Source: Lunularia cruciata (Eukaryota > Streptophyta > Marchantiopsida > Lunulariales > Lunulariaceae). From it: 64,000 nucleotides of DNA. The DNA lies in NCBI GenBank assembly GCA_948567375.1, contig OX419762.1:26045465-26109464 (forward strand). The letters run 5' to 3'. The position numbers and the translations under genes were made by a program. Shown one piece after another: positions 1-64,000 of this stretch (position 1 is the stretch's first letter; each line of letters opens with the position of its first letter). Below the pieces are notes generated by a model that was given only the letters and a program-made list of their open reading frames with translations, ran no database searches and was not told the DNA's origin.

Positions 1-22
1 CAACAAAGAAGTAGAAGGGAAA

Positions 23-478
23 TTGGAAGAAGCCAAGCTGCACGAGTTGAAGTTGTTGGTGCAAGAGACAAGGAAGAGAAAGGTGAAGGACATAGAGCTG
101 AATAATTTGTTCATTCGTTTGCAAGAACGGGTAGATAGGAAAATGTTAGAAGTAGGAGACAATGTGTGTCTCAGATTGGATCTTGTTAGGACAGAGTTGG
201 ATAAAATTTGTAGTGAAGTGCAAGTAGTAAGAAGACCCAAAGTAAGAGAGGTAGGAGTTCAGGTGTCTTTGGACCCACTACCTAAGACATTAGACAGGAA
301 TGGGTTAGAAAATATTGATGAAGATAGAATAGATAGAAGTGCAATTGTAGTTTGTAGTGAAGAAATCATAGAAATAGAGGAGCTAGGAGTAGAATTGAGT
401 AGACCCAAAGAAGGAGAAATACTCAAAGGAACATTGGGTTTGGAAGCCAAAGTTGATGTTGACATTAGATCAGAGTAG
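23..478 (+). pseudogene. C-terminal part of the family B LTR-internal ORF
   Basis: The 151-codon open stretch carries the conserved end of the ORF found inside family B LTRs. The first ~50 residues are charged and heptad-like, probably the end of a coiled coil (KLLVQETRKRK, ERVDRKMLEVGDNV). A conserved block (PKVREVGVQVSLDP) and an acidic tail follow. It lies upstream of the TATA-like box, so it would be in U3. The start of the ORF is outside the window. I recognise no known family and assign no function. Confidence 0.6.
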
Positions 479-594
479 AAATAGATTGAGATAAGAAGAG
501 GCAGATATGAAGAAGTGCATTGTCATTTCGGATCTGTAGGTTAGAAAAGTTGTTGTAGAATGGTATAGTTGTTAGCAATTGTTGATTGCTTCAC

Positions 595-602
595 TATTTA
601 AA
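595..602 (+). promoter_or_regulatory. TATA-like box of family B LTR
   Basis: The sequence is CACTATTTAAAG. The same motif in the same context (after GTTGATTGCTTCA) recurs in B3 at 63142-63148, in the B1 3' LTR at 33011-33016 as TATTTAG, and in minus orientation in B2 near 36375-36383. Its conservation about 600-700 bp before the LTR end fits a promoter at the U3/R border. No transcript evidence is available. Confidence 0.4.
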
Positions 603-1254
603 GTAGGCATTTGTAGTATGTTGTTGTTTAGTACTCATAATTTTGAGAATAGATAAAGCGAAGTGTTGGTTGCAATGCTTGTTGCTTGGGTTTAATTTTG
701 AGTATCGATGTTATGTTTGTGTTTGTGAGTGTTTGTGAGAATTCTGAAGTGCAAGTCAATGTGTTTGTTGGATGTTGGATTCCGTAGCCTTGATCTTGAG
801 TGAAGTGTAATTGGAGCAATGCCTTGACAAATTTGAAAGGCATTGTAGTGTTGGTAGTATTCTGTAGTTATGAGTGCAAAGTAGTGTTGATGTAAAGCAA
901 TTTTGATTGAGGAAGTTGTGCCTCGAGTGGAGGGGTGGAACACAATTCTGAGGCAAATTCATTTTGTAGTGAAGTGCTATTTTTAGGAGAGACTAAATCA
1001 TCACAATCAAGATTGTTTGGAAAGATTTGATGGATTTGTGATTAGGAGTGTTAATTGGTGATGAGACTGGAAGTTAATGCTTGTTACTCTCTTTTGGGTA
1101 TGGTTTCCACCTAAGAGATTAAAGATGCAACCAAGAAGAACTAAGATTGTTACTGTTTGCTTTGTATTTGACCAATTCTGAATTGTATCTCTACAACAAT
1201 AAACTTTACCCAATTATTGCAAAAGTGATATTTTTTGGGTTGTCACATGATTTT

Positions 1255-1272
1255 TGGTGCCATTACTAGGGA
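1255..1272 (+). other. Primer-binding site of B0 (tRNA-Asp type)
   Basis: TGGTGCCATTACTAGGGA starts 8 nt after the LTR end. It is a diverged form of the TGGCRCCGYTGCCRGGGA-type PBS used by Athila/Tat-like plant gypsy elements. B3 has TGGCACCGCTGCCAGGGA in the same place and B1 has TGGCACCACTATCAGGGA. Confidence 0.6.
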
Positions 1273-1335
1273 TAAAACTCTTGAAAGTGGAAGAATAGGA
1301 AGCCAAATTTGAAACTTGGTGTCAAATCAACATGA

Positions 1336-1640
1336 ATGTCTGCATTGAGTGAACAACGGGAAGAGAGAGTGCAAAGACAAACTTTGTAATGTAAAGAAGA
1401 ACATCAAAAGGGCCATAGCAATTTAGTCAAGGCCAAAAGAGAGACATTGGATTTAGAACTCCTTCACAAAGTTCAAGAATCCTTGCGAGAGCTCAAACAA
1501 AAGAAACGTGAAGTTGGGTGGCACTGCTACTTCACGTCTCCTAATTCCAAGAAGAAGAAAGACTCAAGCAGGCAAACATATTCTTTATGACCCAATACAT
1601 CAACTTCCCCAAAGGCTGTCAAGGAAGTCTAGTTTATAAA
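1336..1640 (+). pseudogene. Family B Gag, N-terminal fragment
   Basis: After the PBS, an ATG at 1336 opens a frame that begins MSALSEQREERVQ. It carries one stop soon after and continues with a basic, charged segment (KAKRETLDLELLHKVQESL). The same segment is at 23994-24215 in B1. It is the start of family B gag and would package element RNA. It is cut near 1650, where a minus-strand B LTR begins. That join is one proposed inversion breakpoint. Confidence 0.5.
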
Positions 1641-1650
1641 AGAATTCAGG

Positions 1651-3367
1651 GATCTTTGGCTTCCAAACCATGTCAACTTTGGCTTCCAAACCCGATGTTC
1701 CTTCAAGTATTTCTCCTTCTTTGGATCTACTCAATTCTACTCCCAACTCCTCTATTTCTATGATTTCTTCACTACAAACTATAATTATAATCCTATCTAT
1801 TCTATCTTCATCAATATTTTCCAACCCATTCTTCTCTAATGTCTCAAGTAGTGGGTCCAAAGACACCTGAACTCCTACCTCTCTTACTTTGGGTCTTCTA
1901 ACTACTTGCACTTCACTACAAAGTTTATCCAACTCTGACCTAACAAGATCCAATCTTAGACACACATTGTTTCCTACTTCTAGCATTTTCCTATCTACCC
2001 TTTCTTGCAGACAAATGAGCAAATTATTCAGCTCTATGTCCTTTGCCTTTCTCTTCCTTGTCTCTTGCACCAACAACTTCAACTTGTGCAGCCAGGCTTC
2101 TTCCAATTTCCTTGAACTTTCACATTGAGCATGGCCTTTATCTCATTTACCACTCCTACTATTCATTGGCTTACACCACTGTCTCAAGCTTCTTGTTCCT
2201 TCTTTCTTCTTCCAATTCATTGCAATACATTAGTAATTCATCCTCAAATTCAGCCTTCATTGCCTCCTTCTATTGTCAATTTTCCACAATTTTTTTTTCT
2301 ACCACCCTCAACAATCCTTGCAATCAATCTTCTTCCCTTCCACGCTCTGCTAACTCCCGCTGCTAGGCTTGATCTTTTTTAGTTGCCTTCTTCTTCAAAC
2401 TTTCCAACTCTTGCTCCATTACTACCACACTTGCCTTTGAATGTATTAATTCTACTCGTGCATCAACAATTTCTCCCTTCAGCACTTTTACCAATGCCGT
2501 CTTCTCCTTAGCTTCCTCACAACACTTCACCAAATCCTCCCTCATTACTTTGGAATGCTTACCCCAAAGAATCTCCTCCACCCAAAGTTCTTTGGCTTCC
2601 ATTTCTACTCTCATTAGCTTGCTTTTCAACAACAAGGTCTCTGCACTCCACTTCTCTACTACTGCTAACTTGTCTTGCATGTTGAGGTTAGCACTCACCA
2701 TCTCTGATTTCTTCTACTGCAGCAACACCAATAGCAGACACATGACCCTTGATAGATACTCCACTCCTTCATACTTCTTGTCATTGGTCCAGACTTCATC
2801 TTCCTCTATAGGTAACTTTCCTATTGGCACCTTACCCTAAAGTCGTGATCTTTGTACCTTCAAGGTTTCCTCATCCAAACTCTCCTCCTCTTTTGTGGTG
2901 ATTGTATTGGGCCTCACCCCAGCTGCGTGCATACTTCTCTTCCCTTTGGCAGTTCTTGGACATGCCAAGACTCCTTCTTCTTCCTTCTTCTAACACCCTC
3001 GTTTGATAGTGGACACCTCTGGACTCAACTTCCCTATATTGACACTCCATCTTTGGGTTTTCTAAACCTCTGCCTCACCTTCACTACCACTACTTGATTC
3101 TTCACTTCACAATGTGAACTCTTCTTCTCCTCTCGAAGCTTCTCCCCTTGACTCAGTTTCTCCTTTGGACTCCTCCACTTCTTCGGACTCCTTAGCTTCT
3201 TCTGCTCCGAATCCTTTGGACTTGACCTGAGGTAGAATTTGGGTTTGGCCTAAATACAGGCTTCTTCACATTTTCCTTCCTGTTTAGCCCTCCTTTGGCT
3301 TTACTAACATACTTCTTCTTCAAAACTTTATAAAAACCATCAAAAACCAAAAAATGTGGGTACCACA
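1651..3367 (-). mobile_element. Partial family B LTR (L1), U3 end intact
   Basis: Read on the minus strand it starts with the canonical LTR terminus TGTGGTACCCACA (3367 downward). It runs through the LTR ORF and stops near 1651, inside the end of the ORF. About 1 kb of the ORF is missing near 3200, compared with B2 and B3. The right neighbour is another B LTR (3368-4763) entered at AAGTC. The left neighbour is plus-strand B gag. Confidence 0.7.
1655..3240 (-). pseudogene. Family B LTR-internal ORF, internally deleted copy
   Basis: This broken copy shows a charged segment (3240 downward), a coiled-coil block around 2363-2701 (MEQELESLKKKATKKDQA) and the conserved C-terminal block at 1670-2106 (PKVREVGVQVSLDP). 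The frame changes between these parts and the N-terminal third is missing. The join near 1650 repeats the 12-mer TGGCTTCCAAAC twice (1654 and 1679). Function is unknown; it is dead as a gene. Confidence 0.5.
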
Positions 3368-4763
3368 GACTTGCACTTCAAAATTCTCCAACACTCACAA
3401 CTACAAACATAGAGATGATACTTGGAATTAAGCTCAAATGACGAGCACTACTTCACAGCACTTTGCTTTATCCATTTTTAGAATTATACAAACTGAAAAA
3501 AATGGCACTACAAATGTTACCTTCAAATAGATAGAGTTCTTCAGTAGTTATCTAACTTCCTAAACTACTTCATAACAACTTTACCAACCTGTACATTTGA
3601 ACAGACAATGCACCTCTTCATATCTGCCTCTTCCTATCCCAAAATTGTCATGATATATTCCAATGTCTACCTCTACTTTGGCTTCCAAACCCAAAGTAAC
3701 TTCATGTATTGCTCTATCCTCAGGTTTTACAACAACTAATTCTTCTACCAATTCTAACACCTCTTCACTTTGATCTACACTTATCCTTACAAGTAATCTC
3801 TCTTCCTCCTTATCTTGCAACCCACTCTTCTCTAAAGTGTCAAGTGTCAAATCCAAAGACACGTGCACTCCTATCTCTTTTACTTTGGGTCTAACTACTA
3901 TCAATTCCTTTCCTAATTCTACTATATTTTCATCAAGAATTATAATTGAAAGCATGGATACACTATCTACACCTTTAATTTATAACCCATTTTCCGCTAA
4001 TTGCTCATGTAATTGACCTAAAGACACTTACTATCTGATCTTGTACTTGGGTTCATTCATTAATACTATTTCTCTTCTAACTCTATCTTATCTTCAATCA
4101 GAACTGAAGTTGAGGTCATGGGTATCCTAAATATTTTCTTTCCCTACTCTAACTTCCTCTAATGCCTCAAGCAAGACTCCCAAAGTCACCTTCATTGCAC
4201 TTTAAGGTCCAACTACCTCAGGTCTAGTCAATTTTGTCTTGAGGCAAAGAAGCTTCTAACCAAAAGTTGTAGAGACCCAAAGAACATAGACTCAAAGTAC
4301 TATGAACCCGAAAACACTAACCCAAAGACACTCAACTACTCTATACATCTACTTCCAAAACTTCAAATGCTTGTAACTTCTGCTACAGACTTTCAAACTT
4401 TACAATTTTGGTAGCAGCATAAAGCCCTAAACGAGACGCTTCCAACGAGATATAGCACGCATGATTTGAAATTTCTATCATTGAGATATAGCCCCCACAA
4501 CAATCCTGACCTACAACTTCCATTCCTCCTTTGGGTCTGCACTCCTTCAGCGTTTGATCCAAGTTTTTCTTCCTCTAATATGAAGTAAGCTTCTTTGGAT
4601 CTGATCCAATCCAAGTACTTCTTCCTCCAACATGAAGTTGAATTCCTCAAGCTTGATCAAAAGACAGGTTTCCCCTCATTTCTTCTCCATTTGGTTTCAA
4701 TTTGGTTCCAGCAAGGCCCTTCTTCTTCAAAACTTGTCCAAAATGAAAAATGTGTGTACCATA
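3368..4763 (-). mobile_element. Split family B LTR, first half (H1)
   Basis: On the minus strand it begins TATGGTACACACA at 4763, the same variant terminus as the B1 3' LTR. It ends ...GTGCAAGTC at 3368, exactly where L1 begins. Most of the LTR ORF is deleted; the C-terminal part remains at 3581-3955. The other half of an LTR interrupted at the same AAGTC lies at 18367-18887 in plus orientation. The outer 5-mers match: CTATT at 4764-4768 is the reverse complement of AATAG at 18888-18892. Confidence 0.65.
3581..3955 (-). pseudogene. C-terminal fragment of family B LTR ORF
   Basis: The 124-codon stretch shares the C-terminal block of the other LTR ORFs (RPKVKEIGVHVSLDL, then LGLEAKVEVDIG). It is a fragment inside the split LTR. 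Upstream on this strand (3956-4763) homology to the ORF fades and I see no clear coding signal. Confidence 0.45.
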
Positions 4764-4967
4764 CTATTTCACAAGGACATAAAAAAGAGGTGAAGAGATA
4801 CTCATCATCTATTCATTTGCAACCATCTCTCTCTCTCATTGAATTCTTTAGTGAGCAATATCTTGAATCTTGGAGTGTTAGCCTTGGAGGAGTATGATGG
4901 AGTTGGGGTTCTTTGCCTTCTTAGTCCATGGTGTGCTACCATAATAGCCATCAAAGATTCATCCTGA
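4764..4967 (+). other. Non-coding leader before Gag D
   Basis: No ORF is supported here. It begins with the 5-bp CTATT (TSD of the split LTR, reverse complement). It contains a short CT-rich run (ATCTCTCTCTCTCATTG) like a plant leader. If the proposed inversion is undone, this stretch directly continues the LTR at 18888-19358, so it may hold the R/U5 end of that LTR and the leader of Gag D. I could not place a PBS. Confidence 0.3.
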
Positions 4968-6100
4968 GTGAGAGACAGGCTAGCTCACAGTTCAGTGGTG
5001 GACCATCAAGGTGAATTTGACGGTAAGGATGTGACAAGATATTTGAAAATCTATTGGAAGGAAGTTAAACTTCATGACGTGGATGAGAAGGTTGCCATCA
5101 CAAGGTTTCCTACATTGGTGGAGCTCAAAATCAGAAATGTTTTTGAAAGTTTAGTTGAAGTGGCTATGACATGGGAGGGGTTCTTGCGGATAATGAAGGA
5201 AGAGTTTCTATTGCAAGATGTGGATCAGGTCACTCAAGCCATATTCTTAGATTGGGTGCACAATAAGAGCAAAGGTTTGGGCCCGCAAGATCTCCTAAGG
5301 GAGTTTAATAAAAGGTTGGGTCAATTGTCTAATTGTGAAGTTGAAGCAATTCAATTACAAAGTCTAACTACTTTCTACAAGCTACAAATAGCCATCTACA
5401 AGATGAGTTGGAGTATGCACTTGACTTACTTCAACCTGAGCGCCTAAGAAGTATTGATTGGAAGAAGATTGAGGAGGTTGCTATCTGGGCGAGCTATAGG
5501 AGGAGACAAAGAGAGTTGGATGAGGGAGCAATATCCCAAGCACTTGTTTGGAGTAGTCTTGTTGGATCCAGTAGAGAGAAGGTAGAACAATAGGCAAATG
5601 AGGTGGTCAAAGATGGAACAATCAATGGAATTTCATGATTGATGGAAGGGCTGAAAATCCTAACAAAGGTCGATCAACTGCAAAGCGTGGACTAATGTCA
5701 CAAAAATAGGTGGAGAAAGGAGGCAGCCTTATGGGTGCATGTGATGTGATAGTAAGAGTCATACCAAAAGGGAATGCCAGGAGCTATTGGAAGCATTGTG
5801 CAAGCAGTTGGTGAAGTTTGTGGGAGAGCCCGAAATAAAGAAGATAGCATTTTATGATATCACTAAGCCAATACCAGTGAATGGTAACAGAGGAGGCATG
5901 AAGGCTTTGCTTGAAAGGCATATGGGCAAACAGGAAGTGGGCATGGCTGCTGCTGCCTTTGAGCCTATTGTGTACAATTTGGTGAGTGAGAGAAGGAAAG
6001 GTACAGATTTAGGTGAGATGGAAAAGAAGAAGAACAAGGATAGAGGAGGAGAAACAAAGAGGCCGGGACAAGATGGACCTCCAAAAGAGATGGTGGGAGA
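4968..6100 (+). pseudogene. Retrotransposon Gag D (capsid and first zinc knuckle)
   Basis: This is a Ty3/gypsy-type Gag that would form the particle and bind RNA. From 4968 there is a capsid-like region (FDGKDVTRYLKIYWKEV; then TWEGFLRIMKEEFL), followed by LRSIDWKKIEEVAIWAS after a frame change at 5408-5447. At 5725-5775 there is a CCHC knuckle (C-x2-C-x4-H-x4-C, CDSKSHTKREC) with a stop between the first two cysteines. A further Gag segment runs 5787-6107. The start is unclear because an in-frame TGA lies just before 4968. This Gag differs from those of A, B, C and E. Confidence 0.65.
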
Positions 6101-6632
6101 TGCATGAGTTTCTCAAATTCACCATGACTCACAGTTTTAAGGATTGCCCAAGAGCAAAAGCAAAGTTGGTGTTAATTCTTGGTTTGCTTATATATTTCAT
6201 GATACAAGGTTTGTTGTTAAGGAGTCAAAGGTGGAATGGCTACCAAAAGCAAAGGCAAAGAAAACTCTTACTGTTGACAAGAAGAGTGGGCAACATTTTA
6301 TCAGAGGAACAAAGGTAGATAAATTTGAGAAGAGATTGAAGAAGAAAATTGAAGAACAAGGTGCTTATTTTATCTCGTATGATGGTATGAGGGGAGAGTG
6401 GAGGTTTCAAGTGAAGCACTTCAGCAAATACAAGTTGGATGACTTTGACAAGGAAGAAACTCCTCAACAAGGGTTGAGCAAGGAGCTAGTTCTTTTGGGA
6501 AATGACATGATGGAAGATGTGGAGGAGGATTTTGAAGATCTTCCACCAAAAGGTCTTGACATTGGTGAGGAAGCTATGGAGGTTGATGAAGATGAGGAAA
6601 GGTATGATCAGATTCATAATGTTGCTTCCTAA
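6100..6632 (+). pseudogene. Gag D C-terminus with NUP98 autopeptidase-like segment
   Basis: After a knuckle-like HSFKDCP motif (~6130-6150) comes SWFAYIFHD. The frame then runs to a segment at about 6340-6465 that matches the C-terminal signature of the NUP98 autoproteolytic domain (peptidase S59): EEQGAYFISYD, GEWRFQVKHFSKYKLDDFD. NUP98 cleaves itself at HF|S in this signature; the HFS is present at about 6417-6425. An acidic tail follows (EDVEEDFEDLPPKG). Only the C-terminal part of the domain is clearly recognisable. I infer that a host NUP98 piece was fused to Gag, perhaps for self-cleavage. Chance similarity is unlikely, given both blocks in correct order and spacing. Confidence 0.6.
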
Positions 6633-7064
6633 GCAGCATTGCCTCATTCCTTACCTTCTGAATTGAAACAAGATCCACTTAAAATGCATTGAATGAGGGC
6701 TCTACTTTTCCCTTTGGATGAAGAGGAGGAGCTTGCTTTATTGGGGCTCTCTATAAAGCCACAAATGGCTTTAACCAAGGCATAGTGGTAGTTTCCCAAG
6801 ACTTAAAGCTTCAATCAACTCGAAGAAAGCAAAGAAAGATACTAGAGAGGAAGCAATTTGTGTTGCATGGCCTCATTGTTCCCCATGGAAAGGTGGGCCA
6901 ACAAAGCAAGTGAGACTAAGTCCTCACATATCTTGGAATCCATTGTCATCTTATTCACCTGTCCATGTAGAGGTGCAAAATAAAAGATCTCCTTGAAAGA
7001 CAAAACTAGAAATCTCACCGATAGATAGCAGAGTTGTTCTAGCCTTGCGTAGTGTAGAGGATGT
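6633..7064 (+). other. Decayed continuation of element D
   Basis: The frame continues past a stop with an acidic leucine-rich piece (FPLDEEEELALLGLS near 6710-6755) and then decays. No protease or RT motif is visible before element A starts. The last five bases, GATGT (7060-7064), would be the 5' TSD of element A. Confidence 0.35.
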
Positions 7065-8433
7065 TGTCACGCCATTTGTAGTTCCGCATCCAGTTGCTCG
7101 GACACTGGAGTTCCAGTGATGGTAGTTAGAGTTATTCTAGCAGTTTCTCAGGGACTACTTTCCGACGGTTAGATTTTGTGTTTGGGGTACTGACTTCACG
7201 GTGGGGCCCACCGTCACTTTGCACCGTTTGCACCATTTGCACCGTCGAGTGTGCCGTCAGCGGGACCGTTAGGGTTTCAGGGCTAGCTCGAGTCCAGGGG
7301 TATAGTTTCAAAGTGAGCTCCAAAGAGCTCACTTCTCTGATGTTGAGCCTTCGAGTTCCTGGCTATGGTGGACAGAGGCCGGCGAGCGTCACCTGGATTC
7401 TCTATGCTTGAGTGGGTGTGGCTTGACTGTAATCAGTGCCCAGTTGTTGGCAGTTTATAGAGTGACAGATCAAGTACTGATCTGAGTTGAGTTGAGTTGA
7501 GAGTGTTAAGCAATCTGATTACATCAGAGAAGTGAAGTCAGGGGGAAATCGGGTGCAGGAACGTTGAGTGTTGGTGGTATCTCCAAGCTTGGTGGATCAT
7601 GGTAGCTCGATTCAGGTTCTGTGTTTCCCTAGTGTACAGAAGCTCGTGTAGTTGATGCAAATTTGGCAGTTAGGCGGACGGTGTGCGGAAGCGCTGGCCA
7701 ATTTTCGAGCAAAGAAGGAGCAATTTTCGAGCAGTGTTGTGATTTTGAGCTCAGGAGGTGAAGGCAGGACCAATTTGCTGCGAGTTGGGCTCAGAAAGTG
7801 AAATTGAAGGTGGAGTTGGAAAGCTCTTCTCATGAAATTGTGATTTAGAAAAACCCGTTTTGTCAATTTGGCTCGAGTGGAAAGTTAGCGGGGGATTTGG
7901 CGGACATCCATCTTTAGGGTTTACGTCAGATTTTACGTCAGATTTTTGGGCCAGAATTGGAGGAGTTTCGCTGTTTGGCCAGATTTGGAGAAGTTTCGCT
8001 AGTTTGGAGGAGTTTCGCAGATTTGGAGAAGTTTCGCCAATTTTGGAGGAGGTTCGAAGTGGCAACAAGAAAGGCCTCATTTGGCTGAATTTTGGCATTT
8101 TGAGGCATAGGGCTGTGGGCTATGAGAGGCTACGAAGGCCTAGAAGGGCCAGCAAGCCAGCTTGCTGGCGTGAGGCTAGCTAGTTTAGTGTAGATCTTGG
8201 TCATTGGTTGGCAAAATCTGCCTTTCTTGCTAGATTGTGCGCAACAGGGTTTGACCCCTAGATCTCTTGTTCCTAGACTGGTGCCCTAGCCAACTGGTCC
8301 ATCCTTACTTGTTGTCATAGTGACTGTGCCACTGTTATCTATACACATGTAGCTTTGGCTAGGAGAGGCAGTTTGATCCCATTCTTGGTGATCCTGGTAG
8401 CTTAGGACTTAGATACGAACTACTCTTATGTCA
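7065..8433 (+). repeat. 5' LTR of element A
   Basis: The start TGTCACGCC is supported by homology to the A' LTR, which breaks off at the same base. The end is placed at TTATGTCA (8433), just before AATGCCAAATGG; ATGCCA at 8440 is the alternative. It contains a CpG-bearing short tandem repeat at 7957-8057 and a doubled TTACGTCAGATT at 7921-7945. No ORF is supported in it. A TATA box is not obvious. Confidence 0.6.
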
Positions 8434-8442
8434 AATGCCAAA

Positions 8443-8457
8443 TGGTGGCAGAGTCAG
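8443..8457 (+). other. Primer-binding-site-like sequence of element A
   Basis: TGGTGGCAGAGTCAG follows the LTR end and is identical in A' (minus strand, near 46112-46126), though the surroundings have diverged. It resembles the initiator-tRNA-Met PBS TGGTATCAGAG with two changes. Conservation in both copies supports a PBS; the tRNA identity is uncertain. Confidence 0.45.
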
Positions 8458-8869
8458 TCCCGTGTTGTGTTATGAGATGGAGGGTTTTCGTTTAGATTTC
8501 TTATGATTGGATCCCCTCCATTCTCTGCTTCCTGTTTGTGCACCACGTTTGTGTGAGGTGCCTTGACTTTTGAGCATTGGTGCTCTGGTGTGCTCTCGGT
8601 GGTGAGGCTGGAGTGATGACCAGTCAGACCACCTTTGTTTCTCTCCGGTGAGGCAGGAAGTGATGACCTGCAGACCGTGAGAGTGCGTGTTATGATGGCA
8701 GGTTACAGGTTGCCCTTCCCCTAGTGCAGTTATCTCGGTTAGAGTTACATTAGTGGGTGGTGTTTAGTTAGTGTTGGCACGCGGTGGTGTTGGCACTTGG
8801 TGGGGTACTTGCGGTTGCGACTTGCGGTTGCAGTTGGTGGTTTGGGTTTGCTGTTGCAGTTACATGGTC
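8458..8869 (+). other. Leader between PBS and Gag of element A
   Basis: Untranslated leader. The gag frame stays open back to about 8771, but only GTG codons precede the ATGs at 8864 and 8870. Residues after 8870 (MTEFFGD) are conserved in A' (MTKFFGD), so I place the start at 8870. Nothing else is seen here. Confidence 0.45.
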
Positions 8870-10458
8870 ATGACGGAGTTCTTTGGAGATTCCAGAGGAG
8901 TTAGCCCTGCAGTATGCAGTGGGTTTACTCGGAGTGGTGCTCGGTATCAGCTTGTATCTCAGGTCCCAGTGAGGGAGGAGATTGACTCTGAGTTGGAGTT
9001 CGACACAGGAGCTGATTCAGTTGAGAGTGCACTTGGTGTGTCCGCACCGTTGTTGTGGGACATGGACGAGATTTATGGGGCCTCTAAAGGCCCTAGGCGT
9101 TACTCTGGTACAGTGGGTACCATTGAGTTGGATGACTTCATCCAGGAGTTCGATAGTTGGTGTGATCTGCAGCAGATGCGGAACCCGACTTTGTTCACAC
9201 CTTTCATGGCATGGAAGGGGTTGTTTCAGCACTTGGAGGGTCCACCGATGGATGATTACCATGAGTTCCAGAGAGCTCATTTGGAGGAGATTGAGTTATG
9301 GAGACAGTATTGGTCTCCACACTATGTCTCCATCACTTCAGGCTCGGTGGCCAGGAGTAGATCGGCTGTACCCACGAGTTCTAGCTCGAGTAGTGTTGGT
9401 GGAGCTAGTGGAGGTGCACTAGCTAGAGATAGTGCTACTACGAGTGGAGGTACCGCTGCAGGAGGTGGTGTGGTACCGGGGTTTAACCCCATGGTGGAGT
9501 TCTTCCTATGTTTGAGGCAGAACTACCAAGGAGTGCGGACTGACAAGCTGAGGAGCTTGCAGGAGTTCTAGCGGAAGGCTGGAGAGAGCCTACGCGAGGC
9601 ATATACTTGCATGAGGCGGCTGATCAGTTTCATTCAGGGAGTTACTGAGGCCCAGGCAGTCCAGTTTTGGTATGGGATACTGGATAGGGAGTTGCGACGT
9701 AGAGTTCGTGATACTACATTGTTGCAGGCTACTTCGCCCACTTTGGCAGTAGTCTTTGGTTTGGCTGAGCGTATTGAGCTCAACATGGTGGAAGAGAGAG
9801 TGGTGACAACTGGATTTGGTAGAGAGACCTCATCCACGGTTGTGACTTCTTCTAGAGTGCAGCAGAGTGCACCACGCCCAGTTGGTTTTCGAGGACAGGG
9901 TGGACAGCCCAGATCCTATGGAGCGAGTGGAGGGCCTAGTGGAGTTAGACCCTTACCCTCATTTTCGGGTCAGCAGCAGCCAGTGAATGGTGGTGTTGCT
10001 TGTTGGACTTGTGGTGGACCTCACCATAGGAGAGAGTGTACTCAGGGCAGCGGACCTGATACCTCTGGTGCATCACAGCCAGCACAGAGGCAGTGTGAGC
10101 ATTGCCACAGATTTGGTCACACTAGTGACCGGTGTTTTGACCTACACCCGGAGTTACGGAGTGGTAGGGCTGCTATGGCAGGTAGTAGAGGAGCTCCAAT
10201 TCATGGAGGACGAGGTGGTAGAGGTGGTGGTAGAGGATCTACACCTAGTAGGGGTGCAGTACCTGCCCTTACTTCTGACACAGCTATGGCTACTCGGATT
10301 GAGCAGTTGGAGCAGAGATTGGCTAGTATGGCTATTGCTCAGAGGAGATCAGATTCGGGTGCTGAGGCTTCCACCTCATATGCTGGTGATAGAGATGCTT
10401 TGGACTTCATGTGCGGAGCAACACAGGTGGATGCATCTGCAGCAGTGACTAGGAGTGC
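8870..10458 (+). pseudogene. Element A Gag
   Basis: Capsid-like region at 9020-9790 (LDDFIQEFDSWCDLQQM; then NPMVEFFLCLRQNYQG; then AQAVQFWYGILDRELRRRV), with the first stop at 9569. A Gly/Gln/Arg-rich stretch leads to two zinc knuckles at 10001-10135: CWTCGGPHHRREC, slightly off the standard spacing, and CEHCHRFGHTSDRC, a perfect C-x2-C-x4-H-x4-C. An RGG-like segment follows (GGRGGRGGGRG, ~10205-10245). It would assemble the particle and bind element RNA. Confidence 0.8.
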
Positions 10459-11044
10459 AGTACGTGCTCCAGAACCTAGAGGAGCATCAGTGGAGTTGGA
10501 CCCACAGAGAGGAGAGGTTGGGAGACAGGTCAGACTTCCCCAGTCTTTCACGCTATTTGAGGCATTGAAGACGACATCCATGGTTCCTAGACGTCCCAGT
10601 GCAGGTCTGGTAGGTGGTGATGGAGTACCTGATGGAGTACCTGCTAGTCAGCCACCTGCTACTACACAGACTGAGTCTAGCATGATGTTGGGGGCGGCTC
10701 AGCTGATTATGCGGCATCCTTTATTTTCAGCCAGTGACATGTTTACATTGGGAGTGGACCCAGCCCCAGTGTTCCGGTTGGCTGCCACGTTGTGTGAGAG
10801 TAGGAATGGTGCAATTCCTACTACTAGAGCAGAGGTGGTTGGTAGTGGAGCTGACTTGGTTGAGGAGCATGGGATCCGTTCAGCGACCAGTGGTTTATGG
10901 CAGGCAGCAGCGGCTAGACTGGAGGAGTTGCCAGCTAGACCGGCCTTTGAGAGAGCGCGGTTTACACCTGGTGTTGTCCTATTGGATAACCAGAGGGGGA
11001 TCTTTCGTTTGGTGGGACCTTCAAGGAAGGTCTATACACCATAG

Positions 11045-11653
11045 AGAGTCTTGTTAGACTCTGGTGCGCAGCCCTTTATGTTGGGGAAGGCTGCAGTTGT
11101 TGGTCTGGAGTTACGGAAGACCAATGTGGAGAGGTGTCCATTTCAGATCCAGACATCTCCTGGTGGTGGTTCGACACAGTACACCACACGTGGAGAGCTT
11201 GTTGTCCAAGTTCAGCCTGGTTATCCGACTGATAGCTCGGTGGTGAGAGCTTAGGCTATTGCGACGATAGCTGAGTCATATGATGTGCTAGTTGGGGGAG
11301 CAGTGTTATACCCCATGGGTTTCAGTATTGACTATTGGGAGGAGACAGCCTCTTATAGACCTGGTTGGCAGTCTGGTGAGGGACGGGTATGTCGCCTACC
11401 AGTACGTTTCAGTAGTGGCAGTCTTGGCTCACTACAGTCCGGGACCATGGCAGCATCAGTTTTGGCTTTCAGCGGTGCAATTACTTGGCCTGGTGACTTG
11501 TTGGAGGGGAACGCCCATGCAGAGGATACTCCAGTACCAGAGGAGATCACTCGGCTATGGAGTACGAGTGGGATTGTTCCATCCACCTTGGATGTTCCAT
11601 TGTGGAGTTCAGAGGAGGCATTGCAGCAGCATGCAGATCAGTTGGTGCAGTAG
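11045..11653 (+). pseudogene. Element A retropepsin-like protease
   Basis: Right after the stop at 11042 the frame shows the catalytic triad region LLDSGAQPFMLG, with Asp at 11057-11059, followed by the flap region. Then comes YDVLVGGAVLYPMGFSIDYW, in the place of the second conserved motif (ILG-like, here VLVGG). Stops at 11252 and 11651 break it. It would cleave the polyprotein. The region 10459-11041 between the knuckles and the protease has no recognised fold. Confidence 0.7.
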
Positions 11654-11719
11654 GCTTGGAGTGGAGCCTTCGTACCATTAGGGGATGAGTGTGAGGATGA
11701 GCCTCCAGAGGCAATTGCT

Positions 11720-12736
11720 TTGACACCTCTGGATACCACACTCATTGCTTGGCAGTACCCAGTAGAGGGGATATGCCTATTGGAGTTGTTTGGTGGGATC
11801 AGCACCGGACTAGCTGCGGTGTTACAGGCGGGTATTCGAGTACAGAGGTACTTGTATGTAGAGAGAGATGAGACTGCTAGGCGAGTCTCTCTACATCATG
11901 TGGCACACTTGGCCTATCGGTATCCGGAGTTATTACCGATGTCAACAGTCAGAGGCTACCAGAAGGCCTTACCAGGAGACATTTCCTTACTGGGGGCGCA
12001 TGACCTAGAGAGACATGGGCCTGTTCACTTGGTGATTTCTGGATGGCCATGTCAGGGACATACACGTGCGGGCCACGGTTTGGGTCTTCAGGATCCTTGT
12101 TCTGGTGTGTTTTGGGAGATGTTACGGATACTACAACATCTCCAAGTTCATCAGTCTGTTTCTCCAGCTTACCTTTTGGAGAACGTTCCATTGATGGGTG
12201 ATTCTCACACTAGAGTGGTGGCGAGTACACATCAGGTCCATTCTTGGATGGGACCTGCTGTATTGTTAGATGCAGCCAGAGTGGGATCACGGGCTCATCG
12301 TCTTTGTCTTTGGTGGACGAACCTTTTACCCATAGAGGTTCTACAACGTAGTTATGATGGGATTGAGCGACTAGACCACATTCTTGTTGATGATATCTTG
12401 GATGTTGGACGTCAGTCTCAGACAGTGGTAGTGGCTGATAGGTCACCTATGGCAGTGGTGAACCTAGTTGGATAGCCTAGAGCTGCATTTCCCACACTCA
12501 TGAGTTTCCCAGGCTCTCATGCTTTTTGAGAGGGAGGACCTAGACTTGTTTGGGACTCACAGTTACAGCAGTTGGTGGAGCCCAATGATGATGAGAGAGA
12601 GCGGGCGATGGGTTTTTGCACCGGTATTACCGCTGTTCCAGCAGTGTTAGAGGCATCTAGGCATCAAGTGTTAGGTCAGGCTATGGACCTGAACTGTTTG
12701 ACCTGGATTGTGAGCCTTGGTTTGGCAGAGCAGCGT
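11720..12736 (+). pseudogene. C5 cytosine DNA methyltransferase domain inside element A
   Basis: The motifs of C5-cytosine methyltransferases appear in canonical order. Motif I: LLELFGGISTGLAAVLQAG (~11780-11835), with the SAM-binding acidic position in YLYVERDE. Motif IV: SGWPCQGHTRAGHGLGL, with the catalytic Cys codon at 12050-12052. Motif VI: LLENVP, Glu at 12179-12181. Motif VIII-like: AARVGSRAHRLCLWWTN (12274-12324). Motif IX-like: ERERAMGF (~12593-12616). Motif X-like: RHQVLGQAMDL (~12659-12695). The target-recognition part between VIII and IX is short (~70 codons). Stops at 12473 and 12527 hit only that part. It would methylate DNA at C5, possibly the element's own cDNA. Motif I resembles DNMT3-like enzymes, but PCQ in motif IV differs from the PCN of DNMT3/DRM, so the subfamily is open. 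Confidence 0.87.
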
Positions 12737-13054
12737 AGGATGCACTTGGTAGGCATCACCACTCGGACACTTGTGAGCCCTGTGCCTATCGAGACGATTC
12801 AGGCACATGCTGGGGGCGATGGACCGAGTGGACATGGTATTCTTGGGACACATCCAGTAGCTACTAGGGAGAGTGGTCTACTTGGAGTCCATCCAGGTGA
12901 GCATGGGCTACTTGGATTACACCCTTGGTCCACATGGGATGCAGCCAGAGGACGTATGGAGCTTGCAGCCAGAGTAGAGGGAGTTTTTCACACAGAGGTT
13001 GGGACCTCTAGTGGTCGGGAGCATGACACCATTGCTCCCAAGGGCCCAGTGTAG
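12737..13054 (+). pseudogene. Linker between DNMT and RT in element A
   Basis: A low-complexity linker in the same frame, with repeated GILGTHP, GLLGVHP and GLLGLHP units (12838-12930), ended by TAG at 13052. It probably separates the methyltransferase from the RT and may hold a protease site. No known domain. Confidence 0.5.
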
Positions 13055-14164
13055 CAGCCAATCAGTACGTCTTCCACTCCTACTACAGTTACAGAGGATA
13101 CTTGGGAGCCAGATCTTGGACCCAAGCTTACTGGAGAGGAAAGACGGAGGGTTTGGAGGTTCTTGAGGAGTCACACGAGTTGTTTTGCCTTCAGTATGAA
13201 GGATTTGGGTGCTCTGAAGGGACCTGGTATACGGATTGAGCTGACTAGCGACACACCAGTTTTCTGACGTCCTTATCAATATAGTGATATGGAGAGGACA
13301 TTGATTCAGAGCCGGAGTAGTGACCTTTTTGAGGCTAGTTTGGTGGAGATTTCACATGGAGAGTATGCATCAGCGACAGTGATGCCAGCCAAGAAGGATA
13401 TGCATGGCAACTATACAGATAGGCGGATGTGTGGAGATTACCGTCCTATCAACCGACAGACTAGGGCTGATTGGTTTGCCATGCCTACACCGGAGGAGAT
13501 TTTTGATGCGATTGGGCATGCAAAGGTCTTCAGTACTTTGGATCTTCGAGCGGGATATCATCAGTTGCCGATCAGGGAGGAGGATAAGTCCAAGACAACA
13601 TTTTGGGCTATTGATCCTCATGGCAAGGATGTGTTATATCAGTGGAGGTTCTTACCATTTGGGTTGAAGAACGCTCCTGCTGAGTTCCAGAGGGTCATGG
13701 ATAGGATCCTAGCTGGATTGGATTTTGCTCGGTGCTATATTGATGACATTTTGGTTTATAGCACTACTGTGGAGGAGCATGAGAGACAGTTGTTGGAGGT
13801 GTTTGAGAGGTTGAGATCTCATGGACTCAAATTACATCCGGGGAAGTGTAGGTTCTTCCATGAGCAGGTTGAGTATTTGGGTCACACTATCTACCCCGGA
13901 GGACTTGGTGTTCAGCAGACCAAGGTGGAGGCTATTGCACGTATTCCTCGGCCTACGGATGTGAGCAGAGTGCGAGCATTCCTTGGGTTGGCGAACTTCT
14001 ATCGCCGCTATGTTAGAGGATTTAGTGCCATTGCCAAGGCCTTGACGAAGCTGACCAAGCTTACACAGGAGTGGTGTTGGGGAGATGAGCAGGAGAGAGC
14101 TTTTGTAGAGCTCAAGGAGAGGTTGACATCTGCTCCTATTTTGAAGAGACCGATCAGGGGATGA
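13055..14164 (+). pseudogene. Element A reverse transcriptase
   Basis: Clear Ty3/gypsy RT: MCGDYRPINRQT, FSTLDLRAGYHQLPI, FLPFGLKNAPAEFQRVMD, the catalytic YIDDILVYS (13736-13762), and FLGLANFYRRYVRGFS in the thumb. TGA at 13265 lies just before the RT core (context VF-stop-RPY) and TGA at 14162 lies at the RT/RNase H border. All catalytic residues are present. It would copy the element RNA into cDNA. Confidence 0.92.
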
Positions 14165-14905
14165 CCATTTCAGGTTCACACTGATTGGAGTATGTTGGGG
14201 CTTGGAGCGGTGCTCACCCAACATGATGATGAGGAGAAGGAGTTTGTGGTGGCCTATGCTAGTTGCTCCAACAATTCAGCGGAGGTAAAGTATAGTTCAT
14301 ATGAGGGAGAGTGCTTGGCAGCAGTTTGGGCAGTAGCACATTTCCGATGTTACCTGTTTGGTAACCCCTTCACTCTCATCACTGATCATCAGCCGCTGAA
14401 GTGGTTGATGGAGTCCGACAAGCTTTCAAGGAAGCTTGCACGATGGGCTCTGATTTTACAGGAGTATGATTTCACGGTTGTTCACAGACCTGGAGTGGTG
14501 AACCGTGATGCAGATGGGTTGAGTAGAAACCCATGTCCCAGCCAGCAGGATCAGACCGGAGCACGTTGGCATGGTGAGACAGATGAGGAGATGGTGCCAG
14601 GTTGGCATGCATCAGCCTTTCTGTGTATATTTGCAGAGACATTGGTGGTATCTCTCTCAGCGCATACAGGAGGAGTTATTAAGGTCACAGATCCAAAGAG
14701 TGAAGATATTGGTACAGTTCAGCGAGACATTCATGATGATGTCTTAGTGATGGACTATCTTCGCACTGGTGTTGTGGGTGGCACAGTTGGGGCCAAGGAG
14801 AGAGACCGTGTTCTTCAGCGAGCCAGACGGTTCAGATTGGAGGGTAGACACCTTTTGCGTGTATGGGAGGATGGTAGAGTGAGAGTAGTACCACTTCCAT
14901 CATAG
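14165..14905 (+). pseudogene. Element A RNase H
   Basis: Gypsy RNase H motifs: FQVHTDWSMLGLGAVL (Asp of the active site in HTD), YSSYEGECLAAVWAV (catalytic Glu), and LITDHQPLKWLM (Asp). The tether ends RDADGLSRNP. After that, 14540-14902 is a connection region with few motifs. TAG at 14903 separates it from integrase. It would remove RNA during cDNA synthesis. Confidence 0.88.
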
Positions 14906-16027
14906 AGACCACAGTTGGTCCGTCATGCTCATGAGGAGCTAGGACATTTTGGAGTAAAGCGTACATATAGCTTACTTCAGAGTCATTATTGGTGGCGTGG
15001 TATGCAGACCGAGGTACAGCAGTTTGTTGCCAGATGTATGGTTTGTGACCAAGTTAGGGCATCATTCAATGCTCCTACGCCACAGTTACACCCATTACCT
15101 ATCATGGGATTGGGTTACCGTTGGAGTTTGGACTTTGCCGGACCTTTACCGCTGACTGTGAGACATCATCGGTATGTTTTGGTGATGGTGGAGCACTTCT
15201 CCAAGTGGATTGAGTTGGTGGCACTTCCTGACAAGTCTAGTGAAGGGACAGCTTACTCGTTCCTGGATCGAGTTCTTAGTCATTTTGGTGCACTAGCTAA
15301 GGTTTTGACTGATCAGGGTACAGAGTTCTTGGGAGAGTTTCAGGTCTTGTGTGACAAGGCTTTGATTGATCATCGTACTACATCCCGAGATCACCCTGAG
15401 GCAGATGGCTTAGCAGAGAGAGTGGTTCAGACGGTGAAGAGAGGATTGCGAAAGTATGGTTTGCAGAGAGGCCACTTGGGAGATTGGGATCTCCAGTTAC
15501 CTTGGTTGGCCATGGGCTATCGGTTCAGCCGGCAAGCCTCCTTAGCATCTTTCTCTCCATACTTCCTACTCTATGGACGAGATCTAGATTTACCTGTAGC
15601 CATTCGTCGAGATGCTACTATAGTTTTGGACTTGGATGACCCCGATGTATGGATGAGCGCATGTTCTCAGCGGGCAGAGATCTTTCGGAGAGTGATGCCG
15701 ATGGCCTTTGAGAACTTGGCGATTGCTCAGCATAGAGATACTTTACGCTATGCTACCATTCGAGGAGGAGGTTATAGACCCTCGATCCGTCGATTTCATC
15801 CAGGCGACTATGTATATCTACAGCAGACAGCACCGACAACACTTGATGTTTCTACGGGCCGCACTATCTTGAGAGTGCGTGAGGTTTTGCCATCTGGAGT
15901 CCTTGTGTTAGAAGGACGTGATGGTGTTGTTTGGAAGGATCATGTGCGCAATTGTGCGCCATGTCACCTTCCAAACATTGATGGTACTATGGACCCAAGC
16001 TTGGCACTTGTACGTACAGGCTTGAGG
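14906..16027 (+). pseudogene. Element A integrase
   Basis: HHCC zinc region (HEELGHFGVKRTY, then CMVCDQVR; 14930-15062). Core with D,D,E: Asp in WSLDFAGPL (15131-15133), Asp in VLTDQGTEF (15311-15313) and Glu in DGLAERVVQ (15416-15418). The C-terminal part has GDYVYLQQTAP and VLVLEGRDGVVWKDHVRN in place of a GPY/F module. No chromodomain is seen; a PHD finger takes that position. This part has no internal stop. Confidence 0.9.
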
Positions 16028-16162
16028 TGTATGTTATGTGGCTCTTCTGGTGGAGCTGCTACTATGTTAGTGTGTGATAGCTGTTTGAGAGGATGGCATA
16101 TGGCATGTATGACTCCTCCCCTCACGGTGGTTCCTCAAGGACAGTGGTTATGTCCTAGATGT
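16028..16162 (+). pseudogene. PHD finger at integrase C-terminus of element A
   Basis: Perfect C4-H-C3 pattern: C-ML-C, then 10 residues, C-DS-C, LRGW, H-MA-C, then WLCPRC at the end; first Cys codon 16028-16030, last 16160-16162. The conserved Trp two residues before the last CxxC is present. PHD fingers read the histone H3 tail. By analogy with the integrase chromodomain of chromoviruses I infer that it could steer integration to a chromatin state. The sequence around it (GLRCMLCGSS...ATMLVCDSC) is typical of plant PHD fingers. Terminal TGA at 16166. Confidence 0.9.
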
Positions 16163-16168
16163 ACGTGA

Positions 16169-16440
16169 CCTATAGCTAGTTCATTCTTTATATGGTATAG
16201 ATTGCAGACAAGCGACTAACGATGGGGCTCCATAGCACCCGGCCTCCTGATCTTTGCCCATTAGAGGGTATACCATATACTTAGAGTAGATGGCTATCTG
16301 GAGTTAGAGGGACCTAACCGCCAGCTAGGGGGGCGATTGTGGCACTTTAGAGTCTATGTATGACTTATGTGTGAGTTGTGCTTCTATAGTGTATGATGTT
16401 GACAGCGATGTATGTTGTGTAGCGATGTATATACGCACGA
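16169..16440 (+). other. 3' non-coding end of element A with purine tract
   Basis: A PPT-like AGCTAGGGGGGCGAT sits at about 16323-16337 and is followed by TGTGGCACTTTAGAG (16338), which could be the first bases of the 3' LTR. It matches the 5' LTR start (TGTCACGCCATTTGTAG) only weakly, so I do not call a 3' LTR. The element ends at about 16440 against a B LTR. That is the right breakpoint of the proposed inversion. Confidence 0.4.
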
Positions 16441-18366
16441 CAAGGTTAGCACTCGCCATCTCTGCTTTCTTTTACTGCAACAACACCAATAGTGGACACA
16501 TGACCTTTGATAGATACTCCACTCCATTGTACTTCTTGTCATTGGCCCAGACTTCATCTTCCTCTACATGTAACTCTCCTACTTGCACCTTACCCAAAAG
16601 TCACAATCTTTGTACCTTCAAGGTTTCCCCATCCAAACTCACCTCCTCTTTTGTGGTGACTTTGTTGGGCCTCACCTTGGTTGCATGCACACTTCTCTTC
16701 CCCTTGGCAGTTCTTGGACATGCCAAGACTCCTTCTTCTTCCTTCTTCTCACACCCTCGTTTGATAGTGGACACCTCTTGACTCGGCTTCCTTGTATCCA
16801 TACTCCATCTTCAGGTTTTCTGAACCTCCGCCTTGCCTTCACTGCCACTACTTGATTCTTCATTTTGCAATGTTAACTCTTCTTCTCCTCCAAAAGCTTC
16901 TTCCTTTGACTCTGTTTCTCCTTTGGACTCCTCTGCTTCTTCCAAAGTCAATTCCTTTGCTTTCACCACCACTACCTTTGGGTTAGGCTTTTTCATCTTC
17001 TATGGTTGTATTGCCACAAGGCAACTTTCAGGCTTAGTTCTCTTCCTTGCCTTTGAGATGTCAACCGCTACAGTTCTCTCCTTCCTACTCTTCTTGTAGT
17101 ACTCGTCTCCTTCTCGCACTCGCTCCATATAATATTGTTCATCCGCATCCGCTTCCTTGCATAGATCTGGATACAAGTGCAATCACATTTGATTTCTCTC
17201 TTCCAAAGTTAGTAAATTCAGCCTAAAGTAGAAATGAGCTGCAAAGGGCACAAATTAATGTGGTTGCATGTCCATCCTCCAACCCAAAATCATCTACCCC
17301 ACTTGTTGATGCAGACATATTGCCCAGTCTATTGCCTCTCCTACTGACATTTGTTGAAAGAACACCACCTATTGCATTGTGACATAGGTAGTTCACTCTG
17401 GCTTGAACATTTCCATCATCGCGCTTACAATCCTTCTCCACTCGGGGTCTCTATAGCTATCCACTTTATACCCATTCTTGGTGTGAGGTTGATTGAAAGA
17501 ATTTCTCACCTCGGCAATCTCTTATGAGGCATCACAATTCCAATAGGAGGTGGTACCTCTTATCTCTCCTGCTTCTCTCCCTAGGACTATTCTCTAATCC
17601 AACTCAGTCCATCGAGCCAGATTTCTTCTCTTCTCCTTTTGCTTTGGCCCATCCTTGCAATCACTTGGTGTGATTTCTGCCATGAAACCTGGAAAACTGA
17701 AATTCCAATTCCAGTCCAAGAACATGATACAAAGTCTCACTACGACCTTGATCTTGGCCACTACATCTAATCTACACATTGCAAGTCCTCTCACCATACT
17801 CTGCTTACTTTTGGAGCCATTGTGTGTTTCTTCACTCTTCTTGTGGAAGATTGTTCTCAAGATCCTAACCCACTCTTCTTCTTGCAAAATTGCAATTTGC
17901 ATTACTTTGGGTTGACTTTGAATAGGGACATGATAACATTTGGACATTGTGCTGCTTCCTTGCAAAATTCTTGATTTTATAGTCCTTTGCTGATTGGTCA
18001 TTCTTCAGTTGCTTCTTTGCTCTAGTCACCAATTCTGTGAGGTTGTTTCTTATCATTATCAAGAACTTCTTGATCTTGAAGTTTTCACTTTCTTCCTGCA
18101 TACTTTCTTGATTGTCAAACCCCAAAGAAGTTTGTTATAGGTTCTTTGGATCAGGCTACGCTACCCAATACAAAGTCCCTTTCTTCATCCTTCTCTCTTG
18201 TCCATCTCGGGTCCTTTGGACTTGACCCAAAGTTGACTTAGGGTTTGGCCCAAACACATACTTCTTTGCATTTTCCTTCCTGTTTAGCCCTCCTTCGGCT
18301 TTACTAATGTACTTCTTCGTCAAAAATTTATGAAACCCATCAAAACCAAAAAATGTGTGTACCACA
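16441..18366 (-). mobile_element. Partial family B LTR (L2), U3 end intact
   Basis: On the minus strand it begins with the terminus TGTGGTACACACA at 18366 and runs into the LTR ORF, where it is cut at 16441. Homology with L1 (1651-3367) is clear over 16441-16860 against 2690-3100. Its right neighbour is the second half of the split LTR, which starts AAGTC at 18367. Like L1 it shows only the U3 terminus. Confidence 0.7.
16443..17947 (-). pseudogene. Family B LTR-internal ORF, N-terminal two thirds
   Basis: An ATG at 17947 (minus) opens with MSKCYHVPIQSQPKVMQIA, matched in B3 from 60493. Conserved blocks follow: QEEEWVRIL, MFLDWNWNFSFPGFMAEI, GYKVDSYRDPEW, AHFYFRLNLLTLEERNQM, YMERVREGDEYY, then an acidic Ser/Glu-rich stretch (~16811-17000). 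Several stops interrupt it and the coiled-coil end is lost. No similarity to a known family comes to mind; the WNWNF block is the best search handle. Confidence 0.5.
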
Positions 18367-18887
18367 AAGTCAGTATGCGTGTTGAATGTTGGATTCCACA
18401 ACCGTGATCTTTATTATATGTGTTTGATCTTGAGTGAAGTGCAATCAGAGCAATGCCTTGATAGATCTGTGAGGAATTGTAGTGTTGGTAGTATTCTACA
18501 GTTGTGAGTGTAGCGTAATGTTGATGTGAAGCAATTTTGATCAAGGAAGTTATGCCTTCAATGGAAGGGTGGAACAAAATTTTGAAGCAGAAGGGTTCTG
18601 CAATAAAGTAGCCATTTTTGGAAGAGATTGAATCATCACAATCAAGATTTTTTGAAAAGATTTGATGGATTTGTGATTAAGAAGTGTTAATTTGTGACGA
18701 GACTGCAAGTCAATACTTGTTACTCTCTTCTACGTGTAGTTTCTACCCAAGAGTCTGAAGAAGAAATTAAGAAGAACCACATTTGTGACATTTGAGTTTG
18801 TATTTGGACATTTCTTACTAATATCTTTGTAGGAACAAACTTTCCTTGCCTGATTACCAAAAAAGAAATATTTTCCGGGTTGTCACA
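18367..18887 (+). mobile_element. Split family B LTR, second half (H2)
   Basis: It starts AAGTCAGTATGCGTGTTG, the LTR position at which H1 (3368) stops, and ends at GGGTTGTCACA. No PBS follows, so this is not a 5' LTR. AATAG (18888-18892) after it matches the reverse-complemented flank of H1 at 4764-4768, as expected for one LTR inserted with TSD AATAG. Confidence 0.65.
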
Positions 18888-19358
18888 AATAGTTATGCAT
18901 CAAAGTTACTATTTACCATTGTAACTCAAGTAACTAGGCTAAAAGTCAAGTAAATCAAAAAGTATAAAGGAATATCTATCCATATGAACATATTCTACTA
19001 AGATGTGATCTTATCTTGACCCAACTACTTAGTCAAGGATTCCTTCACATGGGCTATCCTTGGACTAGAGAAGAATCCAAAACAAAAAAGCTTGCGGGCC
19101 CAAGATTTCTCACCTCTTTCCTCAAAGCCAAATACCTAAGAATAATACCAAGTCAACACACTAGAATCCAAAATAGTGGTGCTCATCTTTTCTACTTCCT
19201 CTAAAGTAAGGTCCACTCTATCTTAGCTATGACTAAATTTAGCTAATCATGACTAATGTAGAACCATCCTTTATCTCTATATAAACAATTTCTCTCAATA
19301 ATTTGTAATACTAAGCTAAATATCACAATACCACACACATGCCCAAATAGGTGTTACA
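18888..19358 (-). repeat. 3' LTR of element C (partial)
   Basis: On the minus strand the LTR starts TGTAACACCTATTTGGGC at 19358, right after a short purine-rich PPT-like CCGAGGGTAAA. A good TATA box, TTTATATAGAG, lies near 19277-19290 on the minus strand. At 18888 the LTR is interrupted by the B LTR H2. Its continuation is probably the stretch starting at 4764. No ORF is supported here. Confidence 0.6.
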
Positions 19359-19371
19359 TTTACCCTCGGAC

Positions 19372-20737
19372 TAAGTTTTCACTTTGTCCTCAAAGTGAAG
19401 GTCTCTCTACCTTCTATGATATATCTTCAACTTATCATGATTACCTATCCTATCAAAGTGTCTTCCTCCTAACTCCTTGAGATCATAGGTGTAATTGCCC
19501 CACACCTTCTCCACTATGAAAGGTCCAAAGTACTTAGGAAAAAACTTCTTTTGCACTCTCTTGAATCAAATGGAAACAAATAACATTACCTAATCACCTT
19601 CTTTGAAAAGCTCCACCTTCTTTGAAAAGCTCCACCTTCTTCTTGCTTTGCCTCTTGTCATAACTCTCCTTTTTTTTCCTTTGGGCTTGCTCTACTTGAA
19701 CCATAGCAATTGCTCTTGCCTCTTCTAATTCCATGAATTGATTCTTCTTTGACTTCTATGCATCACCTCCTTGTGTTTTCATCAATCTCCTATGAATGCT
19801 TTGGAAGGTAGGAAGATCAAAGTGAATAGGTAAGGTAGACTCAATACCATATACCAATTGAAATAGAGAATATCCAATGGAAGTCTTCATGGTTTTCCTA
19901 TACTCCCACAAAACTGCATGAATCCTCTTATCCCAATGATGTTTAGCCTCCTCCATTTTTGTATCTTTTGCCAACATCATGCACAAGGTCTGATTGGATC
20001 TCTCTGCCAAGCCATTAGAATTTGGCTTATAGGATGTAGTTATTCTATGTGTGATAAAGAAATGTTGTAGCATGGCTATGGTGATGCTTCCTATAAACTC
20101 TCCTCCTCTATCAAAAACCAACTCTAAAGGGCATCCAAACCTAGTTATAATGTGATCATGAAGAAATCTACCCACTTCATCTTCATTCTTGTTCCTCAAT
20201 GGTCTAGCCTCAACCCACTTGGTAAGGTAATCAATAACTACCACAATGTACCAATTGTTCATTGGGGTTCTATTGAGAGGACCTACAAAATCAATTCCCC
20301 ACTAATCATAAGGTCCTAGCAATGGAATTGATCTAAGTGGTGGAGTGGATGTAGACTTTCTAGCAAAAGCTTGACAAACATGACAATTTTTGCAATAATC
20401 AAGACAATCCTTGAAAATCCTTCTCCAATGGTAAAACCTACATCTAGAATCTTCAAAGAAGTCACCTTTCTTGCAAAGTGTCCTCCACACACTAAACCTT
20501 CATGAAACTCCTTTATGAGTAGGATAGACTCTTCCTTACCCATTGCTCTTTGAAGTAGACCATATGCTCCGTGGTGAAAAAGAATATCCTCCACCATTTT
20601 GTAAGGTCTAGATATTGTTGCAAGGGCCTTCCTCTCCCTAGCATGCATTGCTTCTAGATAGTTACCTCTTGTCACAAAATCCACAATCTCCTTATACTCC
20701 ATTAGAACCTCTTGAGTGATTGAGATTGTCATGAGCT
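19372..20737 (-). pseudogene. Element C integrase
   Basis: Zinc region with NCHVCQAFARKS (after a frameshift near 20316-20490). Core with D,D,E: VVVIDYLTKWVEARPL, LELVFDRGGEFIG and NGLAERSNQT; then the GPY/F-type end FPKYFGPFIVEKV in 19440-19560. A short duplicated segment (CTCCACCTTCTTTGAAAAG, 19608-19640) interrupts the end. Catalytic residues are kept, but frameshifts and stops make it a pseudogene. It is separated from the RNase H by B1. Confidence 0.8.
20733..20737. repeat. Target-site duplication of B1, left copy
   Basis: GAGCT before the B1 LTR start TGTGGTACCC at 20738. The right copy, GAGCT, is at 34436-34440. Perfect 5/5 match, and the interrupted C reading frame (…PYEEL) resumes across it. 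Confidence 0.9.
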
Positions 20738-23700
20738 TGTGGTACCCACATTTTTTCCTTCTATTTTGTTAGAGTTTTTTAAGAAGTAGTTAGTAAGAAA
20801 GCCAAATTACGAAGGAAAGAATGCACGGGTGTGTCTTCAGAGTAAACCCAAAGAAGTCAACTTTAGGCCAAAAAGCAGAAGTACTCGGATAGGAGGTATG
20901 AAGAGACAAGTCCAAAGAAGTACTCGTCTTAAGACTAGGAGGCAAAGGCCAATACAAAGACGGTCTAACAAACTTTTTATGTGGCAAGAAATTACACTTC
21001 AAAAACAGCGGAGGTAGGAGAAGCATGCCTTGAAAGTGACAAGCAATCATCACACAAAAGAAGGGGGAGTCGATTTTGAAAGTGGCTAAAGAATGACTGC
21101 ACTTTGGGGTAATATAAAATTGTAATTGCACAAGAGGAAATTGAATATGTCAAGTAGATATCATGTTCCTCAAAGTAGTTGTCCTGTAGTAATGTGTGGC
21201 AAGAAGCCGATTGAGAGTGAACTTTTCTAAAGTCCAAAAGGGGTTAGAGTGTTGCATCCAAGAGAGGGAATAATTTTTCACTGCCAAAGAATGAGAGATC
21301 AAATCATGGCAAAGAAGGTCAAGAACGCACTTGCAATAAGGAGCTTCACAGTGCAGAAGTTAGATGTTGTAGCAAGGATTGAAGTCTTGAATAGACTTTG
21401 TATTACATTTTTTGCTTGGAACTGGAATTTCAATTTCCCAAGAGTTATAGTAGAGATAGCTGCTAGTAATTGTGAGCAATGCCTTGAAGTCAAGGGAAAG
21501 AGAGGAAATCCGGCTCAATAGACTGAGTTGGATTGGAGGTTAGTATTGGGGAAGGAAGTAGGAGAGGCCATTGGAATCACCTTCTATCAAAAGTGTGATG
21601 TTGCAGAGGAGACCAAAGAAATCTGCAATTTGTTCTTTGCTCCGTGTACAACTAATGGTTACAAAGTGGAGTCCTATTGGGACCCAATTAAACAAAGCAT
21701 AGTCAAAGTGATAATAGCTATGTTCAAACCTAAACAAACAACATATGTGGATATGTAATAGGCCGTCTTCTTCCACTAGATGTTTGCAAGAGTGAAAGTG
21801 AAATGAGCAAAGTGCTTCCACCAGCAAGTGAGGCAAATAGTCGTCAATTGGAGAATTAATTTGCCTCCACATTATTTTGCACCGTTTGTAACACATTTCT
21901 ACTTTGGGTTAAATTTTTTGACCACGGAAGAGAGGCAATGCATGGTGTCACATTTCCATCCTAACCTACAATGAGAAGTGGATGAAGAAGAGTAGCACTA
22001 CATGATACACCTATAAGCAAATGATGATCACTTCATCAGAATGGGACAGCAAGAGAGGAAAGAAGTAAGAAATCCAAAGACAAAGAAGAGGACTAAACCC
22101 AAAGAAGAAAAGTTGCCTCAAGCACAACAGAAGACCCAAAGACTTACTCTGCAGGGTAAGAAGGTGGTGAGAGAAGAGACTTTGGAAACTAAGTCTGAAG
22201 GGGAAAAAGAGTCTAGAGGAGGAGACTCAAAAGAAGTAGAGCTCACGTTACAAAGTGGGGAATCCGGAAGTGAGAGTGATGGAGAAAAAGAAGTTCAGCA
22301 ATTGGTTGAAGCGGAAGAAGATGAGGAATTTCATGCAGCGATTGATCATATGGAGGGAAGTGATAATCCCTATGTAGCCCTGGTCATGGAGGAAATGATT
22401 TGGACTGAGCAAAAGAAGGAAGATCCTACATGACCAAGTTCAGCTGGTAAGGAAGAAGGAAGCTCAGATGCGATATCATTGAAAGTATGAAGATCAAGAG
22501 TTCAGGAAAAGGAGCTAGCGGAAGAGATGAAGTACAAAGACGGAGCCAAAGACCAAGAGAACTTTGGCGGAGTACAGTATTTAACGCAGATCATAACTTG
22601 TAGGTTGGAGTTGCTGAAAGCACAATAGAAGGTAATCCCACAAGATCAAAGGAAGGTGAAGAATGAGATGCAGATGGTGAAGTCTTTCATACATGAAGTA
22701 AAGGGATTGCGGGAACGTGTAGCTCAAAGAGAAGAGGAAGTTGAGGAGCTTTGGGTGGATACAGTCTTGAAGAAGAAGACTTTCGAGAAGTTACAAGAGA
22801 GTTTTGAGTCAAGGGGAAGAGAGATGTAGCATCAAGCTGAAGCATTGAAGGACCAAGCAATGTTGCTAACAAAGATGAAGGAAGAAGTCAGTGAAGCATG
22901 CATCAAAAGTATTCATGTGAAGGTGATGGCAATAGTGATGGAGTAGGAGTAAGAAGGCCTGAACAAGAGTGCAATAGGGAAAGATCAAGCATGGTAGAGA
23001 GAGTTGTCAATCCGACATCAAGAAGAAGAAAGATGTAGAGAATTGGTAAGAAGTGTGGAGCTACAAAGTTCTCAGTATATGGAGGAGAAGAATATGCTTG
23101 CTGCTGAGTACAAAGATGAGTTGAAAATGTACCGAGAAGAGTTGAGGGCAAAGCAATCTCAAGGGTATGCATTAGAATCAGTAGGGGAAGTTGTTGCAAG
23201 GTTGCAAGCAATGCTGAGCACAGAGGCTGAAGGAAGATTGGAAGAAGCGAAACTACACAAATTGTGTGCAAATGAATGTGCTTGTTGGATGTTGGATTTC
23301 ACATCCTTGATCTTCATTTTGTGTGTTTGATTGTGAATGAAGTGAAATTGGAGCAATGCCTTGACAGATCTAAGAGAAATTGTAGTGTTGGTAGTATTTT
23401 GCATTTGTGAGTGCAGTGGTGAGTTGGTGTGAAGCAATTTGATCAAGGAAGTTGTGCCTTCAGTGGAAGGGTGGAATACAATTCCAAGACAAAGTTGTTT
23501 TGCAGTGAAGTGCAGTTTTTTGGAGAATTTGAATCATCACCATCAAGATTTTTTTGGACAGAATTTGTTATGTTGTGATTATGAGGATGTGAATTTGTGA
23601 CAAGTTGTCAAGATTGCATGCTTGTTACTCTCTTTTGGGTGTGGTTTCTACCCGAGAGACTAAAGAAGGACTTAAGAAGAACCACATTGGTGACAGTTGC

Positions 23701-23791
23701 TTCATATTTGACCAATTTTGAATTGTATCTTTATGGGAACAAACATTACTTACCTGATTACTACAAAAGTGATATTTGCCGGGTTGTCACA
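20738..23791 (+). repeat. 5' LTR of B1
   Basis: Starts TGTGGTACCCACATTTTTT and ends GGGTTGTCACA. It holds a shortened LTR ORF (21192-23270). The ~700-bp deletion joins ...ACTACACAAATTG directly to TGTGCAAATGAATGTGCTTG near 23266, removing the ORF end and the TATA-like box. That would leave this LTR without its expected promoter. Confidence 0.88.
21192..23270 (+). pseudogene. Family B LTR-internal ORF in B1 5' LTR (truncated)
   Basis: ATG at 21192 (MCGKKPIESELF) is conserved in position in the 3' LTR (30389) and B2 (38993). Blocks: VRVLHPREGIIFHCQ, ARIEVLNRLCITFFAWNWNF (21385-21430), GKRGNPAQ, ITFYQKCDVAEET, MFKPKQTTYVDM; then an acidic Glu-rich region (22150-22430) and coiled coil (22660-23250). 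Several stops are present. The conserved C-terminal block is deleted. Function unknown. Confidence 0.5.
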
Positions 23792-23798
23792 TGAATTT

Positions 23799-23816
23799 TG
23801 GCACCACTATCAGGGA
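23799..23816 (+). other. Primer-binding site of B1
   Basis: TGGCACCACTATCAGGGA, 7 nt after the LTR end. A tRNA-Asp-type PBS, as in Athila/Tat-like plant elements, with two to three differences from the B3 site. Confidence 0.7.
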
Positions 23817-23869
23817 TACAAACCTTGGATGTGGAAGAATATGAAGCCAATTTCAAAACTAGGTGTCAA

Positions 23870-25997
23870 AGCAATATGAATATTTTTATTAAGAGAACAA
23901 TTGGAAGAGAGAGTTCAAAAATGAACATTGCAACATGAAGAAGAAGAACACCAGAAGATTTGATCTACTTTTGTCAAAACCAAACATGAGGTATTGGACT
24001 TTCAACTTCTTCACAAAGTTCAAGAAACCTCGTGCAAACTTAAACAAAGAAAACACAAAGGTAGGTGGCAAGGCCACTTCTCATCTCCATCTTCCAAAAA
24101 AAAAAAAGACTCCAGTGGGCAAACATATGCATTACAACCTAGTACACCAACTTCCCCTAAAGCCATAAATGAAGTTGAATTTATAAAGAAATTCATTTAT
24201 AAAAGGACAACATGAATTTTAACGAAAGAAGAGTGCCAACATCTCTTACAAACATTTCCTTGGTTGACTTGGGAGAATTTTCATGAACACTTGTAGAGTG
24301 TTGAAACTCCTACTCTATTTCCAGTCAAAGTTGACACCATCAGAGAAGGAGAATCTATTGACAAAGATCCCACTTTGAACTTGACTAATTGGAATCCTTG
24401 GGCTGTCAACACAACGTTGATGCCAGCCAATTCCTTAGGCCCATCAAGTTCAATGTTACCACAACCAATCCCACCAAGTCAAACAATGACTTTGTTGCAT
24501 GTCACCCAACATGCCTATCAAAAGTACATGGGGACAAAACAAGATGAAGATCCTGACAAATTTATCAAAGAATTTGAAGTCATTTCCTTTGCCAACAAGG
24601 AACATGACTATGCGGATTGTTTGTGAATTTTTCCAAGTTTGCTCCAAAAGAAAGCTCAGAGATGGTACACCCATGTAACCTAGAAGGGGTTCACACCAAC
24701 CAACTGGGCAGACTTGCAAAATGGCTTCCTGGAACAATTTTGGGAAGTTGACTATGATACAAGTGTCTTTGCGGCACTCAATGATTTGGACCAAGGGAAG
24801 AAGGAAAAGTTGAGAGACTACTCTAAGCGGTTCATGGCTCTCTTGAACCGAGTTCCAAAGCAATCTGGTCTAGTAGGTTACTCCAATACCCAAGCCATTA
24901 CTTGGTTCCTAGGTGGACTCTCACCATAGATTTGTATCTTTGCCAAGGAGAGGAATGTTACTTCCTTGGACAAAATACTCAAGCATGTTGCTCGTTATGA
25001 GGCGGCCCACTCTCACTCATCCAACAACCAAAGAAATGGGGAGAAGAAAGGCAAGAAGCCCAATGGAGAGCTTCTTGTAGCACATCCCCTTCTTTAGAAG
25101 AATCCTTCTAGTTCTTCTTTGGAATCTGAAGAAGATTCAAAGCCAAGAAGAATACAAAGACACGGAGGAAAGAAACCAATAACACCTCCAGCAAAGAATG
25201 TACATAAGGCAGATCAGAAGCTGGAAACTCTCAAGGAGTTTGTGGATTTCAAGATCTAGATGATTGGAGCTAAGGATCAAAGAAAGCTTCCATCATTTGG
25301 CAGACAAACTGTATGGTGCACTATGTGTGATAAATACAGCCAAGCTAATAAGGAGTGTTTGACTTGCACTACATTTCTAGTGCAAAAAATTGATTGGGTT
25401 CTAGGTTGGGACCAAAGTGAGGAAGATGAGGTTGTGTACCAGACCCAAGAGGTACATCCTTAGGCGAGCACATCGTACCAAGGTCCAAAGTATGGACCAA
25501 GGGAGTATAACAATAATCCTCCTCCATGAAGACCACCAGTGGGTGGCCAAAATAAGCCTCAAAATGTTGCACTAGGTGCTTGTTATAATTATGGCTCGAT
25601 GGGACATTGGTCTCCAAACTATTTGGAGCCAAGACGGAAAATTGGGTACGCCCCATTATGCGGAAAGTGTAAGAGATCGGGGCATATTGGAAACCAGTGC
25701 CCACAACCACCAAACCCAAATCCACTTGTAAAATATGTACAGATCCCAGCTAAGCGTGCTGCACTCCAAGCAAAGGGGGATACTAATGTAAATTGTATAA
25801 CACTAGAGGAGGAGAGGCCTCAAGGAGAGAGTCCGGCTTCAAAAGGAGAATGGCCAAACCTTGAAATTTTGAAGGTTGAGACATGCTCGTGTAAGAAGAA
25901 GTGTGATCCCAAAGAAGCAAGTACTACTTTGTCTTCACAAAAGGCAAAGAGGTTGCGCCCAAAAGCTATTCTTTCTACCAAGGAGGAAACATTCTAG
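23870..25997 (+). pseudogene. B1 Gag
   Basis: Basic N-terminus (DFQLLHKVQET, KKKKDSSGQTYAL), then capsid region in one frame (AQRWYTHVT, TNWADLQNGFLEQFWEVDYDT, KEKLRDYSKRFMALLNRV). Three knuckle-like motifs follow: CTMCDKYSQANKEC (His lost), CYNYGSMGHWSPNY (two Cys lost), and the intact CGKCKRSGHIGNQC at 25658-25699. Four or five stops interrupt it. It would package element RNA. Confidence 0.8.
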
Positions 25998-26017
25998 CAA
26001 AAGCTAAAGCTAAAGCT

Positions 26018-26820
26018 TTGCAGAAAGAAATCAAGGAAGTTGTGCTCAAAACGTGGGAGATGAGTTTGGAGGAGGACATGAAGACAAAGCCTCCCATTTT
26101 TTTGGCGGATATCAAGTCCAAAGTGAAGGACTTGATCCAAGCCGAAGTTGGTCAACCCAAAGAACATTGGGTTAAGGCCATTAGTACTCCAATCACCATC
26201 TTGAATCACCCCGCAGTCCAATTTGAACAAGGAAAGACTTTAGACCCAAAGATGAAGGTGAAGAAGGTGAAGTTGGGAGGAGTCCCTTAGTATGATATTG
26301 TGGCCAATTTGGCATCTACAAGTGCTAACATCACATTTAAGCAATTGTGGGAGCACAACAAGCAGTACAAGAGGCAGTTGAGTTCAACCCTCAAGAAAGT
26401 AAGGGCGATGACCAAGAAAGACTTGCCCGTAATTTATCATATTGAACAAGAAGATTTGGGATCTCCTGAAGTGGATGCGGAGATCACAAGCTGCATGATC
26501 ATATCAATACCCATTGATTCGGGGTCAGGTGTGAATGTCATGATAGAAGACATTGCACATTGATTGGAGTATACAACATTTGAACCAACATCCCAAAATT
26601 TGAAATTTTTGGATCAAACCAAGAGATGGCCTTTGGGCATGCTATCAAATATTACCACGATCATTGGAGGTGTGCCTTTCAAGTTAAACTACATTGTGTT
26701 ATGACCAATAACCAAAACTGGTTACCCACTCTTAATCGGAAGAACCTAGTTGTACAATGTTCAGGTTATTGTGGATTAGCACCAGCAAAAGCTAAGGTTC
26801 AAGAACATCTTGTCCGATGA
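26018..26820 (+). pseudogene. B1 protease
   Basis: Frame changed by indel from gag. Long linker, then the active-site region IPIDSGSGVNVMIEDIAH (Asp-Ser-Gly kept, ~26505-26560), then WPLGMLSNITTIIGGVPFKLNY across a frame change and YPLLIGR near 26730, as in retropepsins of Athila/Tat-like elements. Stops after IEDIAH make it inactive here. 26833-27024 continues with an acidic Ser/Asp/Glu segment. Confidence 0.65.
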
Positions 26821-27221
26821 TCAGAAGTTGTAATGGAGAGTTGGACAAAGGTTCTCCATCTTGGAGAAACAACATCATCTGAAGATGAAGATGAATCCAA
26901 AGATTCATCATCTTTGTCTTCAAGAGACTCCGAAGACAAAGTCCAAGTCAACTACTTGGAATGCTATGAGATAGAGGTCAAAGACAAAGACCCATACAAC
27001 ATTGCCTTGGGTGAACATGACTAGGAAGAAGGAGGTTTGACTGCATTTCAACTCAGATTAAGCCAAGTAAGCCATGTTGAAGGAGTCATCAACCCTGATG
27101 ACTGTTAAGATGTTATCTTGACTCAAGGAAAATTTTTGAAGACAATCACTTTGGAGAAGTTGCATGATACACTGCACTGTTTATAGAATTCTAGGATGTA
27201 TTCACCTAGTCTATTGATCAA

Positions 27222-28500
27222 ATGCTGGGTATTCCACAAGAATTTGGAGAACACCAGATTGATCTGGTTGACGATGCAATTCCGGTTTGGCAAAGAAAAT
27301 ACCGCTTGAACTTAAAGTACTCACTCTTGGTCAAAGATGAAATTGATAAGTACTTAGGGGCCAAAATAATCTTTCATGTCTTGAGTAGTGAGTTGGTTTC
27401 CCCCATAGTCATTTTTCAAAAGAAGAAGATTTGGAAGATTTGAGTGTGCCAAGGTTTTTGCAAGTTGAATGTAGTCACAAGGAAGGATCATCATCCCTTG
27501 CCTTTTACTCATACAATTTTGGACCAAGTAGCTGGTCATCCTTGTTATAGTTTTCTCAATGGATTTTCAGGGTATAATCAAGTATCCATCCAAGAAGAGG
27601 GCAAGGATAAAACTACATTCACTACCAATTGGGGCACTTTTGCTTACAATCAAATGCCCTTTGGGTGGTATAATGCTCCCGCTACTTTCCAGCGGATGAT
27701 GAATGCAATCTTCAAGGATTTTCTGAGCAAATTTGTGGGGGTCTTCATTGATGATTTTTGTGTGTTTGGGCAAAGAGAGGTACATTTAGATTACCTTCAC
27801 CAAAATTTTGAAAGGTGTCATTTTGCTAGTTTGTCATTACACCCAGAGAAATGCTTCTTTGCAATGAAGGAGGGAATTCTTTTGGGGTATTGGGTGTCAA
27901 ACCAAGGTATTGAAGTTGATGTTGAGAAGGTAAAATTTATCTTAGCTTTGGAATCCCCAAAAAAAATCCAAGAGTTGAGAGCCTTCTTAGGACATGTAGG
28001 ATACTACATATGCTTTGTTTCAAACTACATGGTGCTTGCGGCACCCCTTACAAAGCTTCTGAAGAAGTCCAAAGGCTACTTGTGGGAAGCAGAACAAGAG
28101 GAAGCTTTCCAAGTATTGAAGAAGAAATTGGTTGAAGCACCAATTATGAGGGCCCTAAATTAGGATGCCACTTTTCAAGTGTATGTGGACACTTTGTCCA
28201 TGGCAATCGGAGTAGTCTTAAGTCAGAAGGATGAGAAGAAGAAGGACTAACCAATTTATTATGCCAACCAACAATTATCAGTTGCAGAAAAGAACTATTT
28301 GACAATTGAAAGAGAAGCACTCGGAATGGTGTATGCTTATAAGAATTTTTTCCACTATCTGTTGGGATATGAGTTTGTCTTCTATGTTGACCATTATGCA
28401 TTGCAACATTTGGTCAAGAAGGCAGATTTGTCCAAACAAATTGCAAGATGGATCTTGTTGTGACAAGAATTTCCATACATTGTACAAGTAAGGAAGGGAG
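27222..28500 (+). pseudogene. B1 reverse transcriptase and RNase H
   Basis: RT: LNVVTRKDHHPLPFTH, YSFLNGFSGYNQVSI, MPFGWYNAPATFQRMMN, catalytic FIDDFCVFG (27748-27774; F replaces Y of YxDD, as is common in this group), and FLGHVGYYICFVSNY. RNase H from 28164: YVDTLSMAIGVVLSQ (active-site Asp kept), REALGMVYAYKNF, FYVDHYALQHLV, NADFLSKLE. Stops at ~27440, 28161 and 28250 interrupt it. Confidence 0.88.
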
Positions 28501-28502
28501 CT

Positions 28503-29900
28503 TTGTATTCAAATGCGGACTTCCTATCCAAGTTAGAAACTCAAGACCAAGACTTGGAAGTTGATGATCGGTATCCTGATGAAGAGCTATATCATTTAAT
28601 AGCTATGCAAAGTACAAGGTATGCGGCCAAATATCACTATCTGCATACTTGTCATTGTCTTGAAGGGCTGGACCAGGAGCAGAGGGTTGTCTTCCTTGAG
28701 AAGATGGGACCGTACCAACTACAACAAAACATTTTATTTAAGATGGGCAAAGATGAAGTACTTTGGAGATGTTTGGAGGCATATGAAGTTAGAAGAGTCA
28801 TTAAGTCCTTACAATCTGAAGCATTGGGAGGACACTATGCCCTAAAGGATATTGTGAAGAAAATCCTTTCAGCAAGGTTTTGGTGGCCTATGATGTATAA
28901 AGACACTTATGCCCATATTCAAAGTTGTGATGCCTGTCAGAGAACAGGAAAACCGATGGCTACTTCCTAGTGGCCTTTGAGACCAATTTTGCCTTGGCTC
29001 CATTTGAGAAATGGGGTATTGAATTTTGTGGGTCCAATTCAACCAATGACCCAAGTCACAAAAAAGAGATACATCTTGGTATGCACTAATTATGCTACCA
29101 AGATGGTAGAAATAGAAGCAACACAGAGAGATGATGCAGAAATGGTAGCAAATTTTTTCTTCCGCAACATCATTTCATGATATGGTTGTCCTTTGGAATT
29201 GGTCAGTGATCAAGGAACTCATTTTCTGAACTCTATGGTGGAAACATGAACCAAGTACTTCCAGATTAAACATTTGAAGACAACTCCCTATGAGCCAAAA
29301 GCGAATGGATTAACAGAGAAGGCCAACGGATTGTTGTGTAAAATTTGAATAAGGTGATAGTCAATTATGCCTATAATTGGGACACAAAGTTACCTGTAGC
29401 TTTGTGAGCATACAAAACAACTGAAAATATTACAACCAAACAATCTCCATACTTCTTGACATACGGATTGCATCCCATACTACCAGTTGAATTTGAAGTA
29501 CCATCATATTGGATTCTGTATGAGGAACAATTGCCGGAAGAAGAAAGACATGATCTTTGTATCCATCAACTGATGTGGTTAGAAAATAAAAGGGATGATG
29601 CAATGCAAACCACAAAGGAAGTGCAAGAACAAAGGAAGAGCAGGCACAATAAGTGAATCAAGCCTATGGCTATTCAGGAAGGTGATTTAGTATTGTTATA
29701 TGACAATTGCCAAATCTTTTTTCCGAGCAAACTGCATTTAAGGTGGATGGAGCCATACCGTGTTATGCACATATATGCCAATGGCTCTATTCAACTTGCA
29801 AACCTGGAAGGCAATCCTTTTTCCACTCACATAAATGGGTAGAGAGTTAGAAAGTTTTGGACCATAGACCCGACTTTGTATAAAGAACTGATTGTCGATG
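28503..29900 (+). pseudogene. B1 integrase
   Basis: Zinc region GGHYALKDIVKKIL...SCDACQRTGK. Core: Asp in ILVCTNYATK is replaced (the usual D of xxxDYxTK is N); LVSDQGTHFLNS keeps Asp; NGLTEKANGLL keeps Glu. C-terminal part FFPSKLHLRWMEPYRVMHI is the GPY/F equivalent. Several stops (28969, 29178, 29348 region, 29405). No chromodomain follows; the PPT begins soon after. Confidence 0.82.
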
Positions 29901-29920
29901 TTTGCGGAGATGCTCACATT

Positions 29921-29934
29921 TGAGGGAGGGGGTA
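29921..29934 (+). other. Polypurine tract of B1
   Basis: TGAGGGAGGGGGTA immediately before the 3' LTR start (TATGGTACCC at 29935). It would prime plus-strand DNA. Confidence 0.8.
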
Positions 29935-30388
29935 TATGGTACCCACATTTTTTTCTCTATTTTGTTAGAGTTTTTGAAGAAGAAGTTAGTAAGAAAGCCA
30001 AATTATGAAGGAAAGAATACACATGTATGTCTTTTGAGTAAACCCAAAGAAGTTGACTTTGGGTTAGAAAGCAGAAGTACTCGGATGGGGAGTACAAAGA
30101 GACAAGTCCAAAGAAGTACTCATTTTTGGACCGGGAAGCAAAGGCCAATACAAAGATGGTCTAACAACCTTTCTACGTGGCAAGAAAGTACACTTCAAGA
30201 AACTATAGAGGCAAGAGAAGCATGCCTTGACAATAACAGGCAATCAATACATAGAAGAAGAGGGAGTCTATTTTGAAAGTGACTGAAGAATGACTGCACT
30301 TCGGGGTAATATAAAATTGCAACTGCACAAGGGGAAATCAAATATGTCAAGTAGATACCCTGTTCCTCTGAGTAGTTGTCCTACAATA

Positions 30389-32893
30389 ATGAGTGTCAAG
30401 AAGCAGATCAAGAGTGAAATTTTCTAAAGTCCAAAAGGGGTTAGAGTGTTGCATCCAGGAGAGTGAATAGTTTTTCAGTGCTGAAGAACGAGAGATCAAA
30501 TGATGGAGAAGAAGGTCAAGAACACACTTGCAATAAGGAGCTTTGCAATTTGGAAGTTAGATGTTGTAGCAAGGATTGAAGTCTTGAATAGACTTCATAT
30601 TAAGTTTTTAGCCTAGAACTAGAATTTTAGTTTCCCAAGAGTCATGGCAGAGATAGCTGCCAATAATTGTGTGAAAGCCTTGAAGTCAAGGTGAAGAAAG
30701 GAAATCCGGCTCAATGGACTGAGTAGGATTGGAGGTTAGTATTAGTGAAGGAAGTAGGAGAGGCAACTAGGATTACCTTCTATTGGAAGTGTGATGTTGT
30801 AGAGGAGACCGCAAAAATTTGCAATTCATTCTTTGCTCCACGTACGACTAATGGTTACAAAGTGGAGTCCTAATGGGACCCAATTAAACAAAGCATCATC
30901 GGAGCAATAATGGCTACATTCAAACTTGAACAAATGACATACTTGAATATGTAACAGGCCTTCTTCTTCCACCAGATGTTTGTAGGAGTGAAGGTGAATT
31001 GGGCAAAGTGCTTCCACCAGCAAATGAGGCAGATGGTCACCAATTGGAGAACTAATTTGCTTCCACATTATTTTGCACCGTTTGTAGCACATTTCTAGTT
31101 TGGGTTAAATTTGCTAACTGTGGAGGAGAGGCGATGCATGGTGTCACATTTCCATCCTAACCTACAATGAGAAGCGGATGAAATAGAGCAGCACTACATG
31201 ATACACCTATGAGAAAATGATGATCACTTCACTAGAATGAGACAACAAGAGAAGGGAGAAGTAAGAAGTCCAAAGATGATAAAGAAGACTAAACCCAAAG
31301 AAGAATAGTTGCCTCAAGCACAGCGGAAGACCCAAAGACTTACTTTGTGAGGTAAGAAGGTAGTGAGAGAAGGGACTTCAGAAACTGAGTCTGAAGGGGA
31401 AATAGAGTCTAGAGGAGGAGACTCAAAAGAAGCAGAGCTCATGTTACAAAGTGGGGAATCCAGAAGTGAGAGTGATGGAACAGAAGAAGTTCAGCAATTG
31501 GTTGGAGCAGAAGAAGATGAGGAACTTCATGCAGCAATTGATTGTATGGAGGGAAATGATAATCCCTGTGTAGCCTTGGTCATGGAGCAAATGATTTGGA
31601 CTGAGCAAAAGAAGGAAGACCCTACAGGACTGAGTTGAGCTGGTAAGGAAGAAGGAAGCTCAAACGCAATATCATTGAAAGTATGAAGATCAAGACTTTG
31701 GGAGAAGGAGCCGGTGAAAGAGATGAAGTACAAGACGGGGCCAAAGACCAAGAGAACTTTGGCGGAGTATAGTATTTAACGCAGATCGTAACTTGTAGGT
31801 TGGAGTTGTTGAAAGCACAACAAAAGGTAATCTTGCAAGATCAAGGAAGATGAAGAATGAGTTGCAGATGGGGAAGTCTTTGATAGATGAAATAAAGGGA
31901 TTGCAGGAATGTGTAGCTCAAAGAGAAGAGGAAGTTGAGGAGCTTTAGGTGGATACAATCTTCAAGAAGAAGACTTTCAAGAAGTTACAAGAGAGTTTTG
32001 ATTCAAGGAGAAGAGAGATGCAATGTCAAGCCAAAGCATTGAAGGAGCGGAGGATGTTGCAAACAAAGATGAAGGAGGAAGTCAGTGAAGCACACGTCAA
32101 AAGTATTCATATGGAGGCGATGGCAGCAATGATGGAGTAGGAGTTAGAAGGCTTGAAGAAGAGTGCAGTAGTGAAAGATCAAGCATGGCAGAGAGAGTTG
32201 TCAATCCGACATTAAGAAGAAGATAGATTGAGAGAATTGGTAAGAAGTGCGGAGCTACAAAGTTCTCAGTATGGAGTGTGGAGGAGAAGAAGATGCTTGC
32301 TATTGAGTATGAAGATGAGTTGAAGATGTACCAAGAAGAGTTGAGGGTAGAGCAATCTTAGGGGTATGCATCAGAATTAGTAGGGGAAGTTGTTTGGAAG
32401 GCTACGAGCAGAGTTAAGTACAGAGGTTGAAGGAACATTGGAAGAAGCAAGACTACACAAATTGAAATTGCTTGTGCAAGAAACTCGGAAGAGAAGAGCA
32501 AAAGATGTTGATATGAAGACTCTTCTGATTTGTTTAAGGGAGAGAGTAGATAGAAAGATGTTGGAAGTAGGAGACAATGTCAGTCTCAGATTAGATTTAG
32601 TGAATTTAGAGTTAGGGAGAATTAGGAGTATTGTGCACAAAGATCAAAAATCCAAAGTAAGAGACGTAGGAGTGTAGGTGTCTTTGGAGTTGTCATTTGA
32701 GACATAAGAGAAGAGTAGGTCGGAAGATAAAGAGTTAGATAAGGTACCCACTAGTGTAATTGTAGTTTAGAGTGAAGAAGTAGTAGAAATAGTGAAGGCC
32801 TTAGTAGAATTAGATAGACCCAAAGAAGGAGAATTAATAGGAAGATCATCACGTTTGGAAGCCAAAGAAGAGGTAAACATTGGATTGGAGTAG
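30389..32893 (+). pseudogene. Family B LTR-internal ORF in B1 3' LTR
   Basis: ATG at 30389 (MSVKKQIKSEIF), with stops soon after. Recognisable blocks run to the end: acidic region 31363-31638, coiled-coil 31949-32140 and 32390-32640 (RVDRKMLEVGDNVSLRLDL), C-terminal VSLEL block ~32690. The ORF stops 120 bp before the TATA-like box. In a full-length transcript it would occur once, at the 3' end, like ORFs in the U3 of some retroviruses. Confidence 0.5.
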
Positions 32894-33411
32894 AAACAAT
32901 TTTGAGATATGAAGAGGCAAATTTGAAGAGATGCATTGTCATTTTGGATCTACAAGTTGGTAAAGTTCTTATAGAACGGTATAGTTGTTAGCAATTGTTG
33001 ATTGCTCTACTATTTAGAGGAGGCATCCATAGTATGTTGTTGTTCAATATTCCAAATTCTGAAGATAGATAAAGCAAAGTGTTGATTTTAGTGCTTGTCG
33101 CTTGAGCTTAATTCCAAGTGTCAACTCTATGTTTGTAATTGTAAGTGTTGGGAGAATTTCAAAGTGCTAATCAGTGTGCTTGTTGGATGTTGGATTCCAC
33201 ATCCTTGATCTTCATTCTGTGTGTTTGATCGTGAGTGAAGTGCAATTGGAGCAATGCCTTGACAGATCTAAGAGGAATTGTAGTGTTGGTAGTATTCTAC
33301 ATTTGTGAGTGTAGTGTTGAGTTGATGTGAAGCAATTTTAATCAAGGAAGTTGTGCTTTTAATGGAGAAGTGGAATACAATTCCAAGGCAAAGTCATTTG
33401 TAGTGAAGTGC

Positions 33412-34152
33412 TGTAATACCAAGGGTCAACCATATGATCTAGATGTGAAATTTGGTTTGGTAACATCTAGAATGATATTATACATGATGGTCAAAATAGA
33501 TCAGATAGAAGTGTCACCAAAAGAGTACTTCTACAAATAGGACAAAAACCAAAATAGACTTGAGAACCTTAGAACCAATAGCTAGACATATGATTTAAAG
33601 GTGAGAATTGGTTTGGTAACATCTGGAAGGATGTTACACATGATGGACTAAACAGATCAGAAAGAGGTGTCACCAAAAGAGGACTTCTACTAATAGAGTA
33701 GGAACCAAAATATGCCTGAAATCTTTGAAGGCAATTTTGGAGGCCTAAACGGATGAATTAGGCCTTGAAAATGTGCATATTCCTCCCCCCCAACGTTTGA
33801 AAGGCTGGACTTCCCTTCCCCCTGGTTTGTCTTGTCAAGAGCTTTCCAATGATACCTTACTCATGTGATTCTGAGATTCCTATAGGAAGATTCCCTAAAA
33901 GATTCCTTCCGGTCAAAGCTCGTTTGACCAACCAGATAGGACCTAGACCAAACAAGTCACCCATCCAATTAAGTAATCCAAGGGTGGAGTTTGCTGACAT
34001 GTCACCTATCTATGTCCCTAATCCTATGGTGGAGCTTCCTTGGAGGAGATCCTCTTTGTCTATATAATAAAGAGAAGGTGCTCCCTTGGGGCATCGAATG
34101 TTTGAGTGTGCAATCTATGTTTTCTCTCTTCTCTTGTCCTTGGAGTATTACA
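33412..34152 (+). mobile_element. Solo LTR of family F
   Basis: 741 bp, TGTAATACC...GGAGTATTACA, matching the reverse complement of the two LTRs of element F (49983-50706, 55263-55998). TSD AGTGC at 33407-33411 and 34153-34157. It sits in the B1 3' LTR, so it is younger than B1. It formed by LTR-LTR recombination or loss of the internal part. No coding content. Confidence 0.92.
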
Positions 34153-34435
34153 AGTGCCATCTTTGGGAGAATCTGAAACATCACAATCAAGATTTATTTG
34201 GACAGAATTTGCTATGTTGTGATTATGAGGGTGTGAATTTGTGACAAGTTGTTAAGATTGCATGCTTGTTACTCTCTTCTGAGTGCAATTTCTACTCGAG
34301 AGACTTAAGAAGGACTTAAGAAGAACCACATTGTTGATAGTTGCTTTGTATTTGACCAATTCTAAATTGTATCTATACAGGAACAAACTTAACTTACCTA
34401 ATTACCACAAAACTGATATTTGTTGGGTTGTCATA

Positions 34436-35696
34436 GAGCTCCTCATATGGAAAGGAATCATCCACTGGCTCATCTCCATCATGATCATAAGCCCTAGATA
34501 AAAAATCAGCATTTGCATGTTTCTTTCTTGGCCTATCTTCAATGGTGTAGTCATACTCAGACAGGAGTATCATCCACCTTGCTAGCCTCCCTTCCACATT
34601 AGGCTTGTTGAAGATGTACTTCAAAGCCTTGTGATCCCTAACAATTGTGGCTTTCCTTCCAATCAAGTAGTGTCTAAACTTCTTGAGACCAAAGATCACT
34701 GCCAACCCTTCTCTCTATGACAGAGTAGTTCTTTTTTGTTGAAACCATTTGCCTTCTAGCATAAGCTATTGGACGATCATGCCCATCTTGGTCTAATTGA
34801 CTAAGAGTGCATCCTATAGCTACATTAGAAGCATCAATGTAGAGGATGAAAGGCTTACTCCAATTAGGTTTAGCAAGAATTGGAGCTACAACAAGGGATT
34901 GCTTGAGCTCCTCAAAAGCTTTGAGAGCCTCCTTGTCTTCCAAAATCACCATGTAATCTACACCCTTCTTCATGTAGATGGTCAATGCATAAGCCTTGTT
35001 GGAAAATGAGAAGATGAACCTCCTATAGAATCCAACCATCCCCAAGAATTGGTGTAACTTTGTCAAGCTTGAAGGGAATATAAGGTCTTAGATTTTCCTC
35101 ACCTTCTTGGGATCAACTGCTATTCCATCCTTGGTGATGATGTGCCCCAAAAGTATACCTTTTTCACATCCAAAAATGCACTTCTCTAGGTTGAGTGATG
35201 CATTTGCCTCATCTAAGCATTGCCAGACCTTGATTAGGTACTCAAAGTGCTCCTCCTTGCTCCCATAGACACAAAAGTCATCAATGAAGTCTCTCACAAA
35301 TTTCCCAATGAAAGGTTCAATACCTTGTTCATGAACTGTTGAAATGTGGCTAGAGCATTGCAAAGCCCAAAAGGCATGACCTTAAAAGCATAAGTCCCCC
35401 AAGGTGTGGTGAATGTGGTGAGTTGTTGATGCTCTGGTGTAATCTTGATTTGGTTATACCCACTATAACCATCTCCAAAATTGTATCTCTTATGACTTAC
35501 AACCTCCTCCAAGATCTCATCAATGAATGGCAAAGGGTAAAAGTTCTTCTTAGTAACACATTAAGCTTCTTGTAATCCACACATACCCCGAGCTTGCCAT
35601 TCTTTTTCTTCTCAATCACAATGGGAGACACCCATTTCAAAATTCTCCACTTCAAAGATAAATCTTGCATCCTTTAGCTTATCAATCTCCTCCTTC
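34436..35696 (-). pseudogene. Element C RT (C-terminal part) and RNase H
   Basis: RT: YNFGDGYSGYNQIKI, YAFKVMPFGLCNALATFQQFMN, catalytic FIDDFCVYG (35262-35288 on minus), LEKCIFGCEKGILLGHII, KLHQFLGMVGFYRRFIFSF. RNase H: FILYIDASNVAIGCTL (Asp kept), then KKFRHYLIGRKATIVRDHKALKY and NADFLSRAYD. Several frameshifts (35066/35088, 35294-35363, 35533). The N-terminal part of the RT is on the other side of B2. Confidence 0.85.
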
Positions 35697-35701
35697 ACAA
35701 C

Positions 35702-38700
35702 TGTGACAACCCTGCAAATATCACTTTTGCAGTAATTGGGTAAGTAAAGTTTGTTCCCGTAGAGATATGATTCAAAATTGGTCAAATACAAAGTCAAACA
35801 ATAACATGTAGTTCTTCTTGGTTGCATCTTTAATCTCTTAGGTAGATACTACACCCAGAAGAGAGTAACAAGCTCACAATCTTGACAACTTGTTACGAAT
35901 ATACACACACATAATCACAACATAGCAAATTCTATCCAAACAACTCTTGATTGTGATGATTCAGATTCTCCCGACGACGGCACTTCACTACGAAGAACAA
36001 TTTCACCTCAGAATTTTGTTCTACCTCTCCACTAAAGGCACAACTTCCTTGATAGAAATTGCTTCACATCAACTTCGTGCTGCACTCACAAATGCAGAAT
36101 ACTACCAACACTATAATTCCTCTCAAAACTGTCAAGGCATTGCTCTGATGCACTTCACTCAAGATCAAACACACAGAATGAAGATCAAGGCTGCAGGATC
36201 CAACATCCATAGACACACTAACTTGCACTTTGAAATTCTCTACACACTCACAAACACAAACACAAAGTTGACAATCAGAATTAAGCTCAAGCGAGGAGCA
36301 CTGAAAACCAACACTTAACTTTATCTATCTTCAGAAATATGAATACTGAACAACATAGGACTGCGAATGGTCCCCTTAAATGCTGAAGCAAACAATAGTT
36401 CTTCCTACTTATGCACCGCTTCCTAACATCTCTTCCTACATGCAGATCCAAACTGACAATCTATCTCTTCATATCTGCCTCTTCCTATTTCAAAACTGTT
36501 TCTACTCCGATCCGATGTCTACCTCATCATTGGCTTTCAAACCCGATGAATCTTCCTACTACTTCTCCTTCTTTGAGTATATCTACAACTACTAATTCCT
36601 TCACTACTTCTACTACTTCTTCACTAGGAACTACAATTGCACTAAGGAGTGACTTATCTAACTCTTTATCTCCTGATCCACTCCTCTCTAATGTCTCCAA
36701 TAACAAGTCTGATGACACTTGTATTTTGATTTCTGCAACATCGGACTTCCTCTCCCCTGTCACACTACTCCTAATTCTCTCTAACTCTAAATTGACTAAA
36801 CCTAGTCTTAGATTGATGTTGTCTCCTACTTCTAACATCTTCCAATCTACTCTCTCCCTCAATCAGATCAGCAAAGTATTCATATCTACATCTTTAACTC
36901 TCCTCTTCCGAGTTTCCTCTACAAACAACTTTAGCTCATATAAACATGCTTCTTCCAATCTCCCTTCAGCCTCAGTGCATAGCATAGCTCTCAATTTTCC
37001 TGCTACGTCTCCCACCGATTCCAACTCATAACCTCGCGATCGCTCTGCCTTCAGCTCTTCACAATACATCTTCAACTCGTCTTCATACTCAGCAATGAGC
37101 ATCTTCTTCTCCTCCACATACTATGAACTTCATTGCTCCACACTTTGTACCAGCTCACGCAATCTTTCTTCTTCTTCATGCCTAATTGCTAACTCTCTCT
37201 GCCATGCTTGATCCTTCCCGGCTGCACTCTTCTTCAAGCTGTCCAACTCCTGCTCCGTTATCACTGCCGTTGCCTTCAAATGAATATTCTTGATGCGCAT
37301 ATCACTCACTTCCTCCTTCATTTTGCTCAGCAACATCGCTTGCTCCTTCAATTCCCCCGCTTGCTTCTGCAGTTCTTTCCCTCTTGACTCACAACTCTCT
37401 TGTAACATCTCGAAAGTCTTCTTCTTCAAGGTTTCATCCCTCCAAAGTTCTTCAATTTCTTCATTTCTTTGGACTTCTCGCTCCTACAACCCCTTCACTT
37501 CACTCAACAGATACTTCACCACCTACAACTCATTCGTCATCTTTCTACGATCTTGGGGAATTACTTTCTGATACTCCTTCAATAGTTCCAACAATGGTGT
37601 GACAACCTTTGTTAGATATGGTATCCCACCAAAGTTCTCTTTGTCTTCATACTTCAGCTCCTGCATTGGCTCCTTCTGCTGAAGTTGCAATCTTTAAATC
37701 TTCAGAGATACTGCTTATGAGCTCTCTTCTTCTTTGCCCTGTAGGATACTCCTTCTTTTTCTCTGGCCTTTGCTTGTCTACCACCAAGGCTACGCAATGA
37801 TTCATTGTTCTAGGTACTCTGTCAATCATTGCATGACAAGCTTCACTAACTCCAACTGCTTGCTGAACCTCAGGTTCTCCCTCACTCTCACTTCCAGACT
37901 CCTCACTTTGTAAGGTGAGTTCATCCTCTTCTGATTCCTCTCCTTGCGACTCTGTTTCTTCTTCAGACTCTGATTCTGATGATGCTTCTCTCACCATCTT
38001 CTTACTCTGCAAAACCAGTCTTTGAGTCTTCCTTTGAGCTGGAGGCAACTTTGCTTCTTCGGGTTTATTGTGCTTCTTCTTCTTTGGACTTGTAACTTCT
38101 TCCATCTTCCATTGTCCCGTCTTCAAGAAGTGATGATCATTGGCTTGCATGTGTGTCATATATTGTTGCTCTTCTTCATCCGCTTCCCGTCTTAAATCAG
38201 GATGGTAATGTGACACCATGCAATGCCTCTCCTCTACTGTTAGCAAATTCAACCCAAAGTAGAAATGTGCTACAAATAGTGCAAAACAATGTAAAGGCAA
38301 ACTTGTGCTCCAATTGATCACCATCTGCCTCGTTTGGTGGTGAAAACACTTTGCCCAATTCACCTTCACCCCTGCAAACATCTAGTGGAAGAAGACTGCT
38401 TGTTGCATGTTCACATAAGTTTTCTGTTCTGGTTTGAACATGGCCATAATTGTCCCCACAATACTTCTTCTAATTGGGTCCCGATAGGATTCCACCTTGT
38501 GGTTACAAGGTGGAGTCCCCCAACTCCCATTTGTTGTTCTTGGAGCAAAGAAAGAATTTTGGATTTCCACCGTTTCTTCTGCAGCATCACACTTTTGATA
38601 GAAGGTGATCCTTGTTGGTTCTCTTGCTTCCTTCCCCAACACTAACCTCCAATCCGACTCAGTCCATTGAGCCGGATTCCCTCTCTTCCCTTTGACTTCG

Positions 38701-39446
38701 GGGCCCTCCTCACAATTACTAGCAGTTATCTATGCCATCACTCTTGGGAAACTGAAATTCCAGTTCCATGCTAAAAATGTAATACAAAGTGTATTCAAGA
38801 CTTCAGTTCTGGCTACCACATCTAACCTACGAATTGTGAAACTTCACACCGCTAGAGCATTTGTGACTTTCTTTGCCATGATATGCTCTCTTGTTCTTTG
38901 GCACTAAAAGACTATGCCTTCTCTTGGATGAGACACTCTAACCCCTTCTAGATTTTGGAAAATTGCACTCTCAATTGGCTTCCTGACATGCATTACTGCA
39001 GGATGACTACTCAGAGGAATTGGAAATTTACTTGGCATATTCAACTTGTCCCTGCGCAATCACAATTTTTTATTACTCTGAATTGCACTCATTCTTTAGT
39101 CAATTTCAAATTTGACTTCCCCTCTTTTGCGTGTTGTTGTCCTGTCACTATCAAGACATGCTTCTTCTACCTCTACCGTTTCTTGAAGTGTACTTTCTTG
39201 CCACGTACCAAGGTTGTTAGACGGTCTTCGTATCGCTTGTGCTTTCAAATCTGAAGATGATGCTCTTCAGACTTTTTCCGTTGTACCCCTCTTCTGAGTA
39301 CCTCCATCATCAGATCCAATCTTGCCTTCTTTGGATTTCCTCTGAAGTCACTTTTGTCCATTCCTTCTTTTGCAATTTGGCTTTCCATGTTTACTTCTTC
39401 CCTCAAATGCTAATAAATAGAAAAAAACAAAAAATGTAGGCACCAC
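35702..39446 (-). mobile_element. B2: solo family B LTR
   Basis: 3745 bp. Minus-strand terminus TGTGGTGCCTACA at 39446 and end GGGTTGTCACA at 35702. TSD ACAAC at 35697-35701 and 39447-39451, and the RT frame of C (ISPTIALVV | VKEEIDKLKDARF) resumes across it. No PBS at its end, so it is a solo LTR. This is the cleanest copy of the full-length LTR. Confidence 0.93.
36527..38993 (-). pseudogene. Family B LTR-internal ORF, near-complete copy in B2
   Basis: About 820 codons from an ATG at 38993 to a stop at 36527 (minus). Order: N-terminal region (MHVRKPIESAIF), ITFLAWNWNFSFPRVM, GKRGNPAQWTESDWRLVLG, ITFYQKCDAAEETVEI, MAMFKPEQKTYVNMQQAVFF, GVKVNWAKCF, AHFYFGLNLLTVEERHC, acidic linker (~37860-37990), coiled coil (37130-37430 and 36863-37117), and ERVDRKMLEV-like C-terminal block. 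Only a few stops and frameshifts. Not recognised as gag, pol or env; the basic-to-acidic-to-coiled-coil layout might suit a structural or RNA-binding role, which I cannot show. Confidence 0.55.
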
Positions 39447-39451
39447 AACAA

Positions 39452-39735
39452 CCAAAGCTATTGTTGGGCTAATCCAATGTTGCTTTTGGTGGACTGGTCT
39501 TGCATGTGACTCCACCTCAATCTTGTGCTCCTCCAAGGTGACTTCTTTCATATCCTTATAACTAAAAGCAAACACATGGATAAACTTGTGGAAAATCTCC
39601 TCAAATCTCACCTTCTCTTCCTTGGTAACATTTGGACCATACTTGAGGGTAGATAACCTCCTCTCTATCTCCTCACGTGTCAATGGTGTTTTATCCAGGT
39701 CCTTCAAAACCTTTGGCTTAGTTGCAAAATCCATA
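39452..39735 (-). pseudogene. Element C RT, N-terminal part
   Basis: MDFATKPKVLKDLDKTPLT, then FEEIFHKFIHVFAFSYKDM and EEHKIEVESHARPVHQK, the usual entry to a plant gypsy RT (HxIxxxxxARPVxQ). The frame ends at the B2 insertion (ISPTIALVV) and continues at 35696. Between 39736 and 40143 lies an acidic linker to the protease with no domain. Confidence 0.7.
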
Positions 39736-40143
39736 ACACAAAAGAATACACATCTGAATCAGATTCAGATTCATCCTCCTTTGTGGAAGTCTCCTCTTCC
39801 ATGCTTGTGTCCACACCTAAAGCTCCTTCTTCAAAATCTGATTCCCAATAATCAGAAGATGGTGTGAAATATATATTAATGTGAAGTGTTGGTGGTGTTT
39901 GTCACAAGAATTGTGACTCTATAGTTTGATGGCCCAATCCTCAAGTACCCTTTGTGCCATCAATCAATTGTATGTGTTGCTCTCAACCATGGCCTCCCAA
40001 GAAGTAAGTCATAACTTGAATCCTTCAAGACTTGGAAAGTCATGAGATTTTGAACTCCCATAACTGAAACTACTACCTTATCCATCACCCCTATAGGTCA
40101 AACTTATTGCTTGTTTGCCATGCTCAGCACAAATGTTGAAGGT

Positions 40144-41725
40144 CTAGAGGGTATCATACCCCAACCTCTTCATCAACCTTTTTGACATGGCATTCACTAC
40201 TAATCCTCCATTAACTAATGCATCCTTGATGTCATGACCATTCACTCTCACATTAATCTTGGAGGCATATTCACTAGCCACCCATGGTGTTGGCTTGGTA
40301 TCCAGCACCCCTATTGATACTAGAGCTTTTGCCTTCTTCTTCCTCTTGATCCTTGTAAAACTCAAACCACCTCTAAGCTCCTTTCTCAAAGTAAAATATA
40401 AAGCAATCAGTTGGCCCATTATGATGTTAGCCTTGTGACTACCAACATCCTCCAAGACATTGTAGATCCATTGTTGCTTTGAGATCAAGAAATCCTCTAT
40501 CCCCAACTTCTTCCTTGGAGTCTTTGTTGTTGATGATGTTGAAGTGCTTGTGCGAGTGCTCTTAGTAGGCATAGGAGTATCTTGGCTTGGAGTAAATCCT
40601 TGAGAAGAGTGCACATCCTTTGCAAAATGAGCTCTCTCTTCTCTTGTGCCAAAAGATCCAAATGAAGACCTTTGGAGTTTGAGCACTCTACCATCTCATA
40701 CTTGCTCTCAACCACATCTATGGATGCTATCTCCTTACCTTTGTTTGGATTAAGAGCCACTTGGGTTTCACTACCTTCTTCTTTTTCTCTATTGGCTCCC
40801 TCATAACCCATTCCTCCATGGTAAGTGGAATTTGGGCAATTCTTTTGTATATGGCCTCTTCCTCCACAACCAAAACAATTTCTATCATTGAAATTGTTGG
40901 CTGGTTGCCTCCTCTATATGGATGTTTCCATAACTCCTAGATCCTCTCCCTACATTCTGATCCACCTCTCTCTTCTCCCATAGTTGCACCACATTGATCT
41001 TGAGATTTGCAAGTTGTTCTATGATGGTTTGAAGTATATCCTTTGGTTGAGGTGCAAGAATTGGAGCAACTACTACTTGTGGTGCAACCCTTGCCACCAA
41101 AGTATCAAAAGTTCCACCATACTTGTAACCTTGAGGAGGATGCACAACCTCCTTCACCACCAAATCACTCTCATCTCCTTCCAAACTCTCCTCCATATGA
41201 ATTGCAATCTTGATAGCTTCAACCTTGGAAGAAGGTTTCTCATATCTCACCTTGCTTCTAAATTGTGGTCTCAATCCTCCCACAAAATTCTTGGTGAGCA
41301 TGGCCCCTATGCCAATCATAATAGTCTCTACATCATCCCCACCCTTCCTCAACACTATACAAAATCTGGACTCTAACTTTTCCACTCTTTCCACATAGAC
41401 TCTCACTTTCTCTCCATCACCTTGCTTTAGAAAGGTAACCTCACTCATCAATCTCTCACAAGTCTCATCTAGAAGAAAGTTCTCAATGAGTGTTGAAGTT
41501 AAACTTTCCCAAGACTCTTCTTGCCCATCTCTCCTCTCTCTTTTTTGGTATTCTGACTCATACCATATAAGTGTTGCATCCTCAAAAAAATTTGATAATA
41601 ATGAGGCCCACTCATTTTTCCTCCTCTCATTGTTTCTTATGCAAGCTCTCTTGAAGTCTCTCACAAAGGCCTCCACATCTTTTCCAACTTTGCCAAAGAA
41701 AACCAGAAATTTCCCCATCATAACC
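40144..41725 (-). pseudogene. Element C Gag and protease
   Basis: Gag starts at 41721 (MMGKFLVFFGKVGKDVEAF). Capsid motifs: NEWASLLSNFFEDATLIWY, EESWESLTSTLIENFL, TKNFVGGLRPQFRSKV. A CCHC knuckle, CFGCGGRGHIQKNC, is at about 40840-40881. After a frame change comes the protease region at 40150-40330: INVRVNGHDIKDALVNGG, where the catalytic Asp expected in LxDxG is Asn. The protease is therefore dead in this copy. The leader upstream of 41725 is purine-rich on this strand. Confidence 0.75.
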
Positions 41726-41730
41726 CTTCA

Positions 41731-42120
41731 CTATCTTTCTTTTCTCTCAATTTTTCTTTTTGTCTTTTCTTTTCTTTTCTCTCACTCTATAACTATTAGA
41801 GTATGTACATGACTAACACCATTTGAGAGTAATCCATCCTAGGGAACACAAAAGGTTCAGGTTGCTCCAAGATTTTTGTAGCAATATCAAATCCTAGAGT
41901 GCATATTAATTGAACCCTCATGGATAGTTTATCCATAAGTTGAAAGTTAATATCCCTAACTAATCTTGAGAACTAGCTGATGAAGGTGGTAGTATTTCTA
42001 TAAATATACTAAGACTCTCTCCAAGATCCTTCACCAAAGTCTCCAAAAGTGCTTTTACTCCACTACACTCATGTCCTTTTGGAAGTCCTTCAACTCCACA
42101 AACCTCACACAACTCCTTGT
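41731..42120 (-). other. Leader of element C, no gene
   Basis: On the minus strand a GAGAGAAAAGAAAAGAAAAG purine run (41740-41790) and A+T-rich DNA precede the C gag ATG. I find no PBS and no C LTR here, so the 5' end of C is missing or diverged. Confidence 0.35.
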
Positions 42121-42562
42121 CTAAGATCTTCTCCCTCCCAATCTTGGTGGAGAAGGTCCAACATACAAACCCAGGTCAAGTAATCCTCCCATTTCCCTCA
42201 GTCTCTTGCTCTTAAAGGTCAATAGACATGAACTTGCCTTATGTCCCTTCTCTCCACATAGAAAGCACTTAGACTCACTCTTTCCTCCAAGTGGTGTAGG
42301 GTTTTGGATCTTCTTAACACTCTCTTCAAATTCTATTCTAAACTCTCTTTTCCTCAAATCTACCCTTACAATCACCTCAAACCTTTGGGGAACCTTGCAT
42401 AGTCTCAATTTCTACTCTTGATGACTTTCCATGTTCCCAAGATGAATCTAAACACTCAAACATGCTTTTTGTTGCTCTCAAACTCCTCATGCATGAGATC
42501 TTAACTCTGTAGAATTGACCCTTCCTCACAATGTCACTCAAATCTCTCAACTTGTATTTCAT
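42121..42562 (-). pseudogene. Unplaced fragment with a CCHC zinc knuckle
   Basis: The minus strand encodes KCFLCGEKGHKASSCLLTFKS, a perfect C-x2-C-x4-H-x4-C knuckle, after a charged stretch (EVIVRVDLRKREFRIEFEE). Upstream (42377-42562) is a short open stretch that does not match the other Gags here. It is probably a nucleocapsid remnant of a further retroelement between C and A'. Confidence 0.4.
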
Positions 42563-42629
42563 AGTCCTCTAAAAAATTGCACACAAATCACAACTCTAGG
42601 GCGTCCCTACTTGCATAATTTCAGGTCTT

Positions 42630-42979
42630 TTCATTGAGTCTCTCCAAATCTTGCACCCCAGCAAGGAAATGTCTATTGGAAGGGTCTTCTGGTAACCCTT
42701 GACTGTTGACATTGACAATAACTCAAGATACCGATAGGCCAAGTGTGCCATATGATGTAAAGAGACTCACCTAGTAGTTTCATCTCTCTTCACCTGTAGT
42801 ACCGCAACTAGTCCAGTGCTAATCCTACTCAACAACTCCAATAGACATACTCTCTCTACTGAATACTGCCAAGCAATGAGTGTGGTATCCAGAGGTTTCA
42901 AGGTAATCAACTCTAGAGGCTCATCCTCACACTGGTCTCTTGGTGATACAAGGGCTCCACTCCAAGCCTGTTGCACCAA
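42630..42979 (-). pseudogene. A' DNMT, N-terminal remnant
   Basis: PLDTTLIAWQYSVERVCLLE, then LLSRISTGLVAVLQ, which corresponds to motif I of the A enzyme with FGG changed to LSR, and a deletion removing the segment before the acidic SAM-binding position (VKRDETTR). DNA homology continues to about 42630, well before the catalytic PCQ. It shows that the DNMT already belonged to the family before A and A' separated. Confidence 0.7.
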
Positions 42980-43269
42980 CTAATCTGCATATTGCTGCAA
43001 TGCCACCTCTAAACTCCACAAAGGAACATCCAAGGTGGATAGAACAATCCCACTTGTACTCCAAATTTTAGTGATCTCCTTTGGTATTGGATTATCCTCT
43101 ACATGGGCATTCCCCTCCAATAAGTCATCAGGCCAAGTCATAGAACCACTAAAAGCTGAAACTCAACCCACCATGGTCTCAGATTGTAGTGAGCCAAGAT
43201 TGCCACTACTAAAGCATATTGGTAAGCAACATACTTGTCCCTCACCTGACTACCAACCTAGTCTATTGG

Positions 43270-45740
43270 AGGTTATCTCCTCTCAATAGTCAATATTGAA
43301 ACCCATGGAGTACAACACTGCTCTCCCAACTAACATATCATATGACTCAACCACTATTGCAATAGCCTAAGCTCTTAGCACAGAGCTATCAATTGGATGA
43401 TTGGGCTGAATCTGAATAACAAGCTCTCCACATGTGATGTACTATGTAGAACCACCACCTAGAGATGTTTGGATCTAAAATAGACACCTCTCCATATCAC
43501 TCTTCTGTAACTCCAGACCGACAACTACAGCCTTCTCCAACATAAAGGGTTGTGCACCAAAGTCTAGTAAGACCCTCTGTAGTATATAGACCTTCCATGA
43601 AGGTCCAACCAAACAAAAAATCCCCCTCTTTCCATCCAATAGGACAACCCAAGGTGTAAACCATGCTTGCTCAAAGGCTGATCTAGTTGGCAACTCCTCC
43701 AATCTAGCCGCTATTGCTTGCCATAAACCACTAGTTGTTAAGTGGATCCCATGCTTCCCAACCAAATTAGCTCCACTATCCACCACCTTTGCTCTATTAG
43801 TAGGGACCACGTCATCCCTATTGTCACAAAGCATGGCAGCCAACCAAAACATTGGGGTTGGGTCAACTCCCAATGTACACATGTCACTAGCTGAGAATAA
43901 TAGAAAGTGCATAATCAGCTGAGCCGCCTCCAACATCGTGCCAGACTCAGTCTATGTAGTAGCAATGGCTGACTAGTAGGTAATCCATCATGCATCCCAT
44001 CACCATCTACCACACCTACACTATGACGTCTAGGACCCATGGATGTTGTTTGTAGTGCCTCAAAGAGTGGAAAAGATTGGGGAAGTTTGACTTCTCTACT
44101 TGTTTTTCTCCTCTTTGTGGGCCAAACTCCACTAATGCTCCTCTAAGCTCTAGAGCACGTACTGCACTCCTAGTCACTACGGTAGATGCATCCACTTGTG
44201 TTGCTCCGCACATGAAGTCTAAGATGTCTCTATCACCCGCATATGAGGTGGAAGCCTCAACACCTAAATCTAATCTCCTTTAAGTTATAGCCATGCTAGC
44301 CAGTCTATGCTCAAATAACTCAATCCAAATAGCCATGGTTGTATTAGAAGTAAGGGCAAATACTGCACCCCTACTAGGTGTGGATCCTCTACCACCTTGT
44401 CCTCCATGACCTAGAGCTCTTCTACCACCTGCCATAGCAACTCTACCACTTCATAACCTTGGGTGTGGGTCAAAGCATCAATCATTGGTGTGGCCAGATT
44501 TGTGCCAATGCTTACATTGTCTGTATGTTGGTTGTGATGCACTAGAGGTATTACGTCTACTATTCTAAGTGCATTCTCTTTTATGGTGAGGTCCACCACA
44601 AGTCTAACAAGCAACACTACCACTCAATGGCTATTATTGACCCAAAAATGAAGGTAAGGGTCTACAATAAGCCCTTGACTTCCTCCATAGGATTTGGGCT
44701 ATCCACCCTATCCTTGGAAACCAACATAACATGGTACACTCTACTACACTCTAGAAGAAGTAAAAATTGTGGATGAGGTTTCCCTACCAAATCTAGATGT
44801 CACCACTCTCTCCTCCATCATATTGAGCTCAATATGCTCAGCCAAACCAAAGACCACTACCAAAGTAGGCAAAGTAGCTTGTAACAATGTAACATCATAA
44901 ACTCTACATTGCAACTCCATGTCTAGTATCCCATACCAAACTAGACTGTTTGTGCCTCAATAACTCCTTGAGTAAAACTGATCAGCCATCTCGTGCAAGT
45001 GTATGCCTTGCATAAGCTCTCTCTAGCCTTCCATTGGAACTCTTGCAAGCTCCTTAGCTTGTCAATCCGTACTCCTTGGTAGTTCTGCCTCAAACACTAG
45101 AAGAACTCCACCATGGGATTAAACTGTGATACTACACCACCTCTTGTAGTAGTAACTCTACTCATAGTAGCACCATCTCCAAGAGATCCACCAATGTTAC
45201 TAGAGCTAGAACTCATAGGTACTGCCCATCTACCCCTAGAAATTGAGCCTAAAGTAATGGAGATATAGTTTGGAGACCAATATTATCTCCATAGCTCAAT
45301 CTCTTCCAAGTGAGCTCTCTTGAACTCATGGTATTCATCCATTAGTGGACCCTCCAAGTGCTGAAATAACCCCTTCCATGCCATGAAGGGTGTGAACAAA
45401 TTTGGGTTCCACATTTGCTGCATTTACACCAACTATCAAACTTTGGATGAAGTCATCTAACTCAATGGTATCCACTATACTAGAGTAGCACTTGGGGCTT
45501 TTGGAGGCCCCATAAATCTTTTCCATGTCCCACAACAACAATGCGGACATACCAAGTGCACACTTAATTGAATCAGCTCTTGCATCAAACTCCAACTTAT
45601 TGTCAATCTCCTCCCTCATTGGGACCTAAGATACAAGCTGATATCAAGCACCACTCTGAGTAAACCATTTGCATACTATAGTGCTCTCTTCTCCAAAATC
45701 CCCAAAAAACTTTGTCATGACAAAGTAACCAAGAACTATA
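43270..45740 (-). pseudogene. A' Gag and protease remnants
   Basis: Pieces in shifting frames. MTKFFGD-like start near 45725; MREEIDNKLEFDARADSIK (45619 down); CGATQVDASTVVTRSAVRA (44213 down); LIMHFLLFSASDMCTLGVD (43936 down); then RVLLDFGAQPFMLEKAVV, where the protease DSGA is DFGA. The zinc knuckles are degraded (44410-44620). Useful as an independent witness of the ancestral Gag start and order. Confidence 0.65.
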
Positions 45741-46117
45741 ACCCGCAACTAGAACCACCAAAAGTATCCCACTACAAATCACCACCACCTTCAAGTGCCA
45801 ATACCACCAACTGAACATCACCAACTAATGTAGCTCTAACTACAACCACTACACTAGAGGAAAGAACAACCTATAACATGTCATCATCATGAATGTGCAT
45901 GTTATCACTTCTTGCATCACCAAAGAGAAACATAGGTAATCTGATTGGTCATCACTCCAGCCTCACTACCAAGAGCACACCAAAGCACTAATGCTCAAAA
46001 GTCAAGGCACCTCACACAAACATGGTGCATAAACAAGAAGTAAAGAATGGAGGTGGTCCAATCACAAGAAATCTAAACAAAAACCCTCCATCTCATAAAT
46101 CAACACTAGACTGACTC

Positions 46118-47485
46118 TGCCACCATTTGGCATTTGATATAATAAGAGTTCTCTACTTCCTAAGCTACCAGGATCACCAAGAATATGATCAAACTATCTC
46201 TCCTAGCCAAAGCTTCAAGTGTATAGATAACAGCAAAATAGTCAATAGGACAACAAGTGAGGGTGCACCAAATGGCTAGGGCACCAGTCTAGGAACCAAA
46301 GATCTAGGGGTCAAACCTTATTACACAAAATCTAGCAGAGTGGACAGATTTTGCCAAACAATGAACAAAATCTACTCTAAACTAGCTGGCCTCACGCCCG
46401 CAAGCTAGCTTGCTAGCCCTTCTAGTCCTTTGTAGCCTCTCATAGCCCACAGCCTTATGCCACAAGACCTCTAAATGCCAAATGAGGCCTTTCTTCTTGC
46501 CACTTTGAACTGTCTTGCCACTTCAAACCCTCTCCAAATCTAGCAAAACTCCCCCAAATCTGACCAAAATTTGACGTAAGTTCCAGCAAAAATCTGACAT
46601 AAAATCTTACATAAATCCCTAAAGTTGGCTGACCGCCAAATCCTCCACTAACTCTCCACTCAAGCCAAATTGAAATGACAAGTTTCTCCAAATCATAAAT
46701 TCAGGGAGATGGGTTCCCAACTCCACCTTTAATTTCACTTTTTGTGCTCAACTCGCTACAAATTGGTCATACTTTCACCTCTTGAGCTCAAAATCATAAC
46801 TATTGCTTGAAAATTGCTTCCTCTTTGCTCAAAATTTGGCCAGCGCTTCCACACATTGTCTGCCTTACTACCAAATCTGCATCAATCAAATGAGCTTCTA
46901 CACACTAGGGAAAACCAAAACCCCGATCAAGCTACCAACGATAAGCACAAGCCGAGATACCACCAACAACTTAGAGATACCACCAACACTCTTAGTTCTT
47001 GCACCCTATTTCCTCTTGACCTCACTTCTCTGATGTAATTAGTTTGTTTACATAACTTGAATTACACTCAATCATATCAGTACTTGATCTATCACTCAAT
47101 AATCTGCCAAAAATTAGGCATTGATTACAATCAAGCCACATCCACTCTAGCTAAGAGTATGCAAGTGACGCTCGCCAGCCTTTGTCCACCATAGCCAAGA
47201 ACTCAAAGGCTCAACATCAAATAAGTGAGCTCTCTAGAGCTGCACTTTGAAAGTATACCCCTTGGACTTGAGCTAGGTCTCAAACCCTAATGGTCCCGCT
47301 GACGGCACACCCAATGGTGGGAACCGTGCAAGTGATGGTGGGCCCTACCATGTAGTCAGTACCATGAACATGAAATATGACCGTCACCAAGTAGCCTATG
47401 AGTAACTACCAAAATACTCCAGACTACCAACACTATTACTCTAGAGTCCAAGCAATCTAGGTATGATGCTACAAAGGGCATGACA
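46118..47485 (-). repeat. 5' LTR of A'
   Basis: About 1.37 kb, aligned to the A 5' LTR through shared blocks such as GTGCCGTCAGCGGGACC (47290 region) and AATGGTGGCAGAGTCAG just past its end. The homology with A ends at 47485, which fixes the LTR start of the family at TGTCA. Confidence 0.65.
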
Positions 47486-48304
47486 CTTATTGTGTCATGT
47501 GCAAATCCACTCTATCTTTCATGTTTTAAGTTAAACACCCTTTGTTTCTAATCCATTTTCCTTTTCCTCTTGTGTCCAACCCGCTCTTCTTCCCATCCCT
47601 ATCCACGGTCATGAGGATTATGAAGTTGATTGTATCCTTGCACTTCACTATATTCAACATGGCTGCCAACAACATATGGAGTACAAAGAAAGGGTATTCT
47701 CTCACGATTGGCACTCGGGAGCTTCTTTCTCATCTCCAAAATGCACAAATAGCCATCTAGGAGTGTGAAGCTTCCATGGTGATGAAGACATCACCAACTA
47801 GCCATGAGGAATACATAACAATATGGAGGTTACTGATAAGTTAGTCAAGACTAACAAAGTAGCAAATAATCCAAGTTATCCAAGAATTATAAGAATATTC
47901 TAGAAGCATCTAAGAACCTACTTGATACTTTGCAAGTATTGGGTAATGTGCATACCAAATGGTGACTTATATGAGGAAACTTCTTGGGAAGCTTCTCGGC
48001 TAACTTAACTTGCACTCCAAGTAGGTGGCTTCTAGAAGGAAGCTTCTTCTGAAGCTTCCCAACTAACTTACCTTGCATTCCAAGTAGGTGGCTTCTTGAG
48101 AAGCTTCCTAGTTAGTTTGGCTTGCATTCTAAGAAGTTTGCTTTTTGGAAAATTCTTGAGAAGTTTCTCAAGAGCCTTGTATGCTTCTCTATAAATACCA
48201 AAGCCTAAAATCATGCTAGGCATTGGATTTTTCCTCATTCGAGTCCCAATGTGATCTTTCACTTTGATCTTCCATTCTTTTATTTCTCTCCTTGGTCTTT
48301 TATA
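47486..48304 (+). mobile_element. E1: integrase tail, chromodomain and 3' LTR of a gypsy element
   Basis: 47491-47620 matches the integrase tail of E2 (59470-59620). A chromodomain remnant follows (KKGYSLTIGTRELLSHLQNA, 47685-47745). The LTR spans 47814-48304 (CATAACAATAT...CTTTTATA), homologous to the E2 LTR and with the same GAAGCTTC palindromes. The left part is cut by A'. No intact ORF. Confidence 0.65.
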
Positions 48305-48518
48305 TCCAAGATAGTGACTCCTTGTGAGAAACTATGTTGGTAACAAAGAGAAGAAGTAGAGGTATGGAAAGACTGCATGAAAAGGATAAGATTTGTTAAA
48401 TATCCATCGGCCTCCCTAAGCTCTCTAAAGATGGATGCATGTGAGATGTTATTAATAGCATTCTTAAGAACCACCTATATTGCAACCCATTGTAGGTTTC
48501 TCTAATGCTTAGAGGTAT
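48305..48518. other. Spacer between E1 and E2
   Basis: About 210 bp between the end of the E1 LTR and the start of the E2 5' LTR. I see no gene, repeat or clear regulatory site in it. Confidence 0.4.
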
Positions 48519-48958
48519 TGTAACAATATTGAGTTTAATGGCAAAGTTAGTTAGGGCTAACAAAGTAGCAAATAGTCCAAATTAACATAGACTATTCTGG
48601 AAGTATCTAAGAAGCTTCTTAGGAAGCTTCTTAGGAAGCTTCACAACTAGCTTAGCTTGCATCTCAAGTTGGTAGCTTCAAGAAGGAAGCTTCTAGAACC
48701 TTCCAACTAGCTTAGCTTACATGCCAAGTAGTCAACTTCTAGAAGGAAGCTTCTTGAGAAGCTTCACTATTACTTTGGCTTGCACTCCAAGAAAGTGACT
48801 CAAGGAAGCTTCATGAGAAGCTTCTCAAGAGCCTTGTATGCTCCCTATAAATACCAAAGTCACACCTCATGCTAGGTGTTTGGAGTTTCCCACACACTCA
48901 AGTGTCCCAATGTGATCTTCCATTCTCCTATTTCTCTCCTCGGTCTTGGTCTTTTACA
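48519..48958 (+). repeat. 5' LTR of E2, rich in GAAGCTTC palindromes
   Basis: TGTAACAATATT...CTTTTACA, 440 bp. It has eight copies of the palindrome GAAGCTTC, several as close pairs (GAAGCTTCTTAGGAAGCTTC). CTCCCTATAAATACC (48841-48855) is a good TATA box. The 3' LTR (59803) and E1 LTR share this design. Confidence 0.8.
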
Positions 48959-48959
48959 T

Positions 48960-48974
48960 TGGTATTGGAGCAAG
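48960..48974 (+). other. Primer-binding site of E2
   Basis: TGGTATTGGAGCAAG directly after the LTR; close to the initiator-tRNA-Met PBS TGGTATCAGAGC. Confidence 0.75.
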
Positions 48975-49982
48975 AATAGGATGGATGGAATTTATAGACC
49001 ATCAAATCCATTTTTGTCAAACCATTGAGATTTTTGTATTTGAGTATAACCCAAGCATCATTTCACAAATTCATCACCTCATGCTTTGGGCAGAATTTTT
49101 TGAATGCAATCACCTTGTCCAAGGAACCCTTGGTACTCTTGATTGTAACTTATGGAGAATGGTGGATGTGTTGTATCTATGTGTTAATAAATTAGATAAA
49201 TTACGAGTAGTGTGATAGAGTAGTAGCCATGGCGGCAATGCTCAAGGTTATCATTGTTATGCAGTAAAAAAATTGAGTACCTTACTTGATTGTTGGATGA
49301 ACAAGACAATCAACAACAAGAACATGTAGAATGAGCACCAGCTCAAGAAGGAGAAGACCAAATCCGATTTTCAAAACCCAAGGTATTTGAAGGCAAGAAT
49401 CTTTCAAGTGCAATGAAGAATTTTGTATTTGATTACAAATGTTATTTTAAAGCTACCAATTTGCAAAATAAATGGAAATAGATTCTCTTGGCATCTAATT
49501 AATTGGATGGAGTAGCAAAGCTATGGCAGTAATTCCAAGTGGAGTAAGCCGAATGGCAATTTGTTGCACCAATCTTGACTTGGGAAAAATTCAAGATTTC
49601 AATAAATAATTGGTTGAATCCAAATAATAAATGTCACACTAACTACACAAGATAGGTTGGTAGAGTTGAAGCAGATTGGCTCTCTAAGAAGTTACATCAC
49701 GCAATTCCAAAACACCATCATGCAAATTCCAAATATACTAGAAGTAAAACCTTTGGAGTCACAACCCAAATTAGAGGTAACTATGTGAGAGCCACAACAC
49801 TTGGAGGAAGCCATGTAGTTAAGTGAATGCTTTGATTCCTTGGTTGCAACTTGGTCTTGACCTTGACCTCCACAAAACCTACCAATACTCTACACACAAG
49901 TGGAGGAGCCGGCACCAATGGAGATTGATGCAATTCAACGGAGACCACTTGGCACCATAAGTAGAGAAAAATTGTGACAAAT
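48975..49982 (+). pseudogene. E2 Gag, first part
   Basis: No usable ORF remains in 48975-49290. From 49370, FEGKNLSSAMKNFVFDYKCYF, then LDGVAKLW, LTWEKFKISINNWLNP and, in another frame, LVELKQIGSLRSYITQFQNT. This is the chromovirus capsid pattern. Ends at 49982 with TSD CAAAT and resumes at 56004. Confidence 0.55.
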
Positions 49983-50706
49983 TGTAATACTCCGAGGACA
50001 AGAGAAGAGAGAAAACACAAATTACACACTCAACATTCGGTGCCTCAAAGGAGCACCTTCTCTTTATTATATAGACAAAGAGGATCTCCTCCAAGGAAGC
50101 TCCACCATAGGATTAGGCATACATATAGGTGATATGTCATCAAGCTCCACCATTGGATTACTTACTTGGATGGGTGACATGTTGGTCTAGGTCCTATCTG
50201 GTTGGTCAAACAAGCTTTGACCGGAGGGATCTTTTAGGGAATCTTCCTGTAGGAGTCTTAGAATCACATAAGGTATCCTTGGAAAGCTCTTGACAAGACA
50301 AACTAGGAAGGAGGGAAGGCAAACCTTTCTTGTGTTGGGGGGGAATTGCACATTTTTGAGACCTAATTCATCCGTTTAGGCCTCCAAAATTGCCTTCAAA
50401 GATTAGGCATATTTTGGTTCCTACTCTATTAGTAGAATCCCCTTTTGGTGATACTTCATTCTGATCTGTTTATTCCATCATGTGTAACATCCTTCCAAAT
50501 GTTACCAAACCAATTCTCACCTTTAAATCATATGTCTAGCTATTGGTTCTAAGGTTCTCAAGTTTATTTTGGTTTTTGCTCTATTAGTAGTACTCTTTTG
50601 GTGATACTTCTATCTGATCTATTTTGACCATCATGTATAACATCATTCTAGATGTTACCAAACCAAATTTCACATCTAGATCATATGGCTAGCTTGTGGT
50701 ATTACA
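49983..50706 (-). repeat. 3' LTR of F
   Basis: 724 bp, TGTAATACCACAAGC...GGAGTATTACA on the minus strand. It contains TTTATATAGACAAAG-like TATA sequence: on minus, the CTATATAATAAAGAGAAGG stretch near 50062-50080. Paired with 55263-55998. Confidence 0.9.
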
Positions 50707-50719
50707 GACCTCCCTCCTT

Positions 50720-51178
50720 TTAAGACGCAACATCCTCGTTGTGCAATTGTTGCTCAATTGCTTTCACCAACACCGGTGCATGTGTCAAATTGGCAGCGGG
50801 CTCCCATGTTGCTTCATAGAGGAGGTAACCTTTCCACTGTACAAGATAGTCCACCCACGGATGGTGAGTACCACGCATGCATTTTTGGAGAATACGCTCC
50901 ACTTCATATTCTTTTGTGCCATCAATGAGTGTCTGACATGGTCAAATGTCTTGTGTGGAATGACCCTGGCCTGATCGGGGAGCATATCTACGTAGTAGGG
51001 AACCATGGAAAATTGGATGGATCTTCATGTGTGGTGGTAGCTCAAGGTGATAGGCCATAGTGCCGACGCAACAAAGAATCGAGAAAGGCCCAATAAAATG
51101 AGATCTGAGCTTATGAGGTCCAACTAATGTGAGGTTGGTTGTCGATAGCCACATTTGATCCCCAACATTGAACTCCAT
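50720..51178 (-). pseudogene. F integrase C-terminus and chromodomain
   Basis: MEFNVGDQMWLSTTNL, LRSHFIGPFSILCCVG (GPY/F) and IHPIFHGSLLRRY are followed after a frame change by a chromodomain: VDYLVQWKGYLLYEATWEP, with aromatic residues of the methyl-lysine cage partly kept. Chromodomains guide chromovirus integration to heterochromatin. It ends at 50720, just before the PPT and LTR. Confidence 0.85.
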
Positions 51179-51373
51179 GTGCCTATGGTGTGCATCAGCA
51201 TATTGCTTCTGTCAATTTTGAGCAATTTGTAATTTGTGCTTGGCGCTCTCCACACCGTGTTGGATTCTAGAAACAAATGTGTTGACGGCATCGACCTTGG
51301 TAGCCACTGGACTGATCTTCATCAAGCTAGAAGGTGTGAAGGGATACTCATACATGAGGAAGAACAAAGTGAC

Positions 51374-52258
51374 CTAGGTGGATGCATTCACTAAATTGTT
51401 GTTAGCAAATTCCACCAACGGGAGTAGGGTGTCCCACCTCTCTTGCTCTTCTAAGGTGAAGCCGCGTAGCATGTCTTCAATCGTGCAATTAGCCCACTCT
51501 ATTTGGCCATCTATTTGTGGGTGATAAGCTGTGGACATGGCCAACTTGGTTTTGAAGAAACCAAAGAGTGTTTGCCAAAACAAACTGGTGAATTGAGTGC
51601 CTCTATCGGTGATAAGTACTCTAGATAGGCGATGGTGAAAGAAGACTGCATCTAAGTATAATTGAGTTAGTTGTGGAGCAATCACATCCTTGGTGGTAGG
51701 GCGTACATGAATCATTTTGTTGAGCTGGTCCACAAAGACCACGATGGAATCAAACCTTGAGGTGGTCTTGGGTAATTCACAGAGATCCATACTCACTTGT
51801 TCCCAACGTTGGGTAGGCGTGGGGAGAGGTTGAAGGAGCCCTACAGGAGCTTGATTAGAGGCTTTGTTCTGTTGAAAAAGTAGGCAGCTGCACACGTAGT
51901 CCATCACATTGTTGCTCATCTTGGGCCAGTAGTAATGGCGTTGGACTGCATTCAAGGTCTTATCCACTCCAACATGACCTGCAATGGCCAAATCATGACA
52001 TTCCGCTAGAATGGTGGTGCATAATTCTGGGACATTTGGGATCCATAATTTGCCATCACAAAAGGTGAGTCCTTGGGTGTTGGTGATGCCTTTGGATGAT
52101 TGCGCTTCTACAATCTGTGGATCAATTTTTGTAGCAGCCAGAGTCTTTGGCCAAAATTTAGGGTTAATCTTAACCTCTACCACCAAGTTGTTTTCCATTG
52201 GCATCCGGGTGAATGCATCTGCAAGTTGCTTCTTACCTTCCACGTAGGTGATTGACAT
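51374..52258 (-). pseudogene. F RNase H end and integrase core
   Basis: A 294-codon stretch: VEGKKQLADAFTRMP (end of RNase H), HHCC zinc region (HDLAIAGHVGVDKTL; C-terminal pair degraded to CSCLLFQQ), then the core with D,D,E: VSMDLCELPKTTS, LITDRGTQFTS, and PQIDGQIEWANCT, where the usual E is kept as QIEWAN. A stop at 51374 breaks the link to the C-terminus. Confidence 0.88.
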
Positions 52259-52312
52259 GTTGAAGCATTATTGCCACTCTGCCCACCAAATTTGGTGACG
52301 AGATAGATCCTT

Positions 52313-53725
52313 CTACGTCTCAAGGTAGATTAGAGGTTTGTGGTCTATCTCTACTACAAATGCCTTCTCGCCCAAATAGTGCTTCCAATGCATGGTTGCC
52401 AAAATAATGGCCAGCTCTTCACGTTTGGTGGTGTGGTAGTTGCATTCTTCCAGTAAAAAATTTTGAGAGAAACATGCAATTGGATGCCATCCGTCATGCC
52501 ACTCTTCTTGTAGGACTGCTCCTATTGCTACGCTTGATGCATCTATAGCCAACTTGATTGGTCGTTTTGGGTCATACCACTTCAAGATTGATGCATGTAG
52601 CAAGGCGGGTTTCAATTCTTGAAAGGCCAACTCTTGTGCGGTTCCTCGTGTCCACTTCTTCCCCTTGCCAAGTAGTGCTGTTAAAGGCTGTGCAACCTTG
52701 GAGAAGTCCTTGACAAATCTACAATAAAATCCCATCAACCCCAAGAAGCTCTTGAGTTGAGTCTGATCTTCTGGGGCATGCCATTTTTGAATGACCTCTA
52801 TTTTATCTATCAATACTTGAATTCCTTCTGCACTTACTCTATGCCCCAAGTAGTCTACTTCAGACTTGCCAAACTTACACTTTGAGATTTTGGCGTACAA
52901 TCGATTCTGTCTTAGAATCTGGAGGACTTCTCATAGATGTTGTTTGTGTTTCGTCATTGTGCTACTATATACTAAGATATCGTCCAAGAAGACAATAATA
53001 GACTTATCCAAGTATGGAAAAAATATGTCATTCATTAGACTCATGAAAGTGGCAGGTGCATTGGTGAGGCCAAAAGGCATCACAAGATACTCAAAGTGGC
53101 CATACCTGGTTCAAAAGGCAATTTTGTACACATCCTCCTTTGCAATTTGGATTTGATTGTAACCGCTCTGCAAGTCTAATTTGGTGAAGTATCTCACTCC
53201 ACGGAGTTGATCAAACAGGTCATCCATGCAAGGTAAGGGGTACTTGTTCTTCACCGTTTGCTGATTGAGACCTTGATAGTCAATGCACATGCGCATTGTA
53301 CCATCTTTCTTCTTCACAAACAAGATAGGAGCCCCATATGGTGATACGCTAGGTTGGATGAACCTCTTCTACAGAATCTCCTCAATTTGAGTCTTACACT
53401 CCTCCAACTCATGAGGTGATAGGTGATATAGGGCCTTACAAGGAGGTGTCTTCCCCAAGAGTGTCTCAATTTTATGATCTACTCTCCTTTTTAGTGGTAA
53501 TCTTGAGGGTAAATCATCAAGAAAGACATCTTGAAATTCATCCACCACAGCCTTCAATTTCTGAGGAACTTCTCTATTAAGTTGTGCACTCTGGACTTCT
53601 CTTATTAGACCCATGAAACATCTATCGGTCTTACAGACAATTGCCATCTTTATGACATATAGAGGCAGATCCTGCTTGGGTGATTTTTCTTTAACCCCAA
53701 TGATTGACCATTGGTGGGTTCTCAC
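52313..53725 (-). pseudogene. F reverse transcriptase and RNase H
   Basis: [35 protein letters not shown], catalytic FLDDILVYS (52965-52995 on minus, in a frame shifted from the flanks), YAKISKCKFGKSEVDYLGHR, FLGLMGFYCRFVKDFS; RNase H IKLAIDASSVAIGAVLQEE and KREELAIILATMHWKHYL. The N-terminal linker (53369-53725) precedes it. Frameshifts at about 52900-53110 and 53340. Confidence 0.9.
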
Positions 53726-54050
53726 TACTTTCTTCCTCCAATCTTTCTTCCTCCATAGGGTTGTAATGCTTCATCCATGGTATGCATAAGATTGCATCAT
53801 AACAAGCTAATTGTATCACTTGCCACTCAATTGCTTCTTGATATTCTCCTATAGAGAGTGTTACCCGTCTAGGTATTGATTCAATCCTCTCTGTTTTCTT
53901 GTTAGGCAACTCTACTTCTTCACTCCTATCCCTCTCTAGATCCATTCCCAATCTTATTGCAACAAAGCAAGATAAGAAATTCTCTATTGCTCCCGGATCA
54001 ATGAATACTCTCACTTGATTGCCTTCCAGGACTCCATTCACAACAATCAA
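53691..54050 (-). pseudogene. F protease
   Basis: MIVVNGVLEGNQVRVFIDPG with AIENFLS: the retropepsin D-(S/T)-G-A signature is present as D-P-G-A. CYDAILCIPWMKHYNP matches the ILGMPWL-type second motif with G changed to C. The Asp is kept, but the Ser-to-Pro change makes activity doubtful. Confidence 0.75.
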
Positions 54051-55245
54051 TTGTGAGGTTGCCTTTTGGGATCTTTGCGCATTAGTCTTCTTCCTTCCCT
54101 TGCTTCTCTTCTTCCTTATTGAGCTAGTAAGGCCGCAAGGTACATTTATTGGTGATCTGTGTTTTCCGAAGTGATTTCCACCTCCTCCTCTTCAATGCGC
54201 CTCTCCATGTTGTTCAAAGATTGCCTATATGAAGGCCAAGGGCCTCTAGGGAAACAACTGCAATAGTTGGTAGATATACAATTGTGCCCAATATGGCCAC
54301 AATTGTAACAATGGTCTTGTTCTCCTTGAGTTCCTTCTCCTTGTGGGACTCCACCTCTTTGTTCTTCTACCCGTCCATGCTCCCCTTGAAGCGGTCATGC
54401 TCCTCAATCTCCAAATCAAAGGTTACCCAATTCCATCGGTACTAGTCCACCCATGTGTGGCATTTCTACCCGATAATATTGAGGTAGAACTACTCCTTCA
54501 CCTCCACCCAATGCTCCTACTATTCTCTACGCACAAGCAATGGCTTCAAATACCGTGCAAGGATTTTGCACCATGACTTCTTGGCGAATCCACTCCTTTA
54601 ATCCTCATTTGAAATTGTCGAGAGCCTCTGCTGGACTCATATTGGTTATTACAACTTGTAGATCTAGAAATGCCTCCACATACTCTTGTACACTATTCTT
54701 CTGTCTCAATCCCCATAGTCGGGTTTGAGCCATCTATCGGAACTACCATTGGGACCTCAGAAGCTATCACTCATTGATAATACTCCTCGCCAAAATTCCT
54801 AACCACAAAATCTCTAAACATCACTTTTGGTCTCACTATATAACGGATTTCTACTTGAGTGTTGAAAGGGAGAGGATTTGGGACATTCACATCCATATTA
54901 TCATAATAGAATGTAGATTGTCAAATCCCACTCTTTGTCATATATCACCATAGGTAGAATCACTAGGTTTGGTGAGTTCATCACCCTATCCCTGAATTTT
55001 GCGCCAAAGTGATAAACTAGCAATACCCTTGTTTTCTCACGCTAGATGTACATAACCTTGATATGGAATGGATTCAGGAATGGAAAGCTAGGTGCGGGAA
55101 ATTTTCCTCCCGGTGCATCCATCCCGTCTGCTCTTTAAAGTCCTTCCTAAGTCTAACAATTACTCTATGTTCTCCACCTCAAATTACTCAATTTTAGTAG
55201 TTCATGCTCTTTCAAGAAGGGTGATCCACTCTCTTGTACTAAGAC
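54051..55245 (-). pseudogene. F Gag remnants and leader
   Basis: On minus a knuckle CYNCGHIGHNC (near 54280-54310, spacing shortened), and capsid fragments around 54560-54760. Frames are broken and no long ORF survives. 54800-55245 has no clear coding signal. Confidence 0.5.
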
Positions 55246-55246
55246 A

Positions 55247-55261
55247 CTCACTCTAATACCA
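55247..55261 (-). other. Primer-binding site of F
   Basis: On minus TGGTATTAGAGTGAG, 1 nt after the LTR end; initiator-tRNA-Met type. Confidence 0.75.
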
Positions 55262-55262
55262 T

Positions 55263-55998
55263 TGTAATACTCCGAGGACAAGAGAAGAGAGAAAACACAG
55301 ATTACACACCCAACATTCGGTGCCCCAAAGGAGCACCTTCTCTTTATTATATAGACAAAGAGGATCTCCTCCAATGAAGTTCCACCATAGGATTAGGCAC
55401 ATAGATAGGTGATATGTCATCAAGCTCCACCGTTGGATTACTTACTTGGATGGGTGACATGTAAGTTTAGGTCCTATCTTGTTGGTCAAACAAGCTTTGA
55501 CTAGAGGGAATCTTTTAGGGAATATTCCTATAGGAGTCTTAGAATCACGTGAGTAAGGTACTATTGGAAAGCTCTCAACAAGACAATCTAGGGGGGAGTG
55601 AAGGCCAGCCTCTCTTGTGTTGGGGGTAAATTTGCACATTTTTTAGGCTTAATTCATCCATTTAGGCCTCCTAAATTGCTTTCAAAGATTTTAGGCATAT
55701 TTTGGTTCCTACTCTATTAGTAGAAGTCCTCTTTTGGTGATACTTCTTTCTTATCTATTTATTCCATCATGTGTAACATCCTTCCAAATATTACCAAACC
55801 AATTCTCACCTTTAAATCATATGTCTAGTTATTGGTTCTAAGGTTCTCAAGTCTATTTCAATTTTTGCTTTACTAGTAGAAGTATTGTTTTAGTGATACT
55901 TCTATCTGATTTATTTTGACCATCATGTATAACATCATTCTAGATGTTACCAAACCAAATTTCACATCTAGGTCATATGGCTAGCTCGTGGTATTACA
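55263..55998 (-). repeat. 5' LTR of F
   Basis: 736 bp, TGTAATACCACGAGC...GGAGTATTACA on minus; matches 49983-50706 and the solo LTR 33412-34152. Confidence 0.92.
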
Positions 55999-56003
55999 TA
56001 AAT

Positions 56004-56566
56004 GATGATTGTTTCTATTATCACCAAATTGGACATTGCATTGTTGAATGTCCACTCAAGAATGTGCAATCTTGACAAGTTGCCCAGATGGAGTTTGTGG
56101 AACAGAATGATCAAGGAAATAAGGAATCCCAATAAGAGATTTTGAGCCACCTATTGGGGACTTGATTAGTTCCAATGGGATCAAAGGCTTGACCTATGCA
56201 AGTTTGCTTCACTTGCAAGGTATGACATTTGATTGTGATTGTAAAAATTTTGTTGATTTTGGAAGTTTAGAGAATTGCATGTCCATGCAATTAGCAAAGG
56301 AATCATATAATTCTATCAAGCCAATAATTGGAATCAGATTCATACAATTAGCAAAGGAATCATATACTTCTATCAAGCAAATAATTGGAAGCGGATTCAT
56401 GATGGCGGATGGTAGAAAGGGTCTTGCATTCCATATCTCACATCTTGGTATGTTCAAGATTGGGAAGGAGTATTTGAAGTGTATGAGGTTTACAGTGGCA
56501 CCTCTACACTATGATATCATTTTGGGTTCACCTTGGCTTGAAAGTCATAAGGTTCAATTTAACTAA
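56004..56566 (+). pseudogene. E2 Gag end and protease
   Basis: A knuckle CFYYHQIGHCIVEC (second Cys lost) resumes the Gag after F. The protease-like frame 56162-56566 has LQGMTFDCDC, a tandem duplication of QLAKESYxSIKxIIG (56287-56400), and YDIILGSPWLESHKVQFN, the conserved second motif. The catalytic DSGA is not visible. Confidence 0.6.
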
Positions 56567-56639
56567 AATTGAGGACAAATTGAGGACAAATTCAAGTACA
56601 ACACCAAGGTAGGAATTTCTGATTAGGTTGTTTGGCACT

Positions 56640-56830
56640 TTTGGGTAAGACATCTAAGAATAGTCAGTCCCAAGATGGGAAGTTTATCATGAAAGCAACC
56701 ATTGAGCAAGTTTTGAAGAAAGATAAGTCCCAAGATGGGAAGTTTGTTAATGAAGCAACCATAGAGCAAGCTTTGAAGGAAGATAAGTCCCTAGATGGGA
56801 AGTTTGTCAATGAAGCAGCTTTAGAGGAAG
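56640..56830 (+). repeat. 60-bp tandem repeat in E2 coding region
   Basis: Three imperfect 60-bp units, each encoding DKSQDGKFVNEATIEQALKE or a close variant. They lie between protease and RT. Tandem expansion in a linker, in frame. Confidence 0.75.
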
Positions 56831-56839
56831 ATAAGTTTG

Positions 56840-58230
56840 TTTTCACCATGTGGATCAAGCCTATTGCACAAGGAGAATCTGAGGAGGATCAAGAGCCTCA
56901 TCAAGTAATGGTTGATCAAATAGTTCAAGAGTTTGTAGATGTGTTTCTGGAGGGATCTTTCAGAGGGATTACCCTCCAATTGTGGTATGCCATTCAAGAT
57001 TGAGTTATTGCCAAGGAGTACTCTAGTGAGTAGACCAATCTATCGACTCTCACCAAAGGAGTTGGAGGAGTTGCAAAAACACTAACAAAGTTGTTGGAGA
57101 AGGATTTCATGACATAATACATCTCCTTGGGGAGCACCAGTATTATTCATTCCAAAGAAGGATGGAGGACTTCATTTCTGTATTGATTACCATAGGCTCA
57201 ATAAACAAATAGTGAAGAATGCATATCCTTTGCCTCAAATTGATGACTTGCTTGATCAATTGAGTGGTGCATGATACTTCTCCAAGTTGGATCTTTGTAG
57301 TGGCTATTGGAAAATCCTCATTGATAGGAAGGATGTGCAAAAGACTACCTTTTGCACAAGGTATTGGCATTTTGAATGGAAAGTTCTACCTTTTGGGCTC
57401 ACTACTGCTCCAAAAATCATCATGGATCAGATGCCTTGGGGTGTTGGATGGACTATTGGATTGATATATGGTGGTATACTTGGATGACATTTTAATCTAT
57501 AGCAAGATGGAGGTAAAACACATAAATCATGTACGTGAAGTCCTAAGACAACTATGTCAATGGAAGTTCTATTGCAAGAAGTCAAAGTGTGCCTTCAAGT
57601 AGAAGGAAGTCACCTTCTTGAGTCACAAGATCTCATCAGAAGGGATCGAGATGGAAGAGGAGAAAATCAAGGCCATTGTTGACTAGCCTACTCCAAAGGA
57701 TGTGATAGAGGTGCGAGCATTTAATGGATTAGCAAGCTTTTATCAACACTTCATCCACTATTATGTGCACATGGTAACACCATTGACCGACCTCTTGGAG
57801 AAAAACTCAAGCTTTCAATGGACCACCAAGCATGAAGAACATTCCAAAGTTGAAACATATGGTGTCTTCAAGACCCATTCTCCAACCATATGATCCTCAA
57901 CTACCTTGTGTGGTTGACTTTGATGCTTCTAACTTTGCATTGGAGTTGTGTTGCAATAGGAATTTCCAGATGTGTTACATCCCATGGCCTTTGTGTCTCA
58001 CCAATTAAACACCACAGAAAAGAATTATTGTACACAAGATCAAACACAACTAGCAATAGTATATTCCACCAAGGTACGGGAGCATTATCTCTTGGGAAAA
58101 TAGGTGATCATGCAAACCTCCCACAAACTCTTGTTGCAGACATTACATTTGGAACACATGAAAAGTAGACATCATCAATGGGAGTAGCATCTCTAATTGT
58201 TTGACATCAAACTTGAGTACAGACCAAGTT
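56840..58230 (+). pseudogene. E2 reverse transcriptase and RNase H
   Basis: [65 protein letters not shown], catalytic YLDDILIYS (57476-57505, another frame), CAFK and VIEVRAFNGLASFYQHFIHYY. RNase H fragments follow 57890. Frameshifts and stops throughout. Confidence 0.75.
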
Positions 58231-58239
58231 GGTTCCATA

Positions 58240-59480
58240 TCATCCTTGATGCCTTATCATGATGACCTGATTTGAAGTCTCTTCCTCTCATCACGGTGGC
58301 AATTACAACAGTATCAATTGAATCTAAGGTCCAAATTGAGTTTAAGACAACTCTATAACAAGATCCTTTCTTTCAAATGATACAAGGTTGTCTTGCAATA
58401 TGCAACAAGGAGTATAACACCTTCTGCTTCAAGGAAGGTCTTCTATTCCATGAGGACCGGATATATGTTCCAACCAAGAGTGATCTCCGACTTGTGCATC
58501 TCCAAGAAGCCCATGACTTACCAATTGTTGGTCACATGGGTGTGGACATTACCTTGGGTACCCTCCAATGCCAATGGTAGTGGCCCAACATGGCATGAGA
58601 TGTTTGAGAGTTTGCTTGATCGTGTGAGAGCTACCAATGTAACAAGTCCAGTAACCAAAAACCAAGTGGACTCCTTCAACCACTCCTCATTCCATGTGAG
58701 CTTGGATCTCATTACATCGTTGCCCAAGACAAAGCAAGGTCACACAATGATAATGGTGTTTGTGAACAAGCTTAATAAGCAAATCCATTTGGCACCAATT
58801 TTGGATATCTTGGATGCTCTAACATTGACACAAATCTACTTTTACATTGTCTTCAAGCATCATAGGATACCTTGTGTATTCATCTCCAATCGTGATCCTT
58901 GATTCATTGGAAAATTGTGGCAAGCACTCTTCTAGATATCAACACCAAGCTTGCTTTGTTCATGGCCTATCATCCTCAAATTGTTAGACAAACTGAACAT
59001 GCAAATTGCACCTTGGAGGATATGCTTTGTGCCTTCATCAACGTTCACCATACCAATTGAGATGAATGTCTTGCAATGACAAAGCTTGCATATAATAATT
59101 CCAAATAGGCAAGCACCGGATTCTCTCACTTCTTCTTCAATTTTGGCCAAGATCCACTTGTTCTAAAATCTCTTCTTGCTCCTCCTCCATCTCATATCCC
59201 TCATACTTCCAACTTCTTGACCACCATACCCCAATCTCTCCAACAAGCTAAATCTCATCTCCTTGTTGCTCAAAAATTGTCAAAAAAAAATATGCAGACC
59301 ATCATCATTATGATCTCAACTTTCAAGTTGGTGATAAGGTCATGCTCTCGTCCAATAACCTACCCCTCCCACTTGATACCCAAGTTTGTAAATTGGCTCC
59401 TAATTAGATAGGACCCTTTGATGTCACCTAAATCATTTCTCCTATTGCTTATCAACTTGCCTTGCCTTGTCATATGTGCA
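58240..59480 (+). pseudogene. E2 integrase
   Basis: Zinc region HDLPIVGHMGVDITLGTLQ (58503-58560). Core SFHVSLDLITSLPKTKQGH (D), then FISNRDP (second D, normally TDRGxxF) and QTEHANCTLEDML-like (Glu) in a shifted frame near 58990-59030. Broken in several places. Confidence 0.65.
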
Positions 59481-59802
59481 TCCACCTTGTCTTTCATATT
59501 CCAAGTTGAAACCCTTTGTTCCTAATCCATCTTCTTTTTCCTCTTTTGTCCAACCTCCTCCTTCTCCTCTTATCCTATCAATGATCATGAAGACTATGAA
59601 ATTTGATTGGATCCTTGCACGTCACCACATTCAATGAGGTTGTCAAAAACAATAGAGTACAAAGTCCTCTAGAAAGGGTATCCCTTTCATGATGCCACTT
59701 GGGAGCCTCTTTCTCATTTGTAGAATGCATAAATGGCTATCCAGGAGTTTGAAGCTTCAATGGCGACGAGGATATCACAAACTAGTGGTGGGGGGAATAT
59801 GT
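59481..59802 (+). pseudogene. E2 chromodomain remnant and polypurine tract
   Basis: After the integrase tail (59481-59620), a chromodomain remnant is readable over frame changes near 59640-59765 (KGYPFH, then EPLSHL-like, IQEFEASM-like). TAGTGGTGGGGGGAATA (59784-59800) is the PPT before the 3' LTR. Confidence 0.5.
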
Positions 59803-60073
59803 TGTTACATATTCTCCCACCACTAGTTTAGAGTTTAGTGATGAAGTTAGTTAGGACTAATGAAGTAGCAAATAGGCCAAATTAGTCTAGAATATTCTAT
59901 AAGTATCTTGGAAGCTTCTTAGGAAGCTTCACAACTAGCTAAGCTTACATCCCAAGTTGGTAGCTTTTAGAAGGAAGCTTCTAGAAACTTCTAACTAGCT
60001 TAGCTTGCATGTCAAGTAGACAGCCTCTAGAAAGAAGCTTTTTGAGAAGCTTCCTTCTTAACTTGGCTTGCAC
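59803..60073 (+). repeat. 3' LTR of E2, interrupted by B3
   Basis: TGTTACATATTC..., with several GAAGCTTC palindromes, matches the 5' LTR at 48519 through GTTAGTTAGGACTAA. It stops at 60073; TGCAC (60069-60073) would be the left TSD of B3. Confidence 0.75.
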
Positions 60074-63000
60074 TGTGGTACCCACATTTTACATTTTTGA
60101 TTGTTTTATTTGCATTTTAAAGCAGAAGTAGAGGGTTAGAACCTAAAGAGTGCTACCCTGGGAAGAAATAAGAAGAAGCGGGGAGGTGCAGTAAAACCCG
60201 AAGTCGACCTCGGGTCAAGACGTGAAGAAGGACCCAAAGACAAAGATGGAGAGAGAGAGAGAGAGACTTTGTATCAAGCGGCACCAGCAGATCCAAAGAA
60301 CCTGTAACAAACATCTTTGGAGTTGGCGCAATCAAGAAATTACGCGGGAAGAAAGTAATGACCTCAGGATCAATAACTTCTTGATAGTGACTAGCAACAA
60401 CTTCATTGAGTCAGAAATTTGAGAGGAGCGACTGAAGAGTGATGGATTGGCGCAAGACTATAAAATTACAAGTTGCACAAGAAGGAGGAGCAATGTCCAA
60501 TTGCTACCCGGTGCCTATTCAGAGTCGACCCAAAGTAATGCAAATTGCAAATCAGCAAGAAGAGGAGTGGGTTAGGATTTTGGGGACGATCTTCCATAAG
60601 AGAAAAGTGAGGAAGCACACGATAACACCAAAAGTGAGCAAGCAGAGTGCGGTGAGAGGGCTTGCAATTTGTAGATTAGAAGTAATAGCGCGGATCAAAG
60701 TCTTGACGAGACTTCGTATCATGTTCTTGTCTTGGAACTGGAACTTCAATTTTCTAGGTTTCATGGTAGAAATTGCAACAAGCAATTGTAAAGATGGGCC
60801 AAAACATGAGGGGAAGAGAGGGAATCCTGCTCAATGGACGGAGGCAGATTGGAGAGTAGTGTTGGGAAGGGAAGCCGGAGAGGTAGGAGGCACCACCTTC
60901 TATCAGAAGTGTGATGCTTCAGAAGAGACTGCCAAAGTAAGGAAGTCATCCCCGCACTAAGAATGGGTATAAGGTGGATAGCTATAGAGACCCTGAGCGG
61001 AGAGGAATACTAAGCACAATGATGGCCATGTTCAAACCAGAGCAAACTACCTATGTTACTATGCAACAGGTAGTGTTCTTTCACCAAATGTTTGCGGGAG
61101 AGGCAGTACATTGGGCAAAATGCATGCATCAAAGAGTGGGGGAGATGATTTCAGGATGAAGAATGGAAATGCTACCACATTATTTTGTGCCATTTGTAGC
61201 ACACTTTTATTTCGGGTTGAACTTGCTGACTTTGGAAGAGCAAAGTCAAATGCACTTGCACTTTCATCCAGATTTACGCAAGGAAGCCAATGTAGATGAG
61301 CGATACTATATGGAGAGAGTGTGAGAGGGGGATATGTACTACAAAGAGAGTGAGAGAGAAAAGATCATAGCAATTGACCTTCCAAGGGTGCAAAAGAGAG
61401 CCAAGCCTAAGAGTTGTGTTGCAACAATACAACCCTAGAAAGTTCCAAAGTTTAACCGAATGGTGGTGATAGTGAAGACAAAGGAAGGCATGCAAGAAGA
61501 GGAAGAAGAATCAGAAGGAGAAACCGGATCAAAGGAAGGAGTGTCGGGCAAAGAAGAGGATTTCATGCTACAAAGCAAAGAATTGAGTAGTGACCGTGAA
61601 GGTGAAGTGGAGGTTCAGCAAGTGCGATAGCCAATGAAAGAGGTCGAAAAGCCGAGTCCCAAAGTTTCCATGATGGAATGAGGTAGAGAGAAAAAGAAGG
61701 GAGAGGAAGGCGAGGCACAACCCCAAGCTGCCAAGAGTAAGAATGCTCTGAGTGTATCTGCAGTGGGGCCCAGTAACCTTACTCAGAAAGAGGGAGAAAT
61801 TTCCAAAGAGGAAACTTTGAAGGTGCAAAGATCTCAACTTTGGGCCAAGGTACCAAACGTAGAAGAGTCGGAACCCAAAGTCCGAGCCGAGGATGCAAGG
61901 TGCAAAGGAGTGGACTATTTGTCCAGGTTTGTATGCCCATTGTTGAGAATGTTGCAGCAGAAGAAGATGGAGATGATAAGTGCCAAACTTGACGTACCAG
62001 ATGAAGTTTATGTCAAGACTTGAAGTGCCAAAACCCCGTTGTTATGAAGTAAGCTGACAAGAGTGGAGATGGAGGTCAAAGAACTTCGGGTTGAGGAGGT
62101 TCTTTGGGGTAAGCACTTTGAGGCAACAAGAGAAGAGTTAGTAAAAAATTGTGAGGAAGTGAAGGAGATGACTATGATGAATGTAGGATTGAAAGGAGAA
62201 CTTGCACAGGTGCGTTTCAAATTGATACACTCCAAAGCAATTGTTGCGGTGATGGAGCAAGAGTTGGAGAGCCTCAAGAAGAAAGCAGCGGAGAAAGATC
62301 AGGCCTGGCAACTAGAGTTGACGGAGCATAGCAGAGAAGATGATCAGTTGAGAGGGTTGATGCGAGTAGCAGAGGAACAACTCTCTATGCATCAGAGGGA
62401 GAAGGAAGCATTAAAAGCTGAATTTGAAGATGAGCTTCAGATGTATCGTAGTGAATTGGAAGTAGAGAGGAAGAAGGAGAAGCTTACAATGGTGGAAGAA
62501 AGCAGTGAAGTAGAAGGCATCGTCAATGAAATTAAGGCCATGCTGAGTATGGAAGTGGAATATAAAATCAAAGAGGCGAGGTTGCATGAGCTAAAGTTGC
62601 TAGTGCAAGAGACGCGCAAAAGGAAGTCAAAGGATACATAATTAAATAATCTTTTAATCTGGCTGCGAGATCGTGTAGATAGGAAGATGTTAAAGGTGGA
62701 GGGCAATGTGTGTCCAAGACTAGACCTTATTAGGACAAAGTTAGCTCAACTTCGCAGTAAGGTAGAAGAAGTACGAATACCCAAAGTAAGAGAAGTAGGA
62801 GTGCAAGTGTCTTTGAATTTGACATTTGACACTTTAGAGAAGAGTGGGTCGGAAGATAAAGTTGTAGAAAGGTTACCCATGACCTCAATTGTAGATCGGA
62901 GTGGAGACGTAGTAGAATTGATAGAAGAGTTAGGAGTTATGAAACCCAAGGATAGAGTAGTAGGAAGTAAAGTTACTTCAGGATTGGGTTTGAAAGCTGA

Positions 63001-63815
63001 TGACGAAGTAGACATCGGATTGGATTAGCAACAATTTTGAGATTTGAAGAGGCATATATGAAGGGGTGCATTGTTATTTCAAATCTGCAGGTTAAAAGAG
63101 TTGTAGAACGGTATAGTTGTTAGAATTGTTGATGGCTTCACTATTTAAGAGTGGCATTTGCAGTCATATGTTGTTCAGTGCTCATAATTTCTGAGAATAG
63201 ATAAAGTGAAGTGTTGTGAAGCAGTGCTCGTTGCTTGAGCTTGATTCTAAGTATCAACCCTATGTCTGTGTTTGTGAGTGTATAGAGAATTTCAAAGTGC
63301 AAGTCAGTGTGCTTGTTGGATGTTGGATTCCGTAGTCTTGATCTTCATTTTGTGTGTTTGATCTTGAGTGAAGTGCAATCAAATTAATGCCTTGACAGAT
63401 CTAAGAGGAATTGTAGTGTTGGTGGTATTATGCAGTTGTGAGTGTAGCGTGAAGTTGATGTGAAGCAATTTCAATCAAGGAAGTTGTGCCTTCAATAGAG
63501 GGGTAGAACACAATTCTGAGGCAAAGTCATTTTATAGTGAAGTGTCATTTTTGGGAAAGCATGATCATCACAATCAAGATTGTTTGGAAAGAATTGAAGG
63601 TGTTGTGATTAAGGAGTGTTAATCTGTGACAAGATTGCAAGTCAGTGCTTGTTACTCTCTTCTAGGTGTGGTTTCTACCTAAGAGATTAAAGACGCAACA
63701 AGAACTACATTGTAACTATTTGACTTTGTATTTGGACATTTCTGAATTGTATCTCTGCAGGAACAAACTTTACTTACCCGATTACCGCAAAAATGATATT
63801 TGCCGGGTTGTCACA
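60074..63815 (+). repeat. 5' LTR of element B3
   Basis: 3742 bp, TGTGGTACCCACATTTT...GGGTTGTCACA, followed by a PBS. Full-length family B LTR with its ORF at 60493-63028 and TATA-like TATTTAA at 63142. B3 runs off the window. Confidence 0.9.
60493..63028 (+). pseudogene. Family B LTR-internal ORF in B3
   Basis: About 845 codons from ATG 60493 (MSNCYPVPIQSRPKVMQIA) to the stop at 63028. Blocks: FLSWNWNFNFLGFMVEI (60722-60772), TTFYQKCDASEET, MAMFKPEQTTYVTMQQVVFF, CMHQRVGEM; acidic region ~61490-61640; linker with LWAKVPNVEESE; SRFVCPLLRMLQQKK; coiled coil 62063-62641 (MEQELESLKKKAAEKDQAW, then RLHELKLLVQETRKRK); C-terminal block 62687-63028 (PKVREVGVQVSLNL). A one-base shift near 60930-60955 and a few stops break it. 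Confidence 0.55.
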
Positions 63816-63822
63816 TGATTTT

Positions 63823-63840
63823 TGGCACCGCTGCCAGGGA
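63823..63840 (+). other. Primer-binding site of B3
   Basis: TGGCACCGCTGCCAGGGA, 7 nt after the LTR; the best match here to the tRNA-Asp PBS of Athila/Tat-like elements (TGGCGCCGTTGCCGGGGA). Confidence 0.75.
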
Positions 63841-64000
63841 TACAAATCTTGGAAGTGGAAGAATATGAAGCCAAATTCAAAACTTGGTATCAAAGCAATA
63901 TAAATTTCTGCATCGAGAGAACAAAAGGAAGAGAGAGTTTGAAGACGAGTGTTGCATTGTGAAGAAGACGAACGTCTAAAGATCCAATCCACTTTTGACA
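63841..64000 (+). other. Leader and gag start region of B3
   Basis: Matches 1273-1430 of B0 and 23817-23970 of B1. The Gag ATG seen in B0 is ATA here. The window ends inside this region. Confidence 0.6.

Follow-up and report, generated by a model that had tools for sequence, protein, structure and literature searches.

Organization of the element

The window, that is, the whole stretch of 64,000 nucleotides of Lunularia cruciata DNA that was analysed, carries a Ty3/gypsy retrotransposon in which a DNA methyltransferase (DNMT) domain sits between the protease (LLDSGAQ, from 11051) and the reverse transcriptase (RT, 13289 on), together with a second, older copy on the opposite strand. The features are given below in window coordinates, A and B being the repeats at the two termini.

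7065-16442, plus strand: Ty3/gypsy element (window copy), recognized by its domains and termini
7065-7520, plus strand: repeat A, the left terminus, beginning TGTCACGCC; the alignments of 9 of 9 copies selected by their DNMT end at the same base
7301-7304, plus strand: TATA sequence inside A
7329-7343, plus strand: putative self-primer source inside A, from sequence complementarity
7521-7535, plus strand: putative primer binding site for self-priming, directly after A, from complementarity to A
8768-13051, plus strand: ORF1 (Gag, protease, DNMT), from frame reading; the first Met lies near 9062 in copies L037 and L038
11045-11480, plus strand: aspartic protease-like region with the LLDSGAQ motif, right edge approximate; another copy is 64% identical here to Marchantia protein P0092
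11720-12740, plus strand: DNMT3-type C5-cytosine methyltransferase domain, from PF00145, PDB sequence profiles and an AlphaFold model with Foldseek
13052-13054, plus strand: in-frame TAG followed by CAGCCA, a putative leaky stop between DNMT and RT, from the comparison of 23 copies
13055-16168, plus strand: ORF2 (RT, RNase H, integrase, PHD finger), in the same frame as ORF1, from Pfam
13289-14161, plus strand: reverse transcriptase (PF00078, 3.8e-32)
14192-14470, plus strand: RNase H (PF17917, 2.1e-31)
14915-15400, plus strand: integrase zinc-binding domain and DDE core (PF17921, 5.6e-16; PF00665, 4.3e-12)
16028-16165, plus strand: PHD finger at the integrase C terminus (PF00628, 2.4e-10)
16323-16335, plus strand: polypurine tract ending GGGGGGCG and abutting B, read in the window and in other copies
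16336-16442, plus strand: repeat B, the right terminus, ending GCACGACA, with no A2-B2 after it; flanks ATGT/AGGT, an imperfect 4-bp duplication
42638-47485, minus strand: second, older truncated copy starting at the A terminus, 80% identical to 7065-12014

The order of protease, RT, RNase H and integrase, with an integrase of the DDE (rve) type, is that of Ty3/gypsy elements, and the PHD finger that takes the place of a chromodomain at the integrase C terminus sets the element outside the chromoviruses. The window copy is dead: ORF1 contains stops at 9569, 11042, 11252, 11651, 12473 and 12527, ORF2 is broken at 13265, 14162 and 14903, and Gag, protease, DNMT and ORF2 are thus all affected. 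The TAG at 12473 and the TGA at 12527 cut its DNMT between motifs VIII and X, and in the older copy the match to the element stops within the DNMT.

Elsewhere in the window, a C-terminal piece of a host Nup98-type autopeptidase domain (PF04096, 1.4e-10) was found in an open frame at 6144-6629 amid retrotransposon sequence. Tandem repeats of 156 bp and 60 bp occupy 33431-33712 and 56666-56817, the former having inverted relatives near 50410-50707 and 55698-55998. An Rfam search of the 64-kb window gave no matches.

Identity of the methyltransferase domain

The initial annotation had described a gypsy element with its own C5 DNMT, the motifs of which stand in order in one frame between protease and RT, and the results uphold this description. 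In the single frame that begins at 11720, the C5-methyltransferase motifs I, IV, VI, VIII, IX and X occur in canonical order: motif I as LLELFGGISTG (from 11777), motif IV as GWPCQGHT with the catalytic Cys codon at 12050-12052, motif VI as LLENV with the Glu codon at 12179, motif VIII as SRAHRLCLWW, motif IX as FPTLMSF, and motif X as NDDERERAMGF followed by LGQAMDLNCLTWI, ending at about 12740. The PCQ and ENV residues are retained in most aligned DNMT relatives. A Pfam search of the domain against PF00145 (DNA_methylase), the profile by which the annotation had proposed to check its claim, gave 29.4 bits in comparison to a cut-off of 22 (E 7.1e-7).

Among solved structures, DNMT3A and DNMT3B are closest in sequence, and as a single-sequence query the domain had DNMT3A as its best PDB sequence (3.3e-9). 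A profile of 22 sequences, searched against PDB, matched DNMT3A with 2.2e-15, the plant methyltransferase chain 4onj with 8.2e-9, DNMT2 with 9e-6 at best, DRM2 with 2.8e-5 and HhaI with 6.7e-5. When the domain of another copy was modelled with AlphaFold (mean pLDDT 77.5, pTM 0.82), the best Foldseek match was DNMT3A 8tdr_A, with E 5.9e-16 and TM scores of 0.62 (query length) and 0.80 (target length), and DNMT3 or DNMT3 complexes made up 50 of the 50 matches listed. The domain at 11720-12740 is thereby confirmed as a C5-cytosine methyltransferase, of DNMT3 type by its closest fold and sequence match. A chance occurrence of the motifs is ruled out by the PF00145, PDB sequence, profile and Foldseek results. 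The domain is also distinct from DRM, since motif I precedes motifs IV, VI, VIII and X and the rearranged order is thus not present, and the host DRM gene (L026) is a separate one.

An enzyme of this fold could in principle have RNA as its target, either the element RNA or tRNA, as C5 enzymes such as DNMT2 do, and DNMT2 structures do match the profile. The same profile, however, prefers DNMT3 by nine to ten orders of magnitude, and DNMT2 is not among the Foldseek matches listed, so that we consider methylation of RNA very improbable.

Copy number and the two reading frames

The assembly (565.8 Mb in 74 contigs) was searched with a DNMT query of 251 residues, and 150 of 11,936 first-look candidates were scored. 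All 150 listed copies are full-length matches with 94% to 100% identity; a stop lies inside the DNMT match in 53 of them and none in the other 97, as counted by eye. Exact A/B junctions number 1,996 genome-wide, solo units included, and exact junctions in which B is followed by two bases and then A (B-nn-A) number 775, the control with the reversed pattern giving 0 in both cases. In seven copies the divergence between the first and the second A (A1 and A2) was 0.007 to 0.034 substitutions per site, and these copies are thus young. The window copy therefore belongs to a young and large family and is not a single exotic copy.

Positions 8768 to 16168 make up one continuous reading frame across ORF1 and ORF2, divided by the stop at 13052. 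All 23 distinct copies examined have TAG here, followed in 22 of them by the CAR-YYA context, L036 being the exception. UAG-CAR-YYA is a context of leaky stops that are read through, and readthrough of the UAG-CAG-CCA stop would yield an extension with RT, integrase and PHD finger. Since the copies owe this stop context to common descent, their agreement amounts to about a single observation. An uninterrupted ORF1 of 1,428 codons ending at the 13052 stop is present in L037 and L038, two copies chosen by the length of their listed frames. Open frames of up to 1,448 aa among the 150 copies are compatible with an ORF1 end at this position but are no proof of it, since a frame may start late. Recoding of all stops of the window copy was ruled out: in the compared stretch, the stop at 13052 alone is present in every copy examined. 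The stop at 11651 recurs in L029.

The Marchantia protein P0092 likewise ends shortly after the DNMT. The annotated Marchantia and Sphagnum proteins P0095, P0098, P0100, P0106 and P0112 continue from DNMT into RT with part of the spacer missing, and we take them as spliced gene models; in Closterium P0131 protease, DNMT and RT follow one another in a single predicted protein. In the Lunularia element, the position of the DNMT on the Gag side of the stop suggests that the enzyme is probably made in Gag-like rather than Pol-like amounts.

Terminal repeats and target duplications

The nine copies selected by their DNMT (eight fetched copies and the window copy) share the same starting base, with TGTCACGCC or a one-base variant of it. 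Seven of the nine have the arrangement A-coding-B-nn-A-B, including L012, which has an insertion between A2 and B2, while A-coding-B was found in two, namely the window copy and L019/L020. The joint between A2 and B2 reads CTGATT/ATTGTGG, exactly or with one base off in 6 of 7 and 9 of 10 copies of two sets, and L062 is without a normal A/B junction. When 16 A/B sites with no exact B-nn-A match nearby among those listed were read, B was found directly before A in 15, and at the remaining site, L071, a solo A-B unit is flanked by a perfect duplication. Among 100 junctions listed, B and A are mostly separated by GC, which gives the palindrome GACAGCTGTC; AC, GT or AT in place of GC resembles what decay in the CHG context would leave of it.

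Target duplications were counted by adding to the nine copies ten further ones, taken as the first ten plus-strand B-nn-A entries on contig C1, of which six had both ends found. Of 19 copies tried in total, both ends were found in 15, and four in which the start of A was not found were dropped. The 4-bp duplications are identical in 11 of the 15 copies and agree at 3 of 4 bp in the other 4, in comparison to 0 of 210 identical pairs and 12 of 210 pairs matching at 3 or more of 4 bp in the control with swapped flanks. The outermost bases of the integrated element are TG...CA. A alone as the long terminal repeat (LTR) was ruled out, because the duplication lies outside B2 and not at the end of A2. 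The element thus has the target duplications of LTR elements, with terminal repeats that are split and rotated rather than identical and direct.

Three of the 16 A/B sites, element ends on contig C1 (L079 to L081, near 5815119, 5844275 and 5873443), share an identical 12-bp flank and stand about 29.2 kb apart, as they would after a tandem duplication of some 29 kb of DNA, and may go back to one duplicated stretch.

Replication signals and a possible route of integration

In 8 of the 9 copies, the end of A is followed by 15 bases (19 in one copy) that would pair without mismatch with a stretch inside A, the start of which lies 28 bases downstream of the TATA sequence; L023 has a mismatch in the primer stretch and is without a full match. 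As a control, the longest match was 12 in 20,000 shuffled 25-mers and at most 14 in 712 other 25-mers of one copy. The site abutting A is thus a putative self-priming site, the start of the RNA being placed from the TATA sequence. A tRNA-primed binding site is expected to begin with TGG, and priming by a tRNA 3' end was ruled out at the A boundary because the sequence there does not begin in this way. At the other end, the purine run AGGGGGGCG stands directly before B1, and the stretch from purine tract to B1 is exact in 5 of ten copies and 1 to 4 bases off in the other 5. Since the primer site abuts A and the purine tract abuts B, the LTR used in replication would be B-A (B-nn-A), with respect to which the integrated copies are rotated.

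These observations can be joined in a scheme towards which we lean, if only slightly, namely a self-priming gypsy element with two ORFs parted by a leaky stop and a B-A LTR, which passes through a circle opened within the LTR and the DNMT of which marks the DNA before integration. A Gag-protease-DNMT polyprotein would be made, to which readthrough of the leaky UAG would add RT, RNase H, DDE integrase and PHD finger, and the DNMT would enter the particle in amounts like those of Gag. The folded-back 5' end of the RNA would prime reverse transcription at the site abutting A, and plus-strand DNA would start at the purine tract before B, giving a cDNA with B-A LTRs. Joining of the ends of the linear cDNA would create a 2-LTR circle with an A/B junction, and the integrase would open this circle not at the LTR ends but at the palindrome GACA-nn-TGTC, where B meets A inside the LTR, so that A-coding-B-nn-A-B is inserted with a 4-bp duplication. 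In a variant of this route, A-coding-B would arise from a circle with one LTR or from linear DNA cut within both LTRs; such copies are without the 3' A that is expected to be needed for another round. With its TG...CA ends, 4-bp duplications and DDE integrase, the element is compatible with an ordinary integrase reaction that takes place at a displaced site.

The A-B-A-B form is shared by DIRS elements, for which a different replication scheme has been proposed. In a rival reading, the element replicates like DIRS or Ngaro elements, jumps between two templates, the internal B1-A2 copy and the partial ends, yielding A-coding-B-A-B directly, and its tyrosine recombinase has been exchanged for a DDE integrase; there would then be neither a B-A LTR nor the opening of a circle at an LTR-internal site. 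The repeat order does equal that of DIRS elements as given in the part of the source considered (PMC5890265), and in the 7 DNMT-selected copies with A-B-A-B, B-nn-A occupies an internal position. On the other hand, the stretch resembling a primer binding site next to A and the purine tract next to B are what a B-A LTR would be expected to have. The element also combines the DIRS-type order with an rve integrase in place of a tyrosine recombinase and with 4-bp duplications, which to our knowledge are not expected of tyrosine recombinase elements. We thus consider replication of the DIRS or Ngaro type unlikely.

Selection on the enzyme and possible methylation of the element

Substitutions shared by at least two copies were compared with singletons. 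In the DNMT of 18 copies, the shared substitutions were 39 nonsynonymous to 39 synonymous (5 involve stops) in comparison to 80 to 40 for the singletons (8 stops), with a site ratio of 3.0, and the contrast is modest (Fisher p 0.026). In ORF2 of 9 copies, the shared substitutions were 17 to 21 (2 stops) in comparison to 100 to 47 for the singletons (16 stops), with a site ratio of 3.4 and Fisher p 0.013. Testing the shared changes against the site ratio gave 2e-6 for the DNMT and 1e-5 for ORF2, values which overstate the case because the singletons too lie below the site ratio.

With Marchantia P0092, identity was 71% for the DNMT, 68% and 48% for Gag, 64% for the protease, 59% for the linker and 47% for the tail, so that the DNMT is the best-kept part of ORF1 in this comparison; in two Marchantia proteins RT identity was 66% and 77%, about as well kept as the DNMT. 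For Sphagnum P0112 the linker, at 56%, exceeds the DNMT, at 50%, so that the DNMT does not rank first within ORF1. The DNMT thus seems to be under purifying selection, and the active lineage to have preserved it to much the same extent as RT and integrase. The stops in the DNMT of the window copy and of the 53 listed copies would suit a domain that is a functionless passenger, but such a domain would hardly be expected to show shared substitutions that are less nonsynonymous than the private ones, an identity to P0092 above that of Gag and protease, and PCQ and ENV residues kept in most aligned relatives; we give this reading very little credence.

The window copy has, over about 3.7 kb, 49 private changes at positions where the other copies agree. 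Those of C-to-T type number 19 in CHG, 9 in CG and 5 in CHH, and they are about tenfold enriched per site in CG and CHG, the numbers of sites being taken from L037 and not from the counted stretch. The window copy thus appears to have been methylated as plant transposons are, which is no demonstration of self-methylation. The suggestion of the initial annotation that the enzyme helps the element to hide from host silencing gains no support from this pattern, as the private changes lie mainly at CG and CHG, the contexts that plants methylate.

In L037, L038 and the window copy (7065-16442), CG observed/expected is 0.42 to 0.46 and CAG/CTG is enriched 1.38 to 1.66 times, while the older copy at 42638-47485 and the remaining window are low in both. 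The CG depletion and CAG/CTG enrichment could mark CG methylation of the active lineage or could just reflect codon use.

As for the role of the enzyme, a DNMT3-type enzyme would most likely methylate CG sites of the double-stranded element DNA before integration. The Gag-side position and the proposed circular intermediate point to the cDNA as its target, as de Mendoza et al. proposed, and self-methylation of the cDNA is in our reading the likeliest role of the DNMT. The solved chains that best match the PHD finger are those of CHD4, KMT2D, KMT2C, PHF12 and KDM5B, and by this analogy it is plausible that the PHD finger reads a histone tail during integration. The likeness of this integrase-borne finger to those of chromatin proteins would also suit a DNMT that acts in trans on host chromatin or genes, and a DNMT that damps the element's own rate would recall the slower retrotransposition rate discussed, in the part of the paper considered, by de Mendoza et al. 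(PMC5890265). The position of the DNMT before the stop, however, suggests packaging with the cDNA, and we judge action in trans or damping, instead of marking of the cDNA, to be quite improbable.

Relatives and host

A first protein search gave 91 homologous proteins (best 9.2e-112) and a second one, with 7,999 candidates scored, at least 43. The named relatives come from the liverworts Marchantia polymorpha, M. paleacea, Riccia sorocarpa and Calypogeia fissa, from Sphagnum troendelagicum, S. tenellum and S. fallax, and from two Closterium strains; no tracheophyte, hornwort or Klebsormidium was among the named proteins of the 91 and 43 matches, and a search of viral_contigs gave no relatives. 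The Calypogeia and M. paleacea proteins show the DNMT only, while the DNMT stands beside RT in Marchantia polymorpha, S. fallax, Riccia (the start of RT, by eye) and Closterium. The bryophyte and Closterium proteins that span the region have the order protease-DNMT-RT, and the order RT-RNase H-DNMT-integrase-PHD occurs in proteins such as P0114, P0118 and P0130.

These last three proteins have an extra stretch after the PHD finger with DPWAGTGT-like and TSPWF-like motifs, which we take to recall those of amino-methyltransferases. Pfam at 0.01 gave nothing in this stretch, and elements of this type might bear two kinds of methyltransferase.

Both the DNMT tree and the RT tree separate off the bryophyte type, together with Closterium and the long-branched P0134 (94/90 and 94/95, just below the level that the program marks with a star). 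The RT tree is poorly resolved, its bootstrap not having settled, and both trees gave long-branch warnings for P0131, P0134 or P0130. Of 134 DNMT matches, 36 were submitted for the DNMT tree, which took in 35 of them (P0078 was dropped), the Calypogeia and Diphasiastrum DRMs not being part of it; P0075, P0095, P0112, P0122, P0123, P0126-P0128 and P0133 were dropped from the RT tree for short overlap. In the DNMT tree, which includes no full-length canonical DNMT3, 36 element DNMTs are separated (98/99) from two DRMs and a single DNMT3-like exon of the host, 108 aa long. The simplest reading would be one old capture of a DNMT with a later change of position, and two separate captures are possible.

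The host had been supposed to be a vascular plant. This was rejected on the basis of one gene, the host DRM gene L026, an uninterrupted frame of 404 aa which, among the best 120 of 1,019 matches, is nearest to the liverwort Riccia sorocarpa (63% to 74% identity), followed by Calypogeia, Sphagnum and the lycophyte Diphasiastrum (54% to 56%) and, lower, by other land plants; on this gene the host is most likely a complex thalloid liverwort. A telomere repeat, looked for as a further clue to the host, was not found. Among other host methyltransferases, we read L025 and L028 as DNMT3-like exons and L027 as a CMT-like exon.

Comparison with known systems and implications

That the element is of the kind reported by de Mendoza et al. 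in 2018, a work cited by the initial annotation, agrees with the finding of a DNMT3-type DNMT in a gypsy polyprotein here too. In the part of that work considered (PMC5890265), KnitGypsy-Dnmt3 of Klebsormidium nitens is likewise a gypsy element with a DNMT3-type DNMT without domain rearrangement in its polyprotein, under purifying selection, and with DIRS-like A-coding-B-A-B repeats the mechanism of which is left unexplained. The host is an alga there and a liverwort here; the UAG, the 4-bp duplications, the self-primer, the PHD finger and the rotated B-A LTR are unmentioned for KnitGypsy-Dnmt3 in that part of the text, and K. nitens has fewer copies than Symbiodinium (PMC5890265), in comparison to about 2,000 junctions for the Lunularia element. 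SymbioDIRS-Dnmt3 of dinoflagellates also has a DNMT3-type DNMT in a polyprotein with RT and the A-coding-B-A-B order, but with a tyrosine recombinase instead of a DDE integrase it belongs to another retrotransposon class; as far as the same source was seen, retrotransposon DNMTs, SymbioDIRS-Dnmt3 among them, methylate CG de novo, and methylation of the cDNA was proposed by its authors (PMC5890265).

The putative self-priming layout, seen here as complementarity in 8 of 9 copies, resembles that of the Tf1/Sushi and Tcn1 chromoviruses, Tf1-type self-priming having been predicted, in the part of the source seen, for Tcn1 elements of mosses and club-mosses (PMC6317226). Those elements carry a chromodomain, whereas the Lunularia element has a PHD finger, a DNMT and a rotated form of integration.

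For the proposed opening of the circle, the nearest parallels are the IS3 family and foamy virus, where a DDE enzyme acts on a circle junction whose spacer is only a few bases. The junction of the Lunularia element would differ in lying inside a retrotransposon LTR and giving the integrated form. As far as the sources were seen, IS3-family transposases act on circle joints (PMC3219604), and the integrase of foamy virus cuts the junction of 2-LTR circles, while retroviral 2-LTR circles are currently described as dead ends (PMC1180852). To us it is a serious possibility, somewhat short of probable, that 2-LTR circles opened at a palindrome inside the LTR are the regular integration precursors of an LTR-type element with a DDE integrase, and that a packaged, Gag-linked DNMT marks the circle before insertion. 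If true, acquisition of DNMTs would have occurred more than once among elements that combine split repeats with circular intermediates, namely DIRS and this gypsy lineage, the reason being that a nuclear circle has to be protected or disguised. Among the titles and beginnings of abstracts seen and in the part of PMC5890265 considered, we found no LTR element whose integrated form is rotated in this way.

Lunularia cruciata has a genome of 580 Mb with bursts of Ty3/Gypsy, according to the part of the source seen (PMC9985172). In the titles and beginnings of abstracts seen, subscription papers and preprints aside, no report of DNMT-bearing elements in bryophytes was found, and PMC6453930, PMC8566409 and PMC10952607 treat, in the parts seen, host DNMT3 only. 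DNMT-bearing transposons are described, in the part of the source seen, as not present in land plants such as tracheophytes (PMC6338049); here they are abundant in a liverwort, with protein relatives in Marchantia polymorpha and Sphagnum. The rotated repeats offer a concrete and checkable mechanism for the DIRS-like repeats of Klebsormidium, hint at an unusual mode of integration, and bear on the old question of 2-LTR circles as integration precursors. Because relatives exist in the model Marchantia polymorpha, the case of a silencing target that carries a silencing enzyme becomes a testable question in a tractable plant.
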